This document shows, in pieces, positions 1-49,699 of a stretch of 49,699 nucleotides of DNA. Where the stretch lies: the NCBI RefSeq assembly GCF_003946405.1, contig NZ_RHOG01000018.1, positions 1-49,699 on the forward strand, given 5' to 3'. The DNA is from Lacticaseibacillus yichunensis. Lineage in GTDB: Bacteria > Bacillota > Bacilli > Lactobacillales > Lactobacillaceae. The first letter of the stretch is position 1, and every line of letters begins with the position of its first letter. The position numbers and the translations under genes are program-made. A model generated the notes under the pieces. The model saw only the letters and a program-made list of their open reading frames with translations, was not told where the DNA came from and did not search any database.

Positions 1-1
1 A

Positions 2-85
2 GCCCCGAAGCCCTCTAAGCCCTCTAAGCCCTCTAAGCCCTCTAAGCCCTCTAAGCCCTCTAAGCCCTCTAAGCCCTTAAGATAA
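2..85 (+). CDS. possible 3' end of a rightward gene with a (Lys-Pro-Ser)n tail
   Basis: One forward frame is open from the left edge and ends at a TAA at 83-85. It reads Ala-Pro, seven Lys-Pro-Ser triplets, then Lys-Pro-Leu-Arg-stop. Lys/Pro/Ser-rich tails are common at the ends of lactobacillar cell-wall proteins such as bifunctional penicillin-binding proteins, but nothing visible identifies the protein. Because the 9-bp unit is a multiple of three, changes in copy number would keep the frame. The reverse strand is also open through the repeat in two frames, so the coding call is uncertain. Confidence 0.35.
   Translation, partial: APKPSKPSKPSKPSKPSKPSKPSKPLR
8..77. repeat. 9-bp tandem repeat, seven full copies and a partial
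   Basis: The unit AAGCCCTCT starts at 8, 17, 26, 35, 44, 53 and 62, followed by a partial copy at 71. The full copies are identical, which suggests recent slippage or array expansion. Confidence 0.95.
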
Positions 86-157
86 CAAAAAGCCCCCTCA
101 AAAGAGGAGACCCATAAAAGCTTAAAACATAAAACCAACACCATTTGACAAATTTCC

Positions 158-197
158 AAAAAAAGCCGCGCCAGCATTTCTGCCGGTGCGGCTTTTC
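158..197 (-). terminator. intrinsic terminator of the acyltransferase gene
   Basis: A GC-rich stem (GCCGCGCCAGC with GCCGGTGCGGC, loop ATTTCT) is followed on the minus strand by a run of seven T. It lies 13 bp past the stop codon of the leftward acyltransferase gene. The plus strand has only four T, so it may also weakly terminate rightward transcripts. Confidence 0.85.
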
Positions 198-209
198 GCG
201 TCCCGCTTC

Positions 210-2201
210 CTATTTTGCGAGTATCGCCTTGGCGATCAAGCTTGCGTAGTACGGGTTGCCTGTTGGATTCATGTGGACTAGATCATCGTAGAACCAGTCG
301 CGGTGACTCTTGGCGTAGTCGTACCAGTCGATCACGGTCAGGTTCGGGTACTTTTTCGCCTCGCTGGCCAGCGTTGAGTTGACGTCGTTTTGCCAGGTCC
401 GCGTCGGCACGTGCACGTTGATCCAGAAGACTTGATGGTCCTTACCGATTGCCTGCACCATATCGTCGAACTGCGCCGTGGAGAATGGGCCGTTGGTGCC
501 CAGGCCGATCAGCACGATGTTCGCCAGGGCCCCGGTTGCCGCGTAATGCTTGACGGTACCGATCGAATCGACCATTTGCCGCGAAACTGTCGCGTCGATG
601 AAGGCTTTTGGAAAAATACGTTGGAGAATCGGTTTCCCATCCAGCATGACCGAATCGCCGATACCGGTGATGCCGATCGTCTGTGCGCGCTGCAATTGCA
701 CCTGGGTCAAGCCATATGCCTGCAGGTCCTGGTTCACGGGATGCTCGGCCGCCTTAGATTCCTCCGCGCGACTTTGCGACTGAGAAACCGAGATCGAGGC
801 CGATTTATCCTTGGCGATCGACTCGGACTCAGAGCGGGCCGCCGCGATGCTTGAGCGCGCCGCAGCCAGCTCCTTGGCCTTTTGTTTTTCGTCCGCCTTA
901 TTTTTCTTCAGCTGACGCGCCAGCGGGGAGTCGTCCGCGGTGTCTTTTGCCCCAGGCGCCTTGGCGACACCGACGAGGCCGACTGCCAGGATGATCAAGG
1001 CCAGGTAGGACACGACCCGACGGCTGATCCGCATTTTGCCAGACGGCGTGACCAGGGCCTTGAGGTAGGCGCCAGTCTGCCGAAAATCAAAATGCGCGAT
1101 CGGCTGCTCGATGAAGCGATACGACAGCTCCGTCAGCGCCAGGATGATCGCCACTTCGATCACCGGATACAGCACCGGATGATCGGCGACATCGCGGAAG
1201 CGGCTCTCAAAGAAGATCATGACCGGGAACTGGTAGAGATAAATGCCATAACTGCGACTGCCGATGTAACTGAACACCGGATTGGACAGCAGCCGGTCAA
1301 AATGCGCGGCCGGATGCGCGACCACCGCGACCAGCATCATCGTCAGAAGGGAAAACAGGAACATCCCCCCTTCGTACAAAAACGCACTTTGGGAATCGAC
1401 GAAAAACACCATCACCAGCATGCCAGCCAGCGAGACTGTGCCCACCCCGTCCAAAAACAGCCGACTGGTCGTGGGCATCGACTCCGAGAGTTTTGCGCTG
1501 GGCCACAAGAACGCCAGCGCCGCCCCGAGCAAAATGGAGAACACGCGCGTATCCGTGCCGTAATACAAGCGGCTAGGATCAAAGTTCGCGCCACTGGCTG
1601 TGTTGTGATACAGCACAAACATCCAGACGCCGGACACCACCGCCAGCACGAACACGACATTGAAGATCTGCTCGCGATGCTTGATCAGATACAGCATCGC
1701 CAGCACCAGAAACGGCCAGACGAGGTAGAACTGCCCCTCGATCGACAGCGTCCACAAATGCGTGAACGGCGACTCCCCATCTGCGTACCGGGCAAAATAG
1801 GACTGGCCATTCAAGATCTGCCACCAGTTATACACATACGCGAGGTTCGTGGCCACCATCAGATGCAAGTTGTGCAAGAGATTTTGCTGGAACAACACGA
1901 TATACGCACTGGTGGCAAACAGCACCGCGATCAACCCCGGATACAGCCGCTTGATGCGCTTGGTGAAAAATAGCTTGAGGTCGATGCGATGCGTGCGGCC
2001 GTATTCCATCAGGAGGCCATCCGTGATCAGATACCCGGAGACCACCATGAAGATCGGCACGCCGAGATAGCCGCCGCGAAAAAGATCCGGCCTTAAATGA
2101 TACAAAATGACACCGATCACCCCAAGCGTGCGCAGGCCGTCGAACCCTCTGATGTAACGCCGCTTGGGCTTGTTGCGAATTGCGTTTGTGTTAGTTGCCA
2201 T
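210..2201 (-). CDS. membrane acyltransferase with C-terminal SGNH domain (OatA-like)
   Basis: This is a 663-residue integral membrane protein. Residues about 15-420 form an acyltransferase-3 domain of about ten membrane spans, opening with the typical RGFDGLRTLGVIGVILYH segment, whose His is the expected catalytic residue. A charged Lys/Glu/Ser-rich linker (about 430-500) leads to an extracellular SGNH hydrolase-like domain with GDSVML (Ser), GLGTNG and DLVHMNPTG (Asp/His). Architecture and length match peptidoglycan O-acetyltransferases of the OatA type, which move acetyl groups outward onto MurNAc or GlcNAc and protect against lysozyme. The true acceptor cannot be told from sequence. The start is supported by GAGGATGG upstream. 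It lies downstream of obgE on the same strand with a 43-bp gap but has its own terminator. Confidence 0.88.
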   Translation of the reverse strand: MATNTNAIRNKPKRRYIRGFDGLRTLGVIGVILYHLRPDLFRGGYLGVPIFMVVSGYLITDGLLMEYGRTHRIDLKLFFTKRIKRLYPGLIAVLFATSAYIVLFQQNLLHNLHLMVATNLAYVYNWWQILNGQSYFARYADGESPFTHLWTLSIEGQFYLVWPFLVLAMLYLIKHREQIFNVVFVLAVVSGVWMFVLYHNTASGANFDPSRLYYGTDTRVFSILLGAALAFLWPSAKLSESMPTTSRLFLDGVGTVSLAGMLVMVFFVDSQSAFLYEGGMFLFSLLTMMLVAVVAHPAAHFDRLLSNPVFSYIGSRSYGIYLYQFPVMIFFESRFRDVADHPVLYPVIEVAIILALTELSYRFIEQPIAHFDFRQTGAYLKALVTPSGKMRISRRVVSYLALIILAVGLVGVAKAPGAKDTADDSPLARQLKKNKADEKQKAKELAAARSSIAAARSESESIAKDKSASISVSQSQSRAEESKAAEHPVNQDLQAYGLTQVQLQRAQTIGITGIGDSVMLDGKPILQRIFPKAFIDATVSRQMVDSIGTVKHYAATGALANIVLIGLGTNGPFSTAQFDDMVQAIGKDHQVFWINVHVPTRTWQNDVNSTLASEAKKYPNLTVIDWYDYAKSHRDWFYDDLVHMNPTGNPYYASLIAKAILAK

Positions 2202-2244
2202 GCGCCACCATCCTCAACTCCAAAAATCACAAAGACAAACGCCC

Positions 2245-3531
2245 TTACTCCACGAATTCAAATGTAAAATCATCGATCGCCACAAGGTCGCCGGATTTGG
2301 CCCCCGCTTCCCGCAGCGCATCGTCAACGCCAAGGTTCCGCAATTGACGTGCGAAACGCAGCGCCGAATCGTCGTGATCCAGATTGGCCATTTGGTACAT
2401 TTTTTCAAGCTTCTTGCCCGACAAGATGAAGGTCCCGTATTCGTCGCGAGTGATCTCGATCTTGTCTTCGTCTTGCTGGAACACGTAATCCGCCGGGACG
2501 GCCTTGGACTTCGGCTGCAGGGCTGGCGCGTTCTGCAGCGCCGTGGCGGTGTCTTGCATCAGCTGCGCCACGCCATCATGGGTGATGCTGGAGATCTGGT
2601 AAATGTGATCTTCCGGCACGCCATCCTTGAGCAGGCCCGCCTTGAACTCGGCAAACCGCTCCGCTGCACCTGGCAGATCCATTTTCGTGGCGACGACCAG
2701 CTGCGGCCGCTCGAGAATCGTGTCATCATACGTGCTCAATTCTTGGCGGATCTGTTGGTAATCGGTCAACGGGTCACGCCCGTTATCGGGATCCATTTCG
2801 ACCAGGTGCAAGATCACGCGGGTCCGCTCCACGTGACGCAGGAACTGGAAACCCAGCCCAACGCCATTGGACGCCCCTTCGATCAGTCCCGGCAAGTCGG
2901 CCATCACAAAATCGGACCCGTCGTCGAGTTGCACCATGCCCAGGTTTGGCACCAGGGTGGTGAACTGATAGGCCGCAATTTTGGGCTTCGCGGAGGTCAC
3001 CACGGACAACAGGGTCGACTTGCCGACAGATGGGAAGCCGACCAGCCCAACATCGGCCAGCACCTTGAGCTCCAGCGTAACATAGCGATGCACGCCGGGT
3101 TCGCCATTTTCGGCGATCTCAGGGGCCGTGTTTTTCGGCGAGACAAAATGGACATTGCCGCGCCCGCCACGGCCGCCGCGCGCAACGACCACTTCATCCC
3201 CCGGATTCACGAGGTCGCCGAGCTGCTCATGCGTGTCGGCATCAAAAACGGTGGTACCGCCCGGAACAGCCAGCCGAACATCCGTCGCCGCCGCGCCATA
3301 CATCTGCTTGCCTTGGCCATTACCCCCATTTTTTGCGTGAAAATGCCGCTGGTAGCGAAAATCCATCAGCGTGCGCAAGCCCTCATCCACATAAAGAATG
3401 ATGCTGCCGCCGCGCCCGCCGTCACCGCCGGCCGGGCCACCAAATGGCACAAACTTTTCATGACGGAATGCCACCATTCCATCCCCGCCTTTTCCGGCTT
3501 GAACTTCGACTGTTACTTGATCAACGAACAT
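2245..3531 (-). CDS. obgE: GTPase ObgE/CgtA
   Basis: This is a 428-residue Obg GTPase acting in 50S ribosome assembly and stress signalling. The Gly-rich Obg fold covers residues 1-158 ([18 protein letters not shown]). The GTPase domain follows, with G1 [10 protein letters not shown]3 DLPGL and an NKxD-equivalent ATKMD. A C-terminal OCT domain covers about 350-428, giving the usual Firmicute length. The start follows AAAGGAGG at good spacing. The leader is about 100 nt from an extended -10 promoter. No trace of the ribosomal genes that often precede obg is seen. Confidence 0.98.
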
Positions 3532-3636
3532 CGGGCGCCTCCTTTACCTCTTTTGCACAACAAATTTACAATGTTCTCATCGTACGTGATGCAGCGGGCA
3601 ATTGCAATCAAACCTGCTCGCCACTTTTCTTGGTCT

Positions 3637-3645
3637 ATTATACCA
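3637..3645 (-). promoter_or_regulatory. extended -10 promoter of obgE
   Basis: On the minus strand the motif TGGTATAAT lies about 105 nt upstream of the obgE start. There is no good -35 at 16-18 bp, but the extended -10 TG can compensate. It is the only consensus-like element in the 270-bp gap. Confidence 0.55.
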
Positions 3646-3711
3646 GCCAGAGCGCCGGCGTGGGCGGCCGTTTGTCATATTTTTGTAACAATTCTGTTAG
3701 ACCGTTCCGGC

Positions 3712-3747
3712 AAAAAAAGGAACTGAGCAAAACGGCCTAGTTCCCTT
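3712..3747 (-). terminator. intrinsic terminator of the YtrA/ABC operon
   Basis: Read on the minus strand, AAGGGAACT pairs with AGTTCC(TT) around a 14-nt loop, followed directly by seven T. It lies about 60 bp past the ABC permease stop. Confidence 0.75.
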
Positions 3748-3806
3748 CAATTTCGTCTCGTGGTCTCAAGGACTTCCAGCTTTCCAATCAGCCTCAGCCC
3801 TATGAT

Positions 3807-4826
3807 TTAGAGCCGCGCCAGCCACCGCCCAAATCGTCCGTGCAACCGTCCGCGCAGGCCGAACACAATGCCGGCAAACAACAACAGCAGTGGCACTAAG
3901 ACTCCCAAGCGCGTCCAAGATAACGAATCCAGCAGCGCGAAGATAGACGCGACCCAGCTCAAGCCAAACAGTGGCCAATACAGATGCGGCGCCGTCAGGA
4001 AGTGCCCATCAAATTCCGCACTTTGCGAGCGATACAGGCGCTGTCCCAGCCACAGTAGGATTCCGCAGACGACTAACAGCACAATATAAAGGAAGAAACG
4101 TTCGCCGCCAGCGCCGAGGCCAAGCTGGACCAACCAGTAATCCACGCGCGAGAACGCCCCCAAGCCGAGCAAAAGCAGGAGCGGCGGCGCGCAGACGATC
4201 GCCACAAAGTTTCCAAACAGTTGCGCCACCACCGCGGCGAAGAGAAAGCAGCTCAGCGCGTACAACTCATTTAACCCGATCAGCGCCACGCCCGAAAAAA
4301 GCGTCATTTCATCATACGTCGCGCCGACGGCCAGTGGCATGCCAACCATGTCCAGCGCATACCGCACCAAGGTGAACAGGGCGACCCCGCCGCCATAGAC
4401 GGTCAGCCGGCTCCAGTACGCGTCCTTGCGTCGGCCCAGGCCAAACAGGAAGCGGTCAAACCCACTCAAGCTGTCCCATCCGGTGCAGATCAGGCCAACC
4501 ACGACCACCGCGATCAGCCAGACTGGGTCGACGGATTGCAGAAAATTACCAGTAGGCGCCCAGCCCAATTTGTCGATGGTGCTTTGCGGGTAATAGCGCA
4601 GGGCTTCTTTGCGCATCTTCGGAATCTCACGTTTCGCCTCGGCCGTCGTCACACCGGGATTGTCCCGCTTGTACTCGGCGACTGTGATCGGGGTGAACCG
4701 GTCAGCCTGATGGTAACTGCTGACGGCCTCGGCAAACGACACGCCCCAAATCACCAACATCACGCCCAACAACAAGAGCAGCACCGGACGATGGCGCCGG
4801 AACATCACTTTCATCATCTTACCCAT
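3807..4826 (-). CDS. ABC transporter permease of a YtrA-controlled operon
   Basis: The protein has 339 residues from the chosen start. One membrane span lies near residues 10-30, then an extracellular stretch of about 90 residues (SSYHQADRFTPITVAEYK...), then about six or seven spans, as in ABC-2 type exporter permeases. The start at 4826 (MGKMMKVMFRRH) follows AAGGGGAG and overlaps the ATPase gene by 8 bp, implying translational coupling. An upstream in-frame ATG at 4883 lies inside the ATPase gene without a ribosome site. It should pair with the ATPase encoded just upstream; the cargo is unknown. In B. subtilis the similar ytr operon responds to cell-wall antibiotics. Confidence 0.8.
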   Translation of the reverse strand: MGKMMKVMFRRHRPVLLLLLGVMLVIWGVSFAEAVSSYHQADRFTPITVAEYKRDNPGVTTAEAKREIPKMRKEALRYYPQSTIDKLGWAPTGNFLQSVDPVWLIAVVVVGLICTGWDSLSGFDRFLFGLGRRKDAYWSRLTVYGGGVALFTLVRYALDMVGMPLAVGATYDEMTLFSGVALIGLNELYALSCFLFAAVVAQLFGNFVAIVCAPPLLLLLGLGAFSRVDYWLVQLGLGAGGERFFLYIVLLVVCGILLWLGQRLYRSQSAEFDGHFLTAPHLYWPLFGLSWVASIFALLDSLSWTRLGVLVPLLLLFAGIVFGLRGRLHGRFGRWLARL

Positions 4827-5712
4827 GGACCCGCTCCCCTTCATTGTCTTGGTATTCGCTGCGGAACAGATCCGACAGCTCAAGTGGCAGCGGCGCAGCC
4901 AGAACCGGTTCGGCCGCCTTGACCGCCGCCTCGACGACCGGGTCGTAATCCTTGAACAGGACCTCCAGCACCCGCCCGCGCACGTTCAAGATCTGGCCGT
5001 GGACCCGCACCACCTGCGGAATCTCGGCGTCCTTGAACACCAGCTGCAACTTCACCGCTTTTTCGCGCAGCGACTCCAACTCGTAATCGTGGCTGATCGT
5101 TCCGTTCCGTAAAAACAGCACGCGGTCCGCCAGCCCATCCAGCTCGCGCAAGTCATGGGACGCGATCAAAAAGCTGCGGCCCTCATTGGCGACGGCTGCG
5201 ATCACATTTTTCACGATTGCCTCGCGGATAAACAGATCCAGCCCATCAAACGGCTCGTCCAGGCAAACAAACGGCACGTTGCTCGCCAGGTCCAGTGCCA
5301 TCACGACCAGGGCCTGGTACCCCTTGGATAACTCGCCATACTGCTTGCCCATCGCTAGATCGTGGTCGGCAGCCAACCGGGCAAACCGGCCGGCATCAAA
5401 CTGCTCATATGTCTCCGCAAAATAGCGGCTGATCTGCGCCAACGTGTTGCGCTTGAAAAATAAGTTGGCGGGGTCTATGTAAAGGAGCTGCTGGCGCAGG
5501 GCCGGATGGTGGCAAAGCGCCGCATCATCCAGAAAAACGCCGCCTTGTTGCGCGCGATACTGGTCGGTCATCGTCCGCATCAACGTCGTCTTACCCACCC
5601 CGTTGCGCCCGACCAGACCAAGCACTTGTCCTTGTTGCCAGCGAAAACTGACATCTTGCAGCACCTTTTTGCCTGCGATTGCGAGTCCCAAATGATCAAC
5701 GGTCAATTCCAT
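4819..5712 (-). CDS. ABC transporter ATP-binding protein
   Basis: This 297-residue ATPase is the nucleotide-binding subunit for the adjacent permease. It shows Walker A (GRNGVGKTT), a Q-loop region, a non-canonical signature LSKGY instead of LSGGQ, Walker B (VCLDEPFDGLD) and the H-loop (ASHDL). The C-terminal 80 residues are an extension typical of YtrB/EcsA-like exporters. The start MELTVD follows AAGGAGGA. The gene overlaps the regulator upstream by 17 bp and the permease downstream by 8 bp, so all three are one operon. Confidence 0.92.
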   Translation of the reverse strand: MELTVDHLGLAIAGKKVLQDVSFRWQQGQVLGLVGRNGVGKTTLMRTMTDQYRAQQGGVFLDDAALCHHPALRQQLLYIDPANLFFKRNTLAQISRYFAETYEQFDAGRFARLAADHDLAMGKQYGELSKGYQALVVMALDLASNVPFVCLDEPFDGLDLFIREAIVKNVIAAVANEGRSFLIASHDLRELDGLADRVLFLRNGTISHDYELESLREKAVKLQLVFKDAEIPQVVRVHGQILNVRGRVLEVLFKDYDPVVEAAVKAAEPVLAAPLPLELSDLFRSEYQDNEGERVHG

Positions 5713-6088
5713 TTGTTTGTCCTCCTTGCCGTGCATAGATCTGTGCGAGCCACCCCCGCACCGTGCCTTCACTGACCCCAGCGGCGCAGGCCTCGAGCAC
5801 CGCTGCCTCGACCTTGGGCCGCACCACATTGGCGGCAGCCTGCTGCGCGGCGTCGTCGGGTTCGGCGATAAATGACCCGAGCCCCGGCCGCATTTCGACC
5901 ACATGATCCGCCTCCAGCTGTTTATACGCCTTGGCGACCGTGTTGGGATTGAGTTTGACTTGCTGCGCCATTTCGCGGACCGACGGCAATTTGTCGCCGG
6001 GGCGCAAAATGCCTGTGGTGATCTGTTGTTTGACATCTAGGACCAGTCGCTCGTAGTACGCGAGATGACTGAATTGCTGATCGTCCAT
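5696..6088 (-). CDS. GntR-family transcriptional regulator, YtrA subfamily
   Basis: This is a 130-residue regulator. The N-terminal winged helix-turn-helix (about 10-75) contains LRPGDKLPSVREMAQQVKLNPNTVAKAYKQLE, shown here only to mark the GntR signature around residues 28-55. The short helical C-terminal part (about 50 residues) fits the YtrA subfamily, which lacks a large effector domain. The start is the ATG after AAGGAGG at 6088. A longer reading upstream would run through the promoter and operator. It probably represses its own operon through the palindrome at 6116-6138. Confidence 0.9.
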   Translation of the reverse strand: MDDQQFSHLAYYERLVLDVKQQITTGILRPGDKLPSVREMAQQVKLNPNTVAKAYKQLEADHVVEMRPGLGSFIAEPDDAAQQAAANVVRPKVEAAVLEACAAGVSEGTVRGWLAQIYARQGGQTNGIDR

Positions 6089-6115
6089 CGGTGGGCCTCC
6101 TTCCCCGTGTCTTAC

Positions 6116-6138
6116 GTGTACTATTATACATAGTACAC
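6116..6138 (-). promoter_or_regulatory. operator palindrome over the -10 box of the YtrA operon
   Basis: A perfect 23-bp dyad has arms GTGTACTAT and ATAGTACAC around TATAC. On the minus strand the dyad contains TATAAT, with TTGCCC 16 bp upstream as a possible -35. A dyad of this kind on the core promoter of a GntR/YtrA operon is the expected autorepression site. Confidence 0.8.
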
Positions 6139-6152
6139 TAAAAAGGGCAAGC

Positions 6153-6186
6153 AAAAACGGCCATTCTTTTTTTGAATGACCGTTTG
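6153..6186 (-). terminator. intrinsic terminator of the DUF898 gene
   Basis: AAACGGCCATTC and GAATGACCGTTT form a stem with one mismatch around seven T, with five T following on the minus strand. It lies between the DUF898 stop and the YtrA operon promoter. Confidence 0.7.
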
Positions 6187-6194
6187 CGTCGTGG

Positions 6195-6515
6195 TTAGTC
6201 GATGAAGCTCGTGTGGCTGACCTTCCAGTCCTCCAGCTTGATGAACACCCAGAAACCGTAGATGCCAAGGGTGATGATCGTCAGGAGCAGCCATTTGATC
6301 CAATTGCCAAACAGGCCGACCGCGCTGCCGGAAAAATGGAGCCGGTGCCCCTCGACGACTGTGTGATTGATCTTCCAGCCGTAAAGCATGCACAGCGCCC
6401 AAGGGTAACAGATTCCCAGGGTGACGATCGTGACCAGCCCGCCCAGCAGCGACCACCCGATGTAGCTCAAGAGCCCGCCATCGAAAAATGAGGTGCGTCC
6501 GTTTTTTTCTTCCAT
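6195..6515 (-). CDS. small DUF898-like membrane protein
   Basis: The product has 106 residues with two hydrophobic segments (about 18-48 and 70-92). Between them is the motif NHTVVEGHRLHFSG, which resembles the repeat unit of DUF898/YjgN-family proteins; full family members carry several such units, so this is a minimal version. The biochemical role of the family is unknown. The start follows GGAGGG. The gene is monocistronic, with a possible promoter TTGCTT-17-GACAAT on the minus strand about 60 bp upstream and its own terminator. Confidence 0.75.
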   Translation of the reverse strand: MEEKNGRTSFFDGGLLSYIGWSLLGGLVTIVTLGICYPWALCMLYGWKINHTVVEGHRLHFSGSAVGLFGNWIKWLLLTIITLGIYGFWVFIKLEDWKVSHTSFID

Positions 6516-6610
6516 AGAAATAGCCCTCCGTGTTTGACTTGATTGTCATCCACGCAGGGCCGAAAAGCAATCTATTTAGTTAACTACGTGCCCGATCAAA
6601 ACGGGCTGCG

Positions 6611-7708
6611 TTAGTCCTTCGTGGCATCCGCCAGACGGAACCCGCTCCATGGCTTGAGGTAGTCCAGCAGGAACAGTTCTTCCGGATGAATTTTGCCAAC
6701 GACATTGACGCGGCCGCTATTTGGCATGGCCTTCAGCGCGATCTGAGTCTCGCCCTTGTACTGGCCGAAGCCGACATTGTCGATCAGCACATCGCCGCGC
6801 TGAATGTCGACGGTGTTGTGGGCCGGAAAATCGCGATCGGCATACTTCACACGCGTCTGGGTGCTACGCAGGATGTACTCGCTGCGGTCCCCGCGATAGT
6901 TGTGATCGTTATCGAAGAGGACTTCATGCTCCAGTGGCGTAATGTCGGCAGCCGGCACGACCCGAACAACCGGGTAGTCGGCAACAAACGCATCGCGCGC
7001 CGCCTTCAATTCCGCCTCGCTGGCATAGGCATTGCCGATAATCAGATCGTTGATGGTATCCATCAAGACGTAATGCTTGACCTGCGTGGCGATCGGCAAG
7101 TCGCGATGGCTCTCAAGCGAGCACAGCCCATCTTGCGTCGGCCACGGGCCAAACGTGGCGTTGTGCGAATTGATGAACGCCGCGGTGTTCAAGTTGTACT
7201 GGGTGAACAGCGCCGTCGCCTGTTCGAAAAATGTCTGGCCCAAGCCGGAGAACTGATGCGGATAGAAGTTATGGGACCCCAGCAGGTTCTCGCGGTTTGG
7301 CGAAAACGCCATGATGTTGTCGATATAATGCGTTCCTTGAGACATATTCACTTCGATCTTGATCCCGTATGGATTGCGGGTCATCTTGGCCTCTTCCGCC
7401 CCGGTGAACCCAAGGTCAAGCCGCACGCCCCATGCCCCGAGGTCCTTGAAGAACTTCAGGTTGTCATAGGTGACGCCGAGCTGTTCAAACAGCGCCGGGT
7501 TGATGTCGACCATGACCTCCATGCCAAGCTCGTTGGCCTTGTCGATCACTTTTTTGAAGCCGGCCACGACCTCGTCTTTGTTGCCTTTGATCTCAAGCAG
7601 CGAGGTGAAGACGCGCTTGAAGCCGTATTTTGCAGCGAGTTCAAGGTACGCTGCGTCTTTGTCATAAGTAGAACGTTCTGGATAAACAGATACGCCGAGT
7701 TTTCCCAT
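6611..7708 (-). CDS. MupG-like (DUF871) TIM-barrel protein
   Basis: This 365-residue protein has an N-terminal TIM-barrel (MGKLGVSVYPERST, FTSLLE, MVDINP, VRLDLGFTG, GSHNFYPHQFSGL) and a C-terminal beta-rich domain from about residue 250, the DUF871 architecture. Characterised members (MupG of S. aureus) are cytoplasmic 6-phospho-N-acetylmuramidases acting in cell-wall sugar recycling. Others are only annotated as outer surface proteins, but no signal peptide is seen here, which supports a cytoplasmic enzyme. The ribosome site is AAAGGGGAG. It stands alone, without the usual murQ or PTS partners, and a GntR-like operator lies upstream. Confidence 0.85.
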   Translation of the reverse strand: MGKLGVSVYPERSTYDKDAAYLELAAKYGFKRVFTSLLEIKGNKDEVVAGFKKVIDKANELGMEVMVDINPALFEQLGVTYDNLKFFKDLGAWGVRLDLGFTGAEEAKMTRNPYGIKIEVNMSQGTHYIDNIMAFSPNRENLLGSHNFYPHQFSGLGQTFFEQATALFTQYNLNTAAFINSHNATFGPWPTQDGLCSLESHRDLPIATQVKHYVLMDTINDLIIGNAYASEAELKAARDAFVADYPVVRVVPAADITPLEHEVLFDNDHNYRGDRSEYILRSTQTRVKYADRDFPAHNTVDIQRGDVLIDNVGFGQYKGETQIALKAMPNSGRVNVVGKIHPEELFLLDYLKPWSGFRLADATKD

Positions 7709-7742
7709 GTGATGTCTCCCCTTTCATCGTCTAGGGTACCAC

Positions 7743-7758
7743 ATTGGACCAGACCAAT
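7743..7758. promoter_or_regulatory. GntR/NagR-like operator upstream of the MupG-like gene
   Basis: The 16-bp imperfect dyad ATTGGACCAGACCAAT resembles the ATTGGTNTAGACCAAT type of site bound by HutC-subfamily GntR regulators such as NagR of amino-sugar operons. It lies 35 bp upstream of the gene start, where it could control a promoter. The regulator is not encoded in the window. Confidence 0.5.
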
Positions 7759-7827
7759 GAAAGTGCTTCCCTCTTTTTTCATTAAAAACGCGTCCTGGTG
7801 TCACATTTTGCGGAGGCCCCTGACCGG

Positions 7828-7902
7828 TTTTGAACGGCCTTGCCAATTTTCTGAATGTTTTTGAACGAAATAGATTGCATTTGAACGAACCCTGCGTATA
7901 AT
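7828..7902 (+). promoter_or_regulatory. fruRKA promoter with repeated TTGAACG motifs
   Basis: The likely promoter is TTGCAT (7875-7880), a 16-bp spacer and TATAAT (7897-7902). Direct copies of TTGAACG begin at 7830, 7861 and 7881, with a related CTGAATG at 7851. The 10, 20 and 31-bp offsets place them on one DNA face. DeoR-family regulators such as FruR commonly bind such direct repeats, so these are probable FruR sites. Confidence 0.65.
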
Positions 7903-7923
7903 GACAATTGTGAGGTGAAGAAA

Positions 7924-8673
7924 ATGCTTACAGAAGAAAGACAGCGCTATATTCTCGATCTGCTGCAACGCCAGCCGATCGTCAAATCCCAGGACCTCAT
8001 TCAGGCACTGGGCGCCAGCGAATCCACGATTCGCCGCGACCTGGCCGAGCTCGAAGCCGCGGGCCAGCTCCGCCGCGTCCATGGCGGCGCCGAGCGCGTG
8101 GCTTCCAGCGCCCCAGAGCCAAGCGTGCAGGAAAAAGCCACCCAGGCTCTGGCCGAAAAACAGGCGATCGCCAAGGCGGCGGCCGCGCTGGTCACCGCCC
8201 ACAGCACCGTTTTTCTCGATGCAGGCACCACGACTGCGCAGCTGATTCCGCTCCTTGCCGGCAAGGACGTCACGGTGGTCACCACCGGCGTCGACAATGC
8301 CAGCGCGCTGGCGGATTATCACATCACCGCGATCATGCTGGGCGGGCGCATCAAGTCCGCCACCAAAGCTGCGGTGGGCGCCGCGACCGTGATCGCATTG
8401 GAGTCGATGCATTTTGACTTCGCGTTCATCGGCGCCAATGGCATTCACCCGAAATACGGCATCACCACCCCGGACGAAGAGGAGGCGCACGTCAAACAAA
8501 CGGCGCTCGACCAAGCGCGTTCGGCTTATGTGCTGGCCGACCCCACCAAGTTCGGCCAGGTGAGCTTTGCAAAAATTGCCAAGCTCACGCGGGTTGCGAT
8601 CTTGACGACGCCACTGCAGACGCTTGCCGCATCGTATCAAGAATTCAAAAACATTCAGGAGGTCTCAAATTGA
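7924..8673 (+). CDS. fruR: DeoR-family transcriptional regulator of fructose utilisation
   Basis: This 249-residue repressor has an N-terminal DeoR helix-turn-helix (residues 1-57: MLTEERQRYILDLL, ESTIRRDLAELEAAG) and a C-terminal DeoRC sugar-phosphate sensor domain (DAGTTTAQL, GGRIKSATKAAVG, FIGANGIH, LADPTKFG). As the first gene of fruRKA it most likely represses the operon until fructose-1-phosphate accumulates. The ATG at 7924 fits the family start and the ribosome site GAGGTGAAG; an in-frame GTG at 7915 overlaps that site and is less likely. Its stop overlaps the TTG start of fruK. Confidence 0.93.
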   Translation: MLTEERQRYILDLLQRQPIVKSQDLIQALGASESTIRRDLAELEAAGQLRRVHGGAERVASSAPEPSVQEKATQALAEKQAIAKAAAALVTAHSTVFLDAGTTTAQLIPLLAGKDVTVVTTGVDNASALADYHITAIMLGGRIKSATKAAVGAATVIALESMHFDFAFIGANGIHPKYGITTPDEEEAHVKQTALDQARSAYVLADPTKFGQVSFAKIAKLTRVAILTTPLQTLAASYQEFKNIQEVSN

Positions 8674-9587
8674 TCTACTCGATCACACTTAACCCCTCGA
8701 TCGACTATGTGGTCACCAGCGACCAGCTTTTTCTGGGCCGCGTGAACCGGTTGACCGAAACCACCAAGCTCCCTGGTGGCAAGGGCATCAACGTCTCACG
8801 AATCTTGCAGGCGCTGGCCGTGCCCACAGTCGCACTGGGTTTTCTCGGTGGCTTCACCGGCGACTTTATCAAAAATGCCCTGAAGGCCGATGACCTGCCC
8901 TGCGATTTTACCCCGATCGCAGCCGACACCCGCATCAATGTGAAATTGCGGGCGGAAAGTGAAACGGAACTCAACGCCCCTGGCCCGCGCATCACAGACG
9001 ACGAACAGCGCGCCTTCATCACTGCGTTGACCGAGCGCCTGCAGCCAGGCGATGTCGTGGTGATGGCAGGCAGTCTCCCGCCGGACCTACCCGCCAGTTT
9101 TTACCGCGACCTGATTCCCGCCATTCACGCCGCGCAGGCCGAATTCGTGATCGACACGACTGGCCAAGCGTTGCTGGATACCTTGGCCGATCATCCGCTC
9201 GTGGTCAAACCCAATCATCACGAACTGGCCGCGCTCTTTGACGATGCCCCTTACCCGAGCATTGAGGCGACGGTGGTAGCGGGCCGCAAGCTCTTGACCC
9301 TCGGCGCGCAGCACGTGCTGGTCTCCATGGCCGGCAAAGGCGCGCTGCTCATCGAGGCGGACCGCGCGTATCACGGCAACACAAGGCCCCAGCAAGTGAT
9401 CAATTCGGTGGGCGCCGGCGATTCAATGCTAGCAGGCTTCACCGGCCGCCTCACAGCAGGCGCGACCCCACTTGAGGCGTTCAAGACCGCGCTGGCTTGC
9501 GGCTCGGCCACGGCGTACAGCCAGGACCTAGCCACCCGGGAAAAAATCGATGACGTTTTAGCAACTGTGACTGTGAAGGAAGTGTAA
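8670..9587 (+). CDS. fruK: 1-phosphofructokinase
   Basis: This 305-residue PfkB-family kinase phosphorylates fructose-1-phosphate to fructose-1,6-bisphosphate. It shows the N-terminal TLNPSIDY, the substrate motif LPGGKGINVSR, VKPNHHEL and the catalytic GAGDSMLAGF with the general-base Asp. The start is a TTG placed 7 nt after AGGAGG and overlapping the fruR TGA (TTGA), an unusual start that implies coupling. The next gene, the fructose PTS, follows after 7 bp. Confidence 0.96.
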   Translation: MIYSITLNPSIDYVVTSDQLFLGRVNRLTETTKLPGGKGINVSRILQALAVPTVALGFLGGFTGDFIKNALKADDLPCDFTPIAADTRINVKLRAESETELNAPGPRITDDEQRAFITALTERLQPGDVVVMAGSLPPDLPASFYRDLIPAIHAAQAEFVIDTTGQALLDTLADHPLVVKPNHHELAALFDDAPYPSIEATVVAGRKLLTLGAQHVLVSMAGKGALLIEADRAYHGNTRPQQVINSVGAGDSMLAGFTGRLTAGATPLEAFKTALACGSATAYSQDLATREKIDDVLATVTVKEV

Positions 9588-9594
9588 AAGGAAA

Positions 9595-11565
9595 ATGGAC
9601 ATTCGAGACTTACTGTTAAAAGATGCGATGATCATGGACCTCAAGGCAACGACAAAGGAAGCCGCGATCGACGAAATGGTCGACCGCTACGCCGAAGTCG
9701 GGGTGATCAACGACAAAGAGCTATACCGCAGTGATATTTTGAAGCGTGAAGCCGAATCCACGACCGGCATCGGGGATGGCATCGCGATGCCGCACGCCAA
9801 GGACAAGGCGGTCACCCGCGCCACGGTCCTTTTTGCAAAAAGTGACGCCGGCATCGACTTCAACTCGCTGGATGGCCAGCCAGTCTACCTGTTTTTCATG
9901 ATCGCCGCTCCAGAAGGCGCCAACAACGTGCATCTGCAGGCGCTATCCGCCCTGTCCTCCCTGTTGATCGACCCCGCGCTGATCGCCCAGCTGAAACAGG
10001 CCAAGACGCCGGATGACGTCCAGCAGCTGTTCGGCGCGGCCCAGGCCGCCAAAGACGCCAAGGAAGCCAAAGAGCAGGCGGAAGAAGCCGCGGCCCAGGC
10101 AACCACCAGTGGCACCATCGTTCAGCCAACCGCAACGACCGACACTAAGCCATACATCGTCGCGGTGACCGCCTGCCCGACCGGTATCGCGCATACTTAC
10201 ATGGCCGAGGCCGCACTGAAAGAGACAGCCGAGAAAATGGGCGTCGCGATCAAGGTCGAGACCAACGGCTCAGAAGGCGTCAAGCATCACTTGAGCCAGG
10301 CCGACATCCAAAATGCGGTCGGCGTCATCATCGCAGCCGACAAAAAAGTCGACATGGATCGATTCGCGGGCAAGCATCTGATCAACCGCCCCGTGATCGA
10401 TGGCATCAAGAAGCCGCAGGAACTCATTCAAGAGACCCTCGACGAAAAAGGCGCGATCTATCAGGCGGCCGGCGACGGTGCCGCTGCACCAGCCGATGAC
10501 GGCACCAAGAAATCCGTTTGGAACCGCATCTACCAGGACCTGATGAATGGCGTGTCCAACATGTTGCCATTCGTTGTCGGCGGCGGCATCATCATGGCCG
10601 TTTCCTTCATCTTCGAAAACTGGCTCGGCGCCAAATCACTGGCCTTCACCTTCACCAACAGCGTCGGCAATTACGCCTTCAACCTGCTCGTCCCGGTGCT
10701 GGCGGCTTACATCGCGGTCTCGATCGGCGACCGGCCGGCGTTGATGCCCGGGTTCGTCGGTGGGATGATGGCCACCCAAGCCACCGCTTCGATTCTGCAC
10801 GGGCAAAACGCAGCCGGGTTCCTTGGGGGCCTGGTGGCTGGCTTTACCGCTGGCTGGTTGATCATCGGGCTGAAAAAACTGCTCGCCAACACACCAAAAT
10901 CCCTCGATGGCCTCAAAACGATTCTGTTTTACCCAGTCCTCGGCCTGTTTTTGATCGGCACCATCATGTACTTCATCGTCAACCCGATCTTCGCGGCCAT
11001 CAACGGCGCGCTGATCTCCTGGCTTGAAAGCATGGGCACCGGCAACGCCGTCATTCTCGGCGTGATCTTGGCGGCAATGATGAGCATCGACATGGGCGGC
11101 CCCTTCAACAAGGCGGCCTACACCTTTGCCATCGGCGTTTTCCAGTCTTCCTCAACCGGAACCACGCTTGGGGATGGCCGCTGGATGGCCGCGGTCATGA
11201 TTGGCGGCATGATTCCGCCGCTGGCCATCGCCTTGGCCTCCACCTTCTTCCCGGCAAAATTCACCGAACAGGAACGCAGCGCGGGTCTTTCCAATTATGT
11301 ACTGGGCCTGACCTTCATCACTGAAGGCGCGATTCCATTCGCCGCAACGGATCCGCTGCATATCATCGGCAGTTCCGTCATCGGCTCCGCCATCGCGGGC
11401 GGCCTGACGCAACTTTGGCACGTCAATGTCCCGGCTCCCCACGGCGGGATCGTCACCTTGCTTTTGACGAACAACCCACTGGGCTTCATCGGCGCGCTGG
11501 TGATCGGCGCCGTGATCGCCGGCTTGATTCTTGGCATCTGGCGGCCAGTGGCAAAAGAAGCATAA
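9595..11565 (+). CDS. fruA: PTS fructose transporter subunit EIIABC
   Basis: This 656-residue protein imports fructose and delivers fructose-1-phosphate for FruK. EIIA covers residues 1-150 with phospho-His67 (GDGIAMPHAKD). An Ala/Glu/Lys-rich linker follows. EIIB covers about 185-285 with phospho-Cys194 (VTACPTGIAHTYMAE). The membrane EIIC domain covers about 310-656 (NGVSNMLPFVVGGG, GFVGGMMA, MDMGGPFNKAAY, TEGAIPFA). Domain order A-B-C and length are those of lactobacillar FruA. The ribosome site AAAGGAAA is close to the ATG. The operon ends at the bidirectional terminator downstream. Confidence 0.97.
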   Translation: MDIRDLLLKDAMIMDLKATTKEAAIDEMVDRYAEVGVINDKELYRSDILKREAESTTGIGDGIAMPHAKDKAVTRATVLFAKSDAGIDFNSLDGQPVYLFFMIAAPEGANNVHLQALSALSSLLIDPALIAQLKQAKTPDDVQQLFGAAQAAKDAKEAKEQAEEAAAQATTSGTIVQPTATTDTKPYIVAVTACPTGIAHTYMAEAALKETAEKMGVAIKVETNGSEGVKHHLSQADIQNAVGVIIAADKKVDMDRFAGKHLINRPVIDGIKKPQELIQETLDEKGAIYQAAGDGAAAPADDGTKKSVWNRIYQDLMNGVSNMLPFVVGGGIIMAVSFIFENWLGAKSLAFTFTNSVGNYAFNLLVPVLAAYIAVSIGDRPALMPGFVGGMMATQATASILHGQNAAGFLGGLVAGFTAGWLIIGLKKLLANTPKSLDGLKTILFYPVLGLFLIGTIMYFIVNPIFAAINGALISWLESMGTGNAVILGVILAAMMSIDMGGPFNKAAYTFAIGVFQSSSTGTTLGDGRWMAAVMIGGMIPPLAIALASTFFPAKFTEQERSAGLSNYVLGLTFITEGAIPFAATDPLHIIGSSVIGSAIAGGLTQLWHVNVPAPHGGIVTLLLTNNPLGFIGALVIGAVIAGLILGIWRPVAKEA

Positions 11566-11591
11566 GTTTGGTCGTAAAATAAGTTTGGTTA

Positions 11592-11658
11592 CAAAAAAAA
11601 GAGGCAGGATGCTTCGTCGCTCGCAGTAGTTGCGCGACGAGACAGCCTGCCTCTTTGT
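11592..11658. terminator. bidirectional terminator between fruA and the DHA2 exporter
   Basis: AAAGAGGCAGG pairs with CCTGCCTCTTT, with an inner stem TTCGTCGC/GCGACGA. An eight-A run on the left serves as the T-run for leftward transcripts and CTCTTTGTTTTG serves rightward ones. It separates converging genes. Just before it, ATAAGTTTGGT occurs twice, 16 bp apart. Confidence 0.9.
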
Positions 11659-11663
11659 TTTGA

Positions 11664-13139
11664 TTAAGAATTTGCGAGCTTGTGAGCCGAGTCGGCGTTC
11701 GAGTCACCTCCTGGCACTGCCCCGCGTGCCTGCCACAACGGCACCATTTTCGCTAGCACCACCACGGCAATCAGCGCCAATGCGGCTGCGACCAGCATTG
11801 CGGTGTGCATGCCGGCGATGAACCACCCAGGCTGCGCGTTCGGAAACGTCACGATGCGCCGCCCCGCCACCGCGGACATGCGCGCAAACAAAATGGTCGA
11901 CGCGACACTGGTTCCTGCCACCATGCCTAAATTCCGCGCCAGCGCGTTGAAACTGCCGGCAATCCCCAACTCATTTTTCGGCACGACCGACATCACTAAG
12001 TCGCCGATCGGGGATTGGAAGATCCCGCTGCCGAGGCCCAAGACGATCACGACCGCAGCGAACCGCCATAATGGCGAGGCGGCGTCGACCAGCAGATACC
12101 CGGCGCTGCCGCCAGCGATCAGGGCTGCCCCGATCAGCGCCACTCCCGCCGCGTTGAACCGATCCGCGAGCCAGCCGCCTAGCGGTGCCGCCAGCGTCAT
12201 CATCAACGGATACAGCGTCAGGAGCGCTCCCGCCCCACCTGGTCCAAGTCCGCGCGCATCTTCTAGGTAAAATGGCATCAGCACGGTGGTGAAAAATTGC
12301 ACCATGAATACTAGAAAAACCGCCAGCACTCCGAGTGAAAACAGCCGGTTCTTGAAGATCGTCAGCGGCAGAAGCGGCCCCGGGTGCACGCGCTCCGTCA
12401 GCAGGAAAAGAATCAACGCGGCGCCTGCCACTAACAGGAGGGTGAGCACGATCGGCGACGAAAACCCGCGCGATTGACTCAAATTAAGGCCCCAAAATCC
12501 CGCGGCGATCGCGATGGCCTGGGTCAAAATGCCCAGCCAGTCAAGCGCTTTGGCCGCGGCCGCGCCAACCGCTGCCCCATTGCCCATCGCCCACACCGCA
12601 AGCGCCAGCGCGATCAGGCCAAACGGGACATTCAGCCAGAAGATCACCGGCCAGCTCGCCACGGCCAACACCAACCCGCCGACACTGGGCCCCGCCACCG
12701 CGCCCAGCGCGACAAAGGTGCCGACAAAGCCCATCGCCCGCCCGCGTTCCTTGGCCTCAAAGCTCGCGGTCACGATGCCATACGTATTCGCCAACGTCAT
12801 TGCTGCGCCAGTTGCCTGGACCACGCGCGCCGCCAGCAGGAAATAAAAGCCCAAGTTGATGCCCGCCATCACCGAGCCGAGGATGAAGACCGCCGTCCCC
12901 CATTTAAAAATACGCGGTTTGCCGATCAGATCCCCCATTTTTCCAAATGGCAGGAGCAGGGCACTGACCACGATCAGATAGATCGAAGTCGCCCACACCA
13001 TTTGGCTGGCCGGCACGTTCAGGCTCTTGGCCATCACCGGCACCGCGATATTCACCACCGAACTGTCCAGATTCGTCATGAAAGCGAAAAAGCCCAGCGC
13101 CGTCAGCGCCCACCAGCGCCGATCTGTGCGTACATCCAT
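11664..13139 (-). CDS. DHA2-family MFS multidrug exporter (EmrB/QacA type)
   Basis: This 491-residue proton-coupled exporter has about 14 predicted membrane spans. It shows the DHA motif NLDSSVVNIAVPVMAKSL in span 1, motif A GKMGDLIGKPRIF after span 2, and motif C-like GAVAGPSVGGLV in span 5. Length and topology match DHA2 drug exporters; substrates cannot be predicted. The start at 13139 follows AGGGGGAT; a longer frame upstream runs through the promoter. No regulator gene adjoins it, but an inverted repeat overlaps its -10. Confidence 0.9.
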   Translation of the reverse strand: MDVRTDRRWWALTALGFFAFMTNLDSSVVNIAVPVMAKSLNVPASQMVWATSIYLIVVSALLLPFGKMGDLIGKPRIFKWGTAVFILGSVMAGINLGFYFLLAARVVQATGAAMTLANTYGIVTASFEAKERGRAMGFVGTFVALGAVAGPSVGGLVLAVASWPVIFWLNVPFGLIALALAVWAMGNGAAVGAAAAKALDWLGILTQAIAIAAGFWGLNLSQSRGFSSPIVLTLLLVAGAALILFLLTERVHPGPLLPLTIFKNRLFSLGVLAVFLVFMVQFFTTVLMPFYLEDARGLGPGGAGALLTLYPLMMTLAAPLGGWLADRFNAAGVALIGAALIAGGSAGYLLVDAASPLWRFAAVVIVLGLGSGIFQSPIGDLVMSVVPKNELGIAGSFNALARNLGMVAGTSVASTILFARMSAVAGRRIVTFPNAQPGWFIAGMHTAMLVAAALALIAVVVLAKMVPLWQARGAVPGGDSNADSAHKLANS

Positions 13140-13161
13140 CGGAATCCCCCCTCTTCTTATG

Positions 13162-13188
13162 ATTATACGAGCGTTTGTGAAAACTCGT
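13162..13188 (-). promoter_or_regulatory. -10 box and overlapping inverted repeat of the exporter gene
   Basis: On the minus strand TATAAT lies at 13167-13162. Directly upstream is the imperfect inverted repeat ACGAG...CTCGT with inner GTTT/AAAC (13167-13188). The position fits a repressor site of TetR or MarR type, but the regulator is not visible. Confidence 0.4.
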
Positions 13189-13212
13189 TGCGATTTGGCT
13201 TGCAAGCTGAGT

Positions 13213-13318
13213 TGACGCGGTTTTGCCAGCGTCTGGCAGCGTCGCGTGACGCGGTTTTGCCGATAGTGGGCAGCGTCGCGTAAGGCAGTTTGCCTGCCAT
13301 TTCTGCAGGCGCCGCGTC
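13213..13318. repeat. tandem 34-bp palindromic repeat, two good copies and one decayed
   Basis: Copies at 13213-13246 and 13247-13280 both start TGACGCGGTTTTGCC and end GGCAGCGTCGCG. Each can fold: GACGC pairs with GCGTC, and an inner TGCCAG/CTGGCA (copy 1) or TGCC/GGCA (copy 2). A degenerate third copy follows to about 13318, where GCCTGC pairs with GCAGGC. The array lies in the 290-bp gap between divergent promoters and resembles REP/BIME-type intergenic repeats. Confidence 0.75.
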
Positions 13319-13430
13319 ACGATTTTCACCAGCCGGCCAATTCGCGATGACACGCGAGACTTCTGACTGTTTTCTTCCCAGCCAGACGGGTATACTATCG
13401 TTATGACTTTATTAAGGAAAGGGATCTGAA

Positions 13431-13967
13431 ATGGCAGAGATCGAATACGACGCAATGGGCGCCCATGAAGCGGAAGCAAAGGCATACTTTATTGAGCACT
13501 GGGGGTCCGACAGCCTGATCATCTCGGCAGGCGACTATCATTTCGACGACCTCAACGGGTTGGTCGCGCTGGAAGACGGGCAAGTGGTCGGCCTCCTCAC
13601 CTACGCCGTGCACGGTAATGCGATGGCCGTCGTCTCACTGAACTCAATTCGCAACGGCCGCGGCATCGGCAAAGAGCTCCTGGCCCTGGCAGAAGACATG
13701 GCCCGCGGACTCGGCGAAACGAAGATGATGGTCTCGATCATGAATGATAACATGCAGGCGCTCGGCTTTTTCCAGCGCCAAGGGTATCGCATGGCCAAGA
13801 TCTTGCGTGGCTCCCTGGACATGGCGCGCCAACGCAAGCCCGAGATTCCGCTAGTCGGCATGGACGACATTCCGCTTCACGATGAGGTCCTGCTGTCCAA
13901 AGTCTTGCCACAAGACGTGCCCCTCGATATTCCGCCAGTTCCGGTCACGCCGGAAAGCGACGACTAA
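13431..13967 (+). CDS. GNAT-family N-acetyltransferase
   Basis: This 178-residue protein has a GNAT fold over about residues 20-130. Motif A is SIRNGRGIGKELLALAEDMA, the acetyl-CoA pyrophosphate loop, followed by MVSIMNDNMQALGFFQRQGY, the motif B region found in small-molecule or amino-group acetyltransferases. The C-terminal 45 residues are acidic and probably disordered. The acceptor is unknown. The ribosome site is AAGGAAAGGGAT, and TATACT at 13391 is a likely -10. The next promoter starts 8 bp past the stop, so it is probably monocistronic. Confidence 0.85.
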   Translation: MAEIEYDAMGAHEAEAKAYFIEHWGSDSLIISAGDYHFDDLNGLVALEDGQVVGLLTYAVHGNAMAVVSLNSIRNGRGIGKELLALAEDMARGLGETKMMVSIMNDNMQALGFFQRQGYRMAKILRGSLDMARQRKPEIPLVGMDDIPLHDEVLLSKVLPQDVPLDIPPVPVTPESDD

Positions 13968-13974
13968 AACAGGG

Positions 13975-14003
13975 TTGTCCTGACGGCGCTTCCATGATAA
14001 GAT
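13975..14003 (+). promoter_or_regulatory. promoter of the SMR exporter leader
   Basis: TTGTCC (13975-13980) is followed by a 17-bp spacer and TAAGAT (13998-14003). It lies just past the GNAT stop and would start a leader of about 150 nt ahead of the SMR gene. Confidence 0.6.
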
Positions 14004-14007
14004 AACA

Positions 14008-14090
14008 GCATCACAGATAAACTATCGCCGGATAGTCAGCATCAGCGCCTTCCCTTAGGCTAAATGGGAAGGTGCTGATGCTATTTTTTT
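14008..14090 (+). ncRNA. RNA attenuator upstream of the SMR exporter, candidate guanidine riboswitch
   Basis: The leader holds hairpin P1 (ACTATC-GCCG-GATAGT, 14021-14036) directly followed by a 17-bp stem with one G-U pair (14038-14054 with 14066-14082, loop TTAGGCTAAAT), then seven T. That is a terminator in front of the coding region, behind its own promoter. GCC of the P1 loop can pair with GGC of the terminator loop, so a kissing-loop switch is possible. An SMR exporter gene follows. From memory this two-hairpin/terminator layout resembles guanidine-IV (mepA motif) riboswitches, and some SMR proteins export guanidinium. The alternative is that the hairpin is only the terminator of the GNAT gene. 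Confidence 0.5.
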
Positions 14091-14156
14091 GCGAAAAATC
14101 GCGGCGTGCATCGCTGCTCGGCGGCGTTTTCGGCGATGCCAAGAGGAGGAAATACA

Positions 14157-14477
14157 ATGGCTTGGTTCACATTGATTTTAGCGGGATTATTCGAATGTTT
14201 CTGGGCAACGATGCTCAAGCTCAGTCAGTGCTTTTCCGTGTTGCGCTTCTCGGTGCTCACGGTGCTCGGGATGATTGCGAGTTTTCTGCTGCTCGCCCAT
14301 GCGACACGCACGCTGCCCCTGTCGCTGGCTTACCCGATCTGGACGGGCATTGGCGCAGTGGGAGCGGTGCTCATCGGCGTCCTGTGGTTCGGCGACCGAC
14401 TGACGCCTGCCACGTGGTTCTTTGTGGCACTGTTGTTGATCGGCATCGTGGGCCTAAAGCTGGCGAGTCACGCCTGA
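14157..14477 (+). CDS. small multidrug resistance (SMR) family exporter, possibly guanidinium
   Basis: This 106-residue protein has four membrane spans. The essential Glu13 lies in GLFECFWATMLK of span 1, and PLSLAYPIWTGIGAVGAVLIG in span 3 is shown to mark the SMR signature. SMR dimers exchange protons for small cations; subtypes export quaternary ammonium compounds (Qac) or guanidinium (Gdx/SugE). I cannot separate the subtypes with certainty, but a single SMR gene behind an RNA attenuator favours the guanidinium type. The ATG at 14157 follows AGGAGGAAA; an upstream in-frame start at 14106 lies inside the leader. Confidence 0.88.
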   Translation: MAWFTLILAGLFECFWATMLKLSQCFSVLRFSVLTVLGMIASFLLLAHATRTLPLSLAYPIWTGIGAVGAVLIGVLWFGDRLTPATWFFVALLLIGIVGLKLASHA

Positions 14478-14484
14478 TTTGGAA

Positions 14485-14821
14485 AATAAGTACAACAAAC
14501 AGGCCGCCGAGACCCAAATTTTTCGCCAGCCTGTTTGGTGCTGGAGCGGCGCGGTTCTCCCCCTTCCCCTTGGGTACAGGAAAGAACCCCGTCTCATCAC
14601 TATTCAATTACCATCGCGCGGTATGTACCCCGGCCGCTGGCTTAGTACTCCGGACTTCCCGACTCACGTGCATTGATGGTAGGAGGCAGCCCATGCTCCC
14701 TAATGTCTGATCTAGAACACCATCAATGGTTGCGAGCCGCAAAGGAGCCGGCCGTTCGTCGCTTTTGCCTGGCAGATCAATGACATGCCTGCCGCCAGGT
14801 GCGAGCTTCTAAACTTTTAGT
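14485..14821 (-). ncRNA. candidate structured non-coding RNA gene, family not recognised
   Basis: This 460-bp gap holds no credible ORF but reads as an RNA gene on the minus strand. It has a strong promoter (next entry) and ends in a hairpin CAAACAGGC/GCCTGTTTG (14496-14537) followed by a T-rich tail. Inside are long stems: CATTGATGG with CCATCAATG enclosing GGAG/CTCC (about 14673-14731), CCTGGC with GCCAGG, and GGTTCT with AGAACC. I checked for hallmark sequences of RNase P RNA, tmRNA, SRP RNA, 5S rRNA and common riboswitches and saw none. 6S RNA cannot be excluded by eye. Confidence 0.5.
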
Positions 14822-14827
14822 AAGTGA

Positions 14828-14857
14828 AGTATAGATCCGACTATTTATTTTTGTCAA
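14828..14857 (-). promoter_or_regulatory. strong promoter for the candidate RNA gene
   Basis: On the minus strand TTGACA (14857-14852), an 18-bp AT-rich spacer and TATACT (14833-14828) form one of the best promoter matches in the window. It reads away from uvrC into a region without an ORF. A weak cre-like sequence (TGAAAGCGCC...) lies immediately upstream. Confidence 0.75.
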
Positions 14858-14881
14858 GTAGGCGCTTTCAATTTTTTTGCA

Positions 14882-14927
14882 CAAAAATACGCGGCGGCCC
14901 AGTCACTTTTCTGAGCCACCGCGTATT
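14882..14927 (-). terminator. intrinsic terminator of uvrC
   Basis: ATACGCGG-C-GGCC pairs with a matching GGC-CACCGCGTAT arm; five T follow on the minus strand. It lies 22 bp past the uvrC stop. Confidence 0.9.
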
Positions 14928-14948
14928 CTATTGATAGTCGCAAACAAG

Positions 14949-16730
14949 TTACTGGAGCGAGACTTTGATCGCCTGGGCGACTTGCTTACTGATGCCCAGC
15001 GCCTGGAGGTCCTCAACGCTGGCTTCTTTGATGTGATTGACCGTTTTGAACTGCCGCAACAGCTTCGTCCGCGTTTTTGGCCCCACACCCTGAATCGTCT
15101 CCAGGCGACTCGCCAACGAATTCTTATTGCGCAGCTGACGATGGAACGTGATGGCGAAGCGATGCACCTCATCTTGAATACGTGTCAACAGGTAAAAGCC
15201 CTGCGACTGCGGATCCAAGGCAATTGGTTCATCATGCTCCCCATACAGCAGCCCCGCCGTTCGGTGCTTGTCGTTTTTCACCATCCCCGCCACCGGAATG
15301 AACAGGTTCAGCTCGTTTTCCAGCACGTCTTTGACCGCGTTCATTTCGATGTCGCCACCATCCATCAAGATCAGATCCGGCAACGGCGCGTGTTCCTTGA
15401 GCAGCCTCGTGTACCGGCGCCGAATGACTTCCCGCGTGTTCGCGTCTTCGTTGGCGCTGTGGTCGCCGTCATCCTGCGCCAATTTGTACTTGCGATAGTT
15501 GCCCTTTTCCGGCTGGCCGTCGACGAACTGCACCATCGCCGACACCGGGTCTGCGCCTTGGATATGACTGTGGTCAAAGGCCTCGATCACGTGCCCATCC
15601 GGCAAGCCGAGCGCCTCAAAGATCTCGTTTTGCGCGCCGACCGTGGTGCGATTGTCGAGTTCCAGCAGGCGGAATTTTTCCTCGAGTTTGATACGCGCAT
15701 TTTTCGCCGCGAGTTCCATCAAGGCCCGTTTTTCGCCGCGCTGAGGGGTGCGCACCGGAATGCCCAGCACCTGCTCGAGCACCGCGTTGTTCATGCCTTC
15801 TGGGACCAGCACTTCCTTGGGCTTCACATTGTTTTTACGATCGTAGAACTGCAGAATGAACGACTCGAATTCATCCTCGGTCGAGCTCGCCACCGGAAAC
15901 AGCCGGGACTCGCGTTTCATCAACCGCGCTTGACGAATGAAAAACACCTGGATGCTCAGCCAGCCTTTATCCATGTAAAAATTAAAAATATCCCGCTGCG
16001 TCTTATCATTTGAAATGATCTTCTGCTTCTCGACGGTCACTTCGATGTAATGCAGTTGATCGCGAATCTCAGCGGCCCGCTTGAATTGCAACAAATGCGC
16101 GGCCTCATTCATCTGCCGCGTCAGCATCGTTTTCACTTTCGCGGTGTTGCCGTCCAAAAAACTGCGAATCTTGCGGATCTGTTTGGCGTACTCTTCCTCA
16201 GGAACCGTGCGCCAGCACGCGCCAAGGCACTGACCCATGTGGTAATACAGACACGGCCGCCCTTGGAACCCATTGCAGCGCCGCAGCGGATACACTTTTT
16301 GCAAAAAGTGCATCGTCTCTTCGGCGGCATAGATGTTGGGATACGGGCCAAAATAATACGCGCCATCTTTTTTGACATCGCCGGTGATCAACATCTTTGG
16401 ATCGCGTTCATTCGTGATCTTAATATACGGATAACCGGTGCCCTTTTTCAGCCGGATGTTGTAATACGGCTGCCACTTTTGAATCAGCGTGATCTCTAGC
16501 AAAAAGGCTTCCTTGTCACTTGAGGTCACAATGTAATCGAAATCGGCGATCTGGGAGACCAGCTTGGCCGTCTTGCCGTCGTGACTACTCTTGAAATACG
16601 AGCGGACCCGATTTTTCAGATTCTTGGCCTTGCCGACATAAATGATCTTGCCATTGATATCCTTCATTTGGTAACTGCCCGGCGCATCAGGCAGCAGCGC
16701 CAGTTTGTGTTCGATATGCTCGGATGCCAT
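14949..16730 (-). CDS. uvrC: excinuclease ABC subunit C
   Basis: This 593-residue nucleotide-excision-repair nuclease makes both incisions around a lesion handed over by UvrA/UvrB. The N-terminal GIY-YIG nuclease covers residues 12-92 (PGSYQMKD, IIYVGKAKNLKNRVRSYF). Four Cys are present at about 150-180. The UVR motif for UvrB binding is near 200-230, the RNase H-like second nuclease has the DHSHIQG motif, and tandem helix-hairpin-helix motifs occupy the C terminus (IQGVGPKTRTKLLRQF). All domains are intact and the length is normal. The start at 16730 follows AAAGGGGC; an earlier in-frame ATG would run through the promoter and SOS box. Confidence 0.98.
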   Translation of the reverse strand: MASEHIEHKLALLPDAPGSYQMKDINGKIIYVGKAKNLKNRVRSYFKSSHDGKTAKLVSQIADFDYIVTSSDKEAFLLEITLIQKWQPYYNIRLKKGTGYPYIKITNERDPKMLITGDVKKDGAYYFGPYPNIYAAEETMHFLQKVYPLRRCNGFQGRPCLYYHMGQCLGACWRTVPEEEYAKQIRKIRSFLDGNTAKVKTMLTRQMNEAAHLLQFKRAAEIRDQLHYIEVTVEKQKIISNDKTQRDIFNFYMDKGWLSIQVFFIRQARLMKRESRLFPVASSTEDEFESFILQFYDRKNNVKPKEVLVPEGMNNAVLEQVLGIPVRTPQRGEKRALMELAAKNARIKLEEKFRLLELDNRTTVGAQNEIFEALGLPDGHVIEAFDHSHIQGADPVSAMVQFVDGQPEKGNYRKYKLAQDDGDHSANEDANTREVIRRRYTRLLKEHAPLPDLILMDGGDIEMNAVKDVLENELNLFIPVAGMVKNDKHRTAGLLYGEHDEPIALDPQSQGFYLLTRIQDEVHRFAITFHRQLRNKNSLASRLETIQGVGPKTRTKLLRQFKTVNHIKEASVEDLQALGISKQVAQAIKVSLQ

Positions 16731-16750
16731 TGAAATGCCCCTTTCTGCAG

Positions 16751-16764
16751 CGAACAATTGTTCA
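16751..16764. promoter_or_regulatory. SOS (LexA/DinR) box in the uvrC leader
   Basis: CGAACAATTGTTCA matches the Gram-positive LexA site GAAC-N4-GTTC exactly. It lies 7 bp downstream of the uvrC -10 and about 20 bp upstream of the start codon, where bound LexA would block transcription. LexA control of excision-repair genes is established in Bacillus. Confidence 0.75.
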
Positions 16765-16770
16765 CAACTC

Positions 16771-16799
16771 ATTGTAACCAAGCAATGCCCCTTCTGCAA
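16771..16799 (-). promoter_or_regulatory. uvrC promoter
   Basis: On the minus strand TTGCAG (16799-16794), a 17-bp spacer and TACAAT (16776-16771). The near-repeat TGCAGAAGGGGCATT occurs here and again at the ribosome site (TGCAGAAAGGGGCATT). Confidence 0.7.
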
Positions 16800-16901
16800 G
16801 CATTCGGCTCGGGGCAAAGCTCGCGGTGAGCCACCCAGAGGCGCCGCGAAATATTACTTGCAGGCGAACAAATATCGATAAACTGATAAATCGCCGAAAA
16901 C

Positions 16902-16931
16902 TTGCCAGATTCGAAAAAGTGCGTTTAGACT
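16902..16931 (+). promoter_or_regulatory. promoter of the first PTS EIIB-EIIA gene
   Basis: TTGCCA (16902-16907), an 18-bp spacer and TAGACT (16926-16931), about 48 bp upstream of the start codon. Confidence 0.5.
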
Positions 16932-16979
16932 ATAGGCGCAATTTTGGTGGCCTGGTTTTGATCAAGGGGGAACGCGACC

Positions 16980-17900
16980 ATGGGGACATTTTCGGCTGCC
17001 GCTAAACAACTGCTACATGCACTTGGCGGCCGCGACAACGTTGCATCCGTCACACGCTGCGCCACGCGGCTTCGCTTTGTGTTGAAAAATGAAGCGCTCG
17101 CGGATAAACAGGCAATCGAACAAAACGCTGCCGTGCGAGGCTTGATCACGGATGCCGGGCAATTTCAGCTGCTGATAAAGAATGGGTGCGCAGACTTCTA
17201 TCAGGATCTGGTGGCCGTTTCGGGAATTCAGAGCAATCGCAAGGAATCAAGAACGCACCTGCCTTTCTTTCCGCATGCACGCGCCAAACTGATTCAGCTT
17301 CTCGATCGCGTTAAGACGTGGTGGCGCGAGGCGAGAACGCGGCGCCTACCACAGCGCCGGTCCGCTGCGCCTGGTCCATCCCTTTCGACGGCTGGGGCAA
17401 CCGACCTCGACTTTCTTTACGCGCCGGCAGATGGCGCCGTCGTACCACTGAGTGAGGTGGCCGACCAGGTATTTTCGGCGGAGCTCGTGGGTCAGGGGTT
17501 CGCCGTGCATCCCGTCAGCGGCCACATTTTCGCCCCACTGATTGGCACCGTCCTGTCTGTATTTTCAAGCAAGCACGCGCTACGCCTGCGCATGAGCAAT
17601 GGTCTTGAGGTGATGGTACACATGGGGCTGGATACCGTCGAACTCGCCGGCACCCCGTTTGCCATCGCGGTCGAGGTCGGCGACAGTGTCACCCCCACGC
17701 GCCTGCTCGCGGAAATGGACCTGTCGCAGGTGAAAAATAGTGGGCGGGCGACCGATATCGTGGTGATCTTGATCGACCCTGACCGGCGCGGCGGCTACCG
17801 CCAAATAACGAGCGGCCTGCATCAGCATGGCGAAAGAATTGCCGGGGTCCGCGCGCACCCACCCTCGGCGCATCCGCTTCGAAACGTCTGGTCTGCGTGA
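16980..17900 (+). CDS. PTS EIIB-EIIA protein (glucose/beta-glucoside family) without EIIC
   Basis: This 306-residue soluble protein carries a glucose-family EIIB domain (1-80) with phospho-Cys27 in VTRCATRLRF, a basic linker (90-130), and a crr-type EIIA domain (145-290) with both active-site His: His199 in SSKHALRLR and phospho-His214 in VMVHMGLDTVELAG. No membrane EIIC domain is present here or next door, so on its own it cannot transport sugar. It may serve an EIIC encoded elsewhere, relay phosphate or act in regulation. The ribosome site AAGGGGG precedes the ATG. A closely similar protein with altered active sites is encoded 209 bp downstream. Confidence 0.85.
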   Translation: MGTFSAAAKQLLHALGGRDNVASVTRCATRLRFVLKNEALADKQAIEQNAAVRGLITDAGQFQLLIKNGCADFYQDLVAVSGIQSNRKESRTHLPFFPHARAKLIQLLDRVKTWWREARTRRLPQRRSAAPGPSLSTAGATDLDFLYAPADGAVVPLSEVADQVFSAELVGQGFAVHPVSGHIFAPLIGTVLSVFSSKHALRLRMSNGLEVMVHMGLDTVELAGTPFAIAVEVGDSVTPTRLLAEMDLSQVKNSGRATDIVVILIDPDRRGGYRQITSGLHQHGERIAGVRAHPPSAHPLRNVWSA

Positions 17901-18033
17901 GTGCAGAAAATTTTTCTTCTATTATGTAATGGCAACCCCACAGCCCCGATTCTCACCAGTTGGACGGCTATTTGTGCTGGGGTAGAGGCGCCCACCCCAA
18001 CCACCCGGCCCGTTCTTGTATCCGCAAACATGC

Positions 18034-18062
18034 TTGCATTTGGCCACGAAAGAGTTTACATT
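18034..18062 (+). promoter_or_regulatory. promoter of the second PTS EIIB-EIIA gene
   Basis: TTGCAT (18034-18039), a 17-bp spacer and TACATT (18057-18062), 48 bp upstream of the chosen start. It implies transcription separate from the first paralogue. Confidence 0.6.
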
Positions 18063-18109
18063 ATTGTTATTAATTTAGTTGTGGTCAATTCATGCGAGGA
18101 GGAATTATG

Positions 18110-18934
18110 ATGGGCAAGTATGATGCGGATGCCGCCGATCTCTTGAAAGAACTCGGCGGGCCGAGCAACCTCGTGTCACAGACACATTTTGCCACCCGGA
18201 TGAGCTTTACCATTAAGGATGACCTGCAGGCGAGCCGTCCCGGCATCAACGCGATTCCATCGGTGCAGTCCCTATTTTCTGCTGGTAAACAGTTTCAGGT
18301 CGTGATCGGCGAGGACGTCGCAGAATTTGCGGCTGCGTTTGAGACCGCCCTTTCTCAGCCCGAAAAACCGAGCGGGGGTTTTGGCGGCTTTCTGCAGAAA
18401 TTAGGTTTTGGCCATCATCAGGCGGCCCCGGAACCAGCCGCACCCGTCACGCCTGTCGTCGAGACGTCGAACACCGCGCGCTCCTTCGACTATCTCTATC
18501 TCCCAGCGGACGGCCCCGTGACGCCGCTTGCTGAGCTGGCCGCGGACCCATTCAAGGCTCTCGCCGGATTTGCCGTTCGGCCCGCCTCAAATAAAGTTTT
18601 CTCCCCTGTCGTCGGCACCGTGACGAGCATCGCCAACAAGCGCGAGGCGCTCACGCTCAAAATGACGACCGGCGTCGACGTATTGGTGCACATGGGCTTG
18701 GACACCGCTGCGCTGGGCGGCCGGCCGTTCAATGTTGTCGTTCAGATCGGCGATGCGGTCGATCCAGACACACTCCTTGCGACGATGGATCTGGTGAGCG
18801 TCCGCGGCAGTGCCCGGGCGACTGAGATCGTGGTGGCGGTAACGGAAGCCGATCAAGTGAAGGCCTTCGAGCCATTACTCACCAGCGGCACCCATCGCCA
18901 CGGCGACGCTGGCGCATCAGTCGATGCAAAATAA
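18110..18934 (+). CDS. degenerate PTS EIIB-EIIA paralogue lacking the EIIB catalytic Cys
   Basis: This 274-residue protein aligns along its length with the protein encoded upstream. In the EIIB domain the phospho-Cys is replaced by Phe27 (SQTHFATRMSF, codon TTT), so this domain cannot carry phosphate in the usual way. In the EIIA domain (about 125-262) phospho-His194 is kept (VLVHMGLDTAALGG), but the helper His corresponding to His199 of the paralogue is Glu179 (NKREALTLK). There is no EIIC. The frame is intact with a good ribosome site (AGGAGG, 7 nt before the ATG at 18110; ATG at 18107 is also possible) and its own promoter and terminator, so it looks maintained. A sensory or regulatory role is inference. 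Confidence 0.83.
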   Translation: MGKYDADAADLLKELGGPSNLVSQTHFATRMSFTIKDDLQASRPGINAIPSVQSLFSAGKQFQVVIGEDVAEFAAAFETALSQPEKPSGGFGGFLQKLGFGHHQAAPEPAAPVTPVVETSNTARSFDYLYLPADGPVTPLAELAADPFKALAGFAVRPASNKVFSPVVGTVTSIANKREALTLKMTTGVDVLVHMGLDTAALGGRPFNVVVQIGDAVDPDTLLATMDLVSVRGSARATEIVVAVTEADQVKAFEPLLTSGTHRHGDAGASVDAK

Positions 18935-18947
18935 ACCTGCGCTAACA

Positions 18948-18986
18948 AAATAGCCACGCATTCATTTTCCGAATGCATGGCTATTT
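18948..18986 (+). terminator. terminator after the second PTS gene
   Basis: AAATAGCCA-C-GCATTC pairs with GAATGC-A-TGGCTATTT; TGTTTG follows. It lies 13 bp past the stop codon. Confidence 0.7.
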
Positions 18987-19023
18987 GTTTGCGCGAAAAA
19001 AATTTTTTTGAGCCACTCTCCAG

Positions 19024-19073
19024 AAAAAAGTCTGACGCAGACCCACCCACTGATGGGACTCTGCGTCAGGCTT
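19024..19073 (-). terminator. intrinsic terminator of the amino-acid ABC operon
   Basis: AGTCTGACGCAGA pairs with TCTGCGTCAGGCT, with CCCA/TGGG inside; six T follow on the minus strand. It lies 40 bp past the ATPase stop. Confidence 0.9.
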
Positions 19074-19113
19074 TCTTGGGTAACCATTTCTGTGCATGCC
19101 GGACAACTCAGCG

Positions 19114-19857
19114 TTACTGTGCGAGCACCTTACTCAGGAAGTCCTTGGTCCGCTCCTCTTTTGGTGCGGAGAAGATCTGCTCCGGGGTCCCTTTTTCAGC
19201 GATCACACCTTGGTCCATGAACCAGACCTGGTCGGCGACTTCGTGGGCAAAGCCCATTTCGTGCGTGACCACGATCATCGTCATGCCGGACTTGGCGAGG
19301 TCTTGCATGACCTTCAGCACTTCGCCGACCATTTCTGGATCCAAGGCGGAGGTCGGCTCGTCGAACAGCATCACATCGGGCGACATGGCCAGCGCGCGGG
19401 CGATGGCGACACGCTGCATTTGCCCACCGGACAAGCTGGCTGGGTAAGCCTCGGCCTTGTCTTCGAGGCCGACCTGCTTGAGCAGCGCAAGCGCCTGCGC
19501 AGTGGCCTCGGCGTCGGTCGCGTTTTTCACCTTCATCGGCGCGAGCTTGATGTTCTCAAGCACAGTCATGTTGGGAAAAAGGTTGAACTGCTGGAACACC
19601 ATGCCCATTTTTTCCCGGACCTGGTCGAGCTCTTTTTCAGACAGGCCAGTGATGTCGGTGCCTTCAAACGCGATCTTGCCGCTTGTCGGCTTGTTCAGCA
19701 GGTTGAGGCTGCGCAGGAAGGTAGACTTGCCGCCGCCGGACGCCCCGATCACAACAATGACATCGCCCTGGTTGATGGTTTCGGAAATATCATTCAAAAC
19801 GGTGTTGTCACCGAATTTTTTGACCAAGTGGTCGATTTCAATGAGTGGCTTCGTCAT
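19114..19857 (-). CDS. glnQ: polar amino-acid ABC transporter ATP-binding protein
   Basis: This 247-residue ATPase of the GlnQ/HisP type powers amino-acid uptake. It shows Walker [10 protein letters not shown], the signature [17 protein letters not shown], Walker [15 protein letters not shown] and the His switch VVTHEMGFA. It overlaps the 3' end of the substrate-binding/permease gene by 20 bp. Glutamine or glutamate is the most likely substrate class, but the exact amino acid is not resolved. Confidence 0.95.
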
Positions 19858-21310
19858 GCTTCATCCTCTTTTCAAAGTAACCTAAGATCTTCGACAGGCC
19901 GAATGTCAGGACAAAGTAGATGACCATGGCGACGATGATTGGCTGCACGCCTTTGTAAGTCGCGGTCTGCACCACTTTGAGCTGATAGATCAGGTCTGTG
20001 ACCCCGATGATGGAAACAATGGAGCTTTCCTTGATCAGGGAAATAAATTCATTGCCAAGCGCTGGCCAGATGTTCTTGAGGGCCTGCGGGAAAACGACAC
20101 TTTGCATCGTTTGCTTTTGGGAAAGGCCCAATGAACGTGCGGCTTCGGTCTGACCAACTGGAATACTTTCGATCCCAGACCGGATGATCTCGGCGACATA
20201 CGCGCCGGAGTTCAGCGCAACGGCGATGATGCCTGCCAGCAGCGCCGGAATATCAAGGAAGATGCCAAGGCCGAAGTAGACGAACATCACTTGAATCATC
20301 AGTGGCGTCCCACGCACGAATTCGATGTAGGCCACAGCCAAGGCGTGAAGCAGCTTGTTTTTGCCCAGCCGCATCAGTGCCAGTAATGTCCCCAAGATCA
20401 CGCCGATGACGACGGAGATCGCGGTGATCAACAGTGTGTAGCCGATCCCTTTGGCAAAATACTTCCAGTAATGGATCATCGAGGTGTCGGTGGTATTCGT
20501 GGTCATTTTGTCGGCGGCTTCGGTCATATACTGCTTGATCAGCCCCTTCTTCTTGATCTTGTCGATCGACTTGTTTGCCGCGGCAACCAGGCTCGTGGCC
20601 CCTTTGGCAAAGCCGATCGCCTGACCATTTTCAGAAGGATCCAAGGTGAACTTGCCGTTGATCAGCGCGAGGTCTGGATCATGCTGGACATACGCCAGTG
20701 CGACAGGCTCCTCGGCAACGATGCCTTCGACCTTATGCGACTTCAGCGCCAGCACCAGGTCCGTGTACTTGGCCAGGCCAAGCTGCGGCGAGGAGCTCAT
20801 TTGCTCCTTGGCGAGATCCGCCTGCAAGGAACCGGTCTGAACACCGATCTTTTTGCCGACGAAGCTGTCCTTGTCCTTGTAGAGCTTGGCATCCGCCTTA
20901 TTGACAATGATGCTTTGCTCCGCGGTGTAGTAGAGCTCGGAAAAATCAACACTCTGCTTCCGCTCGCTGGTCGGGGTCATCGCAGAAATGACCATGTCGA
21001 CCTTGCCCGTCTGCAGGCCGACCAAGAGCAAGTCAAAGTCCATCGACTTGATCTGGAGCTTGACGCCCATGTCTTTGGCGATCTGCTTGGCGATCGAGAT
21101 ATCGATCCCAACCGTTGTATTTTTGCCGCCATCATTCACCAAAAATTCATATGGTGGATAATCCGGGCTCGTGCCCATAACGAGCACGCCCTTATCTTTC
21201 ACTTTTTGCAGGCTGTCGTCAGCCGCTTGTACGTGATTGATGCCGCTAAAGCCCAGGAAACTGAGCAAGACGAGCAGTGCGGTCAACCACCGCATCCATT
21301 TTTTCTTCAT
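19838..21310 (-). CDS. fused amino-acid-binding protein and permease of an ABC importer
   Basis: This 490-residue fusion has a signal peptide (1-29, cleavage after VQA in NHVQAADDS), a family-3 solute-binding domain (about 32-265: [35 protein letters not shown]) and a binding-protein-dependent permease domain (about 285-490, five spans, EAA loop [13 protein letters not shown]). Such fusions, like GlnP of Lactococcus, tether the receptor to the membrane channel. The start at 21310 gives a proper signal peptide; an earlier ATG at 21332 lacks a ribosome site. Confidence 0.94.
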
Positions 21311-21356
21311 TCTAATGCCCCCATCCGCCATGCACCGGCGAAGTTCTATGAGGCAT

Positions 21357-21385
21357 ACTATACACACGGAAAAATAAATATGCAA
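21357..21385 (-). promoter_or_regulatory. promoter of the amino-acid ABC operon
   Basis: On the minus strand TTGCAT (21385-21380), a 17-bp spacer and TATAGT (21362-21357), about 45 bp upstream of the start. Confidence 0.75.
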
Positions 21386-21505
21386 CGCTTATTCGCAAAC
21401 TTTTGACATTTTATGCAGATAAAATTCGTCAACGACGACCAATCGCTGTCATCAAGGCATTCGTAAAATTTGAAAAATATACAAATATTCACGCTAATGC
21501 GTTTT

Positions 21506-21534
21506 TTGCCTCGCCTCGGCTGGCGTGCTATACT
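21506..21534 (+). promoter_or_regulatory. promoter of the small hydrophilic protein gene
   Basis: TTGCCT (21506-21511), a 17-bp spacer and TATACT (21529-21534), 35 bp before the start codon. Confidence 0.7.
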
Positions 21535-21568
21535 AACGCCAACAAGCCAAACGAAAAGGAGCACCGCC

Positions 21569-21784
21569 ATGGGACTGACACGTGAAAATAAAACTGATTG
21601 GGGCAACTTGTTCGACAAGTTTGCCACCATGCCGGATGTTGCGACTGGCGCCGATCCAAAAAAGCAAGCCGAACTGGCCGCCAAAGCCAAGGCATTAAAG
21701 GCTGTAGCCGATGCGGACAACGCGGCGCAAAAACCAACGCCGACCGACCCTACAGACCAGCCAACCGAAGAAAACAAAATCTAA
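21569..21784 (+). CDS. small hydrophilic protein of unknown function
   Basis: The product has 71 residues, starting MGLTRENKTDWGNLFDKF. It is Ala/Lys-rich in the middle, likely helical, and Pro/Thr/Glu-rich and probably disordered at the end. No Cys, signal peptide or membrane span is seen, and I recognise no family. It looks real because it has a good promoter, a ribosome site AAAAGGAG, GC-rich codon use like its neighbours and a terminator. An upstream in-frame start at 21470 lies before the promoter. Confidence 0.75.
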   Translation: MGLTRENKTDWGNLFDKFATMPDVATGADPKKQAELAAKAKALKAVADADNAAQKPTPTDPTDQPTEENKI

Positions 21785-21818
21785 ACGGCGCAAAAACTGA
21801 ACGCCGCAAGCTCAAAAC

Positions 21819-21852
21819 CTGCTGTCTCCCCTTTCGAGATGGCAGTTTTTTT
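21819..21852 (+). terminator. terminator of the small hydrophilic protein gene
   Basis: CTGCTGTCTC pairs with GAGATGGCAG (two wobble pairs), loop CCCTTTC, then seven T. Confidence 0.8.
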
Positions 21853-21937
21853 GGCCAAAAAAGCGCCAATCCAGTGAGCCAGAAGCTCACCGAATCGGCG
21901 TGATCGATCATGATTTTAGAATGCGGTTAGATGCGAC

Positions 21938-22942
21938 TTAGAAATGCAACAGGTTCGAGGTCATGGAGCTCAGCTGTGACATGAACAGCTGCTTGAAGAT
22001 CGCAAAGAGGATCCACAGTGCGACGCTCAAGATGACCGTGCCGATCAGATACGCGTACACGCGATCCAGATTGGTGTTGTTCTCGGATTTGAAGATCGTC
22101 ACCGTGAAGGCCATGAAGCCCAGCGCAAGCGAGATCACAAGCAGCGTCATTGCAAAGCCGACCATGTTCGTGGAGGTCCCGGCGATCAGGGCCACCAAGA
22201 AGGACAAAACGGCGCCGAAAACAGCGAGGTTGGAGAAATGTGCGAACTGGGTCAGCGAGTCCAGATAGCCGAGGCGCCGATCGCCCAATACGGCGTAGCT
22301 TGTCAGATAAGCGACACTGGCGATCACGAACAAGATCGCCAAGAACATGATCCAGCCTTGGAAGAAGACGGCAAACGACAGCGAAGACGTGCTGTTCGTG
22401 CCCGCAATCTGATCAAACGCGCTGGTGGTCGCGCCCAAGTAGCTGTGCTCAACGACCAACACCGCTAAGGCCATGAACAACGATTCCACGATCAACGTGG
22501 TGAACCCGAAATATTTATGGAACTGATCTTTCAGCGTGTATGGGTGCTTCAGGGAGCTGACCAGAAATGCCCAGTAGCCCTTGGTGAACGCCTTGGCTTT
22601 TTCAGCGGTTGGATTTGGCTGAGCAGGCGCCTGCTGATACTGCGGCTGAGCTGGGCCTTGGGCAGGCTGCTCTGGTGCGGCGGTCTGGTCCGTGGCCTGC
22701 GCAGCATCCGCCTGACCAGCATCCGCTTGCGCCTGATCTGCGCTCGCGCCAGCTTCCTCGGCTGCGGCATTGGTTGGCGTGTCCGCTGTCGGTGCCTGCG
22801 CCGCCGTTTCAGATGCGGCTGGCTGCGTATCGGCCGGCGCGGCATTCTGCTGGCGATCGGCCTCGGTCAATTGATAACCGCAGTACGTACAGAACTTTGA
22901 ATCGGCGGGAATCAACTTCCCGCAATTAGGACATGTGAGCAT
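21938..22942 (-). CDS. zinc-ribbon multi-span membrane protein (YIP1-like)
   Basis: This 334-residue protein starts with a zinc ribbon (CPNCGKLIPADSKFCTYCG, Cys at about 4, 7, 18 and 21), then an Ala/Gln/Pro-rich linker of about 90 residues, then five or six membrane spans (about 130-334) like Yip1-domain proteins. The function is unknown. The start at 22942 follows AAGGAGGAG and places the ribbon at the very N terminus, as in relatives. It is preceded on the same strand by another zinc-ribbon membrane protein, and the two may act together. Confidence 0.82.
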   Translation of the reverse strand: MLTCPNCGKLIPADSKFCTYCGYQLTEADRQQNAAPADTQPAASETAAQAPTADTPTNAAAEEAGASADQAQADAGQADAAQATDQTAAPEQPAQGPAQPQYQQAPAQPNPTAEKAKAFTKGYWAFLVSSLKHPYTLKDQFHKYFGFTTLIVESLFMALAVLVVEHSYLGATTSAFDQIAGTNSTSSLSFAVFFQGWIMFLAILFVIASVAYLTSYAVLGDRRLGYLDSLTQFAHFSNLAVFGAVLSFLVALIAGTSTNMVGFAMTLLVISLALGFMAFTVTIFKSENNTNLDRVYAYLIGTVILSVALWILFAIFKQLFMSQLSSMTSNLLHF

Positions 22943-23074
22943 ATGCGTCTCCTCCTTGAGAGCGAATAAGGAAAAATAATGGCTGGGCAAGCGCCCGTCT
23001 CTCAGAACTATGGGTCAATTCTACCAGAAAACAGTTTTCAGCGAGCGGTTTTCACACGAAAAGACACACCAACA

Positions 23075-24670
23075 TCAATCTTCCTTCTTATCTTCCAGCT
23101 TCTTGACCAGGTCATAGCTCACCAGCTTGAAGTCACCGTTATCCGTCTTGTCGATCTCCCCCTTGTACTGGAACGCCTGGATGTGCGTTTGGCCATCCGT
23201 ATAGAAGGTATATGTGACGTTGAAGATCGCCTGCGCCTTATTTTCCGCCAGCGGGTAGATGTGCTTGAAGTCCGTTTCAATACTGGTGCTGTCCAGCCCA
23301 TCGGTTGTCGCGTAACCAGACACCATGGCGACGAGGCTCTTGGCGTACTTGTTGCTGGCGCCATCCGTGAACGAGCCGTACAGCTCTTCTAGCTCGCTGT
23401 CGGCGTCGTCGGGATAATTGGCCAGCGAGTCGCAGTCGTATTCCCAGATCGTCGAGATCAGATCGGCCGCATTGTCGTGGCTGATCACCCCTGGATACGC
23501 GACCTGAAGCTCGTAGCCATCGTTTTCGGCGAGGTTGATCGCGCGCGATTCGACCGTGTTGCCATCTGCCGTGTAGAGCTCGGTCAGCTTCGTGCTGCTG
23601 GTGACTGGAAAATTAGTCAGGCGCAGGTAGCCATCATCGCCGATCGTGCCAATTGGTTTGCCATCGACATGCACCTCGGCCCCCGGATACCCGTCGACCG
23701 TGACGTTGACCGTCTGAATGCTGAGATCCACTTCCGAATTCAGGTTGTTGACCAGATCCGCCGTGGCGCTTGCACTGGCTTTTTGGCCGGAAACCGTCGC
23801 CGTTGACTCGAAGTGGTACTCACCCGGCACCAGCGGCCCGACTTTTTTCCCGTCTTCAGCCTTGCCCGTGAAGCCCACGCCTTTGACCCCTTGCACCGTG
23901 ACCGTCTGCCCCTTTTGATTGGTCTCAACAGTCGGGTACGCGGCCTTGATCTTGAACTTGTAGGCTGGGAAAATCAGTAGCTGCTTGCCCCTTTGGGTGA
24001 AGCTAAAATTCGAACTGCTTGCAGTTTGCAAGTTCGCCGATTTGATCTGTTGCAACAGCTCCTTGTGTGCCTTCAGATAAGCCATCAGCGGCTTGACGGA
24101 GGACTTGGTGAGCTTCAGCGCCGGATCATCGGACGTCAGATAAGCTGCGGTCGTTGCCGCATCGCCTTTGCTCATCGCGGCCATGGCCCGGTCGAGTTGC
24201 TTGTCGCGTGCGTAATAGCTCTTGCCCCAGAGCCCAAAACCGACGCCGGCGATGATCACGACCGCCGCCGCGCCCAGCAGCACCTTGGTTCCCGTTTTCA
24301 GCGGCCGCTTCGGCGCGGCGGCCCCGGCCGTCACCTGCCCGACGCGAGCGGTTTGGCCGCTGCGTGTCTGGCCATTTGCGCTGGTCGCTGCACGGGCAGC
24401 TTGATGCTGAGCCTGCGTGGCCTGCGCCGCAGTGCCCGTCTGTGGATTGCCCGGCTTAGAACGCCCAGTTTGAGCTGCGCCCATGTTTGGCGAAACTGCG
24501 TCTGTTTCGGATGAAGCTGAGTCCTCTTTGGGTGAAGTCGGCCCTGTTTTTGGCGAAGCCGGCATCGTTGCGGCTAAAGCGCGCAAGTCGGCGCCGCAGT
24601 TTGAGCAAAAGTCGGCATCGGCCGGAATCTTGGTCCCACAGTTCGGGCAAAATCGTGTTGCGTTATCCAT
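23075..24670 (-). CDS. zinc-ribbon membrane protein of the TcaA type
   Basis: This 531-residue protein has an N-terminal zinc ribbon (CPNCGTKIPADADFCSNCG), an Ala/Ser/Thr-rich linker, one membrane span (about 130-150) and a large extracellular part of about 380 residues. This order matches TcaA-like proteins, known in staphylococci for envelope stress and teicoplanin response; the extracellular part (DRAMAAMSKGDAATTAAYLTS onward) looks like the TcaA domains with a C-terminal NTF2-like part. The assignment is by architecture. The ribosome site is GGAGGAAAG. It lies 132 bp upstream of the other zinc-ribbon gene without a clear terminator between. Confidence 0.8.
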   Translation of the reverse strand: MDNATRFCPNCGTKIPADADFCSNCGADLRALAATMPASPKTGPTSPKEDSASSETDAVSPNMGAAQTGRSKPGNPQTGTAAQATQAQHQAARAATSANGQTRSGQTARVGQVTAGAAAPKRPLKTGTKVLLGAAAVVIIAGVGFGLWGKSYYARDKQLDRAMAAMSKGDAATTAAYLTSDDPALKLTKSSVKPLMAYLKAHKELLQQIKSANLQTASSSNFSFTQRGKQLLIFPAYKFKIKAAYPTVETNQKGQTVTVQGVKGVGFTGKAEDGKKVGPLVPGEYHFESTATVSGQKASASATADLVNNLNSEVDLSIQTVNVTVDGYPGAEVHVDGKPIGTIGDDGYLRLTNFPVTSSTKLTELYTADGNTVESRAINLAENDGYELQVAYPGVISHDNAADLISTIWEYDCDSLANYPDDADSELEELYGSFTDGASNKYAKSLVAMVSGYATTDGLDSTSIETDFKHIYPLAENKAQAIFNVTYTFYTDGQTHIQAFQYKGEIDKTDNGDFKLVSYDLVKKLEDKKED

Positions 24671-24861
24671 TATCTTTCCTCCAACAATCTATGTATCGGG
24701 CAAATCACTTTCTCGACGTGGTGTAACCCACACCCGCACACCCTCCGACTGCCTATCCAATCATTAAGAAATTGATAAGGCACATCCCGTTCATTATGAG
24801 GCAGGCCCCTGGGCGCGTCAATATAACGGCCGGCATACAACTTGCGTATCTGCAAACTGGC

Positions 24862-24906
24862 AAAAAAAGTCGCCCACCGAAGTATGGCGCACTTCAGTAG
24901 ACGACT
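24862..24906 (-). terminator. intrinsic terminator of the ysxC-mazG pair
   Basis: Read on the minus strand, AGTCG...CTGAAGT pairs with ACTTCGG...CGACT around GCGCCAT, followed by seven T. It lies 6 bp past the MazG-like stop. Nothing else is seen in the gap 24671-24861. Confidence 0.85.
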
Positions 24907-24911
24907 CTTGA

Positions 24912-25202
24912 TCAACGTTTTTGTTGTGGGTAGCGCGCTTTGAGAGTTGCCAAGTTGGCCTTCGCCACATCGTCAAACGGGATATCGGCCCACAGCGCGA
25001 TCTGGGACAGGTACCACAGCACATCCCCCATGCGATCCATCAAGGCATCGCGGTCGAGGTCTTGCCCCTGGAACGTGTACTTTTGCACCAGGTCGATCAG
25101 CTGGCCGGAGTCGCTGGCAAGCCCGAGCGATAAATTGGTCAGCACATGCTCATTGCCGGCCAGTGTCTTGTTGGCCTGCTGCTGATAGTCATTGAGATCC
25201 AT
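24912..25202 (-). CDS. MazG-like nucleotide pyrophosphohydrolase
   Basis: This 96-residue all-helical protein resembles MazG-type NTP pyrophosphohydrolases, which clear non-canonical or excess nucleotides. LGLASDSGQLIDLVQKY and MGDVLWYLSQIALWADI correspond to the metal-binding helices. The usual ExxE of the first helix reads SDSGQ here, so activity is uncertain, while GDVLWYL is intact. Its ATG overlaps the ysxC stop (TAATG), so translation is coupled. Confidence 0.8.
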   Translation of the reverse strand: MDLNDYQQQANKTLAGNEHVLTNLSLGLASDSGQLIDLVQKYTFQGQDLDRDALMDRMGDVLWYLSQIALWADIPFDDVAKANLATLKARYPQQKR

Positions 25203-25801
25203 TACTTTTCCCCTCCGATCTCGGCTGTGGCCTCAAGCCACTGCCACACCGCATCTTTGCCTTCGCCAGTGGTGGCGGAAAATAGCACCAGGTGATCCGT
25301 CTGGTTGAGGTCGAGCCCCTGCTTCACCATCTTGATCACGGCGTTTTGCTTCGCGCGCGAGGTCTTATCGATCTTCGTCGCAACCACGAGCACCGGCAGA
25401 TGAAAATACTTGAGATACTGATACATCGAGACATCATCCGCCGAGGGTTCGTGGCGCGCGTCGACCATTTGGACCACGCCACGCAGCTGCTTGCGGGAAG
25501 TCAGGTAGGCTTCGATCATCGCGGCGAATTTTGCCCGGTCAGACTTGGACACTTTTGCGTAACCATACCCTGGCACATCGACAAAATAGAGCTCTTCTTC
25601 AACATTATAAAAATTCAGCGTCTGCGTTTTGCCCGGCACACTGGAGGTCCGGGCCAAACTTTTGCGGTCGATGAGGCGGTTGAGCAGCGACGACTTGCCG
25701 ACATTACTGCGCCCGACGAATGCCACTTCGGGATAACCGGTGGCGGGATACTGACTTTCCGCAACGGCTGAGATTGTCAGCGAGACTTGATTAACTTTCA
25801 C
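25202..25801 (-). CDS. ysxC: ribosome biogenesis GTP-binding protein YsxC/EngB
   Basis: This 199-residue TrmE-Era-like GTPase is needed for 50S subunit maturation. It has G1 GRSNVGKSS, G2 with TSSVPGKTQT, G3 DVPGYG, G4 ATKID and G5 SATTGEG. The start is a GTG 6 nt after AAGGAGGA at 25801; an upstream ATG adds 19 unrelated residues. It follows clpX as in most lactobacilli, separated by the clpX terminator and about 200 bp. Confidence 0.96.
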   Translation of the reverse strand: MKVNQVSLTISAVAESQYPATGYPEVAFVGRSNVGKSSLLNRLIDRKSLARTSSVPGKTQTLNFYNVEEELYFVDVPGYGYAKVSKSDRAKFAAMIEAYLTSRKQLRGVVQMVDARHEPSADDVSMYQYLKYFHLPVLVVATKIDKTSRAKQNAVIKMVKQGLDLNQTDHLVLFSATTGEGKDAVWQWLEATAEIGGEK

Positions 25802-25956
25802 GGGACTCCTCCTTCTGGCTGACGCTCGGCGCCAGTCGGTACTCAACCAGTTTAGCATAGAAACTCGCCGGCGCGGAAAAACATGGGCGCGCGTCGTCGT
25901 TCAAGGCGAAAAATCGTTGGCGGGTCCCCACTTTGGGTGGAAAATATTTTCGAATC

Positions 25957-25989
25957 AAAAAAACCCCACATCAGTCATTCGATGTGGGG
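25957..25989 (-). terminator. intrinsic terminator of clpX
   Basis: CCCCACATC pairs perfectly with GATGTGGGG, loop AGTCATTC; seven T follow on the minus strand, 15 bp past the clpX stop. Confidence 0.95.
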
Positions 25990-26003
25990 TCCAGTGTGCG
26001 GGA

Positions 26004-27260
26004 TCAGGAAGCTTTGCGTTCGCCCTTGCGGATGAGCTCCGGTTCGCCGGTGCCGTCAACCGCCGCCTTGGTGACGATGGCTTTGGTGACATCCGGTTCG
26101 CTCGGCAAGTTGAACATCATGTCCTGCATCACCGCTTCGATGATCGAGCGCAGGCCACGGGCGCCGGTGTCACGCTCGATCGCCTGATGGGCAATGGCGT
26201 GCAGCGCTTCTGGCGTGAATTCCAGCTCAGTGTCATCCAGCGCGAGCAATTTTTGATACTGCTTGACTAACGCGTTCTTCGGTTCGGTCAAAATACGGAC
26301 CAGGTCATCCTCAGTCAGTTTTTCGAGGGCAGCTAAGATTGGAATCCGACCGATGAATTCAGGAATGATCCCGAATTTCATTAAGTCTTCCGGAATGATC
26401 TGTTGCATCAGGCTACCCTTGTCTTCGGCATGGGCGTTGGTGTTGGCGCCAAAGCCGATCGTCTTTTCGCCGATACGGTTCTTGACGATGCCTTCGATGC
26501 CATCAAACGCACCGCCGACGATGAACAAGATGTTGGTGGTGTCGATCTGGATGAATTCCTGCTGGGGATGCTTGCGGCCTCCCTGCGGCGGAACATTGGC
26601 AATCGTGCCTTCCAAGATCTTGAGGAGCGCCTGCTGAACACCTTCGCCGGAAACATCCCGCGTGATCGAGACATTTTCGGACTTCTTAGCGATCTTGTCG
26701 ATCTCGTCGATGTAGACGATGCCTTTTTCGGCGCGCTCAACATCGTAGTCCGCATTTTGCAGCAGCTTCAGCAAAATATTTTCCACGTCTTCGCCCACGT
26801 AGCCGGCTTCGGTCAAGGTCGTCGCATCCGCGATCGCAAATGGCACGTTCAGGATCCGCGCGAGGCTTTGCGCCAGGAACGTTTTCCCTGAACCGGTCGG
26901 GCCAATAAGGGCGATGTTACTCTTTTGCAACTCAGTGTCGCCTTCGTCTGCCACTTCCATCTGGTTCACGCGCTTATAATGATTGTACACGGCAACGGCC
27001 AGCGCTTTTTTCGCGGCGTCCTGGCCGATCACATAGTCGTTCAAGACCTTCAAGATCTCAGCCGGCTTTGGCACTTCGAGCAGGTTCTGCGCCGCATCTT
27101 CTTTGAATTCTTCATCAATGATCTGTTTGCACAGATCGATGCATTCATTGCAAATATATACGCCAGGGCCAGCAACGATCTTCTTCACCTGATCTTGCGA
27201 CTTGCCGCAAAACGAGCAGGTCACAGGCCCGGTGGTTTCAACGTTGTCAAACATAGTCAT
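26004..27260 (-). CDS. clpX: ATP-dependent Clp protease ATP-binding subunit ClpX
   Basis: This 418-residue AAA+ unfoldase feeds substrates to ClpP. The N-terminal zinc-binding domain has CSFCGK and CNECIDLC. Walker A is GPTGSGKT, Walker [11 protein letters not shown], the pore loop region has GYVGEDVE, the IGF-type ClpP-binding loop reads KTIGFGANT and sensor 2 is RGLRSIIE. The start at 27260 (MTMFDN) follows AAAGGG; the ATG six bases on is also possible. In most lactobacilli tig lies directly upstream; here a P-type ATPase gene and two palindromic elements intervene. Confidence 0.98.
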
Positions 27261-27391
27261 TTCAACCCTTTCTTGATGCTTCAATCATACCAAACGTGTC
27301 AAGGTCTGCATAGCTGACCGAACTATGGTACCACACAAATTTTCGGATGCAATATTGGGTTGAGTTAGAAAAAAAGAAAGCGAAAGCGCCC

Positions 27392-27539
27392 GGGTGGGCT
27401 TCGGCCGAAAATTGGCTGGAACGTTCCCAGGCAACTTTAAGCCCGCCAAGTTCGCGGTCTTAAAGCTTGCCTTCGGTGTAGGCGGCACAGCCGCCAACAC
27501 CGACGAGGGGGCTGAGCCATTTTCGGCCGAAGCCCACCC
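27392..27539. repeat. branched palindromic element of 148 bp
   Basis: An outer inverted repeat (GGGTGGGCTTCGGCCGAAAA, then TTGGCT, at 27392-27417; its complement at 27515-27539) closes three inner hairpins. These are the palindrome GGAACGTTCC (27418-27427), a hairpin AGGCAA-C-TTTAAG.../...CTTAAAG-C-TTGCCT (27429-27472) and a hairpin GGTGT-A-GGCGGC/GCCGCC-A-ACACC (27475-27501). No ORF is credible. It fills most of the 520-bp gap upstream of clpX and could be a miniature mobile element, a cruciform-forming repeat or a structured RNA. Confidence 0.8.
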
Positions 27540-27692
27540 TACATCCAGCACTCAAGCCTCGAGTTGGCATCGAAAAATTGATGGTACCCTTTTCGGTCAG
27601 CTATACGGACACTGACAACTTTGGTCGATTTTGATCCGCTTTGCCAAGAGCCCAGAAGCCTCCATGTCCAGGCTGAAACTCCTCCCGAGCAC

Positions 27693-27731
27693 AAAAACAC
27701 GCTGCGATCACCGTTTCCTCGCAGCGTGTTT
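27693..27731 (-). terminator. intrinsic terminator of the P-type ATPase gene
   Basis: AAACACGCTGCGA pairs perfectly with TCGCAGCGTGTTT, loop TCACCGTTTCC, and a T-rich tail follows on the minus strand. It lies 52 bp past the ATPase stop. Confidence 0.9.
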
Positions 27732-27782
27732 CTTCTATTGGAATAGACTTCTTTCCAGCTGGTGAAAAATTGCCATGTTACC

Positions 27783-30437
27783 CTACCCAATTTCACTCTC
27801 GTCCATCTGCCACGCCGGCCCCGCTGTTTTCTTTAGTTGCCAGCGTTTGAAAGTTTCGACGATCACTGCCGGTACCCAGACTAGGGCGCCGACGATCAGC
27901 CATTGCGGGACAGTCAGGGCAACTAGGCCGAAGACGTTGGCCAATGCTGGGGTCAGGCCGATCGTCACGAGGACCGCAATCAGGATCATGATCGTCCTTG
28001 TCAGCCATGGGTTGGCGGTGAGGCTGGCCAGAGTGAGCGGCTGGCGTTCTTTGATTGGGTATACGTCCAGCATCGATCCGATGGTGAGAAGGAAAAATAG
28101 CATCGTCATGCCCACCGCTGGCACGTTGGCACTCAAGGCGAAGCGGCCCAGGGCATAGGTGCCGAGAATCAGGCTCATGTAGGTGCCGGCCCGCACTGCG
28201 ACGCGTTGGCCGAGGCCGTATGCCCAGATGCTGGCGTCTCTTGCCAGCGGCGGAAAGGCCATGATACCGCGCTCGCCTGGTTCGCGGCTGAGAAAGAGGC
28301 CCGGGATTCCGTCTGCGATGATGTTGACGATCAATAGTTGTTCTGGCGACATGATGGCACCCCAGCCGAGTAGCACCGCCGCGACCATCGTCAGAATCTG
28401 CGCGAAGTTGACGGAGACCAGGAATTCGACCGCTTTTAAAATGTTTTGATAAACGACACGGCCTTGGCGCACGGCGCTGATGATCGTGGCAAAATTATCA
28501 TCCGTTAAGATCATGTCGGCCGCTTGCTTGGCGACCTCGGTACCCGTGATGCCCATTGCGACGCCGACATCCGCCTGTCGCAAGGCCGGCGCGTCGTTGA
28601 CCCCGTCGCCTGTCATCGCGACCACCTCGCCGCGGGTCTGCCAAGTCTTCACGATGCGCAATTTATCCGCAGGGGTCGTGCGGGCAAAAACGCGGATGTC
28701 ATCGATCACCTCGGCGAAGGCGTCATCGTCTAATTGCGCGAGCTCCCCGCCTGTCATCACCTTGTCGCCCGGATGTAAGATTCCAATCTGTGTCGCGATC
28801 GCCGTGGCCGTTGCCGGATGGTCGCCAGTGATCATCACGGGCCGAATGCCGGCGCGTTGTGCTTCCTGGATCGCCGCCGGGACTTCGGGCCGCGCCGGGT
28901 CCATGATGCCAAATAACCCGAGAAAGTCGAGGTCAGCCAGCGCCGTCGCCCAATCCGCGCCCGGTTTTTCCTTAAAATGATGGACGCCGGCCGCTAGTAC
29001 TCGCAATCCCTCTTGGGCAAAATCGTCGTTCATTCGCTGCAGGGCGCGGGGCGTGACGTCTCGAAAATGCAGGCGATCGACCGCGCCTTTGACGATGGCA
29101 AAATACTGCCCGGACGCATTTCGGTGGAGCGTCGCCATGGTCTTCTTGTGGGAGTCAAACGGATCTTCCGCCAGCCGCGGGGCGTCTTGCGCGACCGCAT
29201 CGCGAGTCACCTCGTGGTCAGCTGCCAGCCGCACCAAGGCCTGTTCGGTGGAATCGCCGACTGCGGCCTGACCGTCCGTGGCCAGGGTCGCGTTGGTCGC
29301 AAGCAGCACCTGCCGCACATTTGCCAGCGCCTCCTCCGTCAAAGGCGCATCCTGACCGACTGCTTGCGGCGCCTCGTGGCCATCCCAGTAGCGAACCACG
29401 GTCATCTGATTTTGCGTCAGCGTGCCTGTTTTGTCCGAGGCGATGACGGTCACGTTGCCGATCGTCTCCACGGCGGTCACGCGCCGGATGATCGCGTGGC
29501 GCTTGGCCATCTGCTGGACGCCATACGTAAGCGCCAGCGTGACGATCACCGGCAGGGTCTCTGGCACTGCGGCAATCGCGAGGCTGACGCCGACCATTAA
29601 GCTGTCGACCAAGGTTTCGTTGTGCAGGAGCGTCGACAGCAGAATCGTGACCACCCCGCCCGCGACCGCGAAAAGAGACAGCCGCTTTACCAACACGTTG
29701 AGCCGCTGATCGAGCAGCGTCTGGCCGCGCTGGGTGCGGTTGATCATGCCCGCGATTTTGCCCAGCGCCGTCTGCATGCCGGTCGCGATCACCAACGCCT
29801 GCATCCGGCCTTGAGTGATCGCCGTGCCGGAAAACACGATGTTGCCGGCTTCTTCAAGCCGCTCGACCGGCTCGCTGGTGGCCGATTTCACGACGGCCGC
29901 GCTTTCGCCAGTCAAAATGGATTCGTTGACCACTAATTCGCCGGCGCCGATCAATCGGGCATCCGCCGGGACGATATCGCCGGGCACTAGCTGAATCAGA
30001 TCGCCGGGCACCAAATCGGTCGTCGAAATGGGCTGCGTTTGACCTTCACGAATAACAGTAACTGTGTGGTCGCTCATCGCTTGGAGGCTCGCGATCGCTT
30101 TTTCCGCGCGGCCCTCCTGGAAAAGCGAGATGCCGACGTTCAGCACAATGATCGCGGCGAGGATAAAGACCTTGGTCCAGTCACTGTCAGTCGTCAGGGC
30201 TAAATAAGTCGAGACCGCGACAGCAAAAATCAATATTAAACTGGTAATATCTTGGAGATGCCCGATGATGCGTCGCCAAAGCGGGATCTTCGGGGCGGCG
30301 GCCAGCGCGTTCTCGCCATACTGCACGCGGGCCGCGTGAAGCTGGGCGGTCGTGAGCCCTGTGGTTTGGTTCGTGGTGAGCTTTTCCGCCAAGGCGGCTG
30401 CGCTCATCTGTGTCAAATCGGATGGGCGGTTTGGCAT
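27783..30437 (-). CDS. P-type cation-transporting ATPase (P2-type, Ca2+-ATPase-like)
   Basis: This 884-residue pump has an N-terminal cation-ATPase domain with LTTAQLHAARVQYGENAL, the actuator motif LTGES, phosphorylation site DKTGTLTQNQM, the nucleotide-binding domain with KGA, the hinge MTGDGVNDAPALR and about ten membrane spans. The M4 motif reads VPETLPV, near the PEGLP of Ca2+/Mn2+ pumps, so calcium or another divalent or monovalent cation is plausible. The start at 30437 follows AGAGGAAT. A likely promoter is TTGGTG-17-TGTTAT on the minus strand. The gene sits between tig and clpX with palindromic elements on both sides. Confidence 0.93.
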   Translation of the reverse strand: MPNRPSDLTQMSAAALAEKLTTNQTTGLTTAQLHAARVQYGENALAAAPKIPLWRRIIGHLQDITSLILIFAVAVSTYLALTTDSDWTKVFILAAIIVLNVGISLFQEGRAEKAIASLQAMSDHTVTVIREGQTQPISTTDLVPGDLIQLVPGDIVPADARLIGAGELVVNESILTGESAAVVKSATSEPVERLEEAGNIVFSGTAITQGRMQALVIATGMQTALGKIAGMINRTQRGQTLLDQRLNVLVKRLSLFAVAGGVVTILLSTLLHNETLVDSLMVGVSLAIAAVPETLPVIVTLALTYGVQQMAKRHAIIRRVTAVETIGNVTVIASDKTGTLTQNQMTVVRYWDGHEAPQAVGQDAPLTEEALANVRQVLLATNATLATDGQAAVGDSTEQALVRLAADHEVTRDAVAQDAPRLAEDPFDSHKKTMATLHRNASGQYFAIVKGAVDRLHFRDVTPRALQRMNDDFAQEGLRVLAAGVHHFKEKPGADWATALADLDFLGLFGIMDPARPEVPAAIQEAQRAGIRPVMITGDHPATATAIATQIGILHPGDKVMTGGELAQLDDDAFAEVIDDIRVFARTTPADKLRIVKTWQTRGEVVAMTGDGVNDAPALRQADVGVAMGITGTEVAKQAADMILTDDNFATIISAVRQGRVVYQNILKAVEFLVSVNFAQILTMVAAVLLGWGAIMSPEQLLIVNIIADGIPGLFLSREPGERGIMAFPPLARDASIWAYGLGQRVAVRAGTYMSLILGTYALGRFALSANVPAVGMTMLFFLLTIGSMLDVYPIKERQPLTLASLTANPWLTRTIMILIAVLVTIGLTPALANVFGLVALTVPQWLIVGALVWVPAVIVETFKRWQLKKTAGPAWQMDESEIG

Positions 30438-30554
30438 CGAATCATTCCTCTCAAAATTCAATTGTGTCATGTCTATAATTAATGATAACAAATACTTTTT
30501 AATGTGTCACCAATGCGGATCAAAGCTAAATGCTTGTGAAAACAAGTCAGAGCG

Positions 30555-30647
30555 GGCATTCAGGCCGGATGCGGGGGTATTACTTGAACCGGTTAAATTG
30601 ATCGACGAGCTCTGTGCCGCGCGCAGTTGGGCTCAGACCTGAATGCC
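30555..30647. repeat. inverted repeat upstream of the P-type ATPase gene
   Basis: GGCATTCAGG (30555-30564) is repeated perfectly inverted as CCTGAATGCC (30638-30647), with GC pairs continuing after a bulge. A smaller GAGC.../...GCTC hairpin lies inside. It occupies the 230-bp gap between tig and the ATPase gene. No ORF is seen. Confidence 0.55.
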
Positions 30648-30663
30648 GCGCTTCGCACCCGAC

Positions 30664-30698
30664 AAAAAAACCGCCTCTGTCCGAAAACAGAGACGGTT
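30664..30698 (-). terminator. intrinsic terminator of tig
   Basis: AACCGCCTCTGT pairs with ACAGAGACGGTT with one mismatch, loop CCGAAA, then seven T on the minus strand, 17 bp past the tig stop. Confidence 0.95.
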
Positions 30699-30714
30699 CC
30701 TTGCGCGTCAAGAA

Positions 30715-32040
30715 TTACTTCTCTTCTGCGTCTTCTTTTTTGTCATCAGCCTTTGGTTCAACTTCCTTGACGCTGTCGGTGATGATCTTGATGGCATCCT
30801 TGACGCCGATATCATGCTTGAGCATGTCTTCGGTCAGCGCCTTGCGAACGGCATCTTCGCTCATGTTGTACTCACTGGCGAGGTCCTTGATCTCGGCGTT
30901 GACTTGCTCGTCCGTTGCTTCGATCTTTTCGTTTGCAACGATGGCTTCCAGAACAAGGGAAGTCTTAACGCGGCTTTCAGCGTCAGCAGTGAACTGCTTC
31001 TTCAGATCGTCTTCGGTGGTGCCGGTCAGCTGGTAGTACATCTGCGGGTTGATGCCCTGACGCTGCATGTTGCCCAGGTACTGGTCGAGCTGGTTGTGAA
31101 CTTCCGTGTCGATCATGGCTTGCGGGATCTCTTCGATCGTCGCGTTATCAACGGCTTCGCTGATGGCCTGTTCCTGGATCGCGTCGTCGGCGGCGTCATC
31201 CTTCTTTTGCTGAAGTTCGGACTTGACCTTGATCTTCAATTCTTCCAAGGTATCAACGTCTTCGTCGAGATCCTTGGCAAAATCATCATCAAGTGCAGGC
31301 AGCTGCTTTTCCTTGACTTCATGGATGGTGACTTGGAATTCGGCATCCTTGCCCTTGAGCTCTTCTGCCTGATAGTTTTCAGGGAAGGTCACTTTGACAA
31401 GGACATCTTCACCGGCTTTGTGACCAACGAGTTGGTCTTCAAAGCCAGGAATGAAGGAGTTCGAGCCCAGTTCAAGCGAGTAGTTCTTCGCAGAGCCGCC
31501 ATCGAATTCCTTACCGTCAGACGTGCCGACATAATCGATCGTCACGGTGTCGCCATTTTCAGCTGGGGTGTCGTCTTTGACAACCAATTCAGCCTGTGCT
31601 TCGCGGCGCTTGTCGAGTTCGCTTGCGACCTCGTCGTCGGAAACTTCGCGGTCTGGCTTATCAACAGTCAGGCCCTTGTAGTCGCCAAGTGTGACATCCG
31701 GCTTAACGGTGACCGTCGCCTTGATGACCCATGGCTTGTCTTCATCCATCGATTCAACATCAACAGACGGCTGGTCAACAGGATCGATTCCTGTTTCAGT
31801 GACTGCTGCGTCGTATGCGTCTGGCAAAACGATGTTCAGTGCGTCTTCATACAAGGCGGCTTCGCCATACATCCGGTCGAAAATCGTGCGGGAAACGTGG
31901 CCCTTTCGGAAGCCAGGGACGTTCAGCGTCTTCTTTACCCGGGTGAACGCCTTGTCCAGCCCTTCCTTGATCTTATCCTGTGCGATTTCAAAGGTCAGCG
32001 CACCAGTTGTTGCGCCTTGTTTTTCCCATTTTGCAGCCAT
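30715..32040 (-). CDS. tig: trigger factor
   Basis: This 441-residue ribosome-bound chaperone has an N-terminal ribosome-binding domain (signature [17 protein letters not shown] at about 44-60), a FKBP-like peptidyl-prolyl isomerase domain (about 160-245: [19 protein letters not shown]) and a helical C-terminal chaperone domain ending in an acidic/Lys tail. The length is normal. The ribosome site GGAGGT precedes the ATG. The codons look highly biased, as expected for an abundant protein. Confidence 0.98.
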
Positions 32041-32087
32041 GCTGTACCTCCGCCATTATTCTAATTATTCGTATTGCATACCTTGAT

Positions 32088-32116
32088 ATGATACCCGACT
32101 CTACCACGTTTGTAAA
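32088..32116 (-). promoter_or_regulatory. promoter of tig
   Basis: On the minus strand TTTACA (32116-32111), a 17-bp spacer and TATCAT (32093-32088), about 48 bp upstream of the start codon. Confidence 0.65.
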
Positions 32117-32222
32117 CGAAATTAGGGTGGGACAGCATTAGTACCAACGTTTTCCAGGGAAAAACACAAACCGCAAACCCGTTTCTTCTATTATAAAGGC
32201 GCACAGTTCAGTCGACAGCCGG

Positions 32223-33008
32223 TTACGCCTGCCCCCGCCCCGAATGTGTCGCGTTCGCCATCGCCCCAGCATACTCGGCCAACCCGGCCAAGTCATCCGG
32301 CGCATCGGCGATCAACTTGACGATCGCACTGCCGACGATCACGCCATCCGCCTGCCCTGCGATCGCAGAGGCCTGCTCGGGCGTGTGAATGCCAAAACCC
32401 ACGCAAAGCGGCGCATCGGTCACTTTGCGCAAGTCGGCGATCAGGTCGTCGAGATTTTGCGCGAACCCATCCCGCGTGCCTGTGACGCCAAGGGCCGAGA
32501 CGATGTAGACAAAGCCATCCGCATGGACGGTCAATTTGGCCAATCGGTGGCCAGAGGTTGGGCTGACGAGTGGAATGAGCGCCACCCCATTTTGCGAAGC
32601 GGCTGGCAATAATTCGCCCGCCTCCTCCGCGGGCAGATCCGGGATCACCAAACCGGCCACTCTCAATTTTGCGCACCGCGCGCAGAACCGCTCGTAGCCA
32701 TATTTAAATGGGATGTTTGCGTAGGTCAAAAACACCAACGGGACCTGGGTCTGCTGGCGAATGGCGGCGACGATGTCAAACACCCGCTCAACCGTGATGC
32801 CGCCTGCAAACGCACGCAGGCCGGCCGCCTGAATCACGGGACCATCGGCGATCGGATCGGAAAATGGCACACCGAGCTCAACGATATCCGCCCCGGCGTT
32901 GGCCAATGCGACGACATACGCGACCGTTTTTTCCGCAGACGGGTCGCCGGCCGTGACGAATGGGATGAAGGCCGGGCCGTTTTCAAATGCTTTGCGTAAT
33001 GGGTTCAT
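32223..33008 (-). CDS. trpA: tryptophan synthase alpha subunit
   Basis: This 261-residue TIM-barrel lyase converts indole-3-glycerol phosphate to indole, which passes to TrpB. The catalytic Glu and Asp lie in [28 protein letters not shown] near the N terminus and GFGIHTP in the phosphate loop are intact. Last gene of the operon; its ATG overlaps the trpB stop (ATGA). I see no convincing terminator after it in the 182 bp before the tig promoter. Confidence 0.97.
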
Positions 33009-34210
33009 AGGGCCACCCCCTTGTAGCTTGCAATCTGCGCGACGTCTTTGTCGCCGCGGCCGGACAGCGTGCAGATAATGATCTGATCCTTGCGCATGGT
33101 CGGCGCGAGCTTTTGCACATAGGCGACCGCGTGGCAACTTTCGATCGCCGCGACGATGCCTTCCATTTTCGCGATGTATTCAAACGCCGCGACTGCCTCG
33201 TCATCGGTGATGCCCACATAATCCGCGCGTCCGCTGGCTTGCAGCGCCGCATGCTCTGGGCCGACGCCGGGATAATCCAGCCCCGCGGAGATCGAGTAAA
33301 CCTTATCGATCTGGCCGTCCCCATTTTGCAGGAAGATCGATTTCATCCCGTGAAAAATACCGGCGCTTCCTTTTTCCAGCGTGGCCGCTGTTTTGCCAGA
33401 GTCCACGCCTTGGCCGGCCGCCTCGACGCCGATCAGCCGCACGCTGGGATCGCCGATGAACGCCGCGAAACTGCCGATCGCGTTGGAGCCACCGCCCACG
33501 CAGGCGACGACTGCATCCGGCAGGCGGCCTTCGACGGTTTGAAGCTGCTGCTTGGCCTCCGTTGAGATCACGCTCTGAAACGCGTGGACCATCGCCGGAT
33601 ATGGCGCAGGGCCCATCGCCGAGCCGATCACATAATACGTGTCTTCCGGCCGCGCCGCCCAGTCCTGCAACGCCGCGTTGACCGCGTCCTTCAACAGGCC
33701 CTGGCCGCTTGTGACCGCCGTGACCTTCGCGCCGAGCAGTTCCATCCGGTACACATTCAGTTTTTGCCGTTCGGTGTCCTCCTTGCCCATGAACACCTCG
33801 CATTCCATCCCGAACAGCGCCGCCACCGTCGCCGTCGCCACGCCATGTTGGCCGGCGCCAGTCTCCGCGATCAGCCGGGTCTTGCCCAGCCGCCGCGCCA
33901 GCAGCACCTGCCCGAGCACATTGTTGATCTTGTGCGCCCCGGTATGATTGAGGTCCTCGCGCTTGAGATAGATTTTCGCGCCGCCGAGGTCCTCGGTCAT
34001 CCGCTTCGCAAAATAGAGCAGTGACGGCCGATTTGCATACTCATTCAAAAGACGGTGGAATTCGGCTTGAAAATCCGGATCCGCCTCGGCTTCGTTGAAG
34101 CACGCCGTCAATTTTTCCAGCTCGGTCATCAACGTTTCCGGCACATATTGCCCGCCGAAATCGCCGAACCGGGTCTCACTTGTTTCTGGGATATCTTTCA
34201 ATTCTGTCAT
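33005..34210 (-). CDS. trpB: tryptophan synthase beta subunit
   Basis: This 401-residue pyridoxal-phosphate enzyme joins indole and serine to make tryptophan. It has the PLP-binding Lys in [13 protein letters not shown], the motif [14 protein letters not shown] and the glycine loop GGGSNAIG. The chosen ATG at 34210 gives the family N terminus ([21 protein letters not shown]). Its ribosome site is weak (AGAAGTTGG) and lies in a 20-bp tandem repeat. A GTG at 34237 would add nine residues. Confidence 0.97.
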
Positions 34211-34220
34211 TGATCCAACT

Positions 34221-34300
34221 TCTTTCTTCGAAAACACCGAGCTTGCTTCGATGACGCCGATTTTGCTTCGGTCACACCGATCTGTTCAACGTCACTCCGC
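34221..34300. repeat. 20-bp-period tandem repeat between trpF and trpB
   Basis: Four imperfect copies of 20 bp begin at 34221, 34241, 34261 and 34281, with a core like TTGCTTCG...CACCGA on the plus strand. The fourth is the most diverged and runs into the 3' end of trpF. The array replaces the overlapping junction seen at all other trp gene borders. Confidence 0.75.
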
Positions 34301-34867
34301 ATTCCGGGCCGCCGCGATAAACGCCGCGACCTTCGCCGGATCCTTCGCGCCGCCTGTTTCCAGCCGGCTCGAGGCATCCACAATCGCAGGGTGCACCAGC
34401 GCGATCGCCTGCGCCACATTGGTCGCATCCAGCCCACCAGCTAACATCAACGGCTGCGCGAGAACCGGCAGCGCGCGCCAATCCAGCGTCTCGCCACTGC
34501 CATCGCCGGCATCCACCAACGCCACATCTGCCAGGGTCCGGGGCGCGTCCGCCGCAATGCGTGCGATGGTCTGCAGTCCAAGCGCTCGGGCTTGTTGCAC
34601 CTGGGCAAGCGTCGCGGGCCGGTGAAACTGCACCGTGTCGATGGCCCCGGCCGAGGCGAGCACCGCGAGCTGGTCAAAATCGGGCGCCACCACCACCGCA
34701 ACGCGGCGAATGCCAGGCGCGACCTGCTTGGCCAGCGAAAGCACTTCGGCAGTCGTTTTCTGATGCCGGCCCACTGCGAGGACAAAGCCGACCAGGTCCG
34801 GCCGCAGCGCGTTCACCAGCGCGACATCCGCCTCGGTCATTAAGCCGCACACTTTGACCTGCGTCAT
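34292..34867 (-). CDS. trpF: phosphoribosylanthranilate isomerase
   Basis: This 191-residue TIM-barrel isomerase performs the third committed step from anthranilate. It has the catalytic Cys in VKVCGLMTEADV and the Asp-containing DAGDGSGETLDW segment. GLDATNVAQAI and DASSRLETGGAKDPAKV form the phosphate-binding end. It is slightly short for the family. The ATG overlaps the trpC stop (ATGA). Confidence 0.95.
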   Translation of the reverse strand: MTQVKVCGLMTEADVALVNALRPDLVGFVLAVGRHQKTTAEVLSLAKQVAPGIRRVAVVVAPDFDQLAVLASAGAIDTVQFHRPATLAQVQQARALGLQTIARIAADAPRTLADVALVDAGDGSGETLDWRALPVLAQPLMLAGGLDATNVAQAIALVHPAIVDASSRLETGGAKDPAKVAAFIAAARNAE

Positions 34868-35658
34868 ACCGCCGCCTCACTCGCAGCCCGGTACCGCTGC
34901 ACCGTGGCGCGCCGGTCCGTCGCCCGCATGAACGTTTCGCCAATCAACGCCCCGTCCAACCCGCCGCGCCGCAGCACCGTCAGCTGACCGGGTTCCGTGA
35001 TACCACTTTCCGCGATCACTTTGATTGTTGGCGGCACCATGGCCCGCAACCGGATACTATTTTCAAAATCGACGGAAAAATCGCGGAGGTCGCGGTTATT
35101 GACGCCGATCAGTTGTGGCTGAAGCACCAGCGCCCGCCGGATCTCGTCTTCGTTGTGGCATTCCACTAGCGGCACCAGCCCCAGTTTCAAAGCGGTCGTA
35201 TATAGCTCGCGCAACTGGCCGTCAGCCAAAATGCCGACGATCAGAAGCACCAAACTCGCCCCGGCCGCCCGGGCCTCGAGCAACATGCGGTCATCTAGGA
35301 TAAAATCCTTCCGCAAAAGTGGCACCTGCGTCTGCCCCGCCACTTCGCGCAGCGTCGCCAGGCTCCCGTGAAAATACGTCGGCTCGGTCAAAACGGACAT
35401 CGCATCCACCCCGCCAGCCTCATAATCAGCCGCGATCTGCGCCACGGGAAAAGCGGTCGCGATCACCCCTTTTGACGGTGAGGCCTGCTTCAGTTCGGCG
35501 ATCAGCCCAAAATGCGCGTCGAGCGCCTCAAGAAAGCGGGGGCCGCCAGTCGGAACTGGCGTGGCCAACGCCGCCTCCCGCAGCGGGGCGAGCGGCTTGG
35601 TCGCTTCCGCGCGGGCCAGCCGCGTTCTCGTGGCCGCGACCAAGTCGTCCAGGATCAT
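34864..35658 (-). CDS. trpC: indole-3-glycerol-phosphate synthase
   Basis: This 264-residue TIM-barrel enzyme closes the indole ring. It shows LIAELKQASPSKG with catalytic Lys, LLRKDFILDDRMLLEARAAGA, NNRDLRDFSVD and AESGI. The length is standard. Its ATG overlaps the trpD stop. Confidence 0.97.
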   Translation of the reverse strand: MILDDLVAATRTRLARAEATKPLAPLREAALATPVPTGGPRFLEALDAHFGLIAELKQASPSKGVIATAFPVAQIAADYEAGGVDAMSVLTEPTYFHGSLATLREVAGQTQVPLLRKDFILDDRMLLEARAAGASLVLLIVGILADGQLRELYTTALKLGLVPLVECHNEDEIRRALVLQPQLIGVNNRDLRDFSVDFENSIRLRAMVPPTIKVIAESGITEPGQLTVLRRGGLDGALIGETFMRATDRRATVQRYRAASEAAV

Positions 35659-36677
35659 GCACTCACCTTCTTGCCATTGGCGGCAAGTACCGTGTCCAAT
35701 AGCCGCGACGCCGCGCCGTTTGCCAGGATGGCCGTCGCCTTTTCGATGCCGGCCTTGATCGACGGTGCCCCACCCGCGAGGTAAATGGCGACCCCGGCAT
35801 TCATCCGCACAGCATCCCGTTTGGCGCCTTGATCTTGCCCGCTGAGAATGCGCCGCGTGATCACCGCATTTTCAGCTGGGGTCCCACCGACCAGCTCCGC
35901 CTTGTCCGCAATGGCGATGCCGTAGTCCTGCGGGTCGAGTGTCATGTCAGTCAGCTGGCCGTGATCGATGAAAATGGCATCCGTCTTGCCGGCCACCGTG
36001 ATCTCATCCAAGCCGTCCTCGCCGCGGATCACCATGCCTTTGACCACACCCAGTTGCACCAGTGCTTCTGCCATCGGTTGGAGCAGGTCCTTGCGATACA
36101 CACCGAGCAGCTCATATGTCGGTTTCGCCGGATTACTCAGTGGCCCGATCAAATTGAAGATCGTCGGGAAGCCGAGCACCTTGCGCGTTGGCCCGACAAA
36201 GCGCATCGCCTGATGATATTTCTGGGCAAAAAGGAAGCAGAGATTGTATTTGGCCAGAAGCGCCTCACTCGTTGCAACCGAGGCGTTGATATCAAACCCC
36301 AGCGCCTCCAGCACATCGGCGGCCCCAGACCGCGAGCTCGCCGCGCGATTGCCGTGTTTGGCGATCTTCACCCCCGCCGCCGCGATGACAAACAGGCTGG
36401 TTGTGGAGATATTGAACGTGTTCGCATGGTCGCCACCTGTGCCGACCACCTCGAGCACCGGTGCCTGCGGGTCAAACGCCAACGCCTTTTGCCGCATCGA
36501 ATCCGCCGCGCCGGCGATCTCCGTGGCCGTCGCCCCCTTAGCCGCCATTGCGGTCAGATAGCTGGCGATCAGCGCATCCGGCGTCTCGCCGCTCATCAGT
36601 TCGTCATGCGTGGCCTTCGTTTCAGCAAACGTCAGGTCTTTCTGTGCCAACAGTGTTTGAATCGTTTCGTTGATCAT
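35655..36677 (-). CDS. trpD: anthranilate phosphoribosyltransferase
   Basis: This 340-residue transferase joins anthranilate to PRPP. It has VGTGGDHANTFNIST at the PRPP site, KHGNRAASSRSGAADVLEALG, and VHGxDGLDE seen here as IRGEDGLDE. The ribosome site GGAGGAC precedes the ATG. It is the first gene after the T-box: trpE and trpG, which normally precede it, are absent, so this operon makes tryptophan from anthranilate supplied by something outside it. Confidence 0.97.
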   Translation of the reverse strand: MINETIQTLLAQKDLTFAETKATHDELMSGETPDALIASYLTAMAAKGATATEIAGAADSMRQKALAFDPQAPVLEVVGTGGDHANTFNISTTSLFVIAAAGVKIAKHGNRAASSRSGAADVLEALGFDINASVATSEALLAKYNLCFLFAQKYHQAMRFVGPTRKVLGFPTIFNLIGPLSNPAKPTYELLGVYRKDLLQPMAEALVQLGVVKGMVIRGEDGLDEITVAGKTDAIFIDHGQLTDMTLDPQDYGIAIADKAELVGGTPAENAVITRRILSGQDQGAKRDAVRMNAGVAIYLAGGAPSIKAGIEKATAILANGAASRLLDTVLAANGKKVSA

Positions 36678-36787
36678 TATTGCGTCCTCCTTGGACAGTC
36701 CTTGAGAAAAGTGACAGTCGACAATTTGGACGTTGCCATCGTTTGAAAAATAAGTTGTGCATCACGACACCGGCTTTCGGAAGAATA

Positions 36788-37083
36788 CAAAAAATCCGCC
36801 CATAAACAGTTTCATAGAACTGCTTAAGGACGGAATGATTTCCGCGGTGCCACCTTAATTAGCGACTCAAAAAAACGAGTCACCCACTTAGCACAGGGCC
36901 AACACCCTGCCGACAACTGACGTATGCCTTACGTTTCCCCTGACTCGCATCGCTTTTGGGGGAACCCTCAGTGGTCCATTTGACTGCCTGCGTTCGGTCG
37001 CACTCTCATCTTCGGCGACTCTCTTTGCGTGCACAACAGTTTTGATCTCCACTTCCACGGTTTATGGACGAAGTATTTTGTTA
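36788..37083 (-). promoter_or_regulatory. tryptophan T-box leader of trpDCFBA
   Basis: On the minus strand the leader has a Stem I region with specifier UGG (complement of 36976-36978, in AAATGGACCAC), matching tRNA-Trp. The T-box AAGGTGGCACCGCGG lies around 36841-36856. A terminator follows: TCCGTCCTTAAGCAGTT with AACTGTTTATGGGCGGA, then six T (36789-36833). Uncharged tRNA-Trp should pair with both sites and form the antiterminator, turning the operon on during tryptophan shortage. Confidence 0.95.
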
Positions 37084-37089
37084 CCGCAT

Positions 37090-37118
37090 AGACTAGACGG
37101 AATAATGCCGGCCGTCAA
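37090..37118 (-). promoter_or_regulatory. promoter of the trp operon
   Basis: On the minus strand TTGACG (37118-37113), a 17-bp spacer and TAGTCT (37095-37090), starting just before the T-box leader. Confidence 0.75.
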
Positions 37119-37260
37119 GCCCTCACGGAAAATAATTTCACATTTTATTGTCGGGCGATGCATCTCTGCCCGCTATTTCGGCATTACCAGATGACAATAT
37201 AACAAGACTCGGGAAGGCGCTGGGTGGTCTTCCAAACCTCTAGAAACTTGATCGACTCAT

Positions 37261-37353
37261 TCAGCGCTTCCGCCGCCGGGTGATCAATGCGACGAAACTC
37301 AAGATCAGGGCGAACCCGATCAGTGTCAACAGCGAGATCATTTCTTGGGACAT
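37261..37353 (-). CDS. 30-residue membrane peptide
   Basis: ATG at 37353 follows GGAGG with six bases between and reads MSQEMISLLTLIGFALIL, then SFVALITRRRKR and a TGA. It has one hydrophobic segment and a strongly basic end (RRRKR). The reading frame starts 28 bp after the stop of the membrane-anchored gene upstream, so the two are probably co-transcribed. It looks like a single-pass micro-protein, a partner of the upstream protein or a toxin-like peptide. No family is recognised. Confidence 0.6.
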   Translation of the reverse strand: MSQEMISLLTLIGFALILSFVALITRRRKR

Positions 37354-37381
37354 TTGGGCCTCCTTTGGGTGCGCGTGCGCC

Positions 37382-37906
37382 CTACTTGGTCAGCGCGGCG
37401 GCCAGCGCCAGCGCCTGCTCTGCAGTCGGCAACCGATCCTTCACTGCCGCGTATTCGGGCAATTGGGCAAGCCCGGAGAGTTGCCGCGGATCCGCCAGCA
37501 ACTGCCCCACCGCACTGCGCCACATGAGAAGCGGGACCGTTCGCTGGATCACCGCCCCCATGTGCGTTAATGTCTGCTGGGTCACGGCCTGGCCGGCAAA
37601 TTGATCCCGGACCGTATCCGTGGCGGCCTGCACCAACGTCTTTTCGCTGGCCCGGCCGCGCTTGTCGAAAACAGTGAGCGGCTGATCTGGCACGGTCAGT
37701 TTCGCGACCTCGCCGCGGATAAACTGGTCGATGTCCACGTCGACAGTCGGATCGGGGGCCGCCTGTGGTTTGGGCGTGAAGCTGTTCACGGCGCGGGCGC
37801 GGTTGACTTCCAGCAGAATCAGCAGCGCGATCACGATCACGGCGCCGATACCCATGATCACGGGACTCGCCGCGGCAATCACCATGGTTGAAAAAATCGA
37901 TATCAT
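37382..37906 (-). CDS. membrane-anchored protein of unknown function
   Basis: The product has 174 residues. The N terminus (MISIFSTMVIAAASPVIMG and onward, to about residue 32) is one hydrophobic span without a clear cleavage site. The rest is soluble and helical (VDIDQFIRGEVAKL, LPTAEQALALAAALTK). I do not recognise a family. A plausible promoter is TTGCGA-18-CATAAT with an extended -10 TG, and the ribosome site is GAGG at about 10 nt. The 30-codon membrane-peptide gene follows. Confidence 0.72.
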   Translation of the reverse strand: MISIFSTMVIAAASPVIMGIGAVIVIALLILLEVNRARAVNSFTPKPQAAPDPTVDVDIDQFIRGEVAKLTVPDQPLTVFDKRGRASEKTLVQAATDTVRDQFAGQAVTQQTLTHMGAVIQRTVPLLMWRSAVGQLLADPRQLSGLAQLPEYAAVKDRLPTAEQALALAAALTK

Positions 37907-38134
37907 TGTTAGGCCTCATTTCTTATTACCGCCATTATGACACCGGTCGCGGGCGCGTCGCAATGGAAAATGGCGGGTGGCGGTACGGTAATTGTTGGTA
38001 AAATACGTTGGATGCGGCTAAGACTCGCCCGTCGCAAAAGTTATTTTAAATAAATATATCTGCCGTTGACAAGACAGCCGAATAAACGCCCTAGCATCAG
38101 CAGTTCATCGCGTTTAAATTGTCGCCAAATAAAG

Positions 38135-38290
38135 TTGACAAAACCGTTTCCAGGGTGCTATATTAATCCACAGCAGAAGGGGCTTCTGGTGTGGCCACAC
38201 GGAACGGTTTCCCCCGAGGCAGGCGGACCCAGTGCGGGGGATACCGTACGCAAACCTAGAGTGGCTGCTATGAAGGGCATCCGAGTCAGT
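38135..38290 (+). ncRNA. candidate structured RNA behind a consensus promoter
   Basis: TTGACA (38135-38140), an 18-bp spacer and TATATT (38159-38164) drive a region with no credible ORF. From about 38171 the transcript could form a closing AGCAG/CTGCT stem, AGAAG/CTTCT, the 12-bp palindrome GTGTGGCCACAC, and a strong arm ACGGT-T-TCCCCCG with CGGGGGA-T-ACCGT (38204-38247). The 3' end is not defined; the first terminator-like hairpin is at 38458-38504. The family is unknown to me. It is one part of the 770-bp gap 37907-38677; the first 220 bp of that gap show only the promoter of the leftward gene. Confidence 0.45.
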
Positions 38291-38457
38291 GGTGTCATAA
38301 ATTAGGGGAGTGGGTCAGTTCCACAGTTCCATCGCTTTACCAGTATCACCGTTGTCCGGCAGTAAGCATCGACTTTTGATCACGCTGTCGCCGTTGAAAT
38401 CTGATCGCGCCAAGCCCCACAAGCAAGGCGCCCGCAGTATCCTAATCTAAAATCACG

Positions 38458-38612
38458 CAAACACACTGGCCATGCCTGAAAAGACACGTCGACCGGTGTG
38501 TTTGTCGTACCTAGCTCCCAAATATTCATTTTCGATTCTGGTCTTTTTTCAAAAAAGTGAGAATCGGCAAAAAATCTAAACATGCACAAAAATTTGGCCG
38601 AATCTTTGTGCA
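38458..38612. repeat. three successive inverted repeats downstream of mcrC
   Basis: Hairpins are CAAACACAC/GTGTGTTTG (38458-38504), CGATTCT...CTTTTTT/AAAAAAG...AGAATCG (38533-38566) and TGCACAAA/TTTGTGCA (38583-38612). With the terminator that follows they make four strong hairpins in about 200 bp. The repeats are of unrelated sequence. They may be stacked terminators insulating the defence island. Confidence 0.7.
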
Positions 38613-38617
38613 CATTT

Positions 38618-38658
38618 AAAAACTGAGACGACCCAGTGATGGGCCGTCCCAGTTTTTT
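38618..38658. terminator. terminator of mcrBC, bidirectional
   Basis: AAAACTG-A-GACG-A-CCCA pairs with TGGG-C-CGTC-C-CAGTTTT, with A/T runs on both sides. It lies 20 bp past the mcrC stop. Confidence 0.9.
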
Positions 38659-38677
38659 TGTCCTTAGCATTCAACCC

Positions 38678-40069
38678 TCAATCGATTGGCAATCCCAGCC
38701 GTCTTTTCAGCTGGACCTCGCTTTGCGCCATCGCCGCCTCAAACGCCGGGTAGTCATCGCAGTCTTGCGGGATGTGCAGGCCGATGCGATCCAGGTCCCA
38801 TTCATGTTGAATGGCGTCCGGATCCGGTCGGCCCGACTCGTCCGGCACCGCATCCAGCCCCTGCCGCACCAATAGCGGATGCTCAAGCCGGGCGCCCTGC
38901 TCCGGATACAGATAATAGCCGTGGCGCGACTCAAACCTGAGCAGATACGCCAGCATCTGTTGGTAATCGCGGCCGCCGATGTTGCCATATGGCTTGTACT
39001 TCGCGTCGACGATCACCCGCGGCGCGTCGCGAATGAAGTCTGGGAAGATCGACCCCTTATTGCGACCGGTCTCCTCATCAAAGAATAGAAACTGTTTCAA
39101 TTTTCCCGAGTTGTTCCGCGGATGCATGAACGCCGGCGAAAGCAGTGAGTTCAGATACTCCTCCCACAGCCACGCGCCATCGAACAAGATGCCGTAGACC
39201 TGCCGGGTGCCAAGACCAAGCTGAATCTGGCGATGCTGAAGCAGCAGCAAACACAGCCGCTGCAAGTCCCTGTACTCCCGATAATACGCGTGCATGACAG
39301 GCCGCTGCTGGTTGACGTGGATCAGCTGCCGCACATCCCCATGCCGCCCGCCGACTGCCTCGCGAACCAGGGCGACCTCATCGCTGACACTGGCCAACAA
39401 TTTTCGGCCGCCCGCCTGCCCCACCAGCATGTCGATCGTCGCCTGCACCAATTGGAGCACGTGATTATCCGCCGTGAGCTCGCGCCGGCTGTACGCGACA
39501 TTCCCGAGAAACGGCGTGTTTTGCCGAAGATGACGCGCGACATCGATCGGCCCGCGCACCGCCGCCTCATTTTCCTCGCGGCGAATGTACGTCTTGTACA
39601 GCCCCTTGCGCAGCGCCCGGCGCAGGTAGAGCGGAAACGAATACCGCAGCAGATCCACCAACGGCCGCTGCGCCGACCCCGTCGTGGACAGATCGACCAC
39701 ATTCGGCGTCCCCAGCACCTTCGCCAGCAGGTATTGGAAAAAATGATCCCGTTGACCCGGACGGACAAAACGCGACGTGATCATGAGCTGCTCGTCACCT
39801 TTGCCAATAAACCCCATTACATTGCCGGCCCACACCTGGCGCTGCTTTGTGAACAGCACCTTCTGATCGGCGGTGAGATCCTGCTGGTCCGCCGCATTGG
39901 GATCTCCCGAGTCGACCGCGTCGAAGGCAGGAAAAACAAACAGATCATCCGCCTTCAGCTGGCCCAGCGTGCGATCCGTCAAAACGGCCGCCAGCTCGGG
40001 CAACTGCGCCAATGTCGCGGGGGCGACTGGATTGTTATCGCGAATGGACGCCCGCGCGACGCTACTCAT
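38678..40069 (-). CDS. mcrC: McrC-like subunit of a type IV restriction system
   Basis: This 463-residue protein is the nuclease partner of McrB. The C-terminal part carries a PD-(D/E)XK nuclease core: Glu305 region WEEYL, Pro343-Asp344 in SIFPDFIRD, Asp355-Ala-Lys357 in VDAKYKP, then Gln370. The N-terminal half is the McrC region that contacts the AAA+ ring. The start at 40069 overlaps the mcrB stop by 8 bp (ATGAGTAG), with GAGCAGG as ribosome site; the longer open frame upstream is the mcrB gene read out of frame. Expected role: cutting DNA with modified bases after McrB translocation. Confidence 0.92.
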   Translation of the reverse strand: MSSVARASIRDNNPVAPATLAQLPELAAVLTDRTLGQLKADDLFVFPAFDAVDSGDPNAADQQDLTADQKVLFTKQRQVWAGNVMGFIGKGDEQLMITSRFVRPGQRDHFFQYLLAKVLGTPNVVDLSTTGSAQRPLVDLLRYSFPLYLRRALRKGLYKTYIRREENEAAVRGPIDVARHLRQNTPFLGNVAYSRRELTADNHVLQLVQATIDMLVGQAGGRKLLASVSDEVALVREAVGGRHGDVRQLIHVNQQRPVMHAYYREYRDLQRLCLLLLQHRQIQLGLGTRQVYGILFDGAWLWEEYLNSLLSPAFMHPRNNSGKLKQFLFFDEETGRNKGSIFPDFIRDAPRVIVDAKYKPYGNIGGRDYQQMLAYLLRFESRHGYYLYPEQGARLEHPLLVRQGLDAVPDESGRPDPDAIQHEWDLDRIGLHIPQDCDDYPAFEAAMAQSEVQLKRRLGLPID

Positions 40070-42149
40070 CCTGCTCGCCTGTCGCTGGGGTCGTGGCCGG
40101 TGAAGATGGGGTTTCGTTGGACTTAGCCGGGTCGTCGGAATCGGCCGGTTCGTCAGAATTAGCCAGGTCCAAGGTTGTGGTTGTGCTCGTTGTGTGGGTC
40201 TCGCCCGAATCTTCTCCGTCAGACGCCGCTCCGGCAGCTTGGGCCTCCGCACGCGCCGGCGCCACGCCCGCCGCTTTCACTGCGGCATTGAAGATTGCCT
40301 CAAACGATTCGAGTTGGGTCTTCTCATTGACCATCCCGCGAATGTACTCCGCCAGTAGCGGTTCCAGATATTGCGCCCACAGTTCGGCAGGGCTGATCTC
40401 GCTGAGCTTCAGGAAATACGATGGCCCGAGATCATAGTTTTCGTTCAGCCCATCCGTATGCTCGATTGCCTCGTTGAGATCGGTCATGATTGTCTCGGCC
40501 AGCTTCTGTTTATTTTTCAGCTCGCTGAGCATGCCCTTGCGCTCGTCTGCCGTGATGTTCATGAAGCGGAAGCGCCGGCGCATCGCGAAGTCGAAGCTGT
40601 CAACGGAGCGGTCGATGTCGTTCATCGTGCCGAGGATGTAGACGTTCTCCGGTACATACAGCTTGTCGGCGTCCGCGTCGTCGCTTGCGTGGAGGTTTGC
40701 GTACTGCGTCGACACCGCGCCAGCCGGGCCACGGTAGCCCGGGTCGATGGCGTAGAATAACTCGCCGAAAATTTTGCCGATCTCGCCGCGATTGATCTCG
40801 TCGATGATGAACACATAAGGCTTGGCCGCATCGCCGTTTGCCGTTTGCTCATCGATCGCATCCTGCAAAAACGCCTTGAACGTGCCAGGCTCCAGGCGGA
40901 AAGTCATCTGCTCGTCTTTCTTGCTGACATGGGGCCGCAAGCCTTCGACAAAATCCGTGTAATCATAGCTGGGATGGAACTGCACGAACCCCAGCCGCGT
41001 TTTCTCCTCGGCAGTCAGGTCCTTCACACTGGTGGTCGTGTGGCCACTGATGATGTAAGCCGCGACCATTTTCGCCAGGTACGTCTTGCCTGTGCCAGGC
41101 GCGCCGCGGAAGATCACGTTGGCCGAGGTGGTCAGCGCCCTAGCGTATTTGTCGATCTCGGGTGCGTCGATCTTAGGGCGAGCAGGAATGGTTGCCACTG
41201 CAGCCCGATTCACGGCGTGCTTGTCGACTTCCTGCCAGAAAACGCGCGCGACCACGCGAATCTCATCAGCCGTCACCTGCGCGCCACTGAGCGGCGTGGC
41301 AAAAAGTGTAGTCTTGTCGTTTGTGTCATCGTGATGCAAGTCTACGCGCAGGGCCGGCTGCTTCGGGTCGGAAATATCGTAGGTAAAATTAACCGCCCGT
41401 ATATTCAAATAAGGTGTCGCGCTGATGTGGCTACCGCCAAATGCCCGGCCAAAATTCCAACCGATCTGCCTACCGCCTATCACGATCTCAGACAAATTGT
41501 CGCGTTTGCGGAACCCACGGATCCAGCGATTGTCCTGCGCCTTGTCCGCATCGTAATCGCCGCCATTGTGAGCCAGCGACCAATTGACATACTCGATCAA
41601 CTCTTGAGCGATCGGGAGGAGTGCCTCAACTCTCGCGTCTTTCGGAGCTTCAGAGCCACCGGGGACTGGAGCGTTCATCGCTTCATCCGCCTCGTCCTCT
41701 GCCTGTAGTTCTACTCCTGCATCGCTAGGCGCATCCGAGTCGTCTGCGGTGCTCTCCTTGTTCTGCTTGATCTCATCTAGATGCGCTTGATAAGCGTCCT
41801 GTTCGCGGACCAGATTGCGAGTCAGGTCCAGGCCATACTCGTGGTACAACTGCTCGCCAAGTTCAGAGATCTGATAATACCCGCGCCGTGGCCGCAACAT
41901 CATCCCAGCTGTCGTTAATTCAGAGAGCGCCCACCAAGTGCGATTCTCGATCGTATTCGTGTTGTTATTGCCAATCGTGGCATTGCGCAGATCATCCGGC
42001 AGCCCGATTGCGTCGATAGCCTTGGCAATCAGGTCCTTGCCGCGCCATTCCGGTTTCTCAAGCGCTGTTCCCAGCAAAACAGATAGCATGCCATCCAGTG
42101 CCGGCACCCCATCCTTTGCGATCTGAAGCTGTTTGTAGTCAACTTTCAT
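40062..42149 (-). CDS. mcrB: McrB-like AAA+ GTPase with N-terminal winged-helix reader domain
   Basis: This 695-residue motor subunit has three parts. Residues about 10-105 resemble the Mrr N-terminal winged helix (WWALSELTTAGMMLRPRRGYYQISELGEQL around 72-101), likely to bind DNA. A central region (170-320) is of unknown type. The McrB AAA+ module has Walker A GAPGTGKT (349-356), Walker B YVFIIDEINRGEIGKIFGEL (445-464), the MNDIDRS signature (509-515) and the arginine cluster MRRRFRF. A tail (about 640-695) is acidic, Ser/Thr/Pro-rich and probably disordered. The start follows AAGGAAGGAG. It differs from E. coli McrB, whose reader domain is DUF3578. Confidence 0.9.
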   Translation of the reverse strand: MKVDYKQLQIAKDGVPALDGMLSVLLGTALEKPEWRGKDLIAKAIDAIGLPDDLRNATIGNNNTNTIENRTWWALSELTTAGMMLRPRRGYYQISELGEQLYHEYGLDLTRNLVREQDAYQAHLDEIKQNKESTADDSDAPSDAGVELQAEDEADEAMNAPVPGGSEAPKDARVEALLPIAQELIEYVNWSLAHNGGDYDADKAQDNRWIRGFRKRDNLSEIVIGGRQIGWNFGRAFGGSHISATPYLNIRAVNFTYDISDPKQPALRVDLHHDDTNDKTTLFATPLSGAQVTADEIRVVARVFWQEVDKHAVNRAAVATIPARPKIDAPEIDKYARALTTSANVIFRGAPGTGKTYLAKMVAAYIISGHTTTSVKDLTAEEKTRLGFVQFHPSYDYTDFVEGLRPHVSKKDEQMTFRLEPGTFKAFLQDAIDEQTANGDAAKPYVFIIDEINRGEIGKIFGELFYAIDPGYRGPAGAVSTQYANLHASDDADADKLYVPENVYILGTMNDIDRSVDSFDFAMRRRFRFMNITADERKGMLSELKNKQKLAETIMTDLNEAIEHTDGLNENYDLGPSYFLKLSEISPAELWAQYLEPLLAEYIRGMVNEKTQLESFEAIFNAAVKAAGVAPARAEAQAAGAASDGEDSGETHTTSTTTTLDLANSDEPADSDDPAKSNETPSSPATTPATGEQDE

Positions 42150-42417
42150 GAGCGACTCCTTCCTTGCCCGCGTGCGGGAAATGCTTTCGCTCTTCATTTT
42201 CGGCTATCTGAGGGATTTTGCAAGCGGGAAAATAGGTCGGCGTTTGCACAAAGCGGCATCTTCGCGAGCCAAGAAAACCCCTGCATCCCCATCCCTCGAA
42301 AAAGCGTTCAGATATGCTACACTTTCTCCCTATTGTCCCAAAATGCGCAATGATACATGTAAATATGTTGGGTGAATCCATCCTTGTGGGGGCGGGATGG
42401 CGAAAGGGTGAGCTGAC

Positions 42418-44907
42418 TTGACAAGGCACGGGACTCGATATCAACCAGATCCGCCCCACACACAAAGGCGTGACTTCAAAGTAGTGAAGCGCGGCGCCCT
42501 CGCACTTGCGGTTCTTGGCATCGGCACCGCATTGGCGATCGCCATGCCATCGTCGACCGCTCCGTCTGCCGTGCAAACCGTGCAGGCGGCGACGACCATG
42601 TACAGTGGGACTTGGGGGACCGTCAATTGGACCATCGACGCCGACTGGACGCTCCACCTCGGCGCGGGTACTGGTGCAACCTACGTGACGGCAAACACCA
42701 CCGTCAATCCTTGGGCCGCCTATAATGCCAATATCGTCAAGGTCTCCGTTGAAGGTAAAGTCGTGTTACCGGCCTCCGTTAATACACTATTTGGCGTCCA
42801 GCCCGTGTCAGCCGGCCAGACCGTGACCGCTTGGCAAAAACTGACCAGCATCACAGGCCTGGAAAATATGGATACCAGCAACGTGACCTCCATGGCTTAC
42901 ATGTTTGCCGGGACCCCGGTTCAGACGATCAGTGGCTTGGCCGGATGGAACGTGTCTAATGTCGCAAGCATGATGTTTATGTTCAACAAACTCCCGAACC
43001 TAACTCAGCTTGACCTATCCGCTTGGAACACCGGCAACGTGACGAATGCCAGCAACCTATTTAATGGCGACACCGCGTTAACCTCCGTGGGCGACCTCAG
43101 CAGCTGGAACATGGCCAAAAACGACAACATGGGATACATGTTCACCTCGACTTCCGCGCTTCGATCCATCGGCAACCTCGCCTCCTGGAACGTTGGAAAA
43201 GTCACCAACATGCAGTCGATGTTTTACGCCACCGGCATCACGGACCTCGGCGCGCTCGATGCATGGGATGTCAGCAACGTGACCTCTATGACCTATATGT
43301 TTTCGGCCGCGCCAAATCTCGCTCACATCGGCGACCTCTCCGCGTGGCAAACGGGAAAGGTCGTCAATCCGGGCTACATGTTTCAAAATGCGACCGCGTT
43401 GCAAGACATCGGCCATCTGGACAACTGGAACGTGTCCTCGATGACCACAATGCAATCCATGTTTCAAGGAAGCGGCCTTGTGGACCTGGGTAATCTCGGA
43501 AACTGGAACACCAGCAAAGTGACCAACATGATTGCCATGTTCGCAGACACAGCCAACCTGACCACCATCGGGAATATCGGCCAGTGGCAGACCAGCCAGC
43601 TGACCTCTGCTCAGATGATGTTCCAAAACGCCGCGAAACTGACTTTCCTTAACTTTAGTGGATGGAACACAGCCAATCTCACCGCCGGGAAAATCACCAA
43701 TATCTTCAATGGCATGACCAGCCTCAACCAGATCACATTCGGCCCACAATTCACGCTCCAGCCGGCCCTGCCAAACGCGACCACAACCACTCACTGGCTA
43801 TCCGTCGGCACAGGCAGCACCGCCGCTCCGGAAGGCCTCGTTGACCTCACCACCGTTGCCGGTACCAGCGCCACCTCAGCGTATACTGGCGCCAACGCGG
43901 ATACTTATGTGTTGGGCAGCCTCGACGTCACCGCGACGATCACCTTCGTCGATGATGACGGCGGCGGTGCGGTCGTCGGCACCCCCACGACCGTCTCAGG
44001 CCTCCCCGGCGCCACCATGCCCTACACCGTGACCGTGCCGGCCAATTACGTCCTCGCCAGCGGCAACCTCACGGGGAACATTGTGTTGACCCGCGACGAC
44101 AACGACAACGTAGTGATCCACCTCAAGCATGGCATTTCAGGAAACACCACGATCACGGGGTTACCAACCGATTTTACCTATCCAGACAACATGACGAAAA
44201 ATACGATCTACCGCGAGTTCACGCGCACGATCACCGTCACCGCGCCGGACGGGACGATCACGACCACCACCCAGCTGATCACCTACTTCTGTTACGTGCG
44301 ATATGACCTCGTCACTCACGCCATCGTGAAAAATTCCGACAGCTATTGGCACGTTTCGGCCGGCATCGACGCCACCGGCAACCTAATTGCAGGCGGGGCG
44401 CATCCGACCGGCGATGGCTCCAACGATGGCAGCTGGCCCGCATTCACCCCGCCCGCCATCCCGGGCTACAAAGTCGTCGGCAGCGACGGTTCCACCAGCG
44501 CGCCGCCCAAGACCGTCAACGCAAAAACCGGCGCAAGCACCACCCTCGCCTATCACTACGAGGCACTGCCCGGCACCGCCACCATCACCTACATCGACGA
44601 AAACGGCGATCAGGTCGGCGATCCCGTCACGGTAAACGGCCTTGTTGGCACCACGGTCAGCTACACCCCAGTTTTGCCAGTCGGATACGATTTCGTGAAC
44701 GCTGGGGATGCGGTTGCTAAATCGATTATTATCACGGCGGACAATTCGGATAACCTGACCATTCGCATTGAGAAATGGGTGTCGCAGTTTCCGGCTACCG
44801 GGAGTTCAAGTCGGTTGATGATGCAGGGGATTAGTGTTCTGGTGCTGGGCCTGGGGGCTGTTGGACTCGCGTTTGGGGCAAGGCGCAAACGGCGCGATGC
44901 AAAATAA
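42418..44907 (+). CDS. LPXTG-like cell-wall surface protein with BspA-type (DUF285) repeats and MucBP domains
   Basis: This 829-residue secreted protein has a signal peptide (hydrophobic core ALALAVLGIGTALAIAM, cleavage near VQA-A at about 58). BspA-like leucine-rich repeats with NVSNVxSMxxMF signatures cover about 135-440. Two MucBP-like domains follow (about 500-565 and 715-780: ATITFVDDDG, ATITYIDENG). The C-terminal sorting signal is FPATG (Phe replacing Leu), a hydrophobic span and RRKRRDAK. Such proteins bind host surfaces. The start is a TTG 6 nt after AAAGGGTGAG; the next candidate, GTG at 42484, would still keep the signal core. It is transcribed opposite to mcrBC and BREX. Confidence 0.88.
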   Translation: MTRHGTRYQPDPPHTQRRDFKVVKRGALALAVLGIGTALAIAMPSSTAPSAVQTVQAATTMYSGTWGTVNWTIDADWTLHLGAGTGATYVTANTTVNPWAAYNANIVKVSVEGKVVLPASVNTLFGVQPVSAGQTVTAWQKLTSITGLENMDTSNVTSMAYMFAGTPVQTISGLAGWNVSNVASMMFMFNKLPNLTQLDLSAWNTGNVTNASNLFNGDTALTSVGDLSSWNMAKNDNMGYMFTSTSALRSIGNLASWNVGKVTNMQSMFYATGITDLGALDAWDVSNVTSMTYMFSAAPNLAHIGDLSAWQTGKVVNPGYMFQNATALQDIGHLDNWNVSSMTTMQSMFQGSGLVDLGNLGNWNTSKVTNMIAMFADTANLTTIGNIGQWQTSQLTSAQMMFQNAAKLTFLNFSGWNTANLTAGKITNIFNGMTSLNQITFGPQFTLQPALPNATTTTHWLSVGTGSTAAPEGLVDLTTVAGTSATSAYTGANADTYVLGSLDVTATITFVDDDGGGAVVGTPTTVSGLPGATMPYTVTVPANYVLASGNLTGNIVLTRDDNDNVVIHLKHGISGNTTITGLPTDFTYPDNMTKNTIYREFTRTITVTAPDGTITTTTQLITYFCYVRYDLVTHAIVKNSDSYWHVSAGIDATGNLIAGGAHPTGDGSNDGSWPAFTPPAIPGYKVVGSDGSTSAPPKTVNAKTGASTTLAYHYEALPGTATITYIDENGDQVGDPVTVNGLVGTTVSYTPVLPVGYDFVNAGDAVAKSIIITADNSDNLTIRIEKWVSQFPATGSSSRLMMQGISVLVLGLGAVGLAFGARRKRRDAK

Positions 44908-45011
44908 CGTTGAAGTCAAAGTCAGCACACAAGCGGATAGCCAAGGCTGGGCAAGTCTGGCACCACCGAATATCGACTCAAAACACCAAACAAAACAATC
45001 TACTGAGAATC

Positions 45012-45055
45012 AAAAAAAGTGAGTGCCGGTCAAAATTCCGACACCCACTTTTTTT
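45012..45055. terminator. bidirectional terminator between the surface-protein gene and brxL
   Basis: AAAAAAAGTG-A-GTG-C-CGG pairs with CCG-A-CAC-C-CACTTTTTTT, loop TCAAAATT. Its right T-run overlaps the brxL stop codon. It closes both converging units. Confidence 0.95.
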
Positions 45056-47111
45056 AGCTCAGACCAAACGCCTTAAATGCCGCATCCTCGACATCTTTAT
45101 ACGTTACCCAGGTGAATGCGCCCATCAACTCAGGCGGTACAGTCGCCATCTGCGCCATGGCACTCGCTGGCAGCAGAACATTCTTCGCCCCGCTGTCCTG
45201 TGCCACCTGCAACACATCCGCCAAGTTATCAACTTTGCCGATGGACCCGCCCAATGACATCTCGCCGAGCACGACCATGCTGTCAAGCGTCGGCCGCTCC
45301 ACCGAAATAGAGATCAGCGCAATGAACGTCGCAAGCGAGAGATGTTCGCTCGTCTCATTGCTATTCAGATTGGTCACGTGAATTGCATAAGCGTGCTTCA
45401 TCGGCATCATGCGCTGATCGATCTGATTATAATTCGCCAGCAGATAACGCATTGCCGTATCCATCGCTTCACGGGCAGCTCGATTGGAGCCAATCCCCGT
45501 CTTATCCAGTTTCCCGCTGCCAGGAGCTTTGGTCGTTTCGAGCTTGAAAAGACTGAGTCGCTCCGCCTCATCGTATTGCACAGTGTACACGAAGCCTGGC
45601 TTTTCGATACCAACCGGAATCAGCGTCGCCGACCCCTGCTCTGGCACCGTGACATAGGTCTCCTCACCGGTTTCGCGATCGATGTAGGAGAAGTTGACGT
45701 CATAGAATTCCATCCCGCCAATCTTCTTCAACTGTTCCTTCACCCGGCGCCGCATCTCAAGCGCAAACGCCAAGACCTCCGCAACCTCATCCTTCGTGAA
45801 TTGGCCATCGGGGAAAAGCAGCTTGATCATGCCGGAGACAGTTTTGCGTACCGCGATTGTGTCTCGCTGATTCAGCTGATTGCCCAGCGCGAAATAGTCC
45901 TCGATGACATCCCCGTACCCGGTTTTCCGCAATTCGCGCATGACCTCGGCAAGATAGTCCGTGATCAGCCCGTACCCATTCGTGAAGAACGCGGGCTTGT
46001 ACTTTGGTATCTCCCAGCCCGGCAGGTAGTTGTGAATGCGATCCAAAAAGGCCGTGTCCGTTCCCATTGCGGGTGGAAATGGCTCAAACAAATTCGATGT
46101 CCGCAACATCACATCGACGCTTTGATTGATGTTCCCAACAAACACCATTCCGGCATCCGCCTGGATCTCGTTGCGCCCACGGACAAACGACCCTGAGGCC
46201 ATGTAGTCCTTCATGATCTGAATGCCATCTTGGTCTTTGAAATTGATCCCGGCGACTTCATCGAACGCCACCGCATCCCACATCCCGACCAAACCCACTT
46301 CACGGCGGGCCATATTGTAAAACAGGTTGGCCACCGTGGTCTGCCCACCGGAAACTAAAATGGTATTTGGCGACAGCTCCTTATAGACGTGTGACTTCCC
46401 CGTGCCACGTGGGCCGAGTTCAACCAAATTGTAATTATTTTCGACAAACGGAATGAGCCGCGAAATCAATAGCCATTTGACTCGCTGATCAAACTCGCTG
46501 GGCTCCATGCCAATCGAGCGCAACAACAGATCGACCCATTCATCCGTCGTGAAATGCGGCCGGGCCTCATACACCTCACTCATCTGGATGGCTGGCACCT
46601 GAACCGGCGTCAACTGCTCAATGATGAAGTGGTCGATGCTCTCATGATCGTAACTGAGCCGGACAATCGACCAGATACCGCCGACCAGAAACCGTTCGTA
46701 ATCTTGGACATAGCGTTCATCGATCGGAACACCAATCAGGTTGAGATTGCTAAACGCGGCCTCATAGCGATCAGCCGTCGAATTCAGATAGACCTGGAGC
46801 CGATCGATCACCGTGTATGAGCCGACTTCACGGATTTTTGACTTAATCTTCTCCGCCTCATCCGGCCGCACATAGTTGTTCGCCAGCGTCTTCTTCACAT
46901 TCTCGACGCCGCGCTCGATCGTCACCGGATCAGAGCCACTCGCATACTGCCCCAGCAAAAATTCCAACACATAGGTCGGGACATTGGCACCTTCCTTGAT
47001 GCGCTGCGTGAGGTCCTTACGCACAAAGCGGCCGGGAAAATAGGCTTCAAGTTTATCCAGCAACGCGTCCTGGTTGAGCTGTTGTTCTTGCATTTCGTCA
47101 TCAGATGTCAA
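45054..47111 (-). CDS. brxL: BREX system Lon-like AAA+ protein BrxL
   Basis: This 685-residue protein is the BrxL component of type 1 BREX phage defence. It has the N-terminal signature LEAYFPGRFVRKDLTQRIKEG (18-38, family hallmark), an AAA+ core with Walker A GPRGTGKS (233-240), Walker B AVAFDEVAG (280-288) and sensor 1 VFVGNINQ (323-330), and a C-terminal Lon-protease-like fold (about 580-685: LSLATFIALISIS, LGGSIGKVDNLADVLQVA). The canonical Lon Ser-Lys motifs are not clearly present. BrxL forms rings on DNA and is needed for defence. The preferred start is a TTG at 47111, 8 nt after AAGGAGG and overlapping pglZ by 11 bp; an ATG at 47093 has no ribosome site. Confidence 0.94.
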   Translation of the reverse strand: MTSDDEMQEQQLNQDALLDKLEAYFPGRFVRKDLTQRIKEGANVPTYVLEFLLGQYASGSDPVTIERGVENVKKTLANNYVRPDEAEKIKSKIREVGSYTVIDRLQVYLNSTADRYEAAFSNLNLIGVPIDERYVQDYERFLVGGIWSIVRLSYDHESIDHFIIEQLTPVQVPAIQMSEVYEARPHFTTDEWVDLLLRSIGMEPSEFDQRVKWLLISRLIPFVENNYNLVELGPRGTGKSHVYKELSPNTILVSGGQTTVANLFYNMARREVGLVGMWDAVAFDEVAGINFKDQDGIQIMKDYMASGSFVRGRNEIQADAGMVFVGNINQSVDVMLRTSNLFEPFPPAMGTDTAFLDRIHNYLPGWEIPKYKPAFFTNGYGLITDYLAEVMRELRKTGYGDVIEDYFALGNQLNQRDTIAVRKTVSGMIKLLFPDGQFTKDEVAEVLAFALEMRRRVKEQLKKIGGMEFYDVNFSYIDRETGEETYVTVPEQGSATLIPVGIEKPGFVYTVQYDEAERLSLFKLETTKAPGSGKLDKTGIGSNRAAREAMDTAMRYLLANYNQIDQRMMPMKHAYAIHVTNLNSNETSEHLSLATFIALISISVERPTLDSMVVLGEMSLGGSIGKVDNLADVLQVAQDSGAKNVLLPASAMAQMATVPPELMGAFTWVTYKDVEDAAFKAFGLS

Positions 47112-49614
47112 AGCCGAAGCCTCCTTGAATCACAATGTCCATTTGATAATCCGAGGTGTATTCCACGCCGGTTTCATCGTTGTGCAGCACCAAATGATAC
47201 GTGTGGCCGTTTATGAATGGCTGCTCCGCAAGCGTCACCCGCACCGGCTTGATGCGCGCCTTTGGATCCGGATCGCTGATATCGGCCACAAACGCGGTTT
47301 CGCCAGAAATCTTGCGATGCGCATCGTCCACGAAATAGATTGTATAGTGCGCAGGCGTGACCATCTCGCTGATCGGATCGTCCTGCATCAAGCGAACCGT
47401 CAACTGCCGAGACGTGATGCGCGAGTTTGCGGTGACGTCATGGATCCGCGCATTTTCAGCCTGCGAGCGGCCGCGCTTGGTTGTGACCTCAAGCACCGGC
47501 ACCAACATTTCTTGAAGCGAAGCGCCACCATGCACATAATTTTGGCCAGCCCCAGGCGCTTTGAAAATGTTGAAGTTGGTCGGGTAGTTCACATAGCGTT
47601 GATCTGAGTTACCAAGAATTTCCCCGATCTTTTGTGAGCCAACACCGGTCAATTCGATCGGTTGCTCGCTGAACGCATAGCGCTGTTCCTTTTTGAAAGT
47701 CGGGAAGCTGCTAATATCAATCTTGTTGGCCTCATCGATCGGCGCCCAACGGTAAATAAAGCCGTGATCAGCCGTCACCAAGACGTTTCGAATCGAGCGA
47801 TTGCGCAAAATCTCAATCACGCGCGACAACTGGTCAATGGTTCGCGAAACCGCATCGAAGACCTGATTTTCACTTCTTGGACTTTCACCGGTATTGTCAA
47901 TCTCGTTATGGTACATGTACAGCGTGTTCTTACCAGTCAATAACGCAGTGCGGGCATCGGTGCTCATTGCCAGAAACTCGGTCACGCCAATCGCATCCGA
48001 ATTTGGATCCTCTTGTTGCAAAATTGCTCGGCGTTTCTCGAGACTATCGCAATCCTGATCGTCAACCGTGACCTTCTTCTCTTCGGCATAGGCCAACTGA
48101 TGATTGGGTAAGAGCGCGGGCATTCCAAAATAGGTCACCGATGGTAAGCCAGTGATCGTCCAGTCCATGGTGGTTTCAAATTTGTCCTGCTGGTCGAGCT
48201 GGGCCTGTAATTCTTTGGCTGCCTCAAACCGGAACGCATCCGAAATGATAACCACGGTACGGTTCTGCTGATTGGACACATAATTGCTGTAGAACTTACG
48301 CTGCAAATTGCGTGTTGGTACTTTCGTGGGCGCATAGACCTGATTCCAGTGATTAATCGAGGTACTCAGATAGTCATTGAGATACGTGTTTTCAACTTTG
48401 GCACGCAACGGCACAACGAGGTCTTCTTGATCGGGAATGACCTTTTGCATTCCCTGAATAAACTTCCGATACGTGGTATCAATCGTGTATTCAGTGGTCG
48501 TATACCGCTGAACCAGACCGCCCAGATCATCACTGTCGCCGGCATTGTGGAAGCGCAGCAGACGAAGCGCCGCCAATTCGATCTCGTAGACCTGATCATA
48601 TTGCTCGTGATAAGTCATATTCTGTCGCTGGCTAATCAGCTCATCCAACGTATTGCGCCCGACCTTTGTGGCCACATCCCCATCAAGCAGACGGCCTGTC
48701 AGCCACTTCACAATCATTCGATCCAGTTGCGGGAAGGCATCGATGTGCATCAAAACAGACACATCTAGCTTCTGGAATTGTTGCGCAGCATCGACAGCCT
48801 GCCAAACCTCTACAGCGGTACGTTGAATATCTTGCTGTGCTGTAAAGAGATTACGCGAATTCTGGATAAACGAAATGGCATTGTTGACCTGCGTGATCTT
48901 ATACGTGTGGTAGTAATCCGGCAGTTCCACTTGGCCCTGGTCAAAGGCAAAATTCAGGAAGATCGCAGACATCAAACCAAGCAACGTTGGCTCAGCCGGT
49001 ACATAGCCATACCCTTTCGCAATGAAGTCCCAGAATTGAGTCAGCACACCGTATTTCGCAAAGCTTGAAAGAATGGAATTGTCAGCATCGGTGGACTCGT
49101 GAATGACCGCCCGAAGCACACCAGAAAGAGTGACTTCATCCGCTTTTGATAGAACGGCCAAGAGTGTGAGCGTCGGGTTTTTCTTCGGCCCATATAGCTT
49201 CTGAAAACGCGTCTTGCGTTCCTTACTTGCAAAGAAGGCTTGCTGGTCGGAAACGAAGCCTTGCTGATCGGCAGGCAACTGCAATTCCTCTCGCAACATG
49301 GTGACCGCATCAGCAGAGTATGAACGAGAGAAGCGCTCAAAATCAGCCAAGAAGTCCTCATTCAAGGCAGGCTTGGGCACCGGGGAATAGACCAGCGCAC
49401 TCCCCCCCGCTTCCTGGATCTCAAGTAGCTGGAGTTTGGTGTGAAATTGTTGACTAGCGGCCATCTCGATGATTGGCACATTCAGGTTCTCGCGCAATTC
49501 CACAATATTGTCAGCAAACGCACCTTCGTCGTCATACCAAAAGACAAAGTGGTTACTAGGTGTGAACATCCCGTTCAACGCCTCTGTAATCTGAGTCAAG
49601 TTCAATTCTGCCAT
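47101..49614 (-). CDS. pglZ: BREX system alkaline-phosphatase-like protein PglZ
   Basis: This 837-residue protein is PglZ of type 1 BREX. The PglZ domain, an alkaline-phosphatase superfamily fold, runs over about 450-640 with VVIISDAFRFEAAKEL (454-469; metal-ligand Asp) and VTADHGF (613-619). The N-terminal 400 residues are helical and BREX-specific, and a beta-rich C terminus ends in GGFGFDI. Length is standard. No good ribosome site precedes the ATG at 49614. Only 85 bp of upstream sequence remain, so promoter and operon context (usually pglX upstream) lie outside the window. The gene looks less G+C-rich than the core genes to the left. Confidence 0.94.
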   Translation of the reverse strand: MAELNLTQITEALNGMFTPSNHFVFWYDDEGAFADNIVELRENLNVPIIEMAASQQFHTKLQLLEIQEAGGSALVYSPVPKPALNEDFLADFERFSRSYSADAVTMLREELQLPADQQGFVSDQQAFFASKERKTRFQKLYGPKKNPTLTLLAVLSKADEVTLSGVLRAVIHESTDADNSILSSFAKYGVLTQFWDFIAKGYGYVPAEPTLLGLMSAIFLNFAFDQGQVELPDYYHTYKITQVNNAISFIQNSRNLFTAQQDIQRTAVEVWQAVDAAQQFQKLDVSVLMHIDAFPQLDRMIVKWLTGRLLDGDVATKVGRNTLDELISQRQNMTYHEQYDQVYEIELAALRLLRFHNAGDSDDLGGLVQRYTTTEYTIDTTYRKFIQGMQKVIPDQEDLVVPLRAKVENTYLNDYLSTSINHWNQVYAPTKVPTRNLQRKFYSNYVSNQQNRTVVIISDAFRFEAAKELQAQLDQQDKFETTMDWTITGLPSVTYFGMPALLPNHQLAYAEEKKVTVDDQDCDSLEKRRAILQQEDPNSDAIGVTEFLAMSTDARTALLTGKNTLYMYHNEIDNTGESPRSENQVFDAVSRTIDQLSRVIEILRNRSIRNVLVTADHGFIYRWAPIDEANKIDISSFPTFKKEQRYAFSEQPIELTGVGSQKIGEILGNSDQRYVNYPTNFNIFKAPGAGQNYVHGGASLQEMLVPVLEVTTKRGRSQAENARIHDVTANSRITSRQLTVRLMQDDPISEMVTPAHYTIYFVDDAHRKISGETAFVADISDPDPKARIKPVRVTLAEQPFINGHTYHLVLHNDETGVEYTSDYQMDIVIQGGFGFDI

Positions 49615-49661
49615 GTGCTATGTAGTGGATACTGAATATTTGTAAGTGCCTTGTTTTCATG

Positions 49662-49688
49662 GGAACCGTTCCGTTACTGTCGTATAAT
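49662..49688 (+). promoter_or_regulatory. dyad GGAACCGTTCC and a rightward TATAAT at the window edge
   Basis: GGAAC-C-GTTCC (49662-49672) lies ten bases before TATAAT (49683-49688), which would read rightwards out of the window. No consensus -35 lies 16-18 bp upstream. It hints at a divergent, regulated unit right of pglZ. Confidence 0.35.
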
Positions 49689-49699
49689 GAATGCAGAGG

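Follow-up and report, generated by a model that had tools for sequence, protein, structure and literature searches.

A probable guanidine-IV riboswitch with a divergent second loop in front of a Gdx/SugE-type SMR gene of Lacticaseibacillus yichunensis

The window, the whole 49,699-nt stretch of Lacticaseibacillus yichunensis DNA that was analysed (contig NZ_RHOG01000018.1), contains an SMR gene preceded by a leader with a promoter-like sequence, a short hairpin and an intrinsic terminator (Table 1). The first-pass annotation had read this arrangement from the letters, and each of its elements was found in the sequence where it had been placed. The SMR gene most likely starts at ATG 14157 behind the AGGAGG, judging from the sequence, and not at GTG 14106, the listed start of the open reading frame. 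A GNAT acetyltransferase gene (13431-13967, plus strand) lies immediately upstream of the leader, and a divergent DHA2-type MFS efflux gene is located at 11667-13205 on the minus strand.

Table 1. Features of the SMR leader and gene (positions in the window)
Feature	Position	Strand	Basis
Candidate promoter TTGTCC-17-TAAGAT, TGN extended -10	13975-14003	+	Read in sequence; unchanged in sister species L002
P1 hairpin ACTATC-GCCG-GATAGT, 6 bp	14021-14036	+	Fold
Loop 1, GCCG	14027-14030	+	Fold
Kissing-loop partner GCC, loop 1	14027-14029	+	First pair never mismatched in 223 distinct sites
P2, intrinsic terminator hairpin, 17-bp stem	14038-14082	+	Fold; compensatory change in L002
Terminator stem arms	14038-14054/14066-14082	+	
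Loop 2, TTAGGCTAAAT (terminator loop also given as UUAGGCUAAAU)	14055-14065	+	Fold
Kissing-loop partner GGC, loop 2	14058-14060	+	Covaries with loop 1
Loop-2 variant stretch UAAAU-G	14061-14066	+	Comparison with Lactococcus leaders and 223 sites
U tract of terminator, seven T	14084-14090	+	Sequence
Ribosome binding site AGGAGG	14144-14149	+	Sequence
SMR gene, 106 aa, Gdx/SugE type	14157-14477	+	Pfam PF00893

The best NCBIfam match of the SMR protein is SugE, at 95.2 bits and thus under the cutoff of 126. Its closest relatives of solved structure are Gdx-Clo entries (8vxu, 99 bits; 6wk5, 98.7 bits over residues 1-104 of the window protein), whereas EmrE scores 36.8; from its near-identical alignment, 8vxu is presumably a Gdx-Clo mutant. 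Glu13, Trp16, Ser42, Tyr59, and Trp62, which hold or bind guanidinium in Gdx-Clo according to the excerpted source (PMC9574504), are all present. Because Trp16, Ser42, and Trp62 or their counterparts are partly found in Qac proteins too, the score gap between Gdx-Clo and EmrE carries more weight than the residue match. The protein, although diverged from Gdx-Clo in sequence, is most likely Gdx-like, with guanidine export as its probable, predicted function.

RNA spanning 14010-14092 folds at -39.8 kcal/mol, compared with -18.3 ± 2.9 kcal/mol for 200 dinucleotide shuffles, none of which folds as well (z = -7.3). The fold consists of the two hairpins characteristic of guanidine-IV RNAs, the second being an intrinsic terminator with a U tract; a single unpaired base separates P1 from the 17-bp terminator, and loop 2 is an open 11-nt loop. 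Another hairpin considered between the terminator and the start codon (14093-14159) was rejected (z = 0.48, and 0.05 in the sister species L002). The promoter elements TTGTCC (13975-13980) and TAAGAT (13998-14003), with a 17-nt spacer, share 8 of 12 bases with the consensus by hand count. A scanner that needs 9 of 12 found no promoter either in the leader or in the interval between terminator and gene, and the leader promoter is weak by both measures. Given these elements, the transcript would start near 14009-14011.

SMR orthologues (E ≤ 2.3e-31) are present in 20 of 30 genomes of the genus, and four more matches are distant paralogues. The two-hairpin leader precedes all 20 orthologues, 14 of them recognised by a strict scan and six by reading and a looser script and then confirmed by model; by strict scan and reading it is absent before all four paralogues. 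A model search located the motif in 21 of the 30 genomes, namely the same 20 and one at a contig edge, and nine genomes have neither motif nor orthologue. Rows for the paralogues (L021-L024) and for weak matches within their own genome (L026-L030) were excluded. The upstream GNAT gene occurs at only two of the 20 SMR loci, those of the window and L002, and the switch therefore belongs to the SMR gene; conservation of the hairpin with GNAT and not with SMR, which the first-pass annotation had named as refuting its proposal, is not what these loci show. A plasmid search returned 963 records, of which one matched at 60-80% identity and 962 lay lower. Near the SMR gene of another Lacticaseibacillus locus (L016, 357-537, minus strand), Rfam reports RefB11 (Enterococcus sRNA B11) at 145 bits.

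The proposed complementarity of the GCC and GGC loops is present, and the loops covary, contrary to another refuting outcome that the first-pass annotation had named. A MAFFT alignment of the 20 genus leaders shows every cell of P1 and of the kissing helix paired (100%), against 66.7% for the upper terminator, where this alignment is poor. For 98 distinct leaders from the genus, family, and order, aligned to fit the hairpins and not the kissing pair, the values are 99.6% for P1, 100% for the kissing helix, and 82.7% for P2. The first kissing pair in these leaders is A-U in 63, G-C in 27, and G.U in 8, and the covariation score is 0.630, compared with 0.236 for shuffles and at most 0.119 for slid structures. 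When loci were parsed by a script with no fixed base at the first loop-1 position or at its loop-2 partner, but with a preference for A or G at the former, 223 distinct sites gave 133 A-U, 77 G-C, 13 G.U, and no mismatch. These sites derive from 282 parsed loci out of 300 and include one misparse (L252); two of the 18 loci without a parsed motif (L121 and L126) had been parsed in an earlier scan, and 29 named SMR loci from distant groups (L300-L328) were omitted from the count. The two remaining kissing pairs show C-G throughout the 98 leaders, with four exceptions among the 223 sites, namely one U.G, two A-for-G replacements (L239 and L245, both Streptococcaceae), and the misparse L252. Because they hardly vary, these two pairs neither support nor refute the contact. 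The covariation-backed loop 1-loop 2 pseudoknot expected of guanidine-IV RNAs is thus found in this family of leaders.

These data bear on two other accounts of the element. One holds that it is a mere terminator of the GNAT gene beside a chance hairpin, with the SMR promoter further down. The terminator does lie about 70 nt past the GNAT stop codon and would end the GNAT transcript as well, and the weakness of the leader promoter is in keeping with such an arrangement. However, the constant association with SMR orthologues and the rarity of the GNAT neighbour, the loop covariation over 223 sites, and the empty promoter scan between terminator and SMR gene make this account very improbable. 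We give still less credence to the classical antiterminator of the first-pass annotation, in which an upstream AGCATCA would pair with the 3' arm of the terminator. The seven-base repeat is real, with copies at 14007-14013 and beginning at 14038, and in L002 the pairing would still be possible with one G.U pair. The upstream copy straddles the predicted transcript start, however, so that it is probably not wholly within the RNA, and in L002 both terminator arms have changed together (T to C and A to G, compensating each other) whereas the upstream copy is unchanged. AGCATCA is therefore unlikely to be an alternative pairing partner.

To place the leader in a class, a covariance model (R1) was built solely from the 20 genus SMR leaders. 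In the genome of L. yichunensis R1 detects one strong site (E = 5.6e-17; the next match has E = 2.3), and at E ≤ 0.01 it matches 85 of the 201 genomes searched in the family and 42 of 246 in the order, although a few of the weakest of these matches are probably false (four of the 18 loci without a parsed motif, L130, L131, L142, and L143, look like chance). The genes behind R1 sites mostly encode SMR proteins, with MATE (L083), B3/4 (L066 and L072), and GNAT (L113) genes at others; the SMR proteins downstream of 168 of 196 sites entered an SMR tree. A second model (R2), built from 99 leaders, matched 173 of 397 family genomes, from which 30 loci (some already in the set) and 52 stretches were taken, and added a PnuC-type transporter (L159) and further MATE-like genes in other families. 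Genes for sugE, MATE, PnuC, and GNAT proteins are published guanidine-IV targets (excerpts of PMC7736828 and PMC9788692), and B3/4 proteins are reported to be under guanidine-riboswitch control (excerpt of PMC10018355). The gene settings therefore coincide with those of guanidine-IV, the window contributing an SMR gene. Its GNAT gene also belongs to a published target type, yet precedes the switch.

Sequence kinship with a tested member is indicated by R1 matches to Lactococcus sugE leaders (L247, E = 3.2e-5; L250, E = 5.3e-5). The L250 leader is identical to that of L. cremoris L254, and the proteins of L254 and L247 share 93% identity. L247 agrees with the published L. lactis RNA (PMC7736828) at G62, U63, G66, U67, A71, and G72; it has seven U, and 31 bases past the start codon bring it to 147 nt, as in the published 95/147-nt construct. 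The only mismatch of L247 among the checked positions is the published U33, which is A in both L247 and L254. We infer that L247 is L. lactis itself. The window leader shares with the L. lactis sugE leader the two hairpins, the NCC/GGN loop-loop pairing, and a seven-U intrinsic terminator as second hairpin before an SMR (sugE) gene; it differs in its first kissing pair, which is G-C and not A-U, and in loop 2, where U replaces C68 and the place of G72 lacks an unpaired G.

Rfam includes models for guanidine-I, -II, and -III. None of the three matched the window at the gathering score or at E ≤ 10, no family reached the gathering score, nothing relevant appeared at E ≤ 10, and no riboswitch match of the guanidine-IV kind was obtained at the genus loci. 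The scan with a guanidine-IV model that had been suggested as a check thus returned nothing, an outcome that the first-pass annotation had counted as refuting, but the same copy of Rfam was equally silent on 15 relatives with the motif and on three Lactococcus loci, so its silence is uninformative. This copy seems to lack a guanidine-IV family and would overlook the class altogether.

Taken together, we conclude that the leader is very probably a guanidine-IV (GGAM-1/mepA) riboswitch that switches on a Gdx/SugE-type SMR guanidinium exporter by antitermination. The first-pass proposal of a guanidine-sensing switch stands in so far as a guanidine-IV-like kissing-loop RNA before the SMR gene is well supported; its alternative partner AGCATCA falls away, and so does the novelty it saw in joining guanidine-IV to an SMR gene. 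That link is already in print: guanidine-IV RNAs first came to light in front of sugE, which is also the gene they most often accompany (PMC7736828). What is new is the window member and, perhaps, the loop sub-variant described below. A search of one literature library found nothing on guanidine riboswitches in Lacticaseibacillus or on a solved guanidine-IV structure; the present comparison would add a Lacticaseibacillus leader and gene as a putative guanidine switch with a Gdx-type exporter.

Guanidine-IV is described, in excerpts of three reports, as an ON switch in which guanidine favours the loop contact and the full terminator is prevented (PMC7736828; PMC11611296; PMC12186494). By analogy, P1 and the top of P2 would form in the window RNA as the polymerase passes, and guanidine, when present, would stabilise the contact between loop 1 (GCC) and loop 2 (GGC). 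This contact would keep the lower P2 pairs open and allow read-through into the SMR gene, whereas in the absence of guanidine the 17-bp stem would close fully and end transcription. Since one nucleotide separates P1 from the terminator, a fully closed 17-bp stem would put loop 2 almost out of reach of loop 1, and the contact would therefore have to form while the lower stem is open. Such timing appears to fit the published timing model. Guanidine as the ligand, regulation in the ON sense, and the steric mechanism are all carried over to the window from the published members and are presumed to apply to it.

Loop 2 of the window reads AGGCUAAAU (pattern AGGCU-NAAU). In L. lactis numbering it retains G66, has C for U67 (offset by the G in loop 1) and U for C68, and carries U at the place of G72; the G that follows is base-paired within the stem in the fold. 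G66, U67, and G72 are given in the excerpted report as 97% conserved, each needed in mutants, and the L. lactis RNA with G72C no longer binds guanidine or switches (PMC7736828); the window departs from this consensus at two of the three positions, U67 and G72. For the first of these, a designed kissing pair of the G-C type restored contact in the C. botulinum RNA (excerpt of PMC11611296).

With the misparse excluded, U68 occurs at 16 of the 223 sites: the window, seven other leaders of the genus, seven other Lactobacillaceae SMR leaders, and one MATE leader of a distant family (L169). It is always accompanied by a G-C kissing pair. Of 180 sites with C68, 176 have G at position 71 or 72 and the other four at 73 or 74, whereas such a G is found at two of the 16 U68 sites, 15 of which have A at 71. 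After later loci were added the counts were 202 of 206 for C68 and 2 of 16 for U68. This pattern is suggestive of a paired change in sequence. On the tree of 168 SMR proteins the U68 label changes five times, two of these changes being forced by starred branches; there are five independent pairs, of which two lie on starred branches. With so few, significance is out of reach, and a test of the association has no power. Furthermore, since the spacing to the loop G varies from 71 to 74 among ordinary members, the window G at the next position could also be this G displaced by a single nucleotide.

A tentative reading, which we hold to be possible but on balance unlikely, is that the window clade is a natural pocket sub-variant in which C68 and G71-72 have been jointly replaced by U68 and A71 and whose altered pocket recognises guanidine or a closely related compound. 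Under this reading C68 and the loop G would interact, directly or through the ligand, and the rule of one indispensable loop G would be contradicted. Because no atomic guanidine-IV structure had been solved according to the excerpted 2024 paper (PMC11611296), the U68/A71 sequences would indicate partners in the pocket. The sub-variant would in any case be a natural test of which nucleotides form the pocket: guanidine binding would mean that the conserved loop G is dispensable in that setting, and absence of binding would make it a further ligand-shifted variant.

The latter outcome corresponds to a guanidine-IV-shaped RNA whose loop 2, with AGGCU-NAAU and no free G, has moved to another small cation that the pump exports too. 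The loss of binding and switching in L. lactis G72C speaks for such a shift, as does the recurrence of U68 with A71 at about 16 of 223 sites. A published precedent is Gd4v, for which a shift to another ligand was proposed in the excerpted source (PMC9788692): it has the same architecture, and it likewise deviates at the conserved loop G, its position D1 presumably corresponding to G72. However, the window fold lacks the added terminator hairpin that marks Gd4v, and the window precedes an SMR gene, whereas in the excerpt of that source Gd4v never stands before sugE (COG2076) genes. An SMR gene in fact follows 15 of the 16 U68 sites and a MATE gene the other, and the window protein keeps the guanidinium-site residues of Gdx. 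We consequently regard a changed ligand as improbable and retain guanidine as the likely ligand.

Guanidine-IV-like motifs were also seen in other settings. In two genomes each, they stand before a pyridoxamine 5'-phosphate oxidase-like gene (L161, scanned; L163, alike by eye) and a radical SAM gene (L177, scanned; L178, alike by eye), and these genes lie 37-40 nt past the stem of loop 2. An SfLAP (PF11139) membrane protein follows the motif in Lactobacillales outside Lactobacillaceae (L135, with L132, L137, and L139 by eye). In one Streptococcaceae genus (L233-L240 and L242) the motif precedes a gene resembling the B3/4 (CtdA-type) genes of L066 and L072. Two motif copies on the same strand, possibly tandem switches, occur in G1079:C199 (L335 and L338) and G519:C1 (L204 and L218), about 230 and 650 nt apart.
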